Shown one piece after another: positions 1 through 43,715 of a DNA stretch of 43,715 nucleotides. Source of the stretch: Candidatus Altimarinota bacterium (lineage in GTDB: Bacteria; Patescibacteriota; Gracilibacteria; BD1-5; UBA6164); the NCBI GenBank assembly GCA_028692735.1, contig JAQUWS010000007.1, positions 1-43,715 of the forward strand. The letters are read 5' to 3'. The notes beneath the pieces were generated by a model. The model ran no database searches. It had not been told where the DNA came from and was given only the letters and a program-made list of their open reading frames with translations. How positions within the stretch are numbered: the stretch's first letter is position 1; the number at the start of each line of letters is the position of its first letter. The position numbers and the translations under genes are program-made.

Positions 1-47
1 TACTTGCGGTTCTCCATATTATTCTTGGAGATACTATAATTATTTAA
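1..47 (+). CDS. 3' end of tail fibre gene (continues from 42347-43715)
   Basis: If the last base of the window is joined to base 1, the open fibre frame at the right edge (ending with one base of a codon) continues here through 14 more codons and stops at TAA 45-47. The next gene then starts at ATG 50 with a TAA-TT-ATG junction, the spacing seen throughout this genome. This supports a circular or circularly permuted genome. The added residues (CEILAVLHIILGDTIII) are hydrophobic and would be the fibre C-terminus. It depends wholly on the circular join. Confidence 0.6.
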   Translation, partial: LAVLHIILGDTIII

Positions 48-49
48 TT

Positions 50-790
50 ATGAGTACATTGGTAGTATACCCAGACGCTTGACACGGTAGTAGTTCTGTA
101 GATGGAAGTGCTTATAGAGGGTCTGTCGATGAAACTTTTGCTAATATAATTGCTTGAGCTTGAACAGGAAGACAATATTCTAATGCTAGTAATGCTCTTG
201 TTCGGCTTCAAGCTTCAACAACAACAAACCAGTTTCAAACTAACATAAGAAGTATATTTACTTTTGTAACATCTTCTTTAACTTCGGCTGCAACAATATC
301 AGACGTGTCCCTTTCATTGTATTGAAGTGATAAATGACTATGAGTTTGAAGTCCAAATTTGCACGTTGTTGCCTCCACACCAGCCAGTGATTATGATGTT
401 GTAAATTGAGATTATTCACAATTATGAAGTACATCTTTTTGAAGTGTTACTTATGCTAACTTTTCTACTTCTGGTTATAATGATATTACTTTAAATTCCA
501 GTTGAATTGCTAATGTTAGCAAAACGTGAGTAAGTAAATTTTGAGCAAAATTCAGTTGGGATTTAGATTGAACATTCTGAGGTACTTGGTCATCTTGAGC
601 ATATTCTTATCTTCGGTGATATTATGCAGACCAAACATGAACTACTAATGACCCTAAACTTACAATAACTTATACAACAGTTGTATGACCTGCTAACTTA
701 AAATCAATAAACTGACTTGCTTCTGCTTCAATTAAATCAGTAAACTGATTAGCTATGGCAAGTATTAAATCATTTAATTGAGTAACTTAA
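50..790 (+). CDS. Putative virion/tail structural protein with C-terminal ING repeats
   Basis: A 246-residue protein when UGA is Gly. It begins MSTLVVYPDAGHGSSSVDGS, and residues 25-100 follow a pattern familiar from phage structural proteins (YRGSVDETFANI, then SAATISDVSLSLYG). The C-terminus carries three near-repeats of an (A)SIKSxNGhA unit (SINGLA, SVNGLA, SFNGVT), typical of exposed repetitive virion proteins. It follows the tail fibre gene across the circular junction and precedes the lysis module, so a distal tail or decoration role is inferred. The exact function is unknown. Confidence 0.55.
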
Positions 791-817
791 TTTTTATAAA
801 TTTAATTATAATTAAGT

Positions 818-862
818 TGAGGTTTCCGAAAGGTGTAATAGTGGGTTTAGTCCACTTCCTCA
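818..862 (+). ncRNA. Candidate structured RNA (three-way junction)
   Basis: Between two + strand genes, TGAGG (818-822) can pair with CCTCA (858-862). They enclose a GAAA-loop mini-hairpin (826-833) and a strong hairpin AGTGGG/TCCACT (840-845 with 851-856, one G-T pair). The segment is clearly richer in G+C than its surroundings. No T-run follows, so a simple terminator is unlikely, and conserved hammerhead core bases are absent. The function is unknown; an RNA-processing or attenuation element is possible. Confidence 0.3.
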
Positions 863-890
863 TATTATATATTAACTAAACTAATATTTT

Positions 891-1367
891 ATGAAGAATA
901 AAGACCTAATAAGAATTCATAATGCAATTACATGATTATCTAATATAGAATGATCAAAATTTGCTTATGCAATGATTAAAAACAAAAAACTTATTAGAAA
1001 TGAATTGGAAAATATAGAGTGATCAATATTTGATACTGAAAATTATAAAGAATATAATAAACTTCGTATTGAATTATGTGAAAAATTTTGTGAAAAAAAT
1101 CAAGATTGAAGTTGTATTTTTATTAATGATATTAACGGTCAACAAAGTTATAAAATTGAAAATAAAAAAGAATTTGAAAAAGAAATTCTTGAACTTCAAG
1201 AAAAATTTAAAGAAGATATAGAACACAAAACAAATCAATTAGTAGAATATAATAAACTATTAGATGAAGAAATAAATATTGAATTATTTATGATAAAATC
1301 AGATGATTTGCCAAATATGTTAACAGTAGAACAAACAGAATCAATTTTTGATCTAATAAAAGACTAA
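891..1367 (+). CDS. Conserved phage protein, DUF1617-like
   Basis: 158 residues, highly charged and largely helical, with a Glu/Lys-rich coiled-coil stretch at about 90-125. The N-terminal pattern (SKFAYAMIKNKK, then ENIEGSIF) and the terminal SDDLPNMLTVEQTE resemble the DUF1617 family that often sits near phage lysis or tail-end genes. That match is from memory of the family pattern and is tentative. It is the first gene after the structured-RNA candidate and is followed by a terminator, so it can form a separate short transcript. Three UGA codons are read as Gly. Confidence 0.5.
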
Positions 1368-1374
1368 AAAAAAT

Positions 1375-1402
1375 AAGCCCATTTAAACATGGGCTTTAAT
1401 TT
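1375..1402 (+). terminator. Rho-independent terminator
   Basis: AAGCCCAT (1375-1382) pairs perfectly with ATGGGCTT (1389-1396) around a 6-base loop, followed by a T-rich tail. It lies 8 bases after the stop of the DUF1617-like gene and before the lysis genes. Confidence 0.75.
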
Positions 1403-1420
1403 AAAATTAACTTGTTAATT

Positions 1421-1684
1421 ATGAAGTTTATAGATAAACTTATTAAATATCTTTTAGCAAAAGATTTAATTACATCTTCTGGATGAAGATTGATTGAAAT
1501 ATCAATATATGCTTGACTTGGTTATTTTATAGATATGTTTGCATTTTATATTCAAACTTGAGTTCTAGAATTTTCAACTAGATCACTATTATCTGCTACT
1601 GTAGTTCCATTATTAGCATATTGGAATAAACATAGAAGAGATATTATAACAGATGAAAAGACAGAAATAGAAAAACAAAAATAA
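1421..1684 (+). CDS. Small two-helix membrane protein, holin candidate
   Basis: 87 residues. Two hydrophobic segments are visible (about 26-46, containing ISIYAGLGYFIDMFAFYI, and about 53-66, SLLSATVVPLLAYW), with a positively charged tail (NKHRRD). The size, topology and place two genes before the amidase fit a phage holin. No holin family signature is recognisable, so the role is inferred from position. The start follows an AATT-ATG context, and a terminator just upstream separates it from the previous gene. Confidence 0.5.
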
Positions 1685-1706
1685 ATATAAAAATAAACGT
1701 AAACAA

Positions 1707-2360
1707 ATGAATTTTGACAAATTTATGGATATTGCAATAAATAAATGATTATGATTTCTTTCTATTCTTTGTCTTTTATTTTTAGTATCAGCTAAATATT
1801 GGTCTGATCTGCAAAAAGACAAAAAAATAAAAATAAAAGTAGATCTCATAAATCATACATTTTTTAATAAAATGGATATTTATTACAGAATGGTAAAGAA
1901 TATTAAAGTTAAGAACGAAGCAAAAAGAGATTTAATAATTGATTTTCTTCAAATAAAAATTGATGTTTTTAAAGATTGACTTAAAGAATTAGTTTTAAAA
2001 ACAAATTTCGATAATTTAACAGATTCAGAATTATGCCATTTGTTTTTAACATTAATTACTGATCTAATTCAAGAATATGAAAGTTTAGCAATAAAAATGT
2101 GAATACCAAAATATTTTTTGAATAAATTCAATAACTGGCATCAAGACACAATAGATATAACTATAGAGAATATTCAAGAAATTTCTCAAAATGATATTTA
2201 TTGAACACAAGAGCAAAAAGCTTATTTTATTCTAAATATGATGAAAAATGCTTTTTATCTTACGGTTAAAGATGCAGAAACAACTATAGGTAATATAAAT
2301 TGATGATTATCTAAATATACTTATAAAAATAAACTAATTTGAGATTATGAACAAAAATAA
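1707..2360 (+). CDS. Membrane-anchored protein of the lysis region, unknown function
   Basis: 217 residues with one N-terminal transmembrane helix at about 14-30 (GLGFLSILCLLFLVSA) and a mostly helical soluble remainder. It lies between the holin candidate and a second membrane-anchored small protein, in a run leading to the amidase. The topology would place the bulk outside or inside depending on orientation, which cannot be told here. Its end overlaps the start of the next gene by 14 bases, so the two are probably translationally coupled. No family recognised. Confidence 0.6.
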
Positions 2361-2541
2361 TATTTATATAATTACAATTATTGTTCTTATATTAATTGTA
2401 ATTTTTCTTTCATATAAAATGTGATATGATACATGATCTTTTAATAAAATAGAAGTTACAAATAAAATAACTTGTACAAATATTAAAAACATGTTAGAAA
2501 TAGAAAATAAAGAAATAAAGAAAACTTTAAAATCTAATTAA
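2347..2541 (+). CDS. Small membrane-anchored protein (spanin-like size and topology)
   Basis: 64 residues: a strong N-terminal transmembrane helix (about 6-24, YIITIIVLILIVIFLSY), then a short charged region with one Cys. The arrangement (tiny anchored protein overlapping the upstream gene and directly before the endolysin) resembles lysis accessory proteins such as spanin components, but no sequence motif proves it. Five bases separate its stop from the amidase start. Confidence 0.5.
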
Positions 2542-2546
2542 AAGAT

Positions 2547-3209
2547 ATGAATTTTGATTTAATACTTCCAACTAATAAAAAATCATCAGGTAAAAATACT
2601 TGTGAGATATTAGTTTTGCATCATACTTGATGATGAACTTTTTCTTGAAATATGAAATATCTTGCAACTAATAAAGCTCCTGCTTCTGCTCATTATGTAG
2701 TATGATCTGCTTGAGAAGTCGGTAAAATATGAGAAGATACAGATATATTATGGCAAGCATGATTATCTAAATGGTTAAATAAAAAAGACTTGAATAAATA
2801 CTCAATATGAATTGAAATAGTTAATACTTGAGATAATTTTACAGATATTCAAAGAAACAAAGTAGATGAATTAGCTATTGAACTAATAAAAAAACATAAC
2901 ATTAAAAAAGAAAATTTAGTTAGACATAAAGATATTGCACCAGGTCGTAAAAATGATCCATATGATACTTTATGGAATACAAGATTTAAAACTTTTGATG
3001 AATATAAAAACTATTTATTTTCTAAATTAACAATTATGAGTGTAATTTGATTTTATGAAGAAATTTATAATAAAGAAAATCCTACTTGATGAAAAGTTAT
3101 TAAGGATATTAAGTGAGCAACTACAAAATTAATTAATAAAGACTGAACTATTAATTGAAAAGAAATGGTTTACTTTATGTGAATTATTGCGGAAAGACTT
3201 TGAAAATAA
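2547..3209 (+). CDS. N-acetylmuramoyl-L-alanine amidase (endolysin, Amidase_2)
   Basis: 220 residues. The amidase_2 (PGRP-like zinc amidase) signature is clear: LVLHHTGGGTFSGN near residues 23-36 with the first zinc His, ASAHYVVGSAGEVG, KYSIGIEIVNTGDNF, and RHKDIAPGRKNDP, which supplies the second zinc His and the catalytic Lys/Asp environment. It cuts the amide bond between MurNAc and the stem peptide to lyse the host. Many of the glycines are UGA codons. A terminator follows immediately. About 60 C-terminal residues may form a small wall-binding part. Confidence 0.9.
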
Positions 3210-3215
3210 TAATTT

Positions 3216-3238
3216 GAGCCACCTTTGGCTCTTTTTTT
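3216..3238 (+). terminator. Rho-independent terminator after endolysin
   Basis: GAGCC (3216-3220) and GGCTC (3227-3231) form the stem with a 6-base loop, followed by seven T (3232-3238). Confidence 0.85.
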
Positions 3239-3257
3239 ATAATTAATTTTATAAATT

Positions 3258-3668
3258 ATGAGTTTTAACCATTCAGAAGCAAATAAATATTTGCAAGATT
3301 ATAGATGAATAAAGTCCGTTGATGAACTTATAAAAGATAAGGATAAAAATAATATTCATCATGGTCTTGAGCAATCTAATTGATGAAATTCTCATCCTTT
3401 AAATTTATTATGATCAGATATAAAACTTCATGATTCTTATAATTGTGTTTTTATAAATCTAAATATTCGTGAAAAAATTATATTTTTACTTGATATGCAT
3501 TGAAAATGAGTATGTCAAGAATTTAGAAATAAAGTATTATGAGTTTTAAATGAAACAGATCCTAATTATTACTTTAAAAAAGAAGTAATATGAGATGAAA
3601 ACATGGCAAAATGCACTTTAGAAAGAATTAATGTTCAAAGAAAGAAAATAATGCATATAGTTGATTAA
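3258..3668 (+). CDS. Hypothetical protein at the end of the late block
   Basis: 136 residues starting MSFNHSEANKYLQDYRGIKS. It is rich in His, Asn and charged residues and has no membrane segment. It is not recognised. A terminator lies just upstream and converging - strand genes lie downstream, so it probably has its own transcript. UGA is used at about eight Gly positions. The ATG context AAATT-ATG matches other genes here. Confidence 0.6.
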
Positions 3669-3781
3669 AATTGATTGTTTTTGATGCTCTATAAGTTCTC
3701 GTTATAGTTCTATAGCAAAACAATTTTAAAACTAAAAAAAAAGCCTTTTTGTAAGCTATTTTTTTTAAATAATTAAATTTT
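3669..3781. other. Convergent intergenic region with hairpin
   Basis: No gene was found. CTATAA (3689-3694) pairs with TTATAG (3702-3707) around a 7-base loop, and a bidirectional terminator follows at 3734-3766. The hairpin resembles a tRNA anticodon arm only in size; no T-arm or acceptor stem is present. Confidence 0.5.
3734..3766. terminator. Bidirectional terminator between converging transcripts
   Basis: An A-run (3734-3742) plus GC faces GC plus a T-run (3759-3766) around a loop at 3746-3754. Read from either strand, the stem is followed by a run of T, as expected where the + lysis block meets the - early block. Confidence 0.55.
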
Positions 3782-4006
3782 TTATAAAAATATAATATTT
3801 CTGATTGGTACAAATACCATAGCGAAATTAATTGAAATAAACATTGAGAAAACTATAAAAATTATAATTAATACACTCCAATATAATAATGCTAAATCAT
3901 CTAAGTATTTATAAATAAAATATCAAGTTTTATTTTTAAACTTTGGAATAAAATAGTTTTTTAGATCAGGATGTTTTTTAAAAAATTCTTTATTAAGTTT
4001 TCTCAT
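3782..4006 (-). CDS. Small membrane protein
   Basis: 74 residues: a basic N-terminus (MRKLNKEFFKKHPDLKNY) and a long hydrophobic C-terminal half (LALLYWSVLIIIFIVFSMF, then a second hydrophobic patch). It probably has one or two transmembrane helices. It is the last gene of the early - strand block, 25 bases after the Gp157 gene. No family recognised. Confidence 0.55.
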
Positions 4007-4031
4007 ATTTATTTTTAACAATAAAATTGAA

Positions 4032-4514
4032 TTACTTTATTACTAGATTTTGATTTTCACTAATAGAAACTCCTTTAAATTCAGTTCATAATTTCATTGC
4101 TGCTTTAATATCACTTTTGTTTGCTTCTATAGTAACCCTTTTAAATTCATCTGGAATAAGATCAATATTATCAATATTCAATGATGATGATTTTCTAAAT
4201 GAAAATTCAAATATTCATGCCTTATATGTTTTGTTATTATGTTTTTCCATTGAATTTTTTACGAATCATTTTAATCTTTCAACTTTATTTTCACAGATCT
4301 TCTGTTTCAAAGATAATCTTTGTTTTTCTGTTTTTATTGCATCTATATCTGATTCTAGATTTTTTACAAATTTTCAAATATTTTCAAATTTTTTACTTCT
4401 ATCCATTTTTAACTTTTCTAAAAGTTCATCGAATTCAGGAATAATTACTCAATCATCATCTATTCAAATAATTGCTATTTCTTCTATTAATTTATCTATA
4501 AAATATAATTGCAT
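4032..4514 (-). CDS. Siphovirus Gp157-like protein
   Basis: 160 residues. Its architecture fits the Gp157 family (PF05565): an N-terminal region with FIDKLIEE and EFDELLEKLK, a coiled coil over about 45-85 (KFVKNLESDIDAIKTEKQRL, KICENKVERLK), then the motif IFEFSFRKSSS and the ending IPDEFKRVTIEANKSDIKAA, with ENQNLVIK near the C-terminus. Members occur next to recombination and ssDNA-binding genes in siphophages, as here beside the ssDNA-binding protein. The biochemical role is not settled. A terminator lies between it and the upstream gene, so it may rely on read-through. Confidence 0.75.
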
Positions 4515-4530
4515 ATTTATAATATTAGAT

Positions 4531-4560
4531 TTAAAAAATGGGAATTTTCAATAGATTCCC
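4531..4560 (-). terminator. Rho-independent terminator after the ssDNA-binding protein gene
   Basis: On the - strand, GGGAAT (4560-4555) pairs with ATTCCC (4545-4540), followed by a T-run (4539-4532). It would reduce transcription into the Gp157 gene relative to the ssDNA-binding gene. Confidence 0.75.
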
Positions 4561-4573
4561 TAACTATGTTTTA

Positions 4574-5197
4574 TTATTTGAATTCTTCTTCTACATCTGC
4601 TTTCGTCATTTTTGCTACTGGTTTTTTTGCTTCAATTTGTTCAGCAATTGCAGCTTCTTCATCGTCAAATCATGGTGCAGCTTCTTCATGTTCATCTGAT
4701 TTATTAATTCTATCCATCAATCATTTTTCCATTACTTCAGCAATTACTTCTTTTAAATCAAAAGGTTTATCATTACCTGAAATAATTTGATAACTTTTAT
4801 TATTTTCTCTAGTAACTTGAATATCAAACGCTGATAAATCTGGTTTCATTTCATTAAGAGCTTTTAGATTTTTTTGAATTGTAGATTGAGATATTTCCCA
4901 AAGTTGAACTTTTTTTTCTACATAATTATAAATCAAATAAGTTAGAGTTAGTTTTGCATGTTGATCTTTTTTTGCTTCTGGATCATTGAAATCATATCTT
5001 ATTTTATCTCAAATATATTCTTTCTTAACATCATCAAACTCTTGAGATACATAAGCCATAAAAGGTCATTGTAAAAATCTCATTTTAACTTTATCTCAAT
5101 CTTTTAATTTAAGATAAGAAGATCATCAACTTGCAATTTCAAGTTCCTCAATTGAAGAACATCAAATTCATTCAAACTTTTGTGCTGTTGCTTCCAT
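4574..5197 (-). CDS. Putative ssDNA-binding protein
   Basis: 207 residues. The core MRFLQGPFMAYVSQEFDD, DKIRYDFNDPEAKKDQHA, LTYLIYNYVEKKVQLWEIS and ALNEMKPDLSAFDIQVTREN resembles the single-OB-fold ssDNA-binding proteins of siphophages. The C-terminus is strongly acidic (DEHEEAA, then DVEEEFK), as in many SSBs, where the tail recruits partners. It lies next to Gp157 and has its own promoter, leader and terminator, suggesting high, separately controlled expression. The identity rests on pattern and context, not on a search. UGA use is modest for its length. Confidence 0.6.
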
Positions 5198-5268
5198 AAT
5201 TATTTATAATTATAAAAATATAATACGAGAGTTTTAATGTCTTTTCTTTGACTAAAATATAATTTTAA

Positions 5269-5308
5269 TAATGTAGATCCTATTATTCAATAAATAGTTT
5301 TTAAACTT
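5269..5308 (-). promoter_or_regulatory. Leader element shared by two early transcripts (copy 1)
   Basis: This 40-base leader segment, just downstream of the promoter at 5329-5356, matches 35 of 40 bases of a segment at 10794-10833 in the same position relative to another promoter. Both contain a CTATT/AATAG stem of five pairs with a variable loop, followed by ATCTACATTA. A conserved 5' untranslated regulatory or stabilising element is inferred. Confidence 0.5.
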
Positions 5309-5328
5309 TATTATTAATTTACGAATTT

Positions 5329-5356
5329 ATTATATTATTTTTTTTTTATTTGTAAA
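5329..5356 (-). promoter_or_regulatory. Early promoter A (ssDNA-binding protein unit)
   Basis: -35 TTTACA (5356-5351), a 16-base A-rich spacer, -10 TATAAT (5334-5329). The same layout recurs at five more sites on this strand and two on the other. Confidence 0.75.
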
Positions 5357-5365
5357 ATTTATTTT

Positions 5366-5758
5366 TTATTTTCTTTTAAAAAATATCATAATATTGTTTA
5401 TATTCATAATTAGATCATAATAATCTGTTATTCTATTTATTAGAAATTCTTTTCATCAATTTAGATCCTCTTCTGATTTAATTATAATAAACATATCAGA
5501 ATTTTTACTAAAAGTTCAAATTCAAAAATTAATTTCATATTTTTCTTCTATATTTGTAGTTATAGATTTTGTTGCTTTTTTTATTGATTCTGGTAAATCT
5601 TTGAAAGTTTGTTCACTCATTAAAACTACTTTATCTTTTACTAAATTAGTAATAAATTCTTTATCTCATTTATATCTTTTTGGTAATTCTCAATTTTTTC
5701 AAATATAATATCAATCTTTAGAAATCAAAACAACTGATATTGTTTCTATTTTTAGCAT
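5366..5758 (-). CDS. Divergent dihydrofolate reductase
   Basis: 130 residues. The N-terminal half follows the DHFR pattern: ISVVLISKDGYYIGKNGELP (substrate-binding G-x-x-G-x-x-G-x-LP), GDKEFITNLVKDKVVLMSEQ (the cofactor strand with K-x-V-h-M) and TFKDLPESIKKATKSIT. It is shorter than typical DHFRs (about 160) and the C-terminal part is hard to align. It would regenerate tetrahydrofolate for the ThyA reaction encoded two genes upstream, and that context strengthens the call. The start codon lies 10 bases downstream of the dCMP deaminase stop. Confidence 0.65.
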
Positions 5759-5768
5759 TTTTTTAAAA

Positions 5769-6185
5769 TTACATTTTAAAAGTTTCAATATAATCTTCAA
5801 TTTTTATATTATGTCAAGTTTCATATTTATCTGAACTTCATTTATAATATAATTTTGAAATTCAAGAATTAATCAAAGCTCTTGAACAATCTGAACATGG
5901 TTTTAAGGTTACAAAAATTTCAGCTCAATAAATTGAAACTCATAATCTAGCTGTATTTATAATAGCATTTATTTCTGCATGAATTGTATGACATCAAGAA
6001 GAATCTGAGACTGAACATCAATTTTCAGGACATTCAGCTTCTCATCTTGCAACTCAATTAAATCAAGTTGAAATTATTAATCAATCTTTTACTATAATGC
6101 ATCAAACTTTTTTTCTATTACATGTTGATCTTAATGCAATAGTTTCAGCAATTTGCATATACCATTCTTCTTTTGTAATTCTCAT
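5769..6185 (-). CDS. dCMP deaminase
   Basis: 138 residues. Zinc-dependent deaminase motifs are explicit: CNRKKVGCIIVKDG, then TIHAEINAI (zinc His plus catalytic Glu) and TLKPCSDCSRALINSG (PCxxC zinc ligands). The insert GVARGEAECPENGCSVSD is typical of phage and bacterial dCMP deaminases (ComEB type). It converts dCMP to dUMP for thymidylate synthase. It lies in a nucleotide operon, with its start 2 bases downstream of the ThyA stop. Confidence 0.9.
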
Positions 6186-6187
6186 AT

Positions 6188-6979
6188 TTATCAAATTAAT
6201 TCATAATTTATTTTATCATTACAAACATAATCAGTTATTTCAATTTCTTCTGGAACAAAATTGAATATTCAAGATCAAGTAAAATTATAATGTGGAGATC
6301 AAAACATATAATTATTAAGTTGTTTTTTAGCTTTCTTTATATGGCTTTCATAAATATGAGTATCTCAGAAAACCATTTTAATAGTACCAAGAGCTAAATT
6401 TGTTTCCTTAGCTATAGTTATTACCATTAATGCTGCTAAAACTATATCTGAAGGCACTCATACCATAAAATCAGCACTTCTTTGATGCCATAATAGATCT
6501 AATTTTCAATTTCTAACATAAAATTGATAAGCATAATGACAACAAGGAAGATCTAAATTTTTTAAATTAGATGGATCCCATGCTGAAATTATCATTCTTC
6601 TATCATTTGGATTTGTTTTTAATGTTTCTATTAATTCTTTTAATTGATTTACTCATCAAAAATCTAACCATTTATTTCAATAATCAACATTTATTGATCA
6701 ATCATCTTTTGCCCATAATTTCCAATAATTACAACCATATTTTTCAAAATCTTTTAGATGTTTTGGACTTCTTAAAAAAGCAGCAAATTCTCATATAACT
6801 CATCTTGTATAAATTCTTCTAGTTGTTAATAATGGAAATAATCATTCTTCTAAACAATTTATCTCAAGTACTTCTCAAAATAAACTTAATGTTTTAGAAT
6901 TTCTAGTTTCTTTCAATATTCATTTTTTCAATATCTTGTAAACTATTTTCAGATATTCAAATTCAAAGCTTTTGTTCAT
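6188..6979 (-). CDS. thyA: Thymidylate synthase (ThyA type)
   Basis: 263 residues. Diagnostic ThyA motifs are present: LSLFGEVLEI, FPLLTTRRIYTRGVIGEF, IISAWDPSNL, the nucleophile motif LPCCHYAYQF (usually LPPCH; here Pro is replaced by Cys before the catalytic Cys), WHQRSADFMVGVPSDI, and VFGDTHIYESHIKK with the conserved Asp and Tyr. It methylates dUMP to dTMP using methylene-tetrahydrofolate. The only usable ATG places its start inside the upstream gene, a 77-base overlap in a different frame. The overlap is required, because conserved N-terminal residues lie within it. Confidence 0.92.
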
Positions 6980-7262
6980 TGTCTTCTATTTGTTTATATA
7001 ATAAAAATATTAGATTTGTTAAAGCATGTCAAATATGACTTCTTCAAGATTCTTGATCTATAATTTCTCAAGATTGATGTTGATATATATGACGCAAAGC
7101 AGCTCATAAATAACGATCTTCAAAGTCATCTAAATTTTGCCATGAATTCTTTCAATATTTTCTTTTTCAAAATCAAAGTATTATTCAAACTTCAAGTAAT
7201 ACTTTTCAAGGAATCAATTCAACATTTGATTTTCATTGATCAAATTTTTTTCACTCTATCAT
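6903..7262 (-). CDS. dATP/dGTP diphosphohydrolase (DUF5664-like)
   Basis: 119 residues. The family pattern is clear: GKRKYGKNSWQNLDDFEDRY, LGAALRHIYQHQSGEIIDQE, SGRSHIGHALTNLIFLLY. These residues line the all-alpha NTP pyrophosphohydrolase-like fold (MazG relatives). Homologues dephosphorylate dATP or dGTP and can tune nucleotide pools, and in some phages the enzyme supports base-modified DNA. The C-terminal 26 codons overlap ThyA in another frame. Confidence 0.8.
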
Positions 7263-7543
7263 AATAAAGAAAGATTATTTTTATATAATTCTAATTGCTT
7301 TTCTAAATTAGAAATTTTACTATTTATAATTTCTTTTACTTTTATTTCAGCATTTTCTTTTGTATAAAATATTTCTTATCACAACTCAGATTTTTTATAT
7401 CAAGTTTTCATTAATAATGGAAAAAAAGAATTTATTTTTTTTGAATCAATAAAAATCATTTTATCTGTTTATCTTATTACATCAACTTCTATAATTCATA
7501 TACTTGTTCAAGTACATAAATATGAATTTTCTATTATAAACAT
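7256..7543 (-). pseudogene. Small phage gene interrupted by two in-frame TAA codons
   Basis: One frame reads MFIIENSYLCTGTSIGII EVDVIR, then TAA (7471-7469), then TDKMIFIDSKKINSFFPLL MKTGYKKSELG, then TAA (7378-7376), then EIFYTKENAEIKVKE and a coiled-coil end, stopping at TAG 7256-7258. The three parts stay in one frame and together look like one ordinary small phage protein of about 95 residues, with both stops at positions where Lys, Glu or Gln would fit. It may be dead, or it may use stop read-through. It sits between dUTPase and the diphosphohydrolase. Confidence 0.5.
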
Positions 7544-7559
7544 AATAATTATTTTAATA

Positions 7560-8072
7560 TTAATTTCATGTTGATCAGAATCAACCTTCTCATCTTTCTG
7601 TGTCATCTTCTAAATCAAATTCATTTTCTTCTATTTCTTCAAGATCATCTAAAACTACTTCTCTAATTATTGCTTGTGCAACTTTATCTCAAAGTTTAAC
7701 AAATTGTACATAATCAGATGAATTAATCAAATGAATATGAATTTCTCATCTATAATCAGCATCAATAACTTTTGCTCAAATTATAAGTCATTTTTTAACT
7801 GCAATTCAAGATTTATTATCAAAAACCATATCGTAACCTGATTTAATAATTGTTTTAATTCAAGTTGGAATTAGAATTCATCTTCATGGTTGAATTGAAA
7901 TTGATCAGCAAACAACTTCACAAAATCTTTCTATTCTATCAACATCATTAGGTGTTTCTTTTACTCTTTCTAAATCATTTGGAATAAAGAAATCTATTCA
8001 TGAACTATCTAAAGTTCATCTTTGTGGATTTTTAACATCTCTAATTCTAATATATCTAACTATTGCATTCAT
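7560..8072 (-). CDS. dut: dUTPase (trimeric type)
   Basis: 170 residues. All five dUTPase motifs can be traced: I TLDSSGIDFFI, II around FDNKSGIAVKKG, III VIDADYRGEIHIHLIN with the catalytic Asp, IV GDKVAQAIIREV, and V RGEGGFGST at the very C-terminus, where UGA codons must be Gly. An insert of acidic residues (DDLEEIEENEFDLEDD) precedes motif V. It hydrolyses dUTP to dUMP, preventing uracil incorporation and feeding ThyA. Its start lies 13 bases inside the upstream gene. Confidence 0.93.
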
Positions 8073-8464
8073 ATTGTAGTTTGATTAATTTTAATATTTT
8101 TTTTGCTTTCATGTTTTTTTAAAAAGTATTCTTTCCATGAACTAAAACTAAATCAATATTTTTTGCTATGTTTAGGAATATCAAAATTATTATTATAGTT
8201 TTCTCTAAAATTTTTATTCTTTATAATATTAGATCTTTCTTTAATAGTTTTTTCATTTTCTGTTTTTTCAACTGATTCAACTGATTCAGCAATTACTCAT
8301 GTGTCAACTGTTCAATCTACTGGTATTTCTTGATCTTCTATTTTATTTACTTCTTGATCAATAAAATTTGTTCAACAAACTTTGCATTTGTATTTTTGGT
8401 TTTCTCAAGATTTTCAATTTTTAATAATCTTTTCAACCTCTCAACATTTTGTACATTTTTTCAT
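8060..8464 (-). CDS. Zinc-ribbon protein
   Basis: 134 residues. The N-terminus forms a zinc ribbon: MKKCTKCGEVEKIIKNGKSG, then YKCKVCGTNF, i.e. two CxxC knuckles about 22 residues apart, like the ribbon of transposase InsA-type and transcription-factor domains. The rest is acidic, then basic and low in complexity (FRENYNNNFDIPKHSKKYGF). It is the first gene after promoter B, ahead of the nucleotide enzymes, so a regulatory or nucleic-acid-binding role is possible but unproven. Confidence 0.65.
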
Positions 8465-8505
8465 ATATTTATAATAAATATTAAATTGTCATTAAAAACA
8501 AAAAC

Positions 8506-8533
8506 ATTATACTAATTTTTTTCTGTTTGTAAA
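8506..8533 (-). promoter_or_regulatory. Early promoter B (nucleotide metabolism unit)
   Basis: -35 TTTACA (8533-8528), 16-base spacer, -10 TATAAT (8511-8506). The leader to the zinc-ribbon start is about 35 bases. It drives the zinc ribbon, dut, broken small gene, diphosphohydrolase, thyA, dCMP deaminase and DHFR. Confidence 0.75.
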
Positions 8534-8547
8534 ATTATTTTTTAATT

Positions 8548-8916
8548 TTATTTAAAAAGTTTTTTCAGATCTGAATATTTATAAACTTTATAATTATTAA
8601 ATTCAATTGAATATATAACAACTATTGCATTTTTTCATAAATTAGTTAGATCTTCTAACGCTTTTAATTGATTTGGCCTTAATACTTTTAAACTAAACTC
8701 ATCTTTTTTTATTACTTTTATTTCACAATAATAATCTGCTTCTGGCGTTGCAATATTACAATCATAAGGTTTCATGTCAAAAGATCAATCAGACCATTTC
8801 TTTTTCCAAAATCATTTTTTTCATAATTCTCAAAGCCAATAAGTAGTAAAATCTTTTTCAAGTTTAAAACCTTTATCTGGCATTTTTATTCATTCTAATT
8901 CTTCTAGTTGTTTCAT
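8548..8916 (-). CDS. Putative PD-(D/E)XK nuclease, Holliday-junction-resolvase-like
   Basis: 122 residues. The central stretch SFDMKPYDCN, then EADYYCEIKVIKK, then LRPNQLKALEDL and GKNAIVVIYSIE fits a PD-(D/E)XK core: an acidic residue, the E-x-K pair in CEIKV, and a downstream Gln as in small phage and archaeal resolvases. It would cut branched DNA before packaging or act in repair. Its aromatic- and Lys-rich N-terminus is unusual. It ends the transcript from promoter C, just before promoter B. Confidence 0.6.
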
Positions 8917-8936
8917 TAATTGTAAGTGTAAATTAA

Positions 8937-9176
8937 TTATTTAATTCTAAAGCATCTAATTATTGTTTGTAGGTCTTCAATATATTCAGGATAAAAATCT
9001 GTAAAGACTTCACTATCATAAGGACCATCATGTGTTTCTAATTCAAATCTATTTTTTTCTATAGTATACCAAATCTGAATTCAATCTTCTTCCAGTGTTT
9101 CAAGTATATAACATTTCTCAAGTTTACTAAATCCTAATTCATCCAATTGTTCTATGGTAGGTGTAAGTTTTATCAT
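8937..9176 (-). CDS. Small hypothetical phage protein
   Basis: 79 residues beginning MIKLTPTIEQLDELGFSKLE. The middle (GIQIWYTIEKNRFELETHDG) and end (YPEYIEDLQTIIRCFRIK) have the compact look of conserved phage early proteins, but no function is known. It is intact, with one UGA codon, and 2 bases separate its start from the next gene's stop. Confidence 0.6.
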
Positions 9177-9178
9177 AT

Positions 9179-9331
9179 TTACTTTAATTTTAATCAATAA
9201 TGTTTATTTATGAACTCTTTTTGTTTAGTTGTTAACTTTAAACTTCTATATGATTTCTCCATTCTTTTTAATTCTTTTCTAGAATCTGTTTGAAATAATA
9301 TATTTAATAATTTTTTAATAAATTTAATCAT
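9179..9331 (-). CDS. Very small basic protein
   Basis: 50 residues, Lys/Arg-rich, predicted helical (MIKFIKKLLNILFQTDSRKE, then KQKEFINKHYGLKLK). The N-terminus is amphipathic. Tight spacing with both neighbours supports translation. No family recognised. Confidence 0.5.
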
Positions 9332-9337
9332 ATTCTA

Positions 9338-9640
9338 TTATAATAAAAGTAAAAGTAATAATATTAAAAATAATATTAAAAAAGCAAATAATCTTTTAAA
9401 ATATTTGTTTCAATTATTAAAATTTTTTAATTTTTTTTCTAATTTTTTTTGTTCTAGTATTCTTTTTAAAATTAATTTTTTTTTCATTAATTTTCTTGAT
9501 TTATTTTTTTTCATATTATCATGTGAATCATTTTTATGACAAAATAATTCTTCTACAGTCCATGTCTCTCATATTGGCCTTTCAATTTTTACTTCTTGTC
9601 ATTTAAAAAATACTTTTTTTCAATCATGGTAATTTTTCAT
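9338..9640 (-). CDS. Tail-anchored small membrane protein
   Basis: 100 residues: a polar N-terminal half with ERPIGETWTVEELFCHKN, a very basic helix (KKNKSRKLMKKKLILKRI), and a C-terminal transmembrane helix made almost only of Leu/Ile/Phe (FAFLILFLILLLLLLL). It is probably tail-anchored with the basic part in the cytoplasm. It is one of a run of small membrane proteins in this unit. Confidence 0.55.
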
Positions 9641-9659
9641 AATTAATTTTTATTAAATT

Positions 9660-9851
9660 TTATTGTCTGTTTAAATTAATTAAAAAAAGTATTAGCCGTA
9701 ATATTATTCAAGCTAACCAAATATTAAAATTAATTGTATATCATCATAATACTAATAACCAAAATATTATACTCAATATTCAAGTTATAAGTAAATAACT
9801 TATTATACTTAAAAATATAAATATAAATATTATTAAAAGTGCTTCATACAT
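9660..9851 (-). CDS. Small hydrophobic membrane protein
   Basis: 63 residues, almost entirely hydrophobic, with about two transmembrane helices (ALLIIFIFIFLSIISYLLI, then SIIFWLLVLGGYTI). Starts at 9851 (ATGTATGAAG) or 9847 are possible; the longer in-frame one was chosen. It follows the next gene's stop by 1 base. No family recognised. Confidence 0.5.
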
Positions 9852-9852
9852 A

Positions 9853-10140
9853 TTATTTTTTTAATGATTTAATTAAAAGTTTTGTTATTATTACTATGTT
9901 TGCAATTGTATAACCTACTGTTTCAAAAATATTTTTTATAAAAAATGCTATTAATTCTACAATTTGATTAAATATGTTAGAAAAAATACAGTAAATCATA
10001 TCAAAAATAGCTCTGTAATAATCGTTTCAGAATATTTCTAATAATTCCTCTATCTCTTCATCTGAAACTTCATTTAAGTGATTTATTTTGTCTTTAGCTA
10101 TATTAGAAAATTTATCTATCATATTATCTATTAATTTCAT
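9853..10140 (-). CDS. Small membrane-associated protein
   Basis: 95 residues: an acidic helical N-terminal part (MKLIDNMIDKFSNIAKDKIN, then SDEEIEELLEIF) and a hydrophobic C-terminal half (FSNIFNQIVELIAFFIKNIF, then GYTIANIVIITKLLIKS). It probably contains a membrane helix or amphipathic anchor. The function is unknown. Confidence 0.5.
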
Positions 10141-10146
10141 ATTTTT

Positions 10147-10314
10147 TTATTTAATGGTTAAATTTTTATTAGGAATTTCAATTTCATCAATTATATCTTG
10201 TATTCTATCACTTGTTTTTATAGCGAATAATTGACTTGAAATAGTTTTTTCTTCAAGATTATCTAATTTATCTAATTGCTTTTTTAGTTTAGCTAACTTT
10301 ATTTCTTTATCCAT
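10147..10314 (-). CDS. Small coiled-coil protein
   Basis: 55 residues with a leading heptad-like stretch (MDKEIKLAKLKKQLDKLDNL) and a short polar end. There is no Gly at all, hence no UGA. The close spacing suggests a real gene, but no function can be assigned. Confidence 0.5.
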   Translation of the reverse strand: MDKEIKLAKLKKQLDKLDNLEEKTISSQLFAIKTSDRIQDIIDEIEIPNKNLTIK

Positions 10315-10321
10315 AAATTTA

Positions 10322-10531
10322 TTATTTTAATTTAATAATTGCTATTAGTTTTTCTTTTACTTCCTCTTGAACTTTTACACATTTTTCTATTCAAATTTTA
10401 TCATCTTTTTCAATACAAGATTTTAATATCTCATTATTTATAATTCACATTTGAATAATTGCATGTTCTTCTAATTCCAATTCTTCATTTGTTTTATCAT
10501 TAAGATCTTCTATATATTTTTTATTACTCAT
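10322..10531 (-). CDS. Small hypothetical helical protein
   Basis: 69 residues, Glu/Lys-rich and mostly helical (MSNKKYIEDLNDKTNEELEL; KVQEEVKEKLIAIIKLK at the end), with two Cys. It is the third gene of the promoter C transcript. No family recognised. Confidence 0.5.
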
Positions 10532-10544
10532 ATAATTTTATCGC

Positions 10545-10625
10545 TTACTCTAAGTCTAAAGTGGTTAGACATCTGAGCATAAACACTTCCAATCACATTT
10601 TACACATCTTGCTCTCTTTATACAT
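10545..10625 (-). CDS. Possible 26-residue peptide gene
   Basis: ATG at 10625 has the usual AATAATT-ATG context and gives MYKESKMCKMGLEVFMLRCL and six more residues. A competing frame over the same DNA has a Cys-rich look (ARCVKCDWKCLCSDV) but no start, so the gene may be frameshifted. Low confidence. Confidence 0.3.
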
Positions 10626-10649
10626 AATTATTTTAATGAACTTTAATTT

Positions 10650-10763
10650 TTATCTATGTAACCACCATATGAGTATAACAACAGAAGAAATTAATCATAT
10701 AAAAGCTAATATTGTTACAGTAATTCATCAATCATTACATTTTGAATATCTATTATAATTCAT
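10650..10763 (-). CDS. Single-helix membrane peptide
   Basis: 37 residues: a polar N-terminus (MNYNRYSKCNDGG) then one transmembrane helix (ITVTILAFIGLISSVVILIW) and a short basic end. It is the first gene after promoter C and its leader element. Confidence 0.45.
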
Positions 10764-10793
10764 ATAGTTTTTTTATGAAATAATTTTTGTATT

Positions 10794-10833
10794 TAATGTA
10801 GATTCTATTTTTAAATTAATAGATTTTAAACTT
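10794..10833 (-). promoter_or_regulatory. Leader element shared by two early transcripts (copy 2)
   Basis: It matches 35 of 40 bases of the segment at 5269-5308, with the CTATT/AATAG stem conserved. It lies just downstream of promoter C. Confidence 0.5.
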
Positions 10834-10850
10834 GATTAACTTACAAAATA

Positions 10851-10878
10851 ATTATATTCTTTTTTTTCATTTTGTAAA
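10851..10878 (-). promoter_or_regulatory. Early promoter C
   Basis: -35 TTTACA (10878-10873), 16-base spacer, -10 TATAAT (10856-10851). The spacer is base-for-base identical to that of promoter F (18069-18096). Confidence 0.75.
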
Positions 10879-10898
10879 ACTTTTTTTTAATTTTCTTT

Positions 10899-11153
10899 TT
10901 AATTACATAATTTTTTTATTCAAATTTTAGTCTGAGACTTATCAAGCATAGTATCAAATACTTCTTGAACACTTAAATTTTTATCAAATTCAAATATATA
11001 AGTTTGTGCTTCTATATAAAATTTTTCAAATGTTTTATATTTAGATCTATTTAATTCTATGCTTGTATATTTATCTCATCATTTTCTAGTTTTGATTTTA
11101 TATATTTGTTTTCTTAGTTGTACAAAAGCAAAATATAAGTTCATTGTATACAT
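10899..11153 (-). CDS. Hypothetical protein downstream of SF2 helicase
   Basis: 84 residues (MYTMNLYFAFVQLRKQIYKI at the start; YIFEFDKNLSVQEVFDTML later). No motif is recognised. It lies 2 bases after the helicase stop and is probably co-translated with it. An alternative internal ATG lies three codons in. Confidence 0.5.
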
Positions 11154-11155
11154 AA

Positions 11156-12595
11156 CTATTTTTTAATTATATCTATAAAATCTAATTTTAATTTTTCATG
11201 AGCTTCTCTATGATCTCAAACTTGAATAAATTTAATTTCTTTTTTATCTATTCAAAATTCTTTCTTTATTGTTCTTAATTTTTCAATTCTTTGACCTCTT
11301 AATGATTCATCGTTCCATATTACAACTAAAGGATTAAGTTTGTCATGTGGTCTTAATGATCTTCAAATTCATTGTTCAATTGTAGATTTCCATTTTATCG
11401 AACAAATCATAAATATTGTATCAGTTTGAGGAAAATCAAATCATGTTCAAATTTTCTTAATTGCTCATATTATAATTGTTTTCTTTCAATTACTTTTAGC
11501 TTCTTTTATACTAATATCATCATTTTCTGTTTTTGTATTTCAATTGATCTTAATTAAATTAAATTTAGAATTATCTCATTTTGATAATCTATTAAAGAAA
11601 TTTTCAACTTCTAATGTTCTATCTGTTAATACAACTATAGTATGTCTTTCTTTATATAGTTCTTTTAATTTATCAATTTGATGTTCAAACCTTATTTCAT
11701 CTTTTGCCATTAATCATCTTAATTCTGCATAATTTTCAAATATGTATCTATCTGATTCTTCTCAATCAATCTTTACTTTTCATGGTTTATATTCAATGAA
11801 TTCAAAATCTGGCTTATAATCATACTCATCTTTAACATCTATAAGTTTTCAAAAATATTTTTCAAAATCTTTTTCATCAAGTTCAGGAGTACAAGGTGTT
11901 CAAGATAATCAAAATAAATTTATTTCTTTTCAACTAAATCATTTATTTAATGCAAATCTTAATTTTTCAGAAAATCATTCATGACACTCATCAATTATTA
12001 TTGTTTCAAAATTTCATTCTTTACAAATTTTTTCATGATCAAGAAAAAAGCTTTTTTTTGTACAAACAGTAATTGGCTCAATTTCTTTATATCAATCTCA
12101 ATATTTTCAAATAGTAAGTACACAAAAATCTAAGAAAGAATCTGAAAACTGCTTCATTATTACAGAATTTGGAACTAATATTAAAGTATTACATTCAAAA
12201 TATTGAGAAATTTTTATTCACATTATAGTTTTTCATACTCAAGTTCATGCTTTAATTAATCAACAATTATAGTTAAATTTTTCATTTCTTAATTTTATAA
12301 TACTCATTACTTCATCTTGTCTTTCAATATTTTTTGCATATTTTACTAATTCTTCAGGAGTTGAATCTCTGATCCAAAATCTTCACAAATGTTTTTTAAA
12401 GTTTTTTGCAAATAATGGAACATTATATTTTTGATAATAAACATCTTGAATTGTTGGAGAAAGATATTCAACTTTATTATTTCAAATTCATTCTTCTGAA
12501 TATAACTTAATCTTCTTTTCAATTGTTCTTTCAACTCAAAAATTATAATAGTCATAAACTATTGTAAGAAAATCTTTATAAGTGTCATTTTTCAT
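11156..12595 (-). CDS. SF2 DNA/RNA helicase (DEAD/DEAH-like, UvsW-type)
   Basis: 479 residues. Motif I AGTGVGKT at about 116-123 (all three Gly are UGA), motif II DECH at about 202-205, motif III SGTP at about 231-234, and the C-terminal RecA domain with TIIIGAIKKIGTGFDFPQ and motif VI EQGIGRSLRP. The layout fits phage SF2 helicases that unwind branched DNA or R-loops during replication and recombination. It is the second gene of the transcript from promoter D, following a truncated ATPase fragment. Two nearby ATGs are in different frames; 12595 fits this frame. Confidence 0.88.
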
Positions 12596-12610
12596 TTTTA
12601 ATTATTTATA

Positions 12611-12784
12611 TTATAAATTTTTTCAAGTAATTCAATTTCTAAGTAAAACAGAAATTGCATATTTTAATCATGTTCAAAATTTTCAAATTGTTTCTATTCA
12701 ATCTTTAGTTGAACATCATAAAAACTTTATAGAATTAATATCTATCTCTCAATCATTTTCAAATAATGTATAATTTTCAAACAT
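12611..12784 (-). pseudogene. Truncated GHKL-ATPase-like N-terminal fragment
   Basis: 57 residues. The ending IGKFGTGLKYAISVLLRNG, preceded by EIDINSIKFLGCSTKD, matches the start of a family of phage ATP-binding proteins with a histidine-kinase/Hsp90-like (GHKL) fold, where the GTGLKYAI helix follows the ATP-lid Gly. Known members are several hundred residues long; here TAA comes eight residues later and the helicase gene begins within 20 bases. It is therefore a remnant, or a minimal peptide retained as a leader gene directly under promoter D. Confidence 0.5.
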
Positions 12785-12810
12785 ATTTTTTTTTATTATT
12801 AAACACTTAA

Positions 12811-12837
12811 ATTATATTCTTTTTTTCTATTTGTAAA
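12811..12837 (-). promoter_or_regulatory. Early promoter D (SF2 helicase unit)
   Basis: -35 TTTACA (12837-12832), 15-base spacer, -10 TATAAT (12816-12811). The leader to the first ATG is about 20-25 bases. Confidence 0.7.
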
Positions 12838-12839
12838 AT

Positions 12840-13053
12840 TTATTTTTTATTATTTTCAAATTTTAATATTATTCTTGAACAATGGCAAATAGTTTCTTTA
12901 TAATCTTCTTCATTTATTATTTTAAATTCTTTTCAACATTTACATTTAACACTTGCTAGTTGTTTAGAAAAATTTGCTTTTGGATAATGCTTTTTTAATA
13001 ATTCTTTAAAATCATTAAACGAAAGATCTCAGGAAATTAATATTCAAATTCAT
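12840..13053 (-). pseudogene. Small zinc-binding protein gene with apparent +1 frameshift near its start
   Basis: The frame ending at TAA 12842-12840 encodes GDLSFNDFKELLKKHYPKAN, then ASVKCKCGKEFKII and ETICHCSR (a CxC...CxC zinc-knuckle-like pattern) but has no ATG. The natural start is ATG 13053, right after the upstream stop, and reads MNLNINF in another frame; skipping one C at about 13033 joins the two. Either a frameshift mutation, a non-ATG start, or a recoding event. It lies between the primase-helicase and promoter D. Confidence 0.5.
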
Positions 13054-13055
13054 TA

Positions 13056-15446
13056 TTATTCATCTTTATTATATTTATTAGATAATATATTAATACTATT
13101 TTCAATAAATCAATTTCAGTTTTCATAAATATCACTTTCAAAACATCAACAATTAGATGAATCTGTTTTTTTAATTATGAAATATCAATGTTTTGTTTTT
13201 CATCTTATAGAAACCTTTTTTGCTTCAACATGATGAGGTAGATTAATATTAAAATATTCAATTGAGTATTTTTTATCGAACATATATCAATCCTCTCAAA
13301 TTTCTCTTCTATACATTTCTAGTGTACTATTTCTTTCTCTTATACTAATTCTAGTAATATTCGGAAAGTTTTCATCAAGCCATGTAATATATTTGTCTAC
13401 ATAACTTTCAGATTTATCTGTTAGCAACATTTTATCTTCATTTTCTAATGCTGTTATACAATCCCAATTAATAACTTCTGGAAATTCTTTATAAAGCCAT
13501 GCTAGATAATTCTGAACATTTTCAACATTAGATATTATTTCATTTATTTCTCTTCATCTTTGAAGTTCTATTCAATTTCAAGTTTTTATAATTGTGAATC
13601 TTCTGTTTCATGAACTTCAAGAATCTAATTGCAATGGCTTTTGGTGATTAGATGAAAGAATAAACCATGCTATATTATCGACTTCTCTAGGTTGTATACC
13701 TTTCATATTGATCATGATTCTAGGTTCAAATATTAGACTTTTCAATCTTTCTAATATTTTTGTTGCATCTTTATGATTTCATCATCATAATTCATTGATC
13801 TCAACTATTATTTTATTTCAAGTATATGGACAAAAATCAGAAGTCAGAAATTGAGTTCAAAGTCCACACATTACATTTTCTTGTGCAAATATTTTGCTCA
13901 ATAATTTTATAAAAGTTCATTTTCAAGATCATCAAACTCATTTGAAAAGAACTGCTGGAACTAATACATCATTAATATGAGTATATTTATATAAAATTGC
14001 TTTGTGGATCCATTCAATATTTTCTTTTTTATTTCAGCATAAATTTTCAATTAAAAATTTTATATCTTCATGAATTTCAGATTTATTTGATGCTTCTAAA
14101 ATTACTCTTTCGTCTAAAATATTATAATGTTCTTTTTTTCATCATTTCAAATAACAAACATCATAAAATGTTTTTATTTCTCAGATTTCTTTTAATTCTT
14201 TTAATTCTTTAGAATCAATTCACATCCAATCACAAACAGATTCTTTTTTAACTATTTTATTTTCGTAAATATCATAATACTCATAATTTTTTCTAAGATA
14301 AATAAAAGGATTTTTATTTCACATTGTTTGCAAAACTTTTGCTTCTTTACTATCATAATCTCATCTTCAATCATCATCTTGTTTTATTAAAGTTGCATTT
14401 TGAATCATTCTACTAAAATCTTCAAATCAAAATCAAGCTTCATAAAATTCGTTTATGTCTTTATATTTTTCTCAATTTATATTATTTCTGTCAATATATT
14501 TTATATAAGACATTTCTCTTTTACAAAATTCAGCTAATCTTTGAGCTCAAGTTTTTCATGGTCCATCATTATCATAAGCAACAACAACAGAATCAACTCA
14601 TTTAACTAATTCTTTTATTATTTCTTTACAAGAAGCAACTCAACCAAGATTTCAAATAACATTTTTAAAACCCATCATTCTCATACAAATATAATCTGGC
14701 TCTCATTCAACAATTATAATTTGTTTTGTTTGTTTAATGAAATTCAATGAAGGAAAAATAACTCAACTGCTTGATCATGAAATATTTATAGATTTTGAAT
14801 CTTTACTAGATTCATCTTCTGGAAGATTATTTATTTTTCTCATTTTAGCTCATATAATTTTTCAATTTTGGTCTAATGCTGGAAAAATTAAAACAGGTTT
14901 TGATGGAAGCCATTCTTTTCAATTTTTATCTTTTGTTCTAGTTGCTGGATTTTCACAAAATCAAATTTGATAAAATGTTTCTTTTATTCTTTCAAATCAT
15001 TCTTCTGAATTTAGAAAATCAAGAGAAAATCATCTATTTACTAACCAACTTTTTATAGCTCAAAGGTGTTGTTGTGAAAAATTTTCTCTTATTAAATAAT
15101 TTCAAATATTTTCTAATATTTCTTTTTTTGAAGTATTTTTTTTTGGTTTTTCTAAATTACTTTTTATATTAAAATTTTCTTCAAACCATTCAAAAACTTT
15201 TCTATCATCAGAAGTGTTTAAATATTCTTTCATAAACATAAACGGAGATCAAGATGGTCTTGTTGCTCAATTTGCAAAAACAGCATTTTTCAAAGTGTTT
15301 AATTTATAACTTCAGTTTGAAATTCTGTTTTCTCATGGAACTTGAATTTTATATTCATTTGTAATAGAATCTTTTTTTGTTTGAATTCATAATTTAGAAA
15401 ACAAATCTAAAAATGGTATGTCATTAATTTTAGCTAGATTATCCAT
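13056..15446 (-). CDS. DNA primase-helicase (TOPRIM plus SF3-like helicase)
   Basis: 796 residues in one frame. A TOPRIM domain lies at about 240-300 (IIIVEGEPDYICMRMMGF with the metal-binding Glu; AYDNDGPGKTGAQ with the DxD). The C-terminal helicase has Walker A GVGGSGKGTF near residue 505, Walker B-like IIVEINELGGG, and WFILSSNHQKPLQLD with the sensor Asn, as in D5/P4-type SF3 helicases. It would unwind and prime phage DNA. No polymerase gene accompanies it. The transcript has a long structured leader (15479-15588). Confidence 0.88.
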
Positions 15447-15478
15447 ATTTAAGTTTTTTTAAATTCTGTAATTTAGAA

Positions 15479-15588
15479 AATATATAATAAAAAATAGCCT
15501 TTGAGTATATACAATAATTATTGTATGTGTTAGGCGACAAAACCAAACTCAAAGGCTATTTTTTATTATATATTACTGGTTTTGTCGC
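15479..15588. repeat. Interlocked inverted repeats in the primase leader
   Basis: Arm A (15479-15506) and A' (15547-15574) are a perfect 28-bp inverted repeat. Arm B (15534-15545, GCGACAAAACCA) and B' (15577-15588) are a perfect 12-bp inverted repeat. The order A-B-A'-B' means both stems cannot form as simple hairpins. An 18-bp perfect palindrome (15509-15526) lies between A and B. On the - strand the A stem ends in T6, like a terminator, while B/B' could compete. An attenuator, pseudoknot or replication/recombination element is possible. Confidence 0.75.
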
Positions 15589-15593
15589 AAATT

Positions 15594-15621
15594 ATTGTAT
15601 TCTTTTTTAATTGAATGTAAA
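15594..15621 (-). promoter_or_regulatory. Early promoter E (primase unit)
   Basis: -35 TTTACA (15621-15616), 16-base spacer, -10 TACAAT (15599-15594), one base off the consensus of the other early promoters. Transcription would start just before the interlocked repeats. Confidence 0.65.
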
Positions 15622-15623
15622 AT

Positions 15624-17039
15624 TTATTTTATTAATTTTTTACAGATATTTTTTACATCTTTATCAACTGCAATAAATTCAGGTTTTAGTTTTTGTACTA
15701 TTTGGATTCATTCGTAACTTGTAGCTCTACTTAAGGCAACATACACAATATGATTTTGTGGTTTTTTCTTCCATTCATTTCACTCCTTGTAAGACACAAG
15801 CCCAATATCAACTATAATGTTATCAAATGTTTTTCACTGACTTTTGTGTCAAGTAAGAGCCCAACCTAGTTGAAAAGGAAATTGAATATAATTTCAAATA
15901 ATTTGATGTTCAAGAATATCTTCTCAATCTTCATCTTGTCAAACAATCAATGTTTCATATTTGTTCCATGTTTCTTTTATGATCTTAAGTGGAATAGTTT
16001 TTCAATCAAGTAATACTTCAACACAATCTAATTCTTTATTATTCAAATAATCATGAATTGTAGAAATATTTATAATTGTTCACATTGTTCAATTTTTGAA
16101 CATGTCTGTATTTTTATTAAAAATAATTCTAGATCAAACCGCATATTTAATTTCAAGTGGTGATGGCTCTTTTGTAATATTTCAATAATTATCTTTATCC
16201 CAATTAAAATATGTTGCTGTACTTGTATATATTTGTTGTCAATCAGCTTTTAATTGTGCAAGTTTTAAAGTATTATATTTGTCAACTTTAGAATTAGTAT
16301 TTGCTATATAAATAGCTTTATCATAATTTATATCTTTTTGTTCTTTGAAATTCTTATTAAAATAGGAACATACGGCATTCAAATTTTCTCATAACATCAA
16401 ATTCTTTAAATATGTTTGCAATTTAATATCTGTTGTTCTGTGTGTCTTTTTTAGCTCTATGATCTTAAAATAATTTGTATCAAAAGATATTGCATCAAAA
16501 AAGAATATTGATTTGTATACATCATCATATTTTTTATGATAATGTTCTTCGTATTCATCTTTTGTTTGTTGTGTTACAACTGGAGAAGCTTGAAATAGAT
16601 GACCAACAAATATAATTTGTTTTCATCAAAATAATTTATTATGTACTCAAGTCACTTGTTGAAGTCTTCTATTAATTAAATCAAACTGACTAGCTGAGAT
16701 CATAGATGCTTCATCAATTATGTAAGTATCAAAATATTTCATTACATCTTTTTGTTCTTTATTAACTGATCATAACTTTTCTCAAAAAATTCTAAAAAAT
16801 GAATGATAAGTTTCTCAAAATTCATATAATTGAGCAGCTGCTCAAGTAGTAGCAAGCATTTGAACTTTCTTTTGCTTTTTTTCAGATAACTTATTATTTT
16901 CATTTAAAAAATGATTTATAAGAAATGTTTTTCAAGTTCATCAATTACCAGTTAGAAACATTGATATTGAAGTATTTATCATTATTTCTAATGCTTCTTC
17001 TCATATTTCATCTAATTCTATTTTCTTATTATTTGTCAT
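15624..17039 (-). CDS. Pif1/RecD-like SF1 DNA helicase
   Basis: 471 residues. Walker A GNGGTGKT at about 31-38 (four UGA Gly), motif Ia ATTGAAAQ, YHSFFRIFG, Walker B YIIDEASMIS, then VGHLFQASPV where the family usually has GDxxQLPPV (Asp replaced by His), and C-terminal motifs PFQLGWALTGHKSQGKTFD and YVALSRATSYEG. It is a 5'-3' helicase of the RecD/Pif1 (Dda-like) group for replication and recombination. It is the last gene of the promoter F transcript. Confidence 0.88.
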
Positions 17040-17044
17040 ATTTG

Positions 17045-17188
17045 TTAGTTTTTAATATATTTTATTGTTGATTCTTTCACTCATTTTCTATAGAATATAA
17101 ACGAAAATAAAACAGTCTAAAGTATAATTGCTAATATTATTATTACAAATTGATCATTATTTATTGCAATTGTAAATAGTGGTTTCAT
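17045..17188 (-). pseudogene. Small membrane protein gene with in-frame TAG
   Basis: The frame reads MKPLFTIAINND, a hydrophobic helix (QFVIIILAIIL), TAG (17119-17117), then TVLFSFIFYRKGVKESTIKY and a TAA at 17047-17045. The hydrophobic stretch and basic end form a sensible single membrane protein if the TAG were sense. Either dead, read through, or a 23-residue peptide. Confidence 0.4.
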
Positions 17189-17234
17189 AAAAATAAAAAT
17201 AAAATGTTAAATTTATTAAGTTTTATTTTTATTT

Positions 17235-17380
17235 TTATTTTTTTGCAATCTTTTCTTTGATTCTGTTTTGTGATATTTCTATTGCTTCATTAGTTTGTTT
17301 ATTGTATTTTTTCACATTCATCTATGATTATAAATTTTTAAACATTTTCAATCAATTCTTTTTATTATTGTTTTTCACAT
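17235..17380 (-). pseudogene. Small basic protein gene split by a one-base shift in an A-run
   Basis: ATG 17380 gives MGKTIIKRIDGKCLKIYNHR and then leaves the natural frame. After the six-A run (17312-17307), the other frame gives KKYNKQTNEAIEISQNRIKE and a short Lys-rich end at TAA 17237-17235. One extra A in the run would fuse both halves into a coherent protein of about 48 residues. Alternatively they are two tiny ORFs (17279-17380 and 17235-17321). Confidence 0.35.
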
Positions 17381-17389
17381 ATATTTTTT

Positions 17390-17608
17390 TTAAAAAGCTA
17401 AACTATTATAATTACAAGCTTCAGCAGTATAATTTTTAAAATTATTCCAATCATTATTACATTTAAAAACAACATAAGCTATTTTTAAATCATTATTAAA
17501 AGACTTAATTTTTCATGTTTCACATCATTTAAAAACATCTATATAAGTTATATTTTTTCAAATATCTTTTTCAGATAATTCTAAAATTATTTCTCATTCA
17601 TATCACAT
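17390..17608 (-). CDS. Small conserved phage protein
   Basis: 72 residues. The pattern ILELSEKDIGKNITYIDVFK, then CETGKIKSFNND, VVFKCNNDWNNFKNYTAEAC and NSLAF at the end resembles a widespread short phage early protein built around a small beta-barrel-like sequence (GxIxSFN and NYTAxAC). The function is unknown. It is intact, with about five UGA Gly codons. Confidence 0.55.
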
Positions 17609-17671
17609 AAAAATATAATTATTAAATTAAAATATATTTGAATAGTTTTAAATCATACTCAGGATTTTTTA

Positions 17672-17800
17672 TTATATAGCAACTAAAACACAACTTCCAC
17701 AACAATTCCAAACTTTAACTTTATTTTCTTTTTGTTCAAATCTATCTCTTGATACTCATACTAACCAAAGTCATTAAGTTGCTCTTGTAAATTTTTTCAT
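17672..17800 (-). pseudogene. Small Cys-rich protein gene with early in-frame TAA
   Basis: ATG 17800 encodes MKKFTRAT, then TAA (17776-17774), then in the same frame GLWLVGVSRDRFEQKENKVK VWNCCGSCVLVAI to TAA 17674-17672. The long second part is regular coding sequence with a CCxxC motif and has no ATG of its own. Either a nonsense mutation or stop read-through. Confidence 0.45.
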
Positions 17801-17818
17801 AATAATTATTATTAAATA

Positions 17819-18013
17819 TTAAACTAATTTTAAAGCTAATCTTTTTGCATCATATAATCTTGCAAACATTGTAGAAGATAATTTTTCTCAATTTGTATTT
17901 TCTAAAGAAAAGAAAGTTCTTTGAGTTCATTCTTTTTGAACTTTGTAAATAATAACAGAATTTTCTTTATTAGTTACAGTTAATGCTTTGTATAATTTTT
18001 TAAAAGTTTTCAT
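17819..18013 (-). CDS. First gene of the early transcript F, hypothetical
   Basis: 64 residues: MKTFKKLYKALTVTNKENSV, then YKVQKEGTQRTFFSLEN and LSSTMFARLYDAKRLALKLV. It looks like a compact conserved early phage protein; no function is known. It is intact and lies directly after promoter F, so it would be the first early product made. Confidence 0.55.
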
Positions 18014-18068
18014 AATAAGTATTATAAAGAATTAAATTTTTATTGTAGTCTGTCTGACTTACAAATAC

Positions 18069-18096
18069 ATTATATTCTTTTTTTTCATTTTGTAAA
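18069..18096 (-). promoter_or_regulatory. Early promoter F (leftward, helicase unit)
   Basis: -35 TTTACA (18096-18091), 16-base spacer, -10 TATAAT (18074-18069). It is identical to promoter C over its whole length and lies 5 bases from the iteron palindrome. Confidence 0.75.
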
Positions 18097-18100
18097 ATTT

Positions 18101-18411
18101 ATTTTAAATTATTACCTCATTATTACCTGCTTATTACCTCATTATTACCTTTGGGACTGGTGACTTTTTGCTTTAAAGTAAACAAGAAAAAAAAATTATT
18201 ACCTTTATTACCTAGTTTTCCTATACTGCTTTAAATTTATATTTCTTTTTTATTCCTATTTCTATTTATATATATTATTATACTAACTTAAAAAAGTAGG
18301 TAATAAAGGTAATAATGGTCTAAGAAATGCTTAGTTTAAAACAAAAATGAAGTTTTCCAAAAAGTAATAATGAGGTAATAAGCAGGTAATAATGAGGTAA
18401 TAATTTAAAAT
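18101..18411. repeat. Iteron-bearing palindromic region, candidate replication origin
   Basis: A perfect 48-bp inverted repeat (18101-18148 with 18364-18411) encloses a perfect 20-bp inverted repeat (18195-18214 with 18297-18316). Both are built of TTATTACC units: at 18109, 18120, 18131 and 18142 with an 11-bp period, and at 18196 and 18205 with 9 bp, mirrored as GGTAATAA at 18299 and 18308 and at 18374, 18385 and 18396, plus a one-mismatch unit at 18363. The core (18215-18296) is very AT-rich. No gene is present. The arrangement fits an origin or a large operator. Confidence 0.65.
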
Positions 18412-18530
18412 TTTAATAGTTAAGTATTGCTTTATATAACACATAACTTAGTTATTAATTATAAAATATTTCAAAGGTAATAAAAAATAGCCTGTTGTAC
18501 ACATTATTTGTACAAAATGACTATATTTTC
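18412..18530. other. Non-coding spacer between iterons and operator array
   Basis: No gene. One more GGTAATAA (18476-18483) runs into a 16-base match (18478-18493) to arm A of the primase-leader repeat. TTGTACA and TGTACAA form a 7-bp inverted repeat near 18495-18515. Confidence 0.4.
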
Positions 18531-18785
18531 GTTAATTATGTTAACATTGTTAACTTTTTGAAAGATTTTTATAGTTAACTTTGTTAACACTTATTATATT
18601 AACTTTGTTAACATTGTTAATCTTTTTTAGTTAACTTAGTTAACTTTTTGTAGTTAACAATATTAACTATGTTAACTTTTTAAATATTAACTTTGTTAAC
18701 TTTGTTAATTAAAAAAATAATAAAAAAGTTTACTTTGTTAACAAAGTTAATATAATAAATATACTTTAATATTAACAAAGTTAAC
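18531..18785 (+). promoter_or_regulatory. Operator array of about 20 GTTAAC-like half-sites on a 9-bp pitch
   Basis: Half-sites GTTAAC, or ATTAAC/GTTAAT variants, start at 18531/18540/18549, 18574/18583, 18598/18607/18616, 18630/18639, 18653/18662/18671, 18686/18695/18704, 18737/18746 and 18771/18780. Twelve are perfect GTTAAC. Within every cluster the spacing is exactly 9 bp. The array ends at the start codon of a ribbon-helix-helix protein, the class of regulator that binds tandem short sites, so it is probably its operator. Confidence 0.75.
18729..18756 (+). promoter_or_regulatory. Rightward promoter for the RHH regulator
   Basis: -35 TTTACT (18729-18734), exactly 16 bases, -10 TATAAT (18751-18756). 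Half-sites 18737 and 18746 fill the spacer, and 18771/18780 lie just after the start point, so bound protein should block its own promoter. Confidence 0.7.
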
Positions 18786-18787
18786 AA

Positions 18788-19066
18788 ATGTGAAAACATA
18801 TAAATATATCTGATGATGAAACACTTAAAAAAATAGATCAATTAAAATCATTTCATAATATATTTCAAACTACTAAATTAATTAAATTTTTAGTTGATAA
18901 AGATATAGATAATATTTCTAATACGGTAGAATCTAATATAAAAGAAACCGATGAAGACGAATATAATGAGCAAGATGATGAAAATGAAAATGAAGACAAC
19001 AACAGCAATCAAAGAAAAAGTAAAAAGAAAATAAAAGTATGGGATTGTGAGGATGCCTTTAAATAA
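18788..19066 (+). CDS. Ribbon-helix-helix DNA-binding regulator
   Basis: 92 residues. The N-terminus GKHINISDDETLKKIDQLKS followed by FHNIFQTTKLIKFLVDKDID fits the RHH fold (short beta strand, helix, turn, helix) of Arc/MetJ/ParR-type regulators. The middle is highly acidic and probably disordered (DEDEYNEQDDENENEDNN), then a basic patch and the end KVWDCEDAFK. It lies immediately after the GTTAAC operator array, so autoregulation is inferred. A partition-like role is an alternative, but no ParM/ParA partner is present. Confidence 0.75.
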
Positions 19067-19087
19067 TATTTTTTCTTAAAAAATAAT

Positions 19088-19115
19088 TTTACTTTTTGAA
19101 AAAAAAGAATATAAT
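19088..19115 (+). promoter_or_regulatory. Rightward promoter before the packaging genes
   Basis: -35 TTTACT (19088-19093), 16-base A-rich spacer, -10 TATAAT (19110-19115). The spacer end (GAAAAAAAAGAA) matches those of leftward promoters C and F, implying the same RNA polymerase specificity. Confidence 0.7.
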
Positions 19116-19150
19116 AAGTAAGAATAATTTTAGAATTAATTTAATTTAAA

Positions 19151-19534
19151 ATGACATGATATAAAGTTGAAAATTCAGTTGGAAGCCCTAGACTTCACTT
19201 ATTGAATAGACTAATAGAAAAATGAATATACTCAGAATTTGAAAAAGAATGATCTGTACAAATAGATAACCAATATTGATATTACTTTTCTCAAGAATTA
19301 ATTGATAAAGAATTTGATTTCGATAATTGTATTAATTGAAAGAGATCATTAGATTTTATGAATTTAACTTGATATAGTAGACCTAAGATAAATAACTATA
19401 TTGAAAAGAATTGAAGAGTTGTTTATTTATCTATTTGATATTATAATATTGAATTATTAAAAGAATTTTTAATATCAAATATGGATGAGTTTGTAAGAAA
19501 TAGAGTTGAAACTAGATGAAGATTAAAAAAGTAA
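19151..19534 (+). CDS. Hypothetical protein, possible DNA-binding
   Basis: 127 residues: NSVGSPRLHLLNRLIEKGIY, FSQELIDKEFDFDN, LDFMNLTGYSRPKINNYIEK, RVVYLSIGYYNIELLKEFL. The helix-rich middle could hold a helix-turn-helix (LTGYSRPKINNYI), but no family is recognised. It is the first gene after the promoter at 19088-19115 and precedes the terminase small subunit, so regulation of late genes is one guess. Confidence 0.5.
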
Positions 19535-19599
19535 GCAATTACTAAATGATCTGTATTAAAATAATAAATACATAAAATTTATAAATTGATTAATTAGAA

Positions 19600-20253
19600 A
19601 TGTGAACAAACAAAAAAGAAGTTAAAAAAGATATAGTTGTTTGAAAAGAAGTTAAAAAGAAAGCTAAGAGAAAAACAAACAAAAAAACTCCATTAACTAG
19701 AGAAGAACAGTTATATCAAGTAAAATTAATGAATGAAGCTAGAATAAATAGTTGAAGATTATGATGACCTCCAATAAAATATAGACCAGAATTTGCTGAA
19801 GCATTAATATGTTTTATGGAAAGAACTTCTCATGAAATATATGTTGATAAAACTTATTATAAGTGATGAGATGATTGATCTACTGGATCTATAAAATCTG
19901 AATCAAATAAACTGATTGCAAATACATTTCCAACCATTCAAAGATTTTGTCATATAATAAATATTCATCAAGATACATTAGTTTGACGGACAAAAGAAAT
20001 TGATTCTAATTGAAATCCAGTATATCCAGAGTTAATCTGTGCATATAACAAAGCTAAGCAAATTCAAGAATCTATTTTGCTTGAAAATGCTTTAAATTGA
20101 ACATATAATCCAGCATTTTCTATGTTCTTAGCAAAAAATTGTTTTTGATATGTTGATAAATCTGAGGTTGATAATAAACTAACTATTTGAGTTTCTCAAA
20201 AAGAGAAAGATAAAATAGAAAACTTAATAAGGCTTAATAATACTAACCAATAA
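19600..20253 (+). CDS. Terminase small subunit (DNA packaging)
   Basis: 217 residues. A Lys-rich N-terminus is followed by TFPTIQRFCHIINIHQDTLV, TKEIDSNGNPVYPELICAYN, KAKQIQESILLENALNGTYN and PAFSMFLAKNCFGYVDK. This is the pattern of gp3-like small terminase subunits: a DNA-binding HTH, then a segment ending in F-h-L-K-N-x-x-G-Y. It would recognise phage DNA and activate the large subunit. Unusually the large subunit is 6 kb downstream, with a cargo cassette between. About 20 UGA codons fall at plausible Gly sites (GRLGGPP). Confidence 0.82.
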
Positions 20254-20259
20254 AAAATT

Positions 20260-20547
20260 ATGGCAGCAAATGATCAAATAGTTCTTGAAAAAGAATTTTG
20301 AGAATATAAAGATGGACAATTTCCACTTACTGAAACAGTTAAGAGAACTTTTACAATTGATATTGAGAGTTCACTAATGAAAATTAAAGAAATAGATGCA
20401 GAGATAAAAAAAATTCCTTTACAAATAGAAAGTCTTACTAAAAGAAAAGAAGACTTAATTAAATTTCGTAATGAATGATTTCTACTTCTAGTAGAAGCTA
20501 AAGAGAAATATAATCTTATTGATCTTGAACTCCCTGAAAACTTATAA
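20260..20547 (+). CDS. Small coiled-coil protein
   Basis: 95 residues, mostly one long helix (SSLMKIKEIDAEIKKIPLQI, then LTKRKEDLIKFRNE) with a hydrophobic ending. It starts 6 bases after the small terminase gene and is followed by a terminator. A tail or scaffold helper is possible; no family recognised. Confidence 0.55.
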
Positions 20548-20552
20548 TAATT

Positions 20553-20573
20553 ACCCCTCATTAGGGGTTTTTA
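20553..20573 (+). terminator. Rho-independent terminator
   Basis: ACCCCT (20553-20558) pairs with AGGGGT (20563-20568) around CATT, followed by a T-run. It separates the early rightward genes from the cargo cassette. Confidence 0.8.
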
Positions 20574-20600
20574 TGTATTTTATTTTTTAATTTTCCGATT

Positions 20601-20771
20601 ATGGAAACTTTAATATCTTTTCTAATTTGATTTTGTTTTTATATGTTACCAACTATAATTGCAATGCGGATTTGAAATAAAAATACATTAGCAATTATGA
20701 TCCTAAATATTTCTACTTGATGGACTTGAATTTGATGGATAGCTTCTTTAATTTGGGCAGTTAAAAAATAA
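20601..20771 (+). CDS. Superinfection immunity protein-like membrane protein
   Basis: 56 residues with two hydrophobic helices. The pattern FYMLPTIIAMRIGNKNTLAI, then MILNISTGWTGIGWIASLIW fits the Imm_superinfect family (PF14373, named for T4 Imm), including the LPTIIA, LN and GWT-IGW signatures. T4 Imm blocks DNA entry of a second phage. It opens the cargo cassette, a sensible site for an exclusion gene. The function is inferred from family membership. Confidence 0.8.
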
Positions 20772-20774
20772 ATT

Positions 20775-21473
20775 ATGAAAATACTTTTGTTCATTCCGAC
20801 AATGTGAAATATACCAACTGCAATGACAACATTCTTGATGAAATTAAATTCTCAATACAAAATTGAAGTAATGACAACAACTAGAACATTAATTCATGCT
20901 GCTAGAAATCTAGCAATTGAAAAGATGATTGAATGAAACTTTGATTATTTGGTTATGCTTGATGATGATAATATTCCTTGTTATGATAACTTTGTTGATG
21001 TTCTTATAGGAAACAAGGTAGATGTTGTAAGCAGTATAATAAGGCTAAGAAATCGCAAAGAAGATCTTAATATTTGTTTTGATCATAAGATCGATTGATT
21101 AACTGCTTATATAAATTATCAGAATTTAGATTGAATTGATACTCTTGAAGAGATCTGAAACTGTTGAAGTGGTCTTGTTTGTTTAAGTAGAAAAGTTTGT
21201 TATGAAATGAAAAAATCATATCCTAGACCATTTGAAAATAAACTTACTTATTATATTCAAAAGATTACTTGAGAATATATTGAATTTAGTCCTAAAGTAT
21301 TTTCTGAAGCAGACTTCAAGACAAACAGTAAATGATGACTTAATATTAAATTTAGAGAACTTTCAGAAGATTATCTATTTTTTGAAAGAGTAAAATATTT
21401 GTGATATAAAGTTTATGCAGATACTAGAATTACTTGTAGTCATATAGGTCCAACAGAATTAATTAAAGTTTAA
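20775..21473 (+). CDS. Glycosyltransferase-like protein (GT-A fold)
   Basis: 232 residues. MKILLFIPTMGNIPTAMTTF at the start, a DDD metal-binding motif in YLVMLDDDNIP, LVCLSRKVCYEM, and the ending RELSEDYLFFERVKYLGYKV, YADTRITCSHIGP, which is common in phage GT2-like enzymes. It would transfer a sugar to an unknown acceptor (surface glycan, virion protein or DNA). It is 3 bases after the immunity-like gene. Confidence 0.75.
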
Positions 21474-21482
21474 AAAAAGATT

Positions 21483-21654
21483 ATGATAAATAAGATAGAA
21501 GTTTAAAGATTTATGAAATCCTATTTATAAATATACTTACGAAATAGAATTTAAAAGTTGATATAAATATAAACTAAAAGAATGAGATCAATTTATGATA
21601 ATAAAAGAGAAAATAAAATTTTTTAATAAAATATTATTATGACTAAAAAAATAG
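21483..21654 (+). pseudogene. Small gene with +1 frameshift at GTT-TAA
   Basis: ATG 21483 reads MINKIEV and meets TAA at 21504. Skipping one T there gives KDLGNPIYKYTYEIEFKSGY, KYKLKEGDQFMII and KFFNKILLGLKK to TAG 21652-21654, one coherent protein of about 56 residues. Either a T insertion in a TTT run, or programmed +1 shifting at a stop codon like that in release factor 2 genes. Between two intact cassette genes. Confidence 0.5.
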
Positions 21655-21821
21655 ATGATCTTAAAAAAGATATTGAATCAATAACATTAAGAAGGTTTGA
21701 TATATAAAAAAACTTAGAAATTGCCAAAGTAGTTCATAGTTATTGAATAGACAAAAAACTACTTAGCGAAATACTTTTATTATTTATGGAAGAAAGCGAT
21801 GGAAAATACAATAAACAATAG
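21639..21821 (+). pseudogene. Small helical protein gene with in-frame TAA
   Basis: ATG 21639 encodes MTKKIDDLKKDIESITLRRF and DI, then TAA (21705-21707), then in the same frame KNLEIAKVVHSYGIDKKLLS and EILLLFMEESDGKYNKQ to TAG 21819-21821. The second part has no early ATG and overlaps the methyltransferase start. It reads as one 60-residue protein with a nonsense codon. Confidence 0.45.
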
Positions 21822-22386
21822 TTTCGATTATGCAAAATATTGGGAACAAAGATATAAGGATTGATGAAATTCTTGAAAATGAAGTTACTGAGAAAATGCA
21901 GAATTTAAAGCAGCAATTATCAATAAATTTATAGAAGAAAATAATATAATTTCTGTTACTGAGTTTGGTTGTTGAGATTGAAATAATCTTTGACTTTATA
22001 ATATTAAAAATTATGAATGATTAGATATTTCTAAAGAAGCAATTAATAAGTGTAAAGAACTATATAAAAGTAAATCAAGTCATCAGTTTAGTGTTATAGA
22101 TATGAACGAAATTTATAAAGCTGAAATGACAATGGCACTAGATGTAACTTATCATATATTTCCTAGATCTAATTGGGAAAGTTTTATTAATAAAGTTATT
22201 GATTCTGCTACAGAATATGCAATATTCTATTCATTCTTAAATCCTAATTGACATGCAATACATATAAATGATTTTAATTTCATTGAATATATTGAACAAC
22301 TTAGTAAAGAAAAATGATTTAGTTATGAAGTATTAGATTTAGTTCCACCTGATTCACAAAGTAGATTTGTAATAATTAAAAAATAA
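21799..22386 (+). CDS. SAM-dependent methyltransferase
   Basis: 195 residues. A class I fold is indicated by the SAM-binding motif SVTEFGCGDGNNLGLY, the acidic loop EGLDISKEAINKC, and MALDVTYHIF plus ATEYAIFYSFLNPNG for later strands. The start YAKYWEQRYKDGGNSGKGSY is typical of sugar or natural-product methyltransferases linked with glycosyltransferases. Substrate unknown; context suggests a glycan or its precursor. Confidence 0.8.
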
Positions 22387-23087
22387 TGTTAAAACAGAAA
22401 TTCTTAGATGATTATGAATATTTAATTAAAAGAATATTTACAGATAAAATACCAACTGCATTCTCAAGATATAATGAATGAGAATATTCTCTAATAACTT
22501 GAAAATATTTTTGTTGAGCATGATGATTCTGGAAAACTTATGATCATAAACAATTACTTCAAAAAGATTTGATTGAGACATTGAATGTTATTGATGATGG
22601 ATTTATATTTTGAATTGCAAGCAGACAACACTTAAGAGCAAATTTGTTTTATAAAAGATGTATTAAAAGTCCATATAAAACATTTGCAACATTATTTGTA
22701 AATAATAATTATAAATTATTTAAGAAAGAATTAGAAAGTATAAAAGAGAAAGTTGTTCTAGTAGCAAATAGTATTTGAGAATGAAATGATTATCCTTTTA
22801 AAGTAAAAAAATATATTCCAATTCCATTTGATGTTGTTTGATATTATCAAGATAATAAAGAAGAAATACTAGAACTATGCCAACAAATTGCAAATAACAA
22901 AAATAAATTAGTTTTATTTTGTGCTGGACCATTATCAAATATCATGATCTATGAATGCTGGAAATTTAATAAGAATAATCGTTATATTGATATTTGATCT
23001 ACACTTGATGAATATATAATGAAAAGACCTACAAGAAACTACTTCAAAGAATGAAATAAAACTTGCAATCAAATAGATTATTTATAA
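22386..23087 (+). CDS. Putative glycosyltransferase, GT-D fold-like
   Basis: 233 residues. AFSRYNEGEYSLITGKYFCG near the start resembles the SRY-G-DGE entry of GT-D glycosyltransferases (DUF1792/SP_1767 group). VVLVANSIGEGNDYPFK, LVLFCAGPLSNIMIYECW and RYIDIGSTLDEYI at the end also fit. It shares one base with the previous gene's stop (TAATG), so the two are coupled. The family call is from pattern memory. Confidence 0.6.
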
Positions 23088-23095
23088 AAAAAATT

Positions 23096-23713
23096 ATGAA
23101 AACTAAAATTTGAAAACTAAATATAGAAACTCATGATGATTATCTTTGAAAAATTTTGAGATGAAATAAGTTTTATGAAGAATCTTATTTAAAATTTTCT
23201 TTAACTCAATTGAAACAAGATTGATGATTTATATTAGATATATGAGCAAACATTTGAAATCATACATTATTCTGGTTATATAAATGATTTTATGTTAATT
23301 CTTTTGAACCTATAAGAAAAAATTATAGATTATTACATTGTAATGTTTTTTGAAATAGTTTATGAGATAATTCTGAATTATATAAATTTGGTTTTTGAGA
23401 AAAAGAAGAAACAATAAAACTTCAAGTATTTGCACATAATATGTGAGCTTGTAGAAGATGAGAATGATGAGAAGATGTTACAATTCATTTGCTTGATAAT
23501 TATAATTTTTGAAAAATTCAACTTATAAAAATAGATGTTGAATGAATGGAATGAAAAGTAATAAGATGATGACTAGAAACAATAAAAAAATATAAACCAG
23601 ATTTAATGGTTGAAATTAATAAACAGGAAACAAGAGATCTAATTGAATCATTATGATATAAAAAGATTTTTTGAAAATGAAATAATAAAACAATATATTT
23701 TAAATTTCAATAA
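23096..23713 (+). CDS. FkbM-family methyltransferase
   Basis: 205 residues. DGGFILDIGANIGNHTLFWL is the FkbM SAM motif (hDIGANIGNHT), followed by VNSFEPIRKNYRLLHCNV, and IQLIKIDVEGMEGKVIRGG, the K-x-D-V-E-G-x-E signature, then LMVEINKQE. FkbM enzymes O-methylate sugars or polyketides. It is the second methyltransferase in this glycan-related cassette. Most Gly are UGA. The stop overlaps the next start by one base. Confidence 0.88.
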
Positions 23714-24447
23714 TGAAAACAGTAACTGCAATATTAACAATCTATAAAAGAGTAGATTATCTTGAAAGACAAATTACAAGTCTTTTAAATCAATCTTATA
23801 AAATAGATCAATTTATAATAAATGTTAATGTAACAGATAGAAAAGAAGAATACATGGAAATTATAAACAGATTAATTCCAGAAGCATTAGTTGTTGAGCA
23901 TTCTTTTAATCTATGAGTTTGGTCTAGATTCTTTTTGTGATTTAATTGTAATACTGATTTTATATTTGTTATAGATGATGATATTATTCCGGGATCAGAA
24001 TATATTCAGAATTGTGTAGAATGTTTTGAAAAAGAGCCATGAATATATTGAAGTTGGTGAAGTTTATTTAAAAGTTTACAAATTCGTAGAGATAGATATA
24101 TTTTTAGTGAATCAGATAATATTCCAATTGCTATAAATAATGTAGATATATCTTGACATTCATGGTTTTTTTCAAGAAATGATTTACCTAAAATGTTTGA
24201 TAAATTACCAGAAAATCTAGAAAAATATAAAGTTTGTTGAGAAGAACTACGGGTTTCTTATAGATGAGCAGTAAATTGAGTTAAAACTTTTGTTCCCCCT
24301 ATGGATAACAAGGAAAAGAGCTGAAACGTCGATCCTAGACTATGAATTGACAAAGTGGCTTGATATAATCTTTATTGAAATACACTTTATCAAGAATTTT
24401 ATGCTTATACAATAAAAGATTGATTCAAACCACTACTTTTTAAATAA
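23713..24447 (+). CDS. Glycosyltransferase family 2-like protein
   Basis: 244 residues. MKTVTAILTIYKRVDYLERQ with SLLNQSYKIDQFIINVN is the classic GT2 N-terminus. DFIFVIDDDIIPGSEYI carries the DDD metal site. Later, ISGHSWFFSRNDLPKMF and KVCGEELRVSYRGAVNGVKT hold the acceptor-side Glu region, and the end is KDGFKPLLFK. It could elongate a surface polysaccharide. Position 23917 needs UGA as Gly to stay open (LGVWSRFFLGF). Confidence 0.82.
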
Positions 24448-24453
24448 AACATT

Positions 24454-24834
24454 ATGAATGAATTATTTATGATCGCAATGATGGCAATATGTTTAACTTT
24501 AGCAATTGTATTGTTAATAATTCTAATTCTTTGAATTGATGAACTTATTAATAAACCAGAAAAAGCTGGACCAACTCCAGAAGAATTTTTTAATAAAAAT
24601 AATAATAAAAAAATTATGAAAGAAATAATAATATATACTTCTGATAATTGTACAAATTGTTTTAAGTTAAAATGAATATTAGATAATAAAGAAATTAAGT
24701 ATTCAACACTAGATGCAAAAGATCATATGGATTTATTAATTTCTAATAAAGTTATGAATCTTCCATGAGTTCAAGTAGATTGAGAATTTATTCATTATGA
24801 AAAATTTATTAATGATATAGAAACTTGAAAATAA
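24454..24834 (+). CDS. Membrane-anchored glutaredoxin-like protein
   Basis: 126 residues. An N-terminal transmembrane helix (about 5-28, MIAMMAICLTLAIVLLIILI) is followed by a polar linker (GPTPEEFFNKNNNKK) and a glutaredoxin-like domain beginning MKEIIIYTSDNCTNCFKL with a CxxC site and NLPGVQVDGEFIHYEKF with the cis-Pro region. An internal in-frame ATG at 24616, in the usual AAATT-ATG context, could start a soluble glutaredoxin, so this may be two former genes fused by loss of a stop, or two products from one gene. Confidence 0.7.
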
Positions 24835-24865
24835 AAAATATATTTAAAATTAATTAAAAAAATTT

Positions 24866-25681
24866 ATGAAAAAAATTTGATTTATATGACAATGATTTCT
24901 TTGAGGGAATCAAGCAAATGATTTTGAGCAAAGAGGTTATGAAGTTGTAAGATATTCTAAAAATAGATTTAGTCAAAATCTAGAACTAATGCAAGAATGT
25001 GAAATAGTATTTGTTTGAGTACCAACTCCAACAATAAATAGAAAGTTTGTTTGAGATACATTATTTAAAGCAATTAAAAATACAGTTGCTTGACAAAAGA
25101 TAATAATTAAATCAACAGTATTACCGGGAACTACAGATAAATTACAAGAATTATATCCAGATAGATTTTTCTTTCATAGTTGAGAATTTCTTGCTGAAAA
25201 AACAGCAAAATATGATGTTGAAAATCCTACTAGAAATGTTGTTTGATGTACAGAACAATCAAAAGATTTTGCTAGAGATATTGCAAGATTATTGCCAAAT
25301 GCTCCAACTGTTATATGTACTGCAAAAGAAAGTGAATTAGGAAAATATTTTAGTAATTTCTTATTAACTTGAAAGGTTATTTTAGCAAATTTAATGTATG
25401 ATATTTGTGAAAGAGAATGAGAAAATTATGATATGATTAAACAAATTGCAGCATTAGATCCTAGAATTTGACCTAGTCATCTTGATATTCAAGACGATTG
25501 ATGAAGATGAGCAAATTGACATTGTTTTCCAAAAGATATATCTACACTTCAAGAATACTATGATAATTATAATGAATTATGAAATGAATTATTTGAAGCA
25601 CTACAAATGTATAATTTAGATATAAATACAAAGACTAATAAACACTTAGAAATAATAAATCCTATTTATGGAATTGAATAA
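24866..25681 (+). CDS. UDP-glucose/GDP-mannose dehydrogenase-like protein (short)
   Basis: 271 residues. KKIGFIGQGFLGGNQANDFE is an NAD-binding Rossmann start (Gly by UGA), followed by ECEIVFVGVPTPTI, IIIKSTVLPGTTDKLQELYP, GEFLAEKTAKYD and GGRGANGHCFPKDISTL containing the catalytic Cys. The family usually has about 390-440 residues with a C-terminal substrate domain; here that part is missing or minimal. It would make UDP-uronic acids for glycans, if active. Confidence 0.82.
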
Positions 25682-26321
25682 TTTGCAAATTGCTTGTACA
25701 TTATGTCCTAGAGATAATCCAACAATAAATAAATCTATAAAAAGTCTTAGAGATGTTTGATTTACTAATACTATATATATTTATGCTGAGCCATGAGAAT
25801 ATAATATTGAAGATCAAAACATAATTATTACAATTCATGATCAAAATAAATGATGTTTTAGAAATTTTGATTATGTAATGAATCAGAATAAAGAAAATAA
25901 ATATTTATTTATATTTCAAGATGATTATATTTTTAGACAATGAATAAAAGAAGAAATTGAAAAAATTATTTCTGAATGAAAAGATTTTACATTTTATAAT
26001 TTTATTTTAGATTGGAGATCAGCAACTTATATATTTCAAGATGGTTGGAATGATACAAATATTTGACGGTGATTAATTTGAGCATGCTTTTTATTTAAGG
26101 ATCCTAAAATAATATTAAATCATGAATTTTATATTAATCACCTAACAAGATATGTACCCAGAAGAAATCAACAGATAGACGCTTGTATTTGAGAGATATG
26201 AAGACAAATTGACATTCCATGCTATTTGCCTAGTAAATCATTTGTCGCTCATATATGAGAATCTACAATTGGCCACAGTGATGATAAATTATGAATATTT
26301 TTTGAAAAAACCTATGAATAG
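25668..26321 (+). CDS. Glycosyltransferase-like protein
   Basis: 217 residues. MELNNLQIACTLCPRDNPTI at the start, KYLFIFQDDYIFRQGIKEE with a DD metal-binding pair, NIGRGLIGACFLFKDPKII and PRRNQQIDACIGEIGRQIDI later. The pattern is that of phage GT-A transferases with an internal D-D-Y motif. It overlaps the dehydrogenase end by 14 bases and the terminase large subunit start by 8, so the cassette is translationally coupled into the packaging gene. Confidence 0.6.
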
Positions 26322-27801
26322 ACAAGAATTACTTATAGACATACTTAGTCAGGATCATACTAGAATTGAATACTTGAGAAGTGATTTCTATACTTTTTTC
26401 TTATATTATTTTTCAAAACATATTAAATATTGAAAAATGGCAGCATTTCAAAAGGATTGGTGCATAAAAGCTCAACAATGATTGAATCTTTATGTTGAAT
26501 GACAAAGAGATAGTGCAAAGACTACAATCCTTTGAATGGCCTTTGAAATATGGAAAATCTGTTATAATAAAGCAGATTTTATTTGTAATTTGTGTTATGA
26601 TAAAGACAAAGCAAAAGCTTTTAATAAGCTAATTGCTCAAGAACTTATTAATAATAAGCAAATAAAAGCTGATTATTGAGTCCTATATAGTAAGAAAGCA
26701 AGTGATTATCATGAAGATGATCTAGCAGATAAATGAATAAGTGAGTTTGTAACTACAAATTATATTAAAGTAAAAGCTTTTTGAATGTGAGAAGCTATAA
26801 GATGAGAGGTTTTTAATTCAAAAATTAAAGGTAACGTTAGGCCAGATCATCTATTTTGTGATGATATTGATAATGATAAGAATACAAAGAATCTAAAATT
26901 TGTAAAGGCTGATATGGAATTTCTAAATTGAGAAGTAATATGATGACTTGATAAAAATAAATGACAAATTATTTGGATATGAAATATTATTAGAAAAGAT
27001 TGAAGAAATCCTAGAAAAAGAGATGAAGTAAAAAATAATAAAAGCTGGAAAGTATTTTCAAATTTTATATATTGAGAAGCTTGAAATAAAAGTTGAAATA
27101 TACAATGGGAAAGATATGTAGAAACAGATAAAGAAGCAGAAGAAATAAATAAAAATAATATTCATATTGATAGCCATGTTATTAGTCTTGATTTTATTAG
27201 AAGAGAAGAATGAAGTAGTTTTGATCAGAATCGGTTATGAATTCCTAGAGTAAAATGACAAAGTGTTGTTAAAGAAGAATGGATAAGATATACACAAGAA
27301 AAAATTAAATTTGATTATATTCAAATATGAATTGATCCAGCATTTTCTTTAAAGACTTGAAGTGATGCAATATGAATAGTTGTTGTTGGTTTTAAAAAGA
27401 TTTGAAATATTGTTTATAAATATAATATCTTCTGTAAAAAACTTGAATGAGCAGATAAAGATGAAGATATTGCAGAGAAAATTGTTAGAAGTTTATATGA
27501 TAAGTATTGAGCAGTTAGAGTTATAGTTGAAAAAAATAACTGATGAGAATTATTTTGAAGACTTCTAGCAAAAAAATGAATGCATGTTGAGATTGTTGCT
27601 TCTTCTAAAGATAAACTAACAAGATTTAGAGAACATGAATGAGAAATGATGAGAGGTGAAATATTCTTTTATCCAGAATGTGAAGATCTTGTAAATGAGT
27701 TTTTGGGCTTTACTTGAGATGATTGATGAGAGGATAATCAAGTTGATGCTGCAGTGCATTGATGGACAGAATATGATAAAAAAGAATTTTATTTTTTATA
27801 A
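26314..27801 (+). CDS. Terminase large subunit
   Basis: 495 residues. ATPase: Walker A-like GQRDSAKTT at about 63-71 and Walker B HLFCDDIDND at about 179-188. Nuclease domain: YIQIGIDPAFSLKTGSDAIG with the metal-binding Asp, VIVEKNNGGELFGRLLAKKG, and DDGGEDNQVDAAVHGW with the last acidic residues near the C-terminus. It drives DNA packaging and cuts concatemers. Gly is almost entirely UGA: only four GGN codons were seen. Its start lies within the preceding gene. Confidence 0.93.
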
Positions 27802-27809
27802 TAATTACG

Positions 27810-28052
27810 ATGAAAAGAAGTCCTGAATATATTTTTGAAACTATACAAGATATAGAAAGCCTTTCAAATAAATTAGAAGCAGAATGATTTTTAGTTGAAA
27901 GTTGATTTATTAGAAAGTTTTTAATAGAAAGAAAGACAAATAAACAAGTTCAATATGAACTATATATAAATAGTAGAAGGACTTATTGTAGAATTAAAAA
28001 AAGTACTTTATTTTTGTATTATAAATATGTTACTGTTTGACACAATATATAG
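27810..28052 (+). CDS. Small hypothetical protein between terminase and portal
   Basis: 80 residues (MKRSPEYIFETIQDIESLSN at the start, then basic and Tyr-rich: RKTNKQVQYELYINSRRTYC). No motif. It starts 8 bases after the terminase stop. It might be a head accessory or a remnant. Confidence 0.5.
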
Positions 28053-28107
28053 TTTAATTATATTTATTTAACTTTATTATATATTTAATATTAATTTATA
28101 TATCAGT

Positions 28108-29346
28108 ATGCATATATTTTGATTTGATATTCAAAAAAAATCACAATGAATTGATAAAAAAGCTGATAATGTTATATCAAGCTTGAGTTCTAGATGATTT
28201 AACTTTATATGAACTTCACTAAATGGGTGTTGAGAGGTAGTTTTTTCTCTTAATACCTTTTATGAAATTCAAAGTTATTCTACAGAAGCTCAAGCATATA
28301 AAAACAAAATTGTTAACTGGGTTTGAAACAAATGAATATATTTAGAAACAGAAAAATGAGAAATTATTGAAGACAAAGCAATAATAACAAAAATTATAGA
28401 TACATTTTCAAGTGGTACTTTTAAATTATTTAAAGAGCAATATTATACTCATCATTTTTGTAGTTGAGATATATATTTGTTTCCACAAAAAAATTTATTA
28501 TGAGAAATCAAAGCTCAAGTTGTTGATAGTCGTACAATTAGAAAAGATATTGATTCTAATTGAAATGTAGTTAAATATAAACAAATAATTAAATGAGTTT
28601 CTAAAGAAATATCTTCAGAGAATATATATAATTCTATTGTTAGATATAATTCTGATAATCCATATTATTGATCTAGTTTATATGAAAGTATATTATTTGA
28701 TGCAATGGCAGAAAAAGAAGCTTCAAGACGTAATTTCTATTTCTTCAAGAATAATGCAATGCCTAACGTAATATTTATGTTAGATCCTGAAATAAAAGAT
28801 AAAAAAGAAATTAAACTTGCAGAAGAACAAATAAATCAAAAATATAAATGAACTGAAAATAGTTCAAAATTCATGGTTTCTAATTGAATTAAAGATGCAA
28901 AAGTTCTTGATATGAGTAATAAAGATTTAGACTTAATACAATTAAGAGAATTCTTTATAAAGAAAATGTGAATGATATATCAAATAGATCCTAGAATAAT
29001 CTGATATATACAAAATGCTTGAGCTGATAGAAGTATATCAAGTATAAGAAAAGAAGCAAAAGAAACATTAATTGCATTTTCTAATCAATTAGAAGTTGAT
29101 ATGAATAATTTCTATAAAACGTTTATTAATAAGAAATTCAAATATATAATTAGACTTAATAGTGAAACGTTTGATGATAGATCTGAAATTGAAGATTTTC
29201 AAAGAAAGGATGTAGAACTTTGACTACAAACTATTGAAATGGTATGGCAAGAAAGATGATATGATACTTCGTCTCTTCCAGATCAAGCTAAAAAGCCTCT
29301 AATTAAAAGTAATTTAATACCATTAGAGCAATCAAGTTGATTATAA
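28108..29346 (+). CDS. Portal protein
   Basis: 412 residues. It fits HK97-type portal proteins in length, place and motifs: a mixed N-terminal region with ETEKGEIIEDKA, NSDNPYYGSSLYESILFDAM, EKEASRRNFYFFKNNAMPNV, IFMLDPEIKDKKEIKLAEEQ and FFIKKMGMIYQIDPRIIGYI near the stem-helix region. The portal forms the ring at the capsid vertex through which DNA is pumped. It lies between terminase and prohead protease as usual. The 55-base upstream gap is AT-rich and without a clear promoter. Confidence 0.82.
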
Positions 29347-29379
29347 TTTAATACTAATATTTAATCTTAACTATAAATT

Positions 29380-30972
29380 ATGCCAAAAACAAAAGTGCCT
29401 GATATAAAAGGTCTAAATAAGAAAGAATTAAAAGACTATATAAATACAAATGGTTTTTTCTTTCATACTCTATGTGATAAAGTTACAACAGATGAAGCTA
29501 ATGATATATTAACTGATTCTATGAAGAAAAAGAAAGTAAACTTTATAACAGAAGCACCAAAATGAGACAATATAATCATTTTTAGATGAATTGCTTCTCA
29601 AAGCTACTGAAAGTGAGAAAAATCAAGAAATGGTTATAAATATGACCAAAATGGTTGGGATACAACTAATTATTGAAAAAATCCAATTATATTATGGCAA
29701 CATAATGCTTCTTATGGTTGAATTGGTAAATGTATGTCTTTCTGGTTAGATGATGAAAATAATTTAAACACAATGTTTTTTGTTGATACTAATAATCTTG
29801 ATGAAAGAAATGCTTATCAAGTTAAAAATTGATATGTTACTGCAATTAGTACATGAGCAATTTCTAAAGAACATATGTTTGAAGATCAAGAAGATGATTA
29901 TAAAATGATAACTCAAGAAGAAGCTGAAGAGAAATATGATTTTTGGGAAGTATTATATGCTTTATGGGGTATGTCTGATAAATTAATATTAGTTGTTACT
30001 AAATCTGAAATGTTAGAACATTCAATGGTTACTATTTGAAGTAACTGAGAAGCTATTGCTTGAAAAGAAAATGCTTCTGATATTATTTCTCTTACTGATT
30101 GAATTTGAAAACATTTTAGAGATTATGCTGAAAAATATAAAATAAGTAAATGATTAGTTGAAGAAGATAAACTTTGAAAAATTAATGAATTTAGAAAAAA
30201 TCTTAAAATAAATATTATGGAAAATGATGAAATTGAAAATGAATGAGAAATAGTTGATGATAAAAATAATGAAGAAAAAGAAGAACAAATAAAAGCTGAA
30301 GAAGAAGATCCAGTTATTAATGAAGAAACTGAAAAAGAAACTACTGAACAAACAGAAGCTGAAGAAGAAACAGAAACAGAAACAACTGATGAAATTGTTA
30401 AAGAAGAAGACAAGGAAGAAAATACTGAAGAAAAAGAGATTGAAAAAGAAGCAGAAGCTGAAGTAATTGTAATAATTGAAGAAAAACAAGAAGAACCTGT
30501 TGTTGCAATAGAAAATACTATAAATGAAGTTAAAACTGATGAAATTTCTACAAAAGAGGTAGAAGACAAAAATGATAATCAAAAGGATGAAAAAGAAGAT
30601 GATTCAGCTTGAAAGATAGCAATAGACCAAATTTTATCTGATTTTGAAATAAAAATCACTAAAATGGAAGATTCTATAAATGAAAAATTGACTAATACTC
30701 TTAAAGATTATATTAGTATTGAAACAAATACTAAACAAATTAAAGACTTGAAAGATAGTTTTACAACTGGTATTGATGATCTTAAAAATGAATTGACTGA
30801 TAAAGTTAAAGCATTATGAGAAGATAACGAAACTATTGTCGATACAATAGATGACTTAGTAAACAAGTTAAAGAATACGATATTTAGTTCAGCATGAGTT
30901 TACAAAGCTGATACAAAGTCTAATTCTAGTTTGGCTAAAAAATTAGAAATAGCAAAAAATCAATTTAATTAA
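29380..30972 (+). CDS. Prohead protease with long acidic/coiled-coil C-terminal (scaffold-like) region
   Basis: 530 residues. The first about 240 residues match HK97-family prohead proteases: IIIFRGIASQ, YDQNGWDTTNYGKNPIILWQ-HN with the catalytic His, GGIGKCMSFWLDDE, YVTAISTGAI, and LEHSMVTIGSNGEA with the Ser. Residues about 285-400 are extremely Glu/Lys-rich, followed by a coiled coil (QILSDFEIKITKMEDSINEK). Such a tail probably acts as the scaffold or delta domain, cleaved during maturation. The first 61 codons contain no UGA. Confidence 0.85.
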
Positions 30973-30987
30973 TAAGTTTAAGTAAAA

Positions 30988-32115
30988 ATGAGAAAATTAG
31001 CGGATAAAATTAAGGCACTTAGAGCTGACATTGTTGGTGCTGAGGTTGCTGAAAATGAAATGGTAAAATACCTTGCAAATGCAAATGAAGTTGAACATAC
31101 AACTAATACTGGATATGGTAAAGAATTAGTTCCAGTTGATGCATTAACTGATTCAGTTTATAATGCAGTTCCTACTTATGCAACATTCTTAGATTCTCTT
31201 CCAGGTTTTCATGGAAACAATATGGGGGCATCTGTTAAAGTTGCTGTAAAATGAGAAGTATGATTTGCAACAGGTAACTTTGAATGGACTACTGGTGCTT
31301 GAATAATTGCACAATGAGCAAATAGACTTGGTACTGGTGATGTAACTATTACACAAGCTCCAATGATTATATCTGTAGATATATCAAAAAAATTAACTAA
31401 CCATTCAATCGCAGATGTTGAAAGTATGGTTATGGAAGATATTACAAGACAAGTTGTTAGAACTGCTGAATCAATGATTATTAATGCAGATACTTCAAAT
31501 GCTTCAACTTGAAATGTAAACTGTGATGATGCTGTTCCAACTGCAACTTTTGCATTAGGGGCAAATGATCATAGACTACTACTAGATAATGGTATTAGAA
31601 AAATTGCATTAGCAGGAACTGTAAATGTTGACTACAAAGATGTTGGAACATTAGAATTTGATGATTTTATTATCACAAGAGGTCTATTAAATGACTATTC
31701 TTATGATCTTGAGAATCTTCTATTGATCTTCAATGGATCAACTTACAATAAAACTCTTACAATTACTGAGTTCAAACAACAATATCAAAATGGTATTGCT
31801 TCAACTATTACTGATGGTAAACTTACAAACAAGTTAGCATGAGTTCAATATGTTGTTTCAAGAGATTTTGGATTGACTGAAGCAGATTGAAAACAATCAG
31901 CAACTCCTGCATCAAATACAAAAGGTTGATTTGCTTATATCAGAAAATCAGCTGTTCAATGGGGATATTGACAACCTATTGAAATTGATGTTGTTAAAAT
32001 TCCAGGTAAAGGTTACTCTGTTATTGCAACTGTTGAATTTGGTTTCACAATTGTAAACAAAAAAGCAGGTATTACTTCACCTAGTGTTGTTCTTGCAATC
32101 AATGCAACTGTTTAA
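30988..32115 (+). CDS. Major capsid protein (HK97 fold)
   Basis: 375 residues, directly after the protease/scaffold gene. The N-terminal helix RKLADKIKALRADIVGAEVA resembles a short delta-like segment. Later, ELVPVDALTDSVYNAVPTYA, SVDISKKLTNHSIADVESMV, AESMIINADTSNASTG and AYIRKSAVQWGYGQPIEIDV fit HK97-fold capsid proteins. Codon use differs from the rest: by hand count 25 Gly codons are GGN and only 9 UGA, and the first 88 codons have no UGA. This suits a highly expressed gene. Confidence 0.88.
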
Positions 32116-32130
32116 TCTCAATTATTAATT

Positions 32131-32150
32131 GGGGAGTAAAATCCCCTCTT
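32131..32150 (+). terminator. Hairpin after the capsid gene, weak terminator
   Basis: GGGGA (32131-32135) pairs with TCCCC (32142-32146), with a short T-containing tail. It probably lowers transcription past the capsid gene rather than stopping it. Confidence 0.6.
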
Positions 32151-32178
32151 AATATTTATTTCGTTACATGATAGAAAA

Positions 32179-32646
32179 ATGGAAAAAGTGAAAGTAAGAT
32201 ACACTTGAAAATGACATACTATGGTAAAAATAAATTGAGAGAAAACACAAGTTTTAGAATGAGGTGTAATTGATATTGATCTTAATGATAAAGTTGCATT
32301 TCTTTGAAATTGATTTGAACAAGTAGGATGAAAAAGTAAAAGTGAAATTGAAAATGCTATTAAAGTTCTTGAACTTACTATAGATAAAGAAAGACAAGAA
32401 TTAGAAAAATCAATAAAAGCTATTGAAACAGAACTATTTACAAAAATAGATAAACTTCAAAAAACTTTTGATAATAGTGATTTACAAAACAAAAATAAAC
32501 TTTCTGTTCTTAACGAAGAACTTGAAAGAGTTGAAGAAGATGAAGAAATTATCGATGAAGATAATAAACAAAAACTTTCTGATCTTGCAAAGCAAGTAGA
32601 AAATAAAGCTAACGAACCTAAAAAGACTAAAAAATCTAAAAAATAA
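32179..32646 (+). CDS. Coiled-coil head protein, unknown
   Basis: 155 residues: a beta-rich N-terminus (MEKVKVRYTGKGHTMVKING) and a long Glu/Lys coiled coil (ENAIKVLELTIDKERQELEK; IDKLQKTFDNSDLQNKNKLS), then a Lys-rich end. The first part resembles short head-fibre or decoration proteins that follow capsid genes. A 9-codon ORF from ATG 32168 overlaps in another frame and was not chosen. Confidence 0.55.
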
Positions 32647-32650
32647 TATT

Positions 32651-33220
32651 ATGACTTACACTTGAAAATATGCACAAGTTTCAGATGTTCAAAAAGTAAT
32701 TTGAAAAGAAACTATAGACAGTTTTACTGAAAGTAGAATTGAATTTTATCTTGATTGAACAACTGCAATGATTGATAACATTATATGAGATATTTCTGAA
32801 ATTGAAAAGACAGAACAAATATCTCTTTGTGATATTAATAAACTTGATTGAAGTTTTCTTGTAAATAATATTAATGTTGTTAGTATTGAAAAAATAAATT
32901 GAGTTGATTATGTTTGAACATTGAATGAAGATTTTATGATCAGATATTGACGCAAATTATATATAAATAATTTAGCAACATATTTAGATGCTAGACCTTT
33001 TAATTTTTTTGACATAACTTATACAAGTTGATTCAATCCAATTCCAAATGACATAATTCTTTTACAATCTTTAATGGTTGCTTGAGAGTTAGCAAATGAA
33101 AATTGAAAAGAAGTAACTTCTTACAAAGTTTGAGATGTTGCCGTAAGTTTTGCAAACTGAAATTCTTGAGTTTCAACGCTTAAAACTATTATTTCAAAAT
33201 ATACAATAGCAATATGTTAG
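32651..33220 (+). CDS. Head-tail connector (adaptor) protein
   Basis: 189 residues: YAQVSDVQKVIGKETIDSFT, SRIEFYLDGTTAMIDNIIGD, INVVSIEKINGVDY, DITYTSGFNPIPNDIILLQS and LMVAGELANENGKEVTSYKV, KTIISKYTIAI at the end. This helical layout with a central beta strand is typical of gp6/gp15-like adaptors. It is the first gene of the connector group after the capsid. It overlaps the next gene by 7 bases. Confidence 0.65.
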
Positions 33221-33561
33221 ATTCACTATTACCATACTCAGCTACAATTAAAAAACCTATTATATTAAATAGTTGATGAGAAGAATATAAAAGTTATGAA
33301 GCTATTTATACAAGTATTCCATGTCGTTATTATAAAAATTCTAAGTCTACTCTTAGAGACAGTAATATTGCGAGTGAAACTTCTATAAATAAATTCAATA
33401 TAATTATAAATCCATCAAACTATGAAATAGAAATATGATATGAGGTTGAAATATCTGATCCTAATGTATGAGTTATATGAGATTTTATTGTTGAAGAAAT
33501 AAAGGCACAAAGACTATTTTCTTGAATAGATCATATTTATTTAGAAGTAACTAAACTATAA
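33214..33561 (+). CDS. Head closure / head-tail joining protein
   Basis: 115 residues, beta-rich: MLDSLLPYSATIKKPIILNS, IYTSIPCRYYKNSKST, YEIEIGYEVEISDPNVGVIG and DFIVEEIKAQRLFSGIDHIY. The pattern of an N-terminal strand region, C-R-x-x at about 38-42 and the late GDFIVEEIK loop fits stopper proteins (gp16/gpFII-like), which seal the capsid after packaging. The assignment is mainly by order and fold look. Confidence 0.6.
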
Positions 33562-33935
33562 TGAGTTTTGAAAAAGATTTTGATAAAGAAATTGAAAAAC
33601 TTGCTAAAAATCTTATTGACTGAATAAATGATGCAACTGTATTTTTGAAGTGAAAAATTGAAGATTGAACCCCTGAAGACACTAAAACTTTGGTCTGAAA
33701 CTATGAAACTCGCACAGCTACACAAAAAGGTACCGTAGTGAGTTGAAGTGTGTTTAATGATACAAAGTATGCCTACTGGGTGGAATATTGAGTAGGATGA
33801 CGTATTTTTAGATACAATAAACCGAAAGGCAATATTTTCAAGGTTTGAGTAGGTGCTAGAATGATGGCAACAGCAAAAGAGAAGAATTTACCAAAAATTA
33901 TTAACATAATAAAGAAAAGATTATGAAACAAATAG
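33561..33935 (+). CDS. HK97 gp10-like tail-joining protein
   Basis: 124 residues. ELAKNLIDGINDATVFLKGK-type helices, then TPEDTKTLVGNYETRTA, GTVVSGSVFNDTKYAYWVEY and RIFRYNKPKG follow the HK97-gp10_like pattern (TPxDTGxLxxS...Y..yvEyG). It would join the tail to the connector. It shares one base with the previous gene (TAATG) and overlaps the next by 13 bases. Confidence 0.75.
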
Positions 33936-34312
33936 AAGTTGATAAAATTATAAGTTATTTACAAGATACTATTGCAATTTCTGCAATTACTTGAGATAGA
34001 ATATATTTTTGAAAGCCTATAAGTGACATAATTAATTGAATATATATGACTATTAATATTCTTTGAGAACAACAAGCATTTCTTAATAAATGAACACTAT
34101 TAGAATTTAGATTTATTGGACACAATACAAATGTTAAATTTAGTGAACTTTTAGCTCTTAAGAATCTTGTATCAGAAGAATTTGAAAGTAATGTAAATAT
34201 TGATTGATTCTATTCTTATAATTGTTATGAAGAAAGTTGATTCAAAAATTGATACGATGAAAAAAATAGGAAAGTTATTATTCAAGATTATAGATTTTAT
34301 TTTGTAAAATAA
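33923..34312 (+). CDS. Tail completion/terminator protein
   Basis: 129 residues: KQIEVDKIISYLQDTIAISA, TGDRIYFGKPISDIINGIYM, TLLEFRFIGHNTNVKFSELL, DGFYSYNCYEESGFKNGYDE, VIIQDYRFYFVK. Place and length fit the tail terminator group (gp17-like), which caps the tail tube. The family call rests on gene order. Confidence 0.55.
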
Positions 34313-34316
34313 TATT

Positions 34317-34523
34317 ATGACAAAAAAAAGAAAATATTTTGAAACATCAGAAGAAAACATAAAAATAAAAATTAAAACAAAACAAAATGTTTATTTTAAA
34401 AACAAAACTTTTTTCGAATGAGAGATATATGTTTGATATTATTCTTTTGATCAAGAAAAAGTTGAAGTATTAAAAAATACACATTTTTACAAAACATGAA
34501 AAATTTTAATCTCTAATATTTAA
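34317..34523 (+). CDS. Small hypothetical protein in tail module
   Basis: 68 residues, beta-rich and basic (KIKIKTKQNVYFKNKTFFEG, EIYVGYYSFDQEKVEVLKNT). Starts 4 bases after the previous stop and ends 5 bases before the tail tube gene. Not recognised. Confidence 0.5.
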
Positions 34524-34528
34524 AAAAT

Positions 34529-35122
34529 ATGAGTGCAGTTAATGAGAACGCATTACAAGATCAGATTTGAGAATTATATGTAATAGGTAGAACAGATCTA
34601 TCTGTTGCATTCTTAAATGACTTGTCAAATAGTGAAACATTAAGAGCTGAACTTGATGCAATGACATTCATAAGAATGGCGTCAGTTACTGATCTTAGTT
34701 TAGCAGTAAATCTTTCAGATAATCTAGTTGAAGTTGAAGCTGATGACACTGGTACACTTAAAAAGTTTACTAGACCATCTGCAATAATATCTTGAAACTG
34801 GTTTGAAGTTTGAGATATAGACGCTCTAAAAGTTCTTTTGGGAATAAATAGTCTTGATGTTGTATGAAGTCCAACAAGTGTAAACTACTGAATGAACTTA
34901 ACAACTAGAACTATTCCAGAACTAATAGTAAAAATTGTTACTGTTCCAGATGCAAATAACAAAGTAAATACTGTTTATTTGTACAATTCATGATTATCAT
35001 GAGAACTAGTATTTAGTTTCTTAGATGTAGTTAGAGCATGAGATCTTCCAGTAAGTGCTTTCGAGCTTACTTGAAACAAAGGTTGATTTGTTCTAATAAA
35101 TAGTGAAAGACTAGGTGCTTAA
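34529..35122 (+). CDS. Major tail (tube) protein
   Basis: 197 residues. LYVIGRTDLSVAFLNDLSNS, FTRPSAIISGNWFEVGDIDA, VNYGMNLTTRTIPELIVKIV, NTVYLYNSGLSGELVFSFLD and ELTGNKGGFVLINSERLG have the beta-sandwich look of tail tube proteins, and the gene sits just before the chaperone and tape measure and is followed by a terminator, as expected for a high-copy protein. Unlike the capsid gene, it mostly uses UGA for Gly. Confidence 0.72.
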
Positions 35123-35130
35123 TTAATTTT

Positions 35131-35158
35131 AAGGGGGGTAAAAAAATCCCTCCCTTTT
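35131..35158 (+). terminator. Terminator after the tail tube gene
   Basis: AAGGGGGG faces CCCTCCCTT with a one-base bulge across an A-rich loop, followed by T4. Confidence 0.65.
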
Positions 35159-35174
35159 ATTATTAATAATAATT

Positions 35175-35717
35175 ATGAAATTAAAAATAAAAATTATTAA
35201 AGAGTTTATAGGAATCAAATTCTATAAAAATATTATAATCACATTTGAACAAGCAAAAATGATTGATGTGATAAAATTTCTTGATAATACTAAAAAAAAT
35301 GAATTTGATCTATGATTGTGGATTTTAAATTTTGTTAAAGAACATTGAAAAGTTAAAAAAAATGATGAATGAAGTATATATCTTCATTGATGACCTATAT
35401 TTGAACAAATTAAAAATATATACTTCAAATGACTTTTTAAAGATACAAAATGAAAATCAGATAATTCTCCTATAATTTCTTTAATAACTTTTATTGCAAA
35501 AGAGAGTTGAATTTCTACTTTAGATATTCTATATAAAATGACTTATGAAGAACTTGAATTAGTAACTGAATGAGTTATATGGAATCTAAATGAACAAAGT
35601 GATAAAGGTAAAAAGAAAAATAGAATGGCTAATTTATATAAAAAAAGTGAACGTACAGAAGAAGAAAAACAAGAAATTAAAAACAAATTAGAGAAACTTA
35701 AATCAATTAAATTATAG
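35175..35717 (+). CDS. Tail assembly chaperone candidate
   Basis: 180 residues, mostly helical: EQAKMIDVIKFLDNTKKNEF, FEQIKNIYFKGLFKDTKGKS, and near the end ISTLDILYKMTYEELELVTE and KKKNRMANLYKKSERTEEEK. It lies between tube and tape measure, where siphophages encode the chaperone that escorts the tape measure. The motif DILYKMTYEELELVTEG is typical of the second chaperone domain. No clear slippery sequence for a frameshifted form was noticed. Confidence 0.65.
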
Positions 35718-35720
35718 AAT

Positions 35721-38700
35721 ATGTCAAACAATCCAATAATCGAAGTTGAAATAAAATGAAATCTAAACAATTTTAAACAAATTGGTAATGAAGCTAAGGT
35801 ATTCGCTCGTGATACTAAGAAAGAAATTGACAAAACATTATTAATGAATCTAGAACTTAATGTTGCTAATTTTCAATTAAAACTTGAAGAAAGTCGCAAA
35901 TTATTAAGACAAGCAAAAAAAGAATGAGATCAAGAATGAATCATAAAATTGCAAGTTGATACTAATGCTCTTCAAAGATGATTGACTGAATGAAAAAGAC
36001 AATTAAATAATTTCGTAAATACATGAGAAACATGAATTTCTAGACTTCAAGCAAAATTTAATTGAATATGAGATAAAATCACAGCACTTTGATGACCATT
36101 TTGATCAATTTGAAATAATATAAAATGATTATGATCAACTGCTGAAAATGTTTTCTGATGAATGAAAAATCAAATTTCACAATTATGATCAGTTATAGTT
36201 TGAGCATTTGCGGTTAATTCTATAGTAAATTTTTTCTGAGATGCTACTAAAGCAGCTTTTGAATTTCAAAAATCATTAATTCAAATTAAAACAGTTTTGT
36301 CTGGTACAAATGATGAATTTGCTACTTTATGAGATACAATAAAAAAAATATCAACTGAAACGTGATTATCAGCTATAAAACTAGCTGATGCTGCGTTTTA
36401 TGTAGCTTCTGCTTGAGTTCAACTTAAAGATCTACCACAAGTGTTAGACACTATTGCAAAAGCTTCTGTTGCTACATGAAGTGATGCAACTGTTATATTT
36501 AACTGATTAAGTTCTGTTGCTTCTATATATTGAGTTGAATTATCAAACTTAACTCAAATTTCTGATGCTTTTTTCAAGGCAAATGCAGAATGAAAACTAA
36601 CAATTGAATGATTAAGTGCTGCAATATGAACTGTTGCACCTATAGCAAAAACTGCTTGAGTTTCACTTAATGAACTTTTATCTTGATTTGCTACATTAGT
36701 TTGAGTTACTTGAAATGCTGATGAAGTAGCAACACAATTAAAATGAGCAATTCAAGCAATAGTTGCACCGGGAGCAGAAGCTGCAGATACAGCAAAAAAA
36801 TATTGAATTGAATTATGACAAACAGCAATTAAAAGTAAATGATTTGCATGAGTTTTAAAAGATATATATGACAAGACATGATGAAATCTTGCAATAATAA
36901 AAGATATAATACCAGAAGTCAGAGCACTTACTGCGGTTACTCAATTATGATGAGAATGAAATAAATTATATAGTGATAATCTTGATTGATTAAAAAATTC
37001 TTTATGAGAAACTTCAAAAGCTTTTGATATTTATTCTAATAGTGAAGTATGAACATTAGAAAAATCAAAACAAGAATGGGAAAATTGGAAAATATCAATT
37101 TGAAATAAATTTGTTTCATTTGCAGCTACTTTAATTAAATTTTGAAAATTTTTCACAAATTGGTGAGATTTATTATGAAGAGTTATTTGAGAGGTTGCAT
37201 TATTTTTATGAACTTGATTCACTTTTTTATGAGAATTAATAGGTAATTTTATATGATTTTTTGTTGTAAATTGGACTAATTTATGAAAAAATATTGCAAA
37301 AATTACAGAAAATTTAATTTTCAATATGTGACAAGCTTTTAATTGATTAAAATGATTAATAGCTAGAGCTTTATCTAAAGCATTAAAACCTGTTACTGAA
37401 TTTTTGAATTGAGCATTAGATAAATATAATGAATTTGCAAAATCTGTATGACAGGAATGACTTGTTATAAAAACTAAAATAGCATTTTGAAAAATATCTT
37501 GAGCAAGTGATGTAAAAGCAAAATTTAAAGATATTATGGAATGAACTCAAAAAATAAATACTGATTTCAGTTTTTGAATTACTAGTAAAATGATTAAAGC
37601 AACAATTAATTGATTATCTGATATTAAAAACAGATTTTGAGAATTAACATGACAAGTCAAAGAATTAAATGTAGCAACTAAACAACAAAATGAAATAACT
37701 TGAGATACATTAAAAACAAATGCTAAACAAATTGTAACGCTTGATTCTTTAAATCAAAAACTATCTGATCTAAAAGCAAAATTATGAACAACAGAAGTTT
37801 GAACAAAAGCTTTTACAGATTTACAAAAGCAAATAAAATATACAGAAAAATTAATAGATAGTTTTGATCCAGAAAAAAAATCAAAAGCATGAAAATCAGC
37901 TGAAACTGCAGCAAAACAAGAAGCTAAAAAACAACTTGATATAAAACAAAAATTATTAGAAGATGAAGCAAAACTAAATATTAAAATAGTTAATGATTCA
38001 ACTCTTAATGAAGAGCAAAAAGCTATTGCTATATTAGCAATTAATAAAAAGCTTTCTCAAGATATTCTTTTATTAAAATGAGAGGATTTACAAGTATCTA
38101 AAAATAATGCAGAAGAAATTATTAAAATTGCAAAAGAACAAGAAGATGCAAGAAAAAAATCTGTAACTTCATTTTATGATGAAATTGATAAAAAAATAAA
38201 AACTAGTGAATGAAATATTCAAGATTATCAAAAAGAAGTAAATAAAGTAAATGAAGAATTTAAAAAACTTAGAGATGATGCAACAAAAAATATTAGAAGT
38301 ATAAATGAAGAACTTGCTACATTATGAACTGATACACAAGTTAAAATTGCAGAAAGAGAATTACAGGCACTACAAGAACAAAAAGATGTACAACAACAAA
38401 TTAATGATCTAAAAGCTAAATGAATAAATATTTCAATGGCTCAATCAATATGATTAGATTCATTAAAACAAATACAAAATGCTTGATGAACAGAAATTTG
38501 ATGAAGTCCAATTGAAGACATGATAAAAATTGTTGAATTATTAAAACAACAAAAAGCATTACAAGATGAAATAACTCTTGCTAAAGAAAAAACAACAGAA
38601 GAAATATTTAATGAAGTTAAAAGGGTTAGTGAATTATCTGATACTCAAAAAATTATTGAAGATCAACAAAAAAGTACAGCAATTTTAGAAGAACGTAAGA

Positions 38701-39107
38701 AAATAAATCAGGCAATATTAGATTGAGAAACAATTAATCTTTCAGAAATAAAAGACTTAAAAAATAGAGATATGGCTGAAGAATTAATTGCAAGACAAAC
38801 TCAAGTAACTCAAGATTTAGCAATTGCTCAAGCTTGATTAACTGCTGAAAAAGATGCATTAATTAAACTTGTAAAAGATAAAAGAAAAATAGAATTAGAT
38901 TACTCAACATTTTTTAAATGAGAAATAGATAATAGAATTGCAGATATTAAAAGATTGGCAACAGAGTTAAAAGCTGCAAATGCTGATATTGCGACACTAC
39001 AATCATGACAGGTAGTAAATAATACAAGTAACACTACAAATATTGGTTGAGTCACAAATAATACTGATGTAGATTTAGAAAGTTTTTTTAGAAAATTAAA
39101 CCCATAG
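35721..39107 (+). CDS. Tail tape measure protein (TP901-like)
   Basis: 1128 residues, one frame with many UGA Gly codons. N-terminal coiled coils, then a TP901-type core near residues 230-390 (NGLSSVASIYGVELSNLTQI, SDAFFKANAEGKLTIEGLSA, IAKTAGVSLNELLSGFATL, IKDIIPEVRALTAVTQLGG), hydrophobic helices around 480-530 (WGDLLGRVIGEVALFLGTGF), and a long C-terminal coiled coil (KEQEDARKKSVTSFYDEIDK and on). It sets tail length and may help DNA entry. Confidence 0.9.
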
Positions 39108-39111
39108 TACA

Positions 39112-39960
39112 ATGATAATAAAAAATGTTACATATAAATGAAATTCTTTTGATAGTATTCATAATATTGTTTTTAGAGATAATAATAAATGAGTTAATTT
39201 AAGAACTGATATAATAAATAAACAAAATTTTCACTGATCAAGAAGTACAAACACACTTGCAGAAGGTCGTTTGTTTACTTTTACTGGACTTATTTATTGA
39301 GCAACATATCAAGAAAGACAAATTTGAATTGATTTTTTAAATTGAATTATAAAACCAGAATGATTGCCAACTGAAACTAATAGATGATTTTATCAATTAA
39401 CTTGGGAAGACTGGAATTGAAATAAATTTAAAACACAAGCAAAAGTATTTTCAATGTGTGATTTTAAACATATTCCAAATGAGCCTATAATTGAATTTAC
39501 ATTTGAATTATATAGTGAACAAGCATGGTATTATTGATTTGAAGATTTAATTTATACTTGAGTTGATACATGAAACATTGTTTGAATTCAATTAGAAACA
39601 ATATTTGAGTTTAGTTTATCACAAATATCAAATACTATACAAATAACTAATAGTTGAGATTTTGTTGCACCATGTAGCATTAGATTACAATGAACTTTAG
39701 AAAATCCAGTTATTTATAATAATACTACACAAACAGCATATAGATTAGACTGAGTTACAACTACAGATCTAATAATTGACAATCGTTGAGAAATTTTAAT
39801 AGTCACTGACAAATGACTTAATATAAGTCGTTACAGATGAAGTTGAAGCTCTTCTATATTCTTAAACCCATGAATTAATGAAATATTTATTTTTGGTGAT
39901 AATGTAGATCCTAGTATTACTGTTACTATTGAATATAATCATACCTATATTGGTTCTTAA
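39112..39960 (+). CDS. Distal tail protein (Dit-like)
   Basis: 282 residues. The N-terminal half (NKGVNLRTDIINKQNFHGSR, EGRLFTFTGLIYGATYQERQ) and the beta-rich C-terminal part (FVAPCSIRLQGTLENPVIYN, DNRGEILIVTDKGLNISRYR, FLNPGINEIFIFGD) fit the Dit fold at the tail tip: ring domain plus galectin-like domain. Its place after the tape measure agrees. It starts 5 bases after the tape-measure stop. Confidence 0.78.
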
Positions 39961-39972
39961 CTAACAAAAAAA

Positions 39973-41007
39973 ATGGAATTAGTTTTAAAAGTATATAATG
40001 CTTGAGTTATAAGTACTCAAATACAAAATATTTCAGAAGCAACTATTAATTATGATATTAATAATTTTGCTAGTTGCTCTTTGAAAATACCTGTTATTGA
40101 TTGATTAACAAAGTATTCTAAAATAGAAGTGTGTGAAGTAACAACAATAGATACTATTATTTTTACATGATATATTTATGATTTAATTGTGTCTATTGAT
40201 AGCATAGAAATACTTTGAAGATGAATTAAAGAGTTAATGAATAAAAAGCTTATATTATCAGATAAAAGTTATACAAATCAATTAATGACTACTATTATTA
40301 ATGATATTTTAAATGACTGGAATACTGCATATTCAGAAACTTGGACTTTCTTAACAAATGACACAACTTTAATTACAAAAGATTACAAATTAGGAGATAA
40401 TATATTTGATATATTAGAAGAACTTTCGTGATTAGTTTGAATGGTTTGGGATGTAATAGATGAAGAAATTATTGTTGCTAATTTATTATGAGAAGACAAA
40501 ACAACATGACTCAATTATTTAGCTTTAATTTATAATTGAATGGATCCATACGAATCAAATATAACAAAACCTGTTTCTAAAAGTTATTCTACAATAAGCA
40601 ATGTTATAATTTGAATGGATTCAACATGAAAAACAACACTTTCTGATCCTACTAGTATTACAAGTTTTTCGGCATTATGAGAAAGTAAAAGTTTTAGAGA
40701 ATGAGATAGATCAACACAAACTCAACAATATTTAGATAGCAAAAAATATGAACAAAGAATGTTTGAATTTGATGTAGAAGAATCTTGATTATGAATAAAT
40801 GCTTGAGATAAATTAAAATTAATTATTGAGAATGCTAATAGTTATTTAGATTTTGAATGAGAAGTTTTTGTTAATACAAAACAGATATTATTCAAAAATA
40901 GAACAAAAATTGAATCAGTTTGAGTATGAGATATTTATGTTTATGTTGATAATATTTTAAATAAAATTAGACAAATAGATAAAAATATTAAACTTTTAAA
41001 TCTTTAA
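39973..41007 (+). CDS. Tail hub / baseplate protein (Tal or gp37-like)
   Basis: 344 residues. ASCSLKIPVIDGLTKYSKIE, IFTGYIYDLIVSIDSIEILG, RGIKELMNKKLILSDKSYTN, LGDNIFDILEELSGLVGMVW and VGDIYVYVDNILNKIRQIDK. This is the hub pattern (an OB-like first domain, then a LysM-like or gp27/gp44 half) common for tail-associated proteins such as the ReqiPepy6 gp37 type. It is next to Dit as in most siphophages. No lytic domain is seen. Confidence 0.72.
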
Positions 41008-41016
41008 TAAAAAAAT

Positions 41017-42087
41017 ATGGCTATAATTTGTAAATTAATAAATGCAACTACTTGATGAGTTTTAAATAAAGATTCTGATATACAAGCATTAGCTACAACA
41101 ATTTTGAATGAGTGAGTTATTGATGATGCTACAACTTGAAATTTAAAAGTAACTGCTTGACAAGTTGCAAGTGGTAGATGTTTTATAGAAGTGACTCGTA
41201 CAAATACAAGTCCAGAAGAGACATTTTTATTGTATGTTTGGAATCAACAAAATGAAGCGGTTACTATATGAAGTAATAAAAAAATATTTATTCAAATTCC
41301 TCAAGATAATATTAATGATAATACTCTTAATACTTCACCAATATGATCTTGAATTGCTGAAATAGTTGTTGATGTTGCTTTTCCTTCTTGAAATTATATT
41401 CCTTTAGCTGAAATTGATTGAGGTTGAGCTATAACTGACTTAAGACCATTTGCAACACTTAAATGATCATTAGTTGATGGAATTTCTTCTTCACAAATAA
41501 CTGGTTGAAATTGGAAAATTCCTTATACAAATTGAAGTTGAGAAACTATTGAATTAGCATTGTGAGCAGTTTGAGAAGTATTACAAAGTAATTGAGAAAC
41601 TTCTGCCCCTACTTTTGAAAATGTTTCTACTATATGATGAATAACTTGAGAAATAAAAATATGGACTACATGAACACCCCCAACTAATTGGCTAATATGT
41701 AATTGAGCTTCATTACTAAGAGCTTGAACATACGCCAGTTTATTTGCTATAATTGGAACTACTTATGGTAGTGTTGATTGAACACATTTTAATCTTCCAA
41801 ACTTAAAAGGTAAAGTTGTAGTTGGTTATGATAGTACTCAAACTGAATTTGATGCATTATGAGAAACTTGATGAGCTAAAACTGTAACACTTGATGCAAC
41901 AATGATACCTTCACATACACATACTTTTCCTTTGTTATGATGAACTTGATGAGCTTGAAACAATGTATATTGATGATGAGCTTGATGAGGAGTAGCTTGA
42001 ACTTGAACTCCAGAATCTATTTGATGATGATTAGCTCATAATAATTTACAACCTTATATTGTTTTAAATTATATAATTAAAATTTAA
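41017..42087 (+). CDS. Tail collar-domain protein (Phage_Collar)
   Basis: 356 residues. A fibre-like N-terminal part and a clear Phage_Collar/MdpB-type domain (PF07484) at about 215-270: GEIKIWTTGTPPTNWLICNG, YASLFAIIGTTYGSVDGTHF, NLPNLKGKVVVGYDSTQTEF, then PSHTHTFPLLGG and a Gly-rich stretch before NNLQPYIVLNYIIKI. It would form receptor-binding tail fibres. The Gly-rich part has up to three UGA in a row, strong support for UGA = Gly. Confidence 0.9.
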
Positions 42088-42104
42088 TATTTAACTTATT
42101 TTAT

Positions 42105-42329
42105 ATGTCTTACCAAACATTAGTAGATGATACTACAACTCCATGAACAACATATATTTGTAAAGCAGATTTATGAAGAGCAACAACAGAAGCACAATGG
42201 CAAATAGTTGCTATTGATTCTGATTGAAATAAAAAATATCCTAGTGATTCTAATGACTTCCCTAGTGATAAATTTGAATTTATTGCTGATGATCGTGCAT
42301 CTTTAGTCTATTCTTATACATGAATTTAA
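42105..42329 (+). CDS. Small virion-associated protein
   Basis: 74 residues: MSYQTLVDDTTTPGTTYICK, ATTEAQWQIVAIDSDGNKKY, SDKFEFIADDRASLVYSYTG. Compact, Ala/Thr/Asp-rich, typical of short phage proteins between fibre genes (possible trimerisation or base-plate piece). Function not known. Confidence 0.55.
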
Positions 42330-42346
42330 TTTTATAAAAACATATT

Positions 42347-43715
42347 ATGACAAATAAATTAATAATAAAAAAATATGAAGATGAAGATGTTTTGATAGTA
42401 GAGGATAATTTCTGAGGTTGATGAGATATGCTAAAATCAACTTATGATCCAACAGCTAAAAATCAAGATATTTTTGCTTATTCTGCAAATCCTGCTAATG
42501 TAACTCAAACTTCTTCATATAGATTTGTTTCAGATACAGAAAAATGAGTTTGGAACTGAAAACAAGCAGCTTTATGATTTACTCCAGAAGATGCTTTAAA
42601 TAAATCTAATGATGTAATTACGGATTGATCTTCAACAACAAAATATTCTACAGTAAAATCAATGAAAGATTATGTAGATTCAATGGTTGCGGGGCTTTTA
42701 GATTATAGAGGTGCTTATAATGCATCTGTAAATACTTTTCCTGCTACTGGTTGATCTTGAACTGCATGAGCAATTATGAAATGAGACTTATTTATTATTT
42801 CAGTTGCTTGAACTCTTTGATGAATAGCAATTCAAATTTGAGATTATCTTATAGCAAACATTGATAATCCAGGACAAACTTTGTCAAAGTGGGATATGCT
42901 TAATACAAATGTAGCATATGTTCCAGCCGACGACACAGCAGTAGTACATAATACTTGAGATGAAACTGTTGCTTGAATAAAAACTTTTACAAGTAATACA
43001 ATTTTGTTATCTGCTTTAATATGATCAGATGCTAATTTTACAGATTTTCCTTGAGCAAAATTAGTTGTTGCACATTCTAATACTTGACATACATATACTT
43101 GAAATTTATGATTAAGTTGAGAAGCAGTTGCTTCTGTTTCTGATACTTGAACTTGAATATGATGAGTTGCTTGTACTAATTGAGCTAACCAATGAAGATG
43201 AGTTGCTTGAGTTGGTAAAGTTTCAAATTCAGCAGATACTTGAGCCTCAATAGGTTGATATTTTAGAGCTTTAGATACCCATTCTGGTTGAATAAATGTT
43301 TGAGTAAGTTGTCAAGCTTCTTGAGGTTCTGCAAATTATGCACTTTCTCTAGCAGGTTGAAACATATCAAGCTTAACTAATTCTCTAAGTTGGTTACTAT
43401 ATGACAATCAGGCATCTCCATTAACTTTTTCTTCTACTGGAAAAGCTGATATATTAACACTTGTCACAACAGATTGAGCTGAATGAGTTACAATGAGTTG
43501 AACTCTATGAGTAACTTGAACTATAACTACGGGTTGAATAATAGAACTATGACACGCTTCTGATACAACTATATCAAGAGTTAGTGCTTGATTAGTTGCA
43601 ATAGAATGAGTTAATATAATGACCGTATGAAGCGCTGATACTGTAACAGGATTAAAAACTCTTGGAACTACAGGGGCAATTAAATTAGGGTCTGCTGTAA
43701 CTGACAAGTGCGAAA
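42347..43715 (+). CDS. Tail fibre protein (runs off the right edge)
   Basis: At least 456 codons, open to the last base; with the circular join it ends at 45-47 (471 residues). Segments ALGFTPEDALNKSNDVITDG, STTKYSTVKSMKDYVDSMVA, AYVPADDTAVVHNTGDETVA and the C-terminal IIELGHASDTTISRVSAGLV-AIEG are familiar from phage tail fibres and metagenomic fibre repeats. Its many Gly- and Ala-rich repeats are coded largely with UGA. Confidence 0.82.

Follow-up and report, generated by a model that had tools for sequence, protein, structure and literature searches.

Interleaved inverted repeats upstream of a phage primase gene as a possible pseudoknotted transcription attenuator

Replication-leader attenuators and the primase leader

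The P4 replication operon encodes primase/helicase. In the immunity system of satellite phage P4 (CI RNA, seqA/seqC), the replication genes are repressed because transcription ends prematurely within a leader that is untranslated and has complementary segments, and the processed RNA pairs with two copies of one complement (PMC4825925). In the rep leaders of pT181 and pIP501, a pre-emptor pairs with a terminator arm, and a countertranscript triggers termination (PMC5703833). A further arrangement is that of IsrK of prophage Gifsy-1, where a read-through mRNA is activated in trans by the short form of the RNA, leading to AntQ production (PMC4825925).

The element described here, two interleaved inverted repeats (A/A′ and B/B′) directly upstream of a phage primase gene, resembles phage and plasmid replication-leader attenuators in its apparent logic, an analogy short of proven family membership. 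As in P4, premature termination would occur in a leader with complementary segments ahead of replication genes; unlike P4, the element has two different interleaved perfect pairs and a putative U-tract terminator, shows no sequence match, and holds no segment complementary to two leader sites. A search of Rfam gave no family at the gathering score, P4-type RNAs included, and returned only miRNA-hairpin models and weak, low-scoring sRNA matches. The likeness to pT181 and pIP501 lies in a putative terminator just upstream of a replication gene, with 32 nt between the end of A and the primase ATG, and in an upstream leader segment able to alter that terminator. In contrast to those leaders, no base belongs to both A and B, the sole partner of B is B′, and any exclusion would be topological; no pre-emptor pairing with the 5′ arm of the terminator was found. 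As for IsrK, one promoter could give rise to two RNAs, one short and terminated, the other a longer mRNA made by read-through, whereas trans activation leading to AntQ is a feature of IsrK of which the element gives no sign. Across the defining features that were tested, the element departs from the known systems, having no antisense promoter, shared arm or sequence family.

Genomic setting, promoter and repeat geometry

The element lies on contig C55 of a 1.53-Mb MAG, and the whole contig, 43,715 bp, constitutes the window analysed here. In ORF calling, its genes were open only with TGA read as glycine (code 25); code-25 phages of Gracilibacteria-type hosts are known (PMC10746230), and one relative contig originates from a Candidatus Gracilibacteria MAG. 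The window encodes a phage, with terminase, portal (Pfam, in a scan of ten window proteins), tape-measure-like and other late genes on the plus strand and replication genes on the minus strand. Upstream of the element and in the same operon direction is a PIF1/RecD-like helicase (code-25 ORF, 15624 to 17039, minus strand; Pfam PIF1, E = 1.4e-23), and downstream is a primase with TOPRIM and DUF5906 domains (code-25 ORF, 13056 to 15446, minus strand; Pfam). The 177-nt gap between the two genes holds a promoter and the repeats, so ordered in the minus direction that the promoter is followed by B′, A′, B, a palindrome, A with its U6 tract, and the primase gene. Elsewhere, between the divergent early (minus) and late (plus) operons, eleven GTTAAC-containing repeats occupy 18525 to 18790 and mark a candidate origin or control region.

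The initial annotation had assigned the repeats to the promoter-driven leader of primase, a position that holds. The promoter scan returned a sigma-70-type match, TTTACA-N16-TACAAT, at 15594 to 15621 on the minus strand, a member of a recurring phage set: TTTACA-N16-TATAAT was found by a window scan on the same strand at 5329-5356, 8506-8533, 10851-10878 and 18069-18096. This promoter type is conserved before an SSB-like gene in a relative (L054, position 3299), and in G472 a similar sequence precedes a host gene that by eye is YvcK-like; because it recurs in the phage, in a relative and before that host gene, it is probably the host's housekeeping type. Transcription would start at B′, whose first base lies 6 nt past the −10 box and is the predicted 5′ end of the RNA. 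From A to the start of primase, the promoter scan returned nothing promoter-like, so that primase mRNA from either upstream source should read through A. No antisense promoter was found inside the leader, the sole plus-strand promoter-like match (15652 to 15679) lying outside it. Leader-peptide attenuation was considered and rejected; a TTG-started frame enters the primase start, without a clear ribosome site and with a length unremarkable in AT-rich DNA.

Several of the recurring promoters carry a dyad, TTTACAAAAT...ATTTTGTAAG, around the −35 box and the start site, which suggests an operator. On the minus strand, the leaders of the promoters ending at 5356 (that of the SSB-like gene) and 10878 share a stretch just past the start (5257-5328 and 10790-10850), approximately GTTTAAAA-CTATT-ATT...AATAG-ATCTACATTA, possibly a shared regulatory leader.

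The arms of A/A′ (15479-15506 and 15547-15574) are 28 nt long, 100% complementary and separated by 40 nt, and those of B/B′ (15534-15545 and 15577-15588) are 12 nt long, likewise 100% complementary and separated by 31 nt. A perfect 18-bp palindrome, ATACAATAATTATTGTAT, lies within the A loop at 15509 to 15526. Read along the minus strand, the RNA would begin with B′ (GCGACAAAACCA) and continue into A′, the last 12 nt of which, UAGCCUUUGAGU, would make up the core of the terminator on its 5′ side. B (TGGTTTTGTCGC) follows within the loop of the A stem, and A itself, which reads ACUCAAAGGCUA, U6 (15494 to 15489) and then AUUAUAUAUU, would supply the 3′ side. The perfect 28-bp and 12-bp interleaved repeats with an 18-bp palindrome between them had been noted in the initial annotation, and their coordinates proved exact.

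These repeats are not a product of chance, since 60 second-order Markov simulations of the window, searched for perfect inverted repeats with loops of up to 80 nt, contained nothing comparable. The longest simulated repeat was 15 bp, versus 28 bp for A; an interleaved pair with both stems of at least 9 bp and at least 3 GC occurred in none of the 60, nor did a repeat of at least 12 bp with at least 6 GC. Within the window each arm has one perfect complement only, and no second interleaved pair was found in the window, the relatives' contigs or 283 kb of host contigs. It is solely the perfection of the arms and their improbability that argue for pairing, and the arrangement may also reflect misassembly at this site.

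A terminator-like stem and a predicted pseudoknot

The A stem had been described as ending in U6 like a terminator. The tract (15489 to 15494) lies inside the 28-bp stem, paired with A6, directly after a 12-bp GC-bearing top (5 GC), and in this it provides the stem and U tract of an intrinsic terminator. The A hairpin had a folding energy of −38.1 kcal/mol (z = −10.6), and a 131-nt minus-strand fold had a z of −8.45. A survey of 283 kb of the same MAG for stems whose left arm contains an A-run and whose right arm contains a T-run placed 19 of 25 in intergenic DNA, though this makes up 10% of the sequence. Like A, these host bidirectional terminators are A-run/T-run stems symmetric on both strands, measure 10 to 31 bp and often extend past the A/T run, which explains the pairing of A beyond U6. 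Unlike them, A has a loop of 40 nt, versus 1 to 9 nt in the intergenic host examples, carries B and the palindrome in that loop, and is placed between a promoter and the gene start that follows; a standard terminator scan with 3- to 8-nt loops gave no match. What survives of the earlier description is the form, which matches host intergenic terminators and from which we infer a host-type intrinsic terminator, while the loop length counts against it. Elsewhere in the window, a weak A-run/T-run hairpin at 3731 to 3768, between the convergent late and early operons, has a base resembling that of A and is likely a bidirectional terminator.

In stepwise folding of the nascent RNA, a B hairpin of −17.6 kcal/mol had formed once some 56 nt were made, and only near nt 96, within the U tract, was it overtaken by the nested A stem. 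A rough Dirks-Pierce-style estimate, which uses a single penalty term (9.6 kcal/mol, a literature value) and no steric term, gave −38.8 kcal/mol for a pseudoknot; the most stable nested fold of the same length reached −21.4 kcal/mol. The predicted structure is of the H type, with interleaved helices and sterically possible loops: a 13-bp B helix (one G-U) is combined with the 12-bp A top, L1 spans 17 nt, and L3 spans 27 nt and contains the palindrome as a 7-bp RNA hairpin. In this model B and the upper 12 to 16 bp of A can coexist. A pseudoknot with all 28 A pairs was ruled out, 1 to 2 nt being unable to span that helix. Of the two folds earlier proposed for B/B′, pseudoknotted or competing with A, the former is feasible with the A top; simple competition between A and B was too strong a claim, because an intact B helix excludes only the outer 10 to 12 bp or so of full A.

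We propose, as a plausible reading if somewhat short of a probable one, that the element is a lineage-specific insert made up of a host-type promoter and a leader RNA of ~100 nt with a pseudoknotted intrinsic terminator, which gates primase. RNA polymerase would start at B′, and B′ would pair with B once the latter had been transcribed. As A emerged, its first ~12 nt would bind A′, which lies in the B hairpin's loop, producing a pseudoknotted terminator at U6. The majority of transcripts would end there as a structured RNA of ~100 nt, and those that read through would serve as primase mRNA. The element would in this way uncouple primase from helicase and set or time the primase level, the trigger probably being a factor that alters whether the A top forms. 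An attenuator controlling primase, as suggested in the initial annotation, is thus retained on the strength of the promoter, the leader position, the terminator-like A and the possible pseudoknot, and shorn of simple A-B competition. Against it stand the two relatives L047 and L063 described below, which manage without the element, and again the 40-nt loop; moreover, strong termination ahead of primase would, if unregulated, be detrimental to the phage.

We consider it unlikely, on present sequence evidence, that pseudoknot formation itself is the gate, such that the transcript's very 5′ end base-pairs within the loop of a long terminator of the host type and folding order decides between terminated RNA and primase mRNA; such gating would work by topological exclusion and not by shared bases. 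If true, phages of code-25 candidate-phyla bacteria would possess an attenuator architecture that is new. Should the element work as the attenuator proposed above, the order of RNA folding would determine primase dosage in a phage reading UGA as glycine, through an interleaved arrangement unlike textbook attenuators. How phages of recoded candidate-phyla bacteria regulate their genes has hardly been studied, and the element is compact enough for in vitro work.

Relatives and alternative explanations

Two phages share both the helicase (68% identity) and the primase (65-66%) of the window, namely G483:C45 (L047) and IMG/VR 3300002026_000074 (L063). Between helicase and primase they have just 16 and 48 nt, respectively, with neither promoter nor repeat; with the element absent from both carriers of the same gene pair, the comparison offers no conserved pairing with covariation of the kind that marks a riboswitch. 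The element was either gained in the window's lineage or lost in both relatives, and the compact gene spacing in both favors gain. Single-sequence primase or helicase queries of IMG/VR found no relatives, two- and three-row alignment queries found one (L063), and searches of class genomes by primase and helicase found G483 and distant ones; no homologous leader was present in the relatives found by either route. DNA similarity searches of phages, plasmids and family genomes returned only AT-rich scraps and one host promoter. An exact-arm pattern gave two matches in IMG/VR that we attribute to chance: one lies in GC-rich DNA, and the other is a nested, unrelated hairpin. The element has so far been seen in one genome, and its function is a proposed one. 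In G482 (L050, at about 3630 to 3740), a DUF5906-type gene of distant relationship is immediately preceded by two tandem terminator-like hairpins of 13 and 16 bp, not interleaved.

Absence from the relatives would also suit a free-standing small RNA gene, a self-contained unit of promoter, ~100-nt RNA and terminator whose product acts in trans while primase is expressed by read-through. IsrK offers a prophage example of a short RNA paired with a read-through mRNA (PMC4825925), but no Rfam family was matched, and the immediate proximity of the element to the primase gene, in a stretch lacking any further promoter-like site, favors a role in cis; we regard a small RNA gene as doubtful. The same absence weighs against a replication or recombination site acting at the DNA level, as raised in the initial annotation, where extruded hairpins or paired half-sites would be bound by primase, helicase or a recombinase: the phages that share the helicase and primase do without the element, and no positive evidence for such a site emerged. 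Its location between two replication genes would fit this explanation, as would the DNA switches formed by overlapping repeats in the pMV158 oriT (PMC5863519) and the outer 10 bp of A beyond the U tract, which RNA termination would not need. Host terminators, however, likewise pair beyond the A/T run, and the window has a separate repeat-rich candidate origin or control region (11 GTTAAC at 18540 to 18780), leaving a DNA-level site improbable.

A small insert of mobile or accidental origin (MITE-like or produced by template switching), functional only in carrying a promoter and a terminator, is very unlikely. Presence in one of three phages agrees with it, and the perfect arms suggest youth, but the A-arm pattern found no second copy in the window, the host or 353 class genomes, no clear target-site repeat was seen by eye, and one simple inverted duplication is unable to yield the interleaved order. 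An integron attC site was also considered, as GTTAGGC adjoins B, and was rejected, no partner core being found by eye.

The phages compared here differ in their use of the recoded codon: L063 has few in-frame TGA codons, 8 in its primase gene versus 54 in the window, which suggests that recoded TGA is used differently among close phages.
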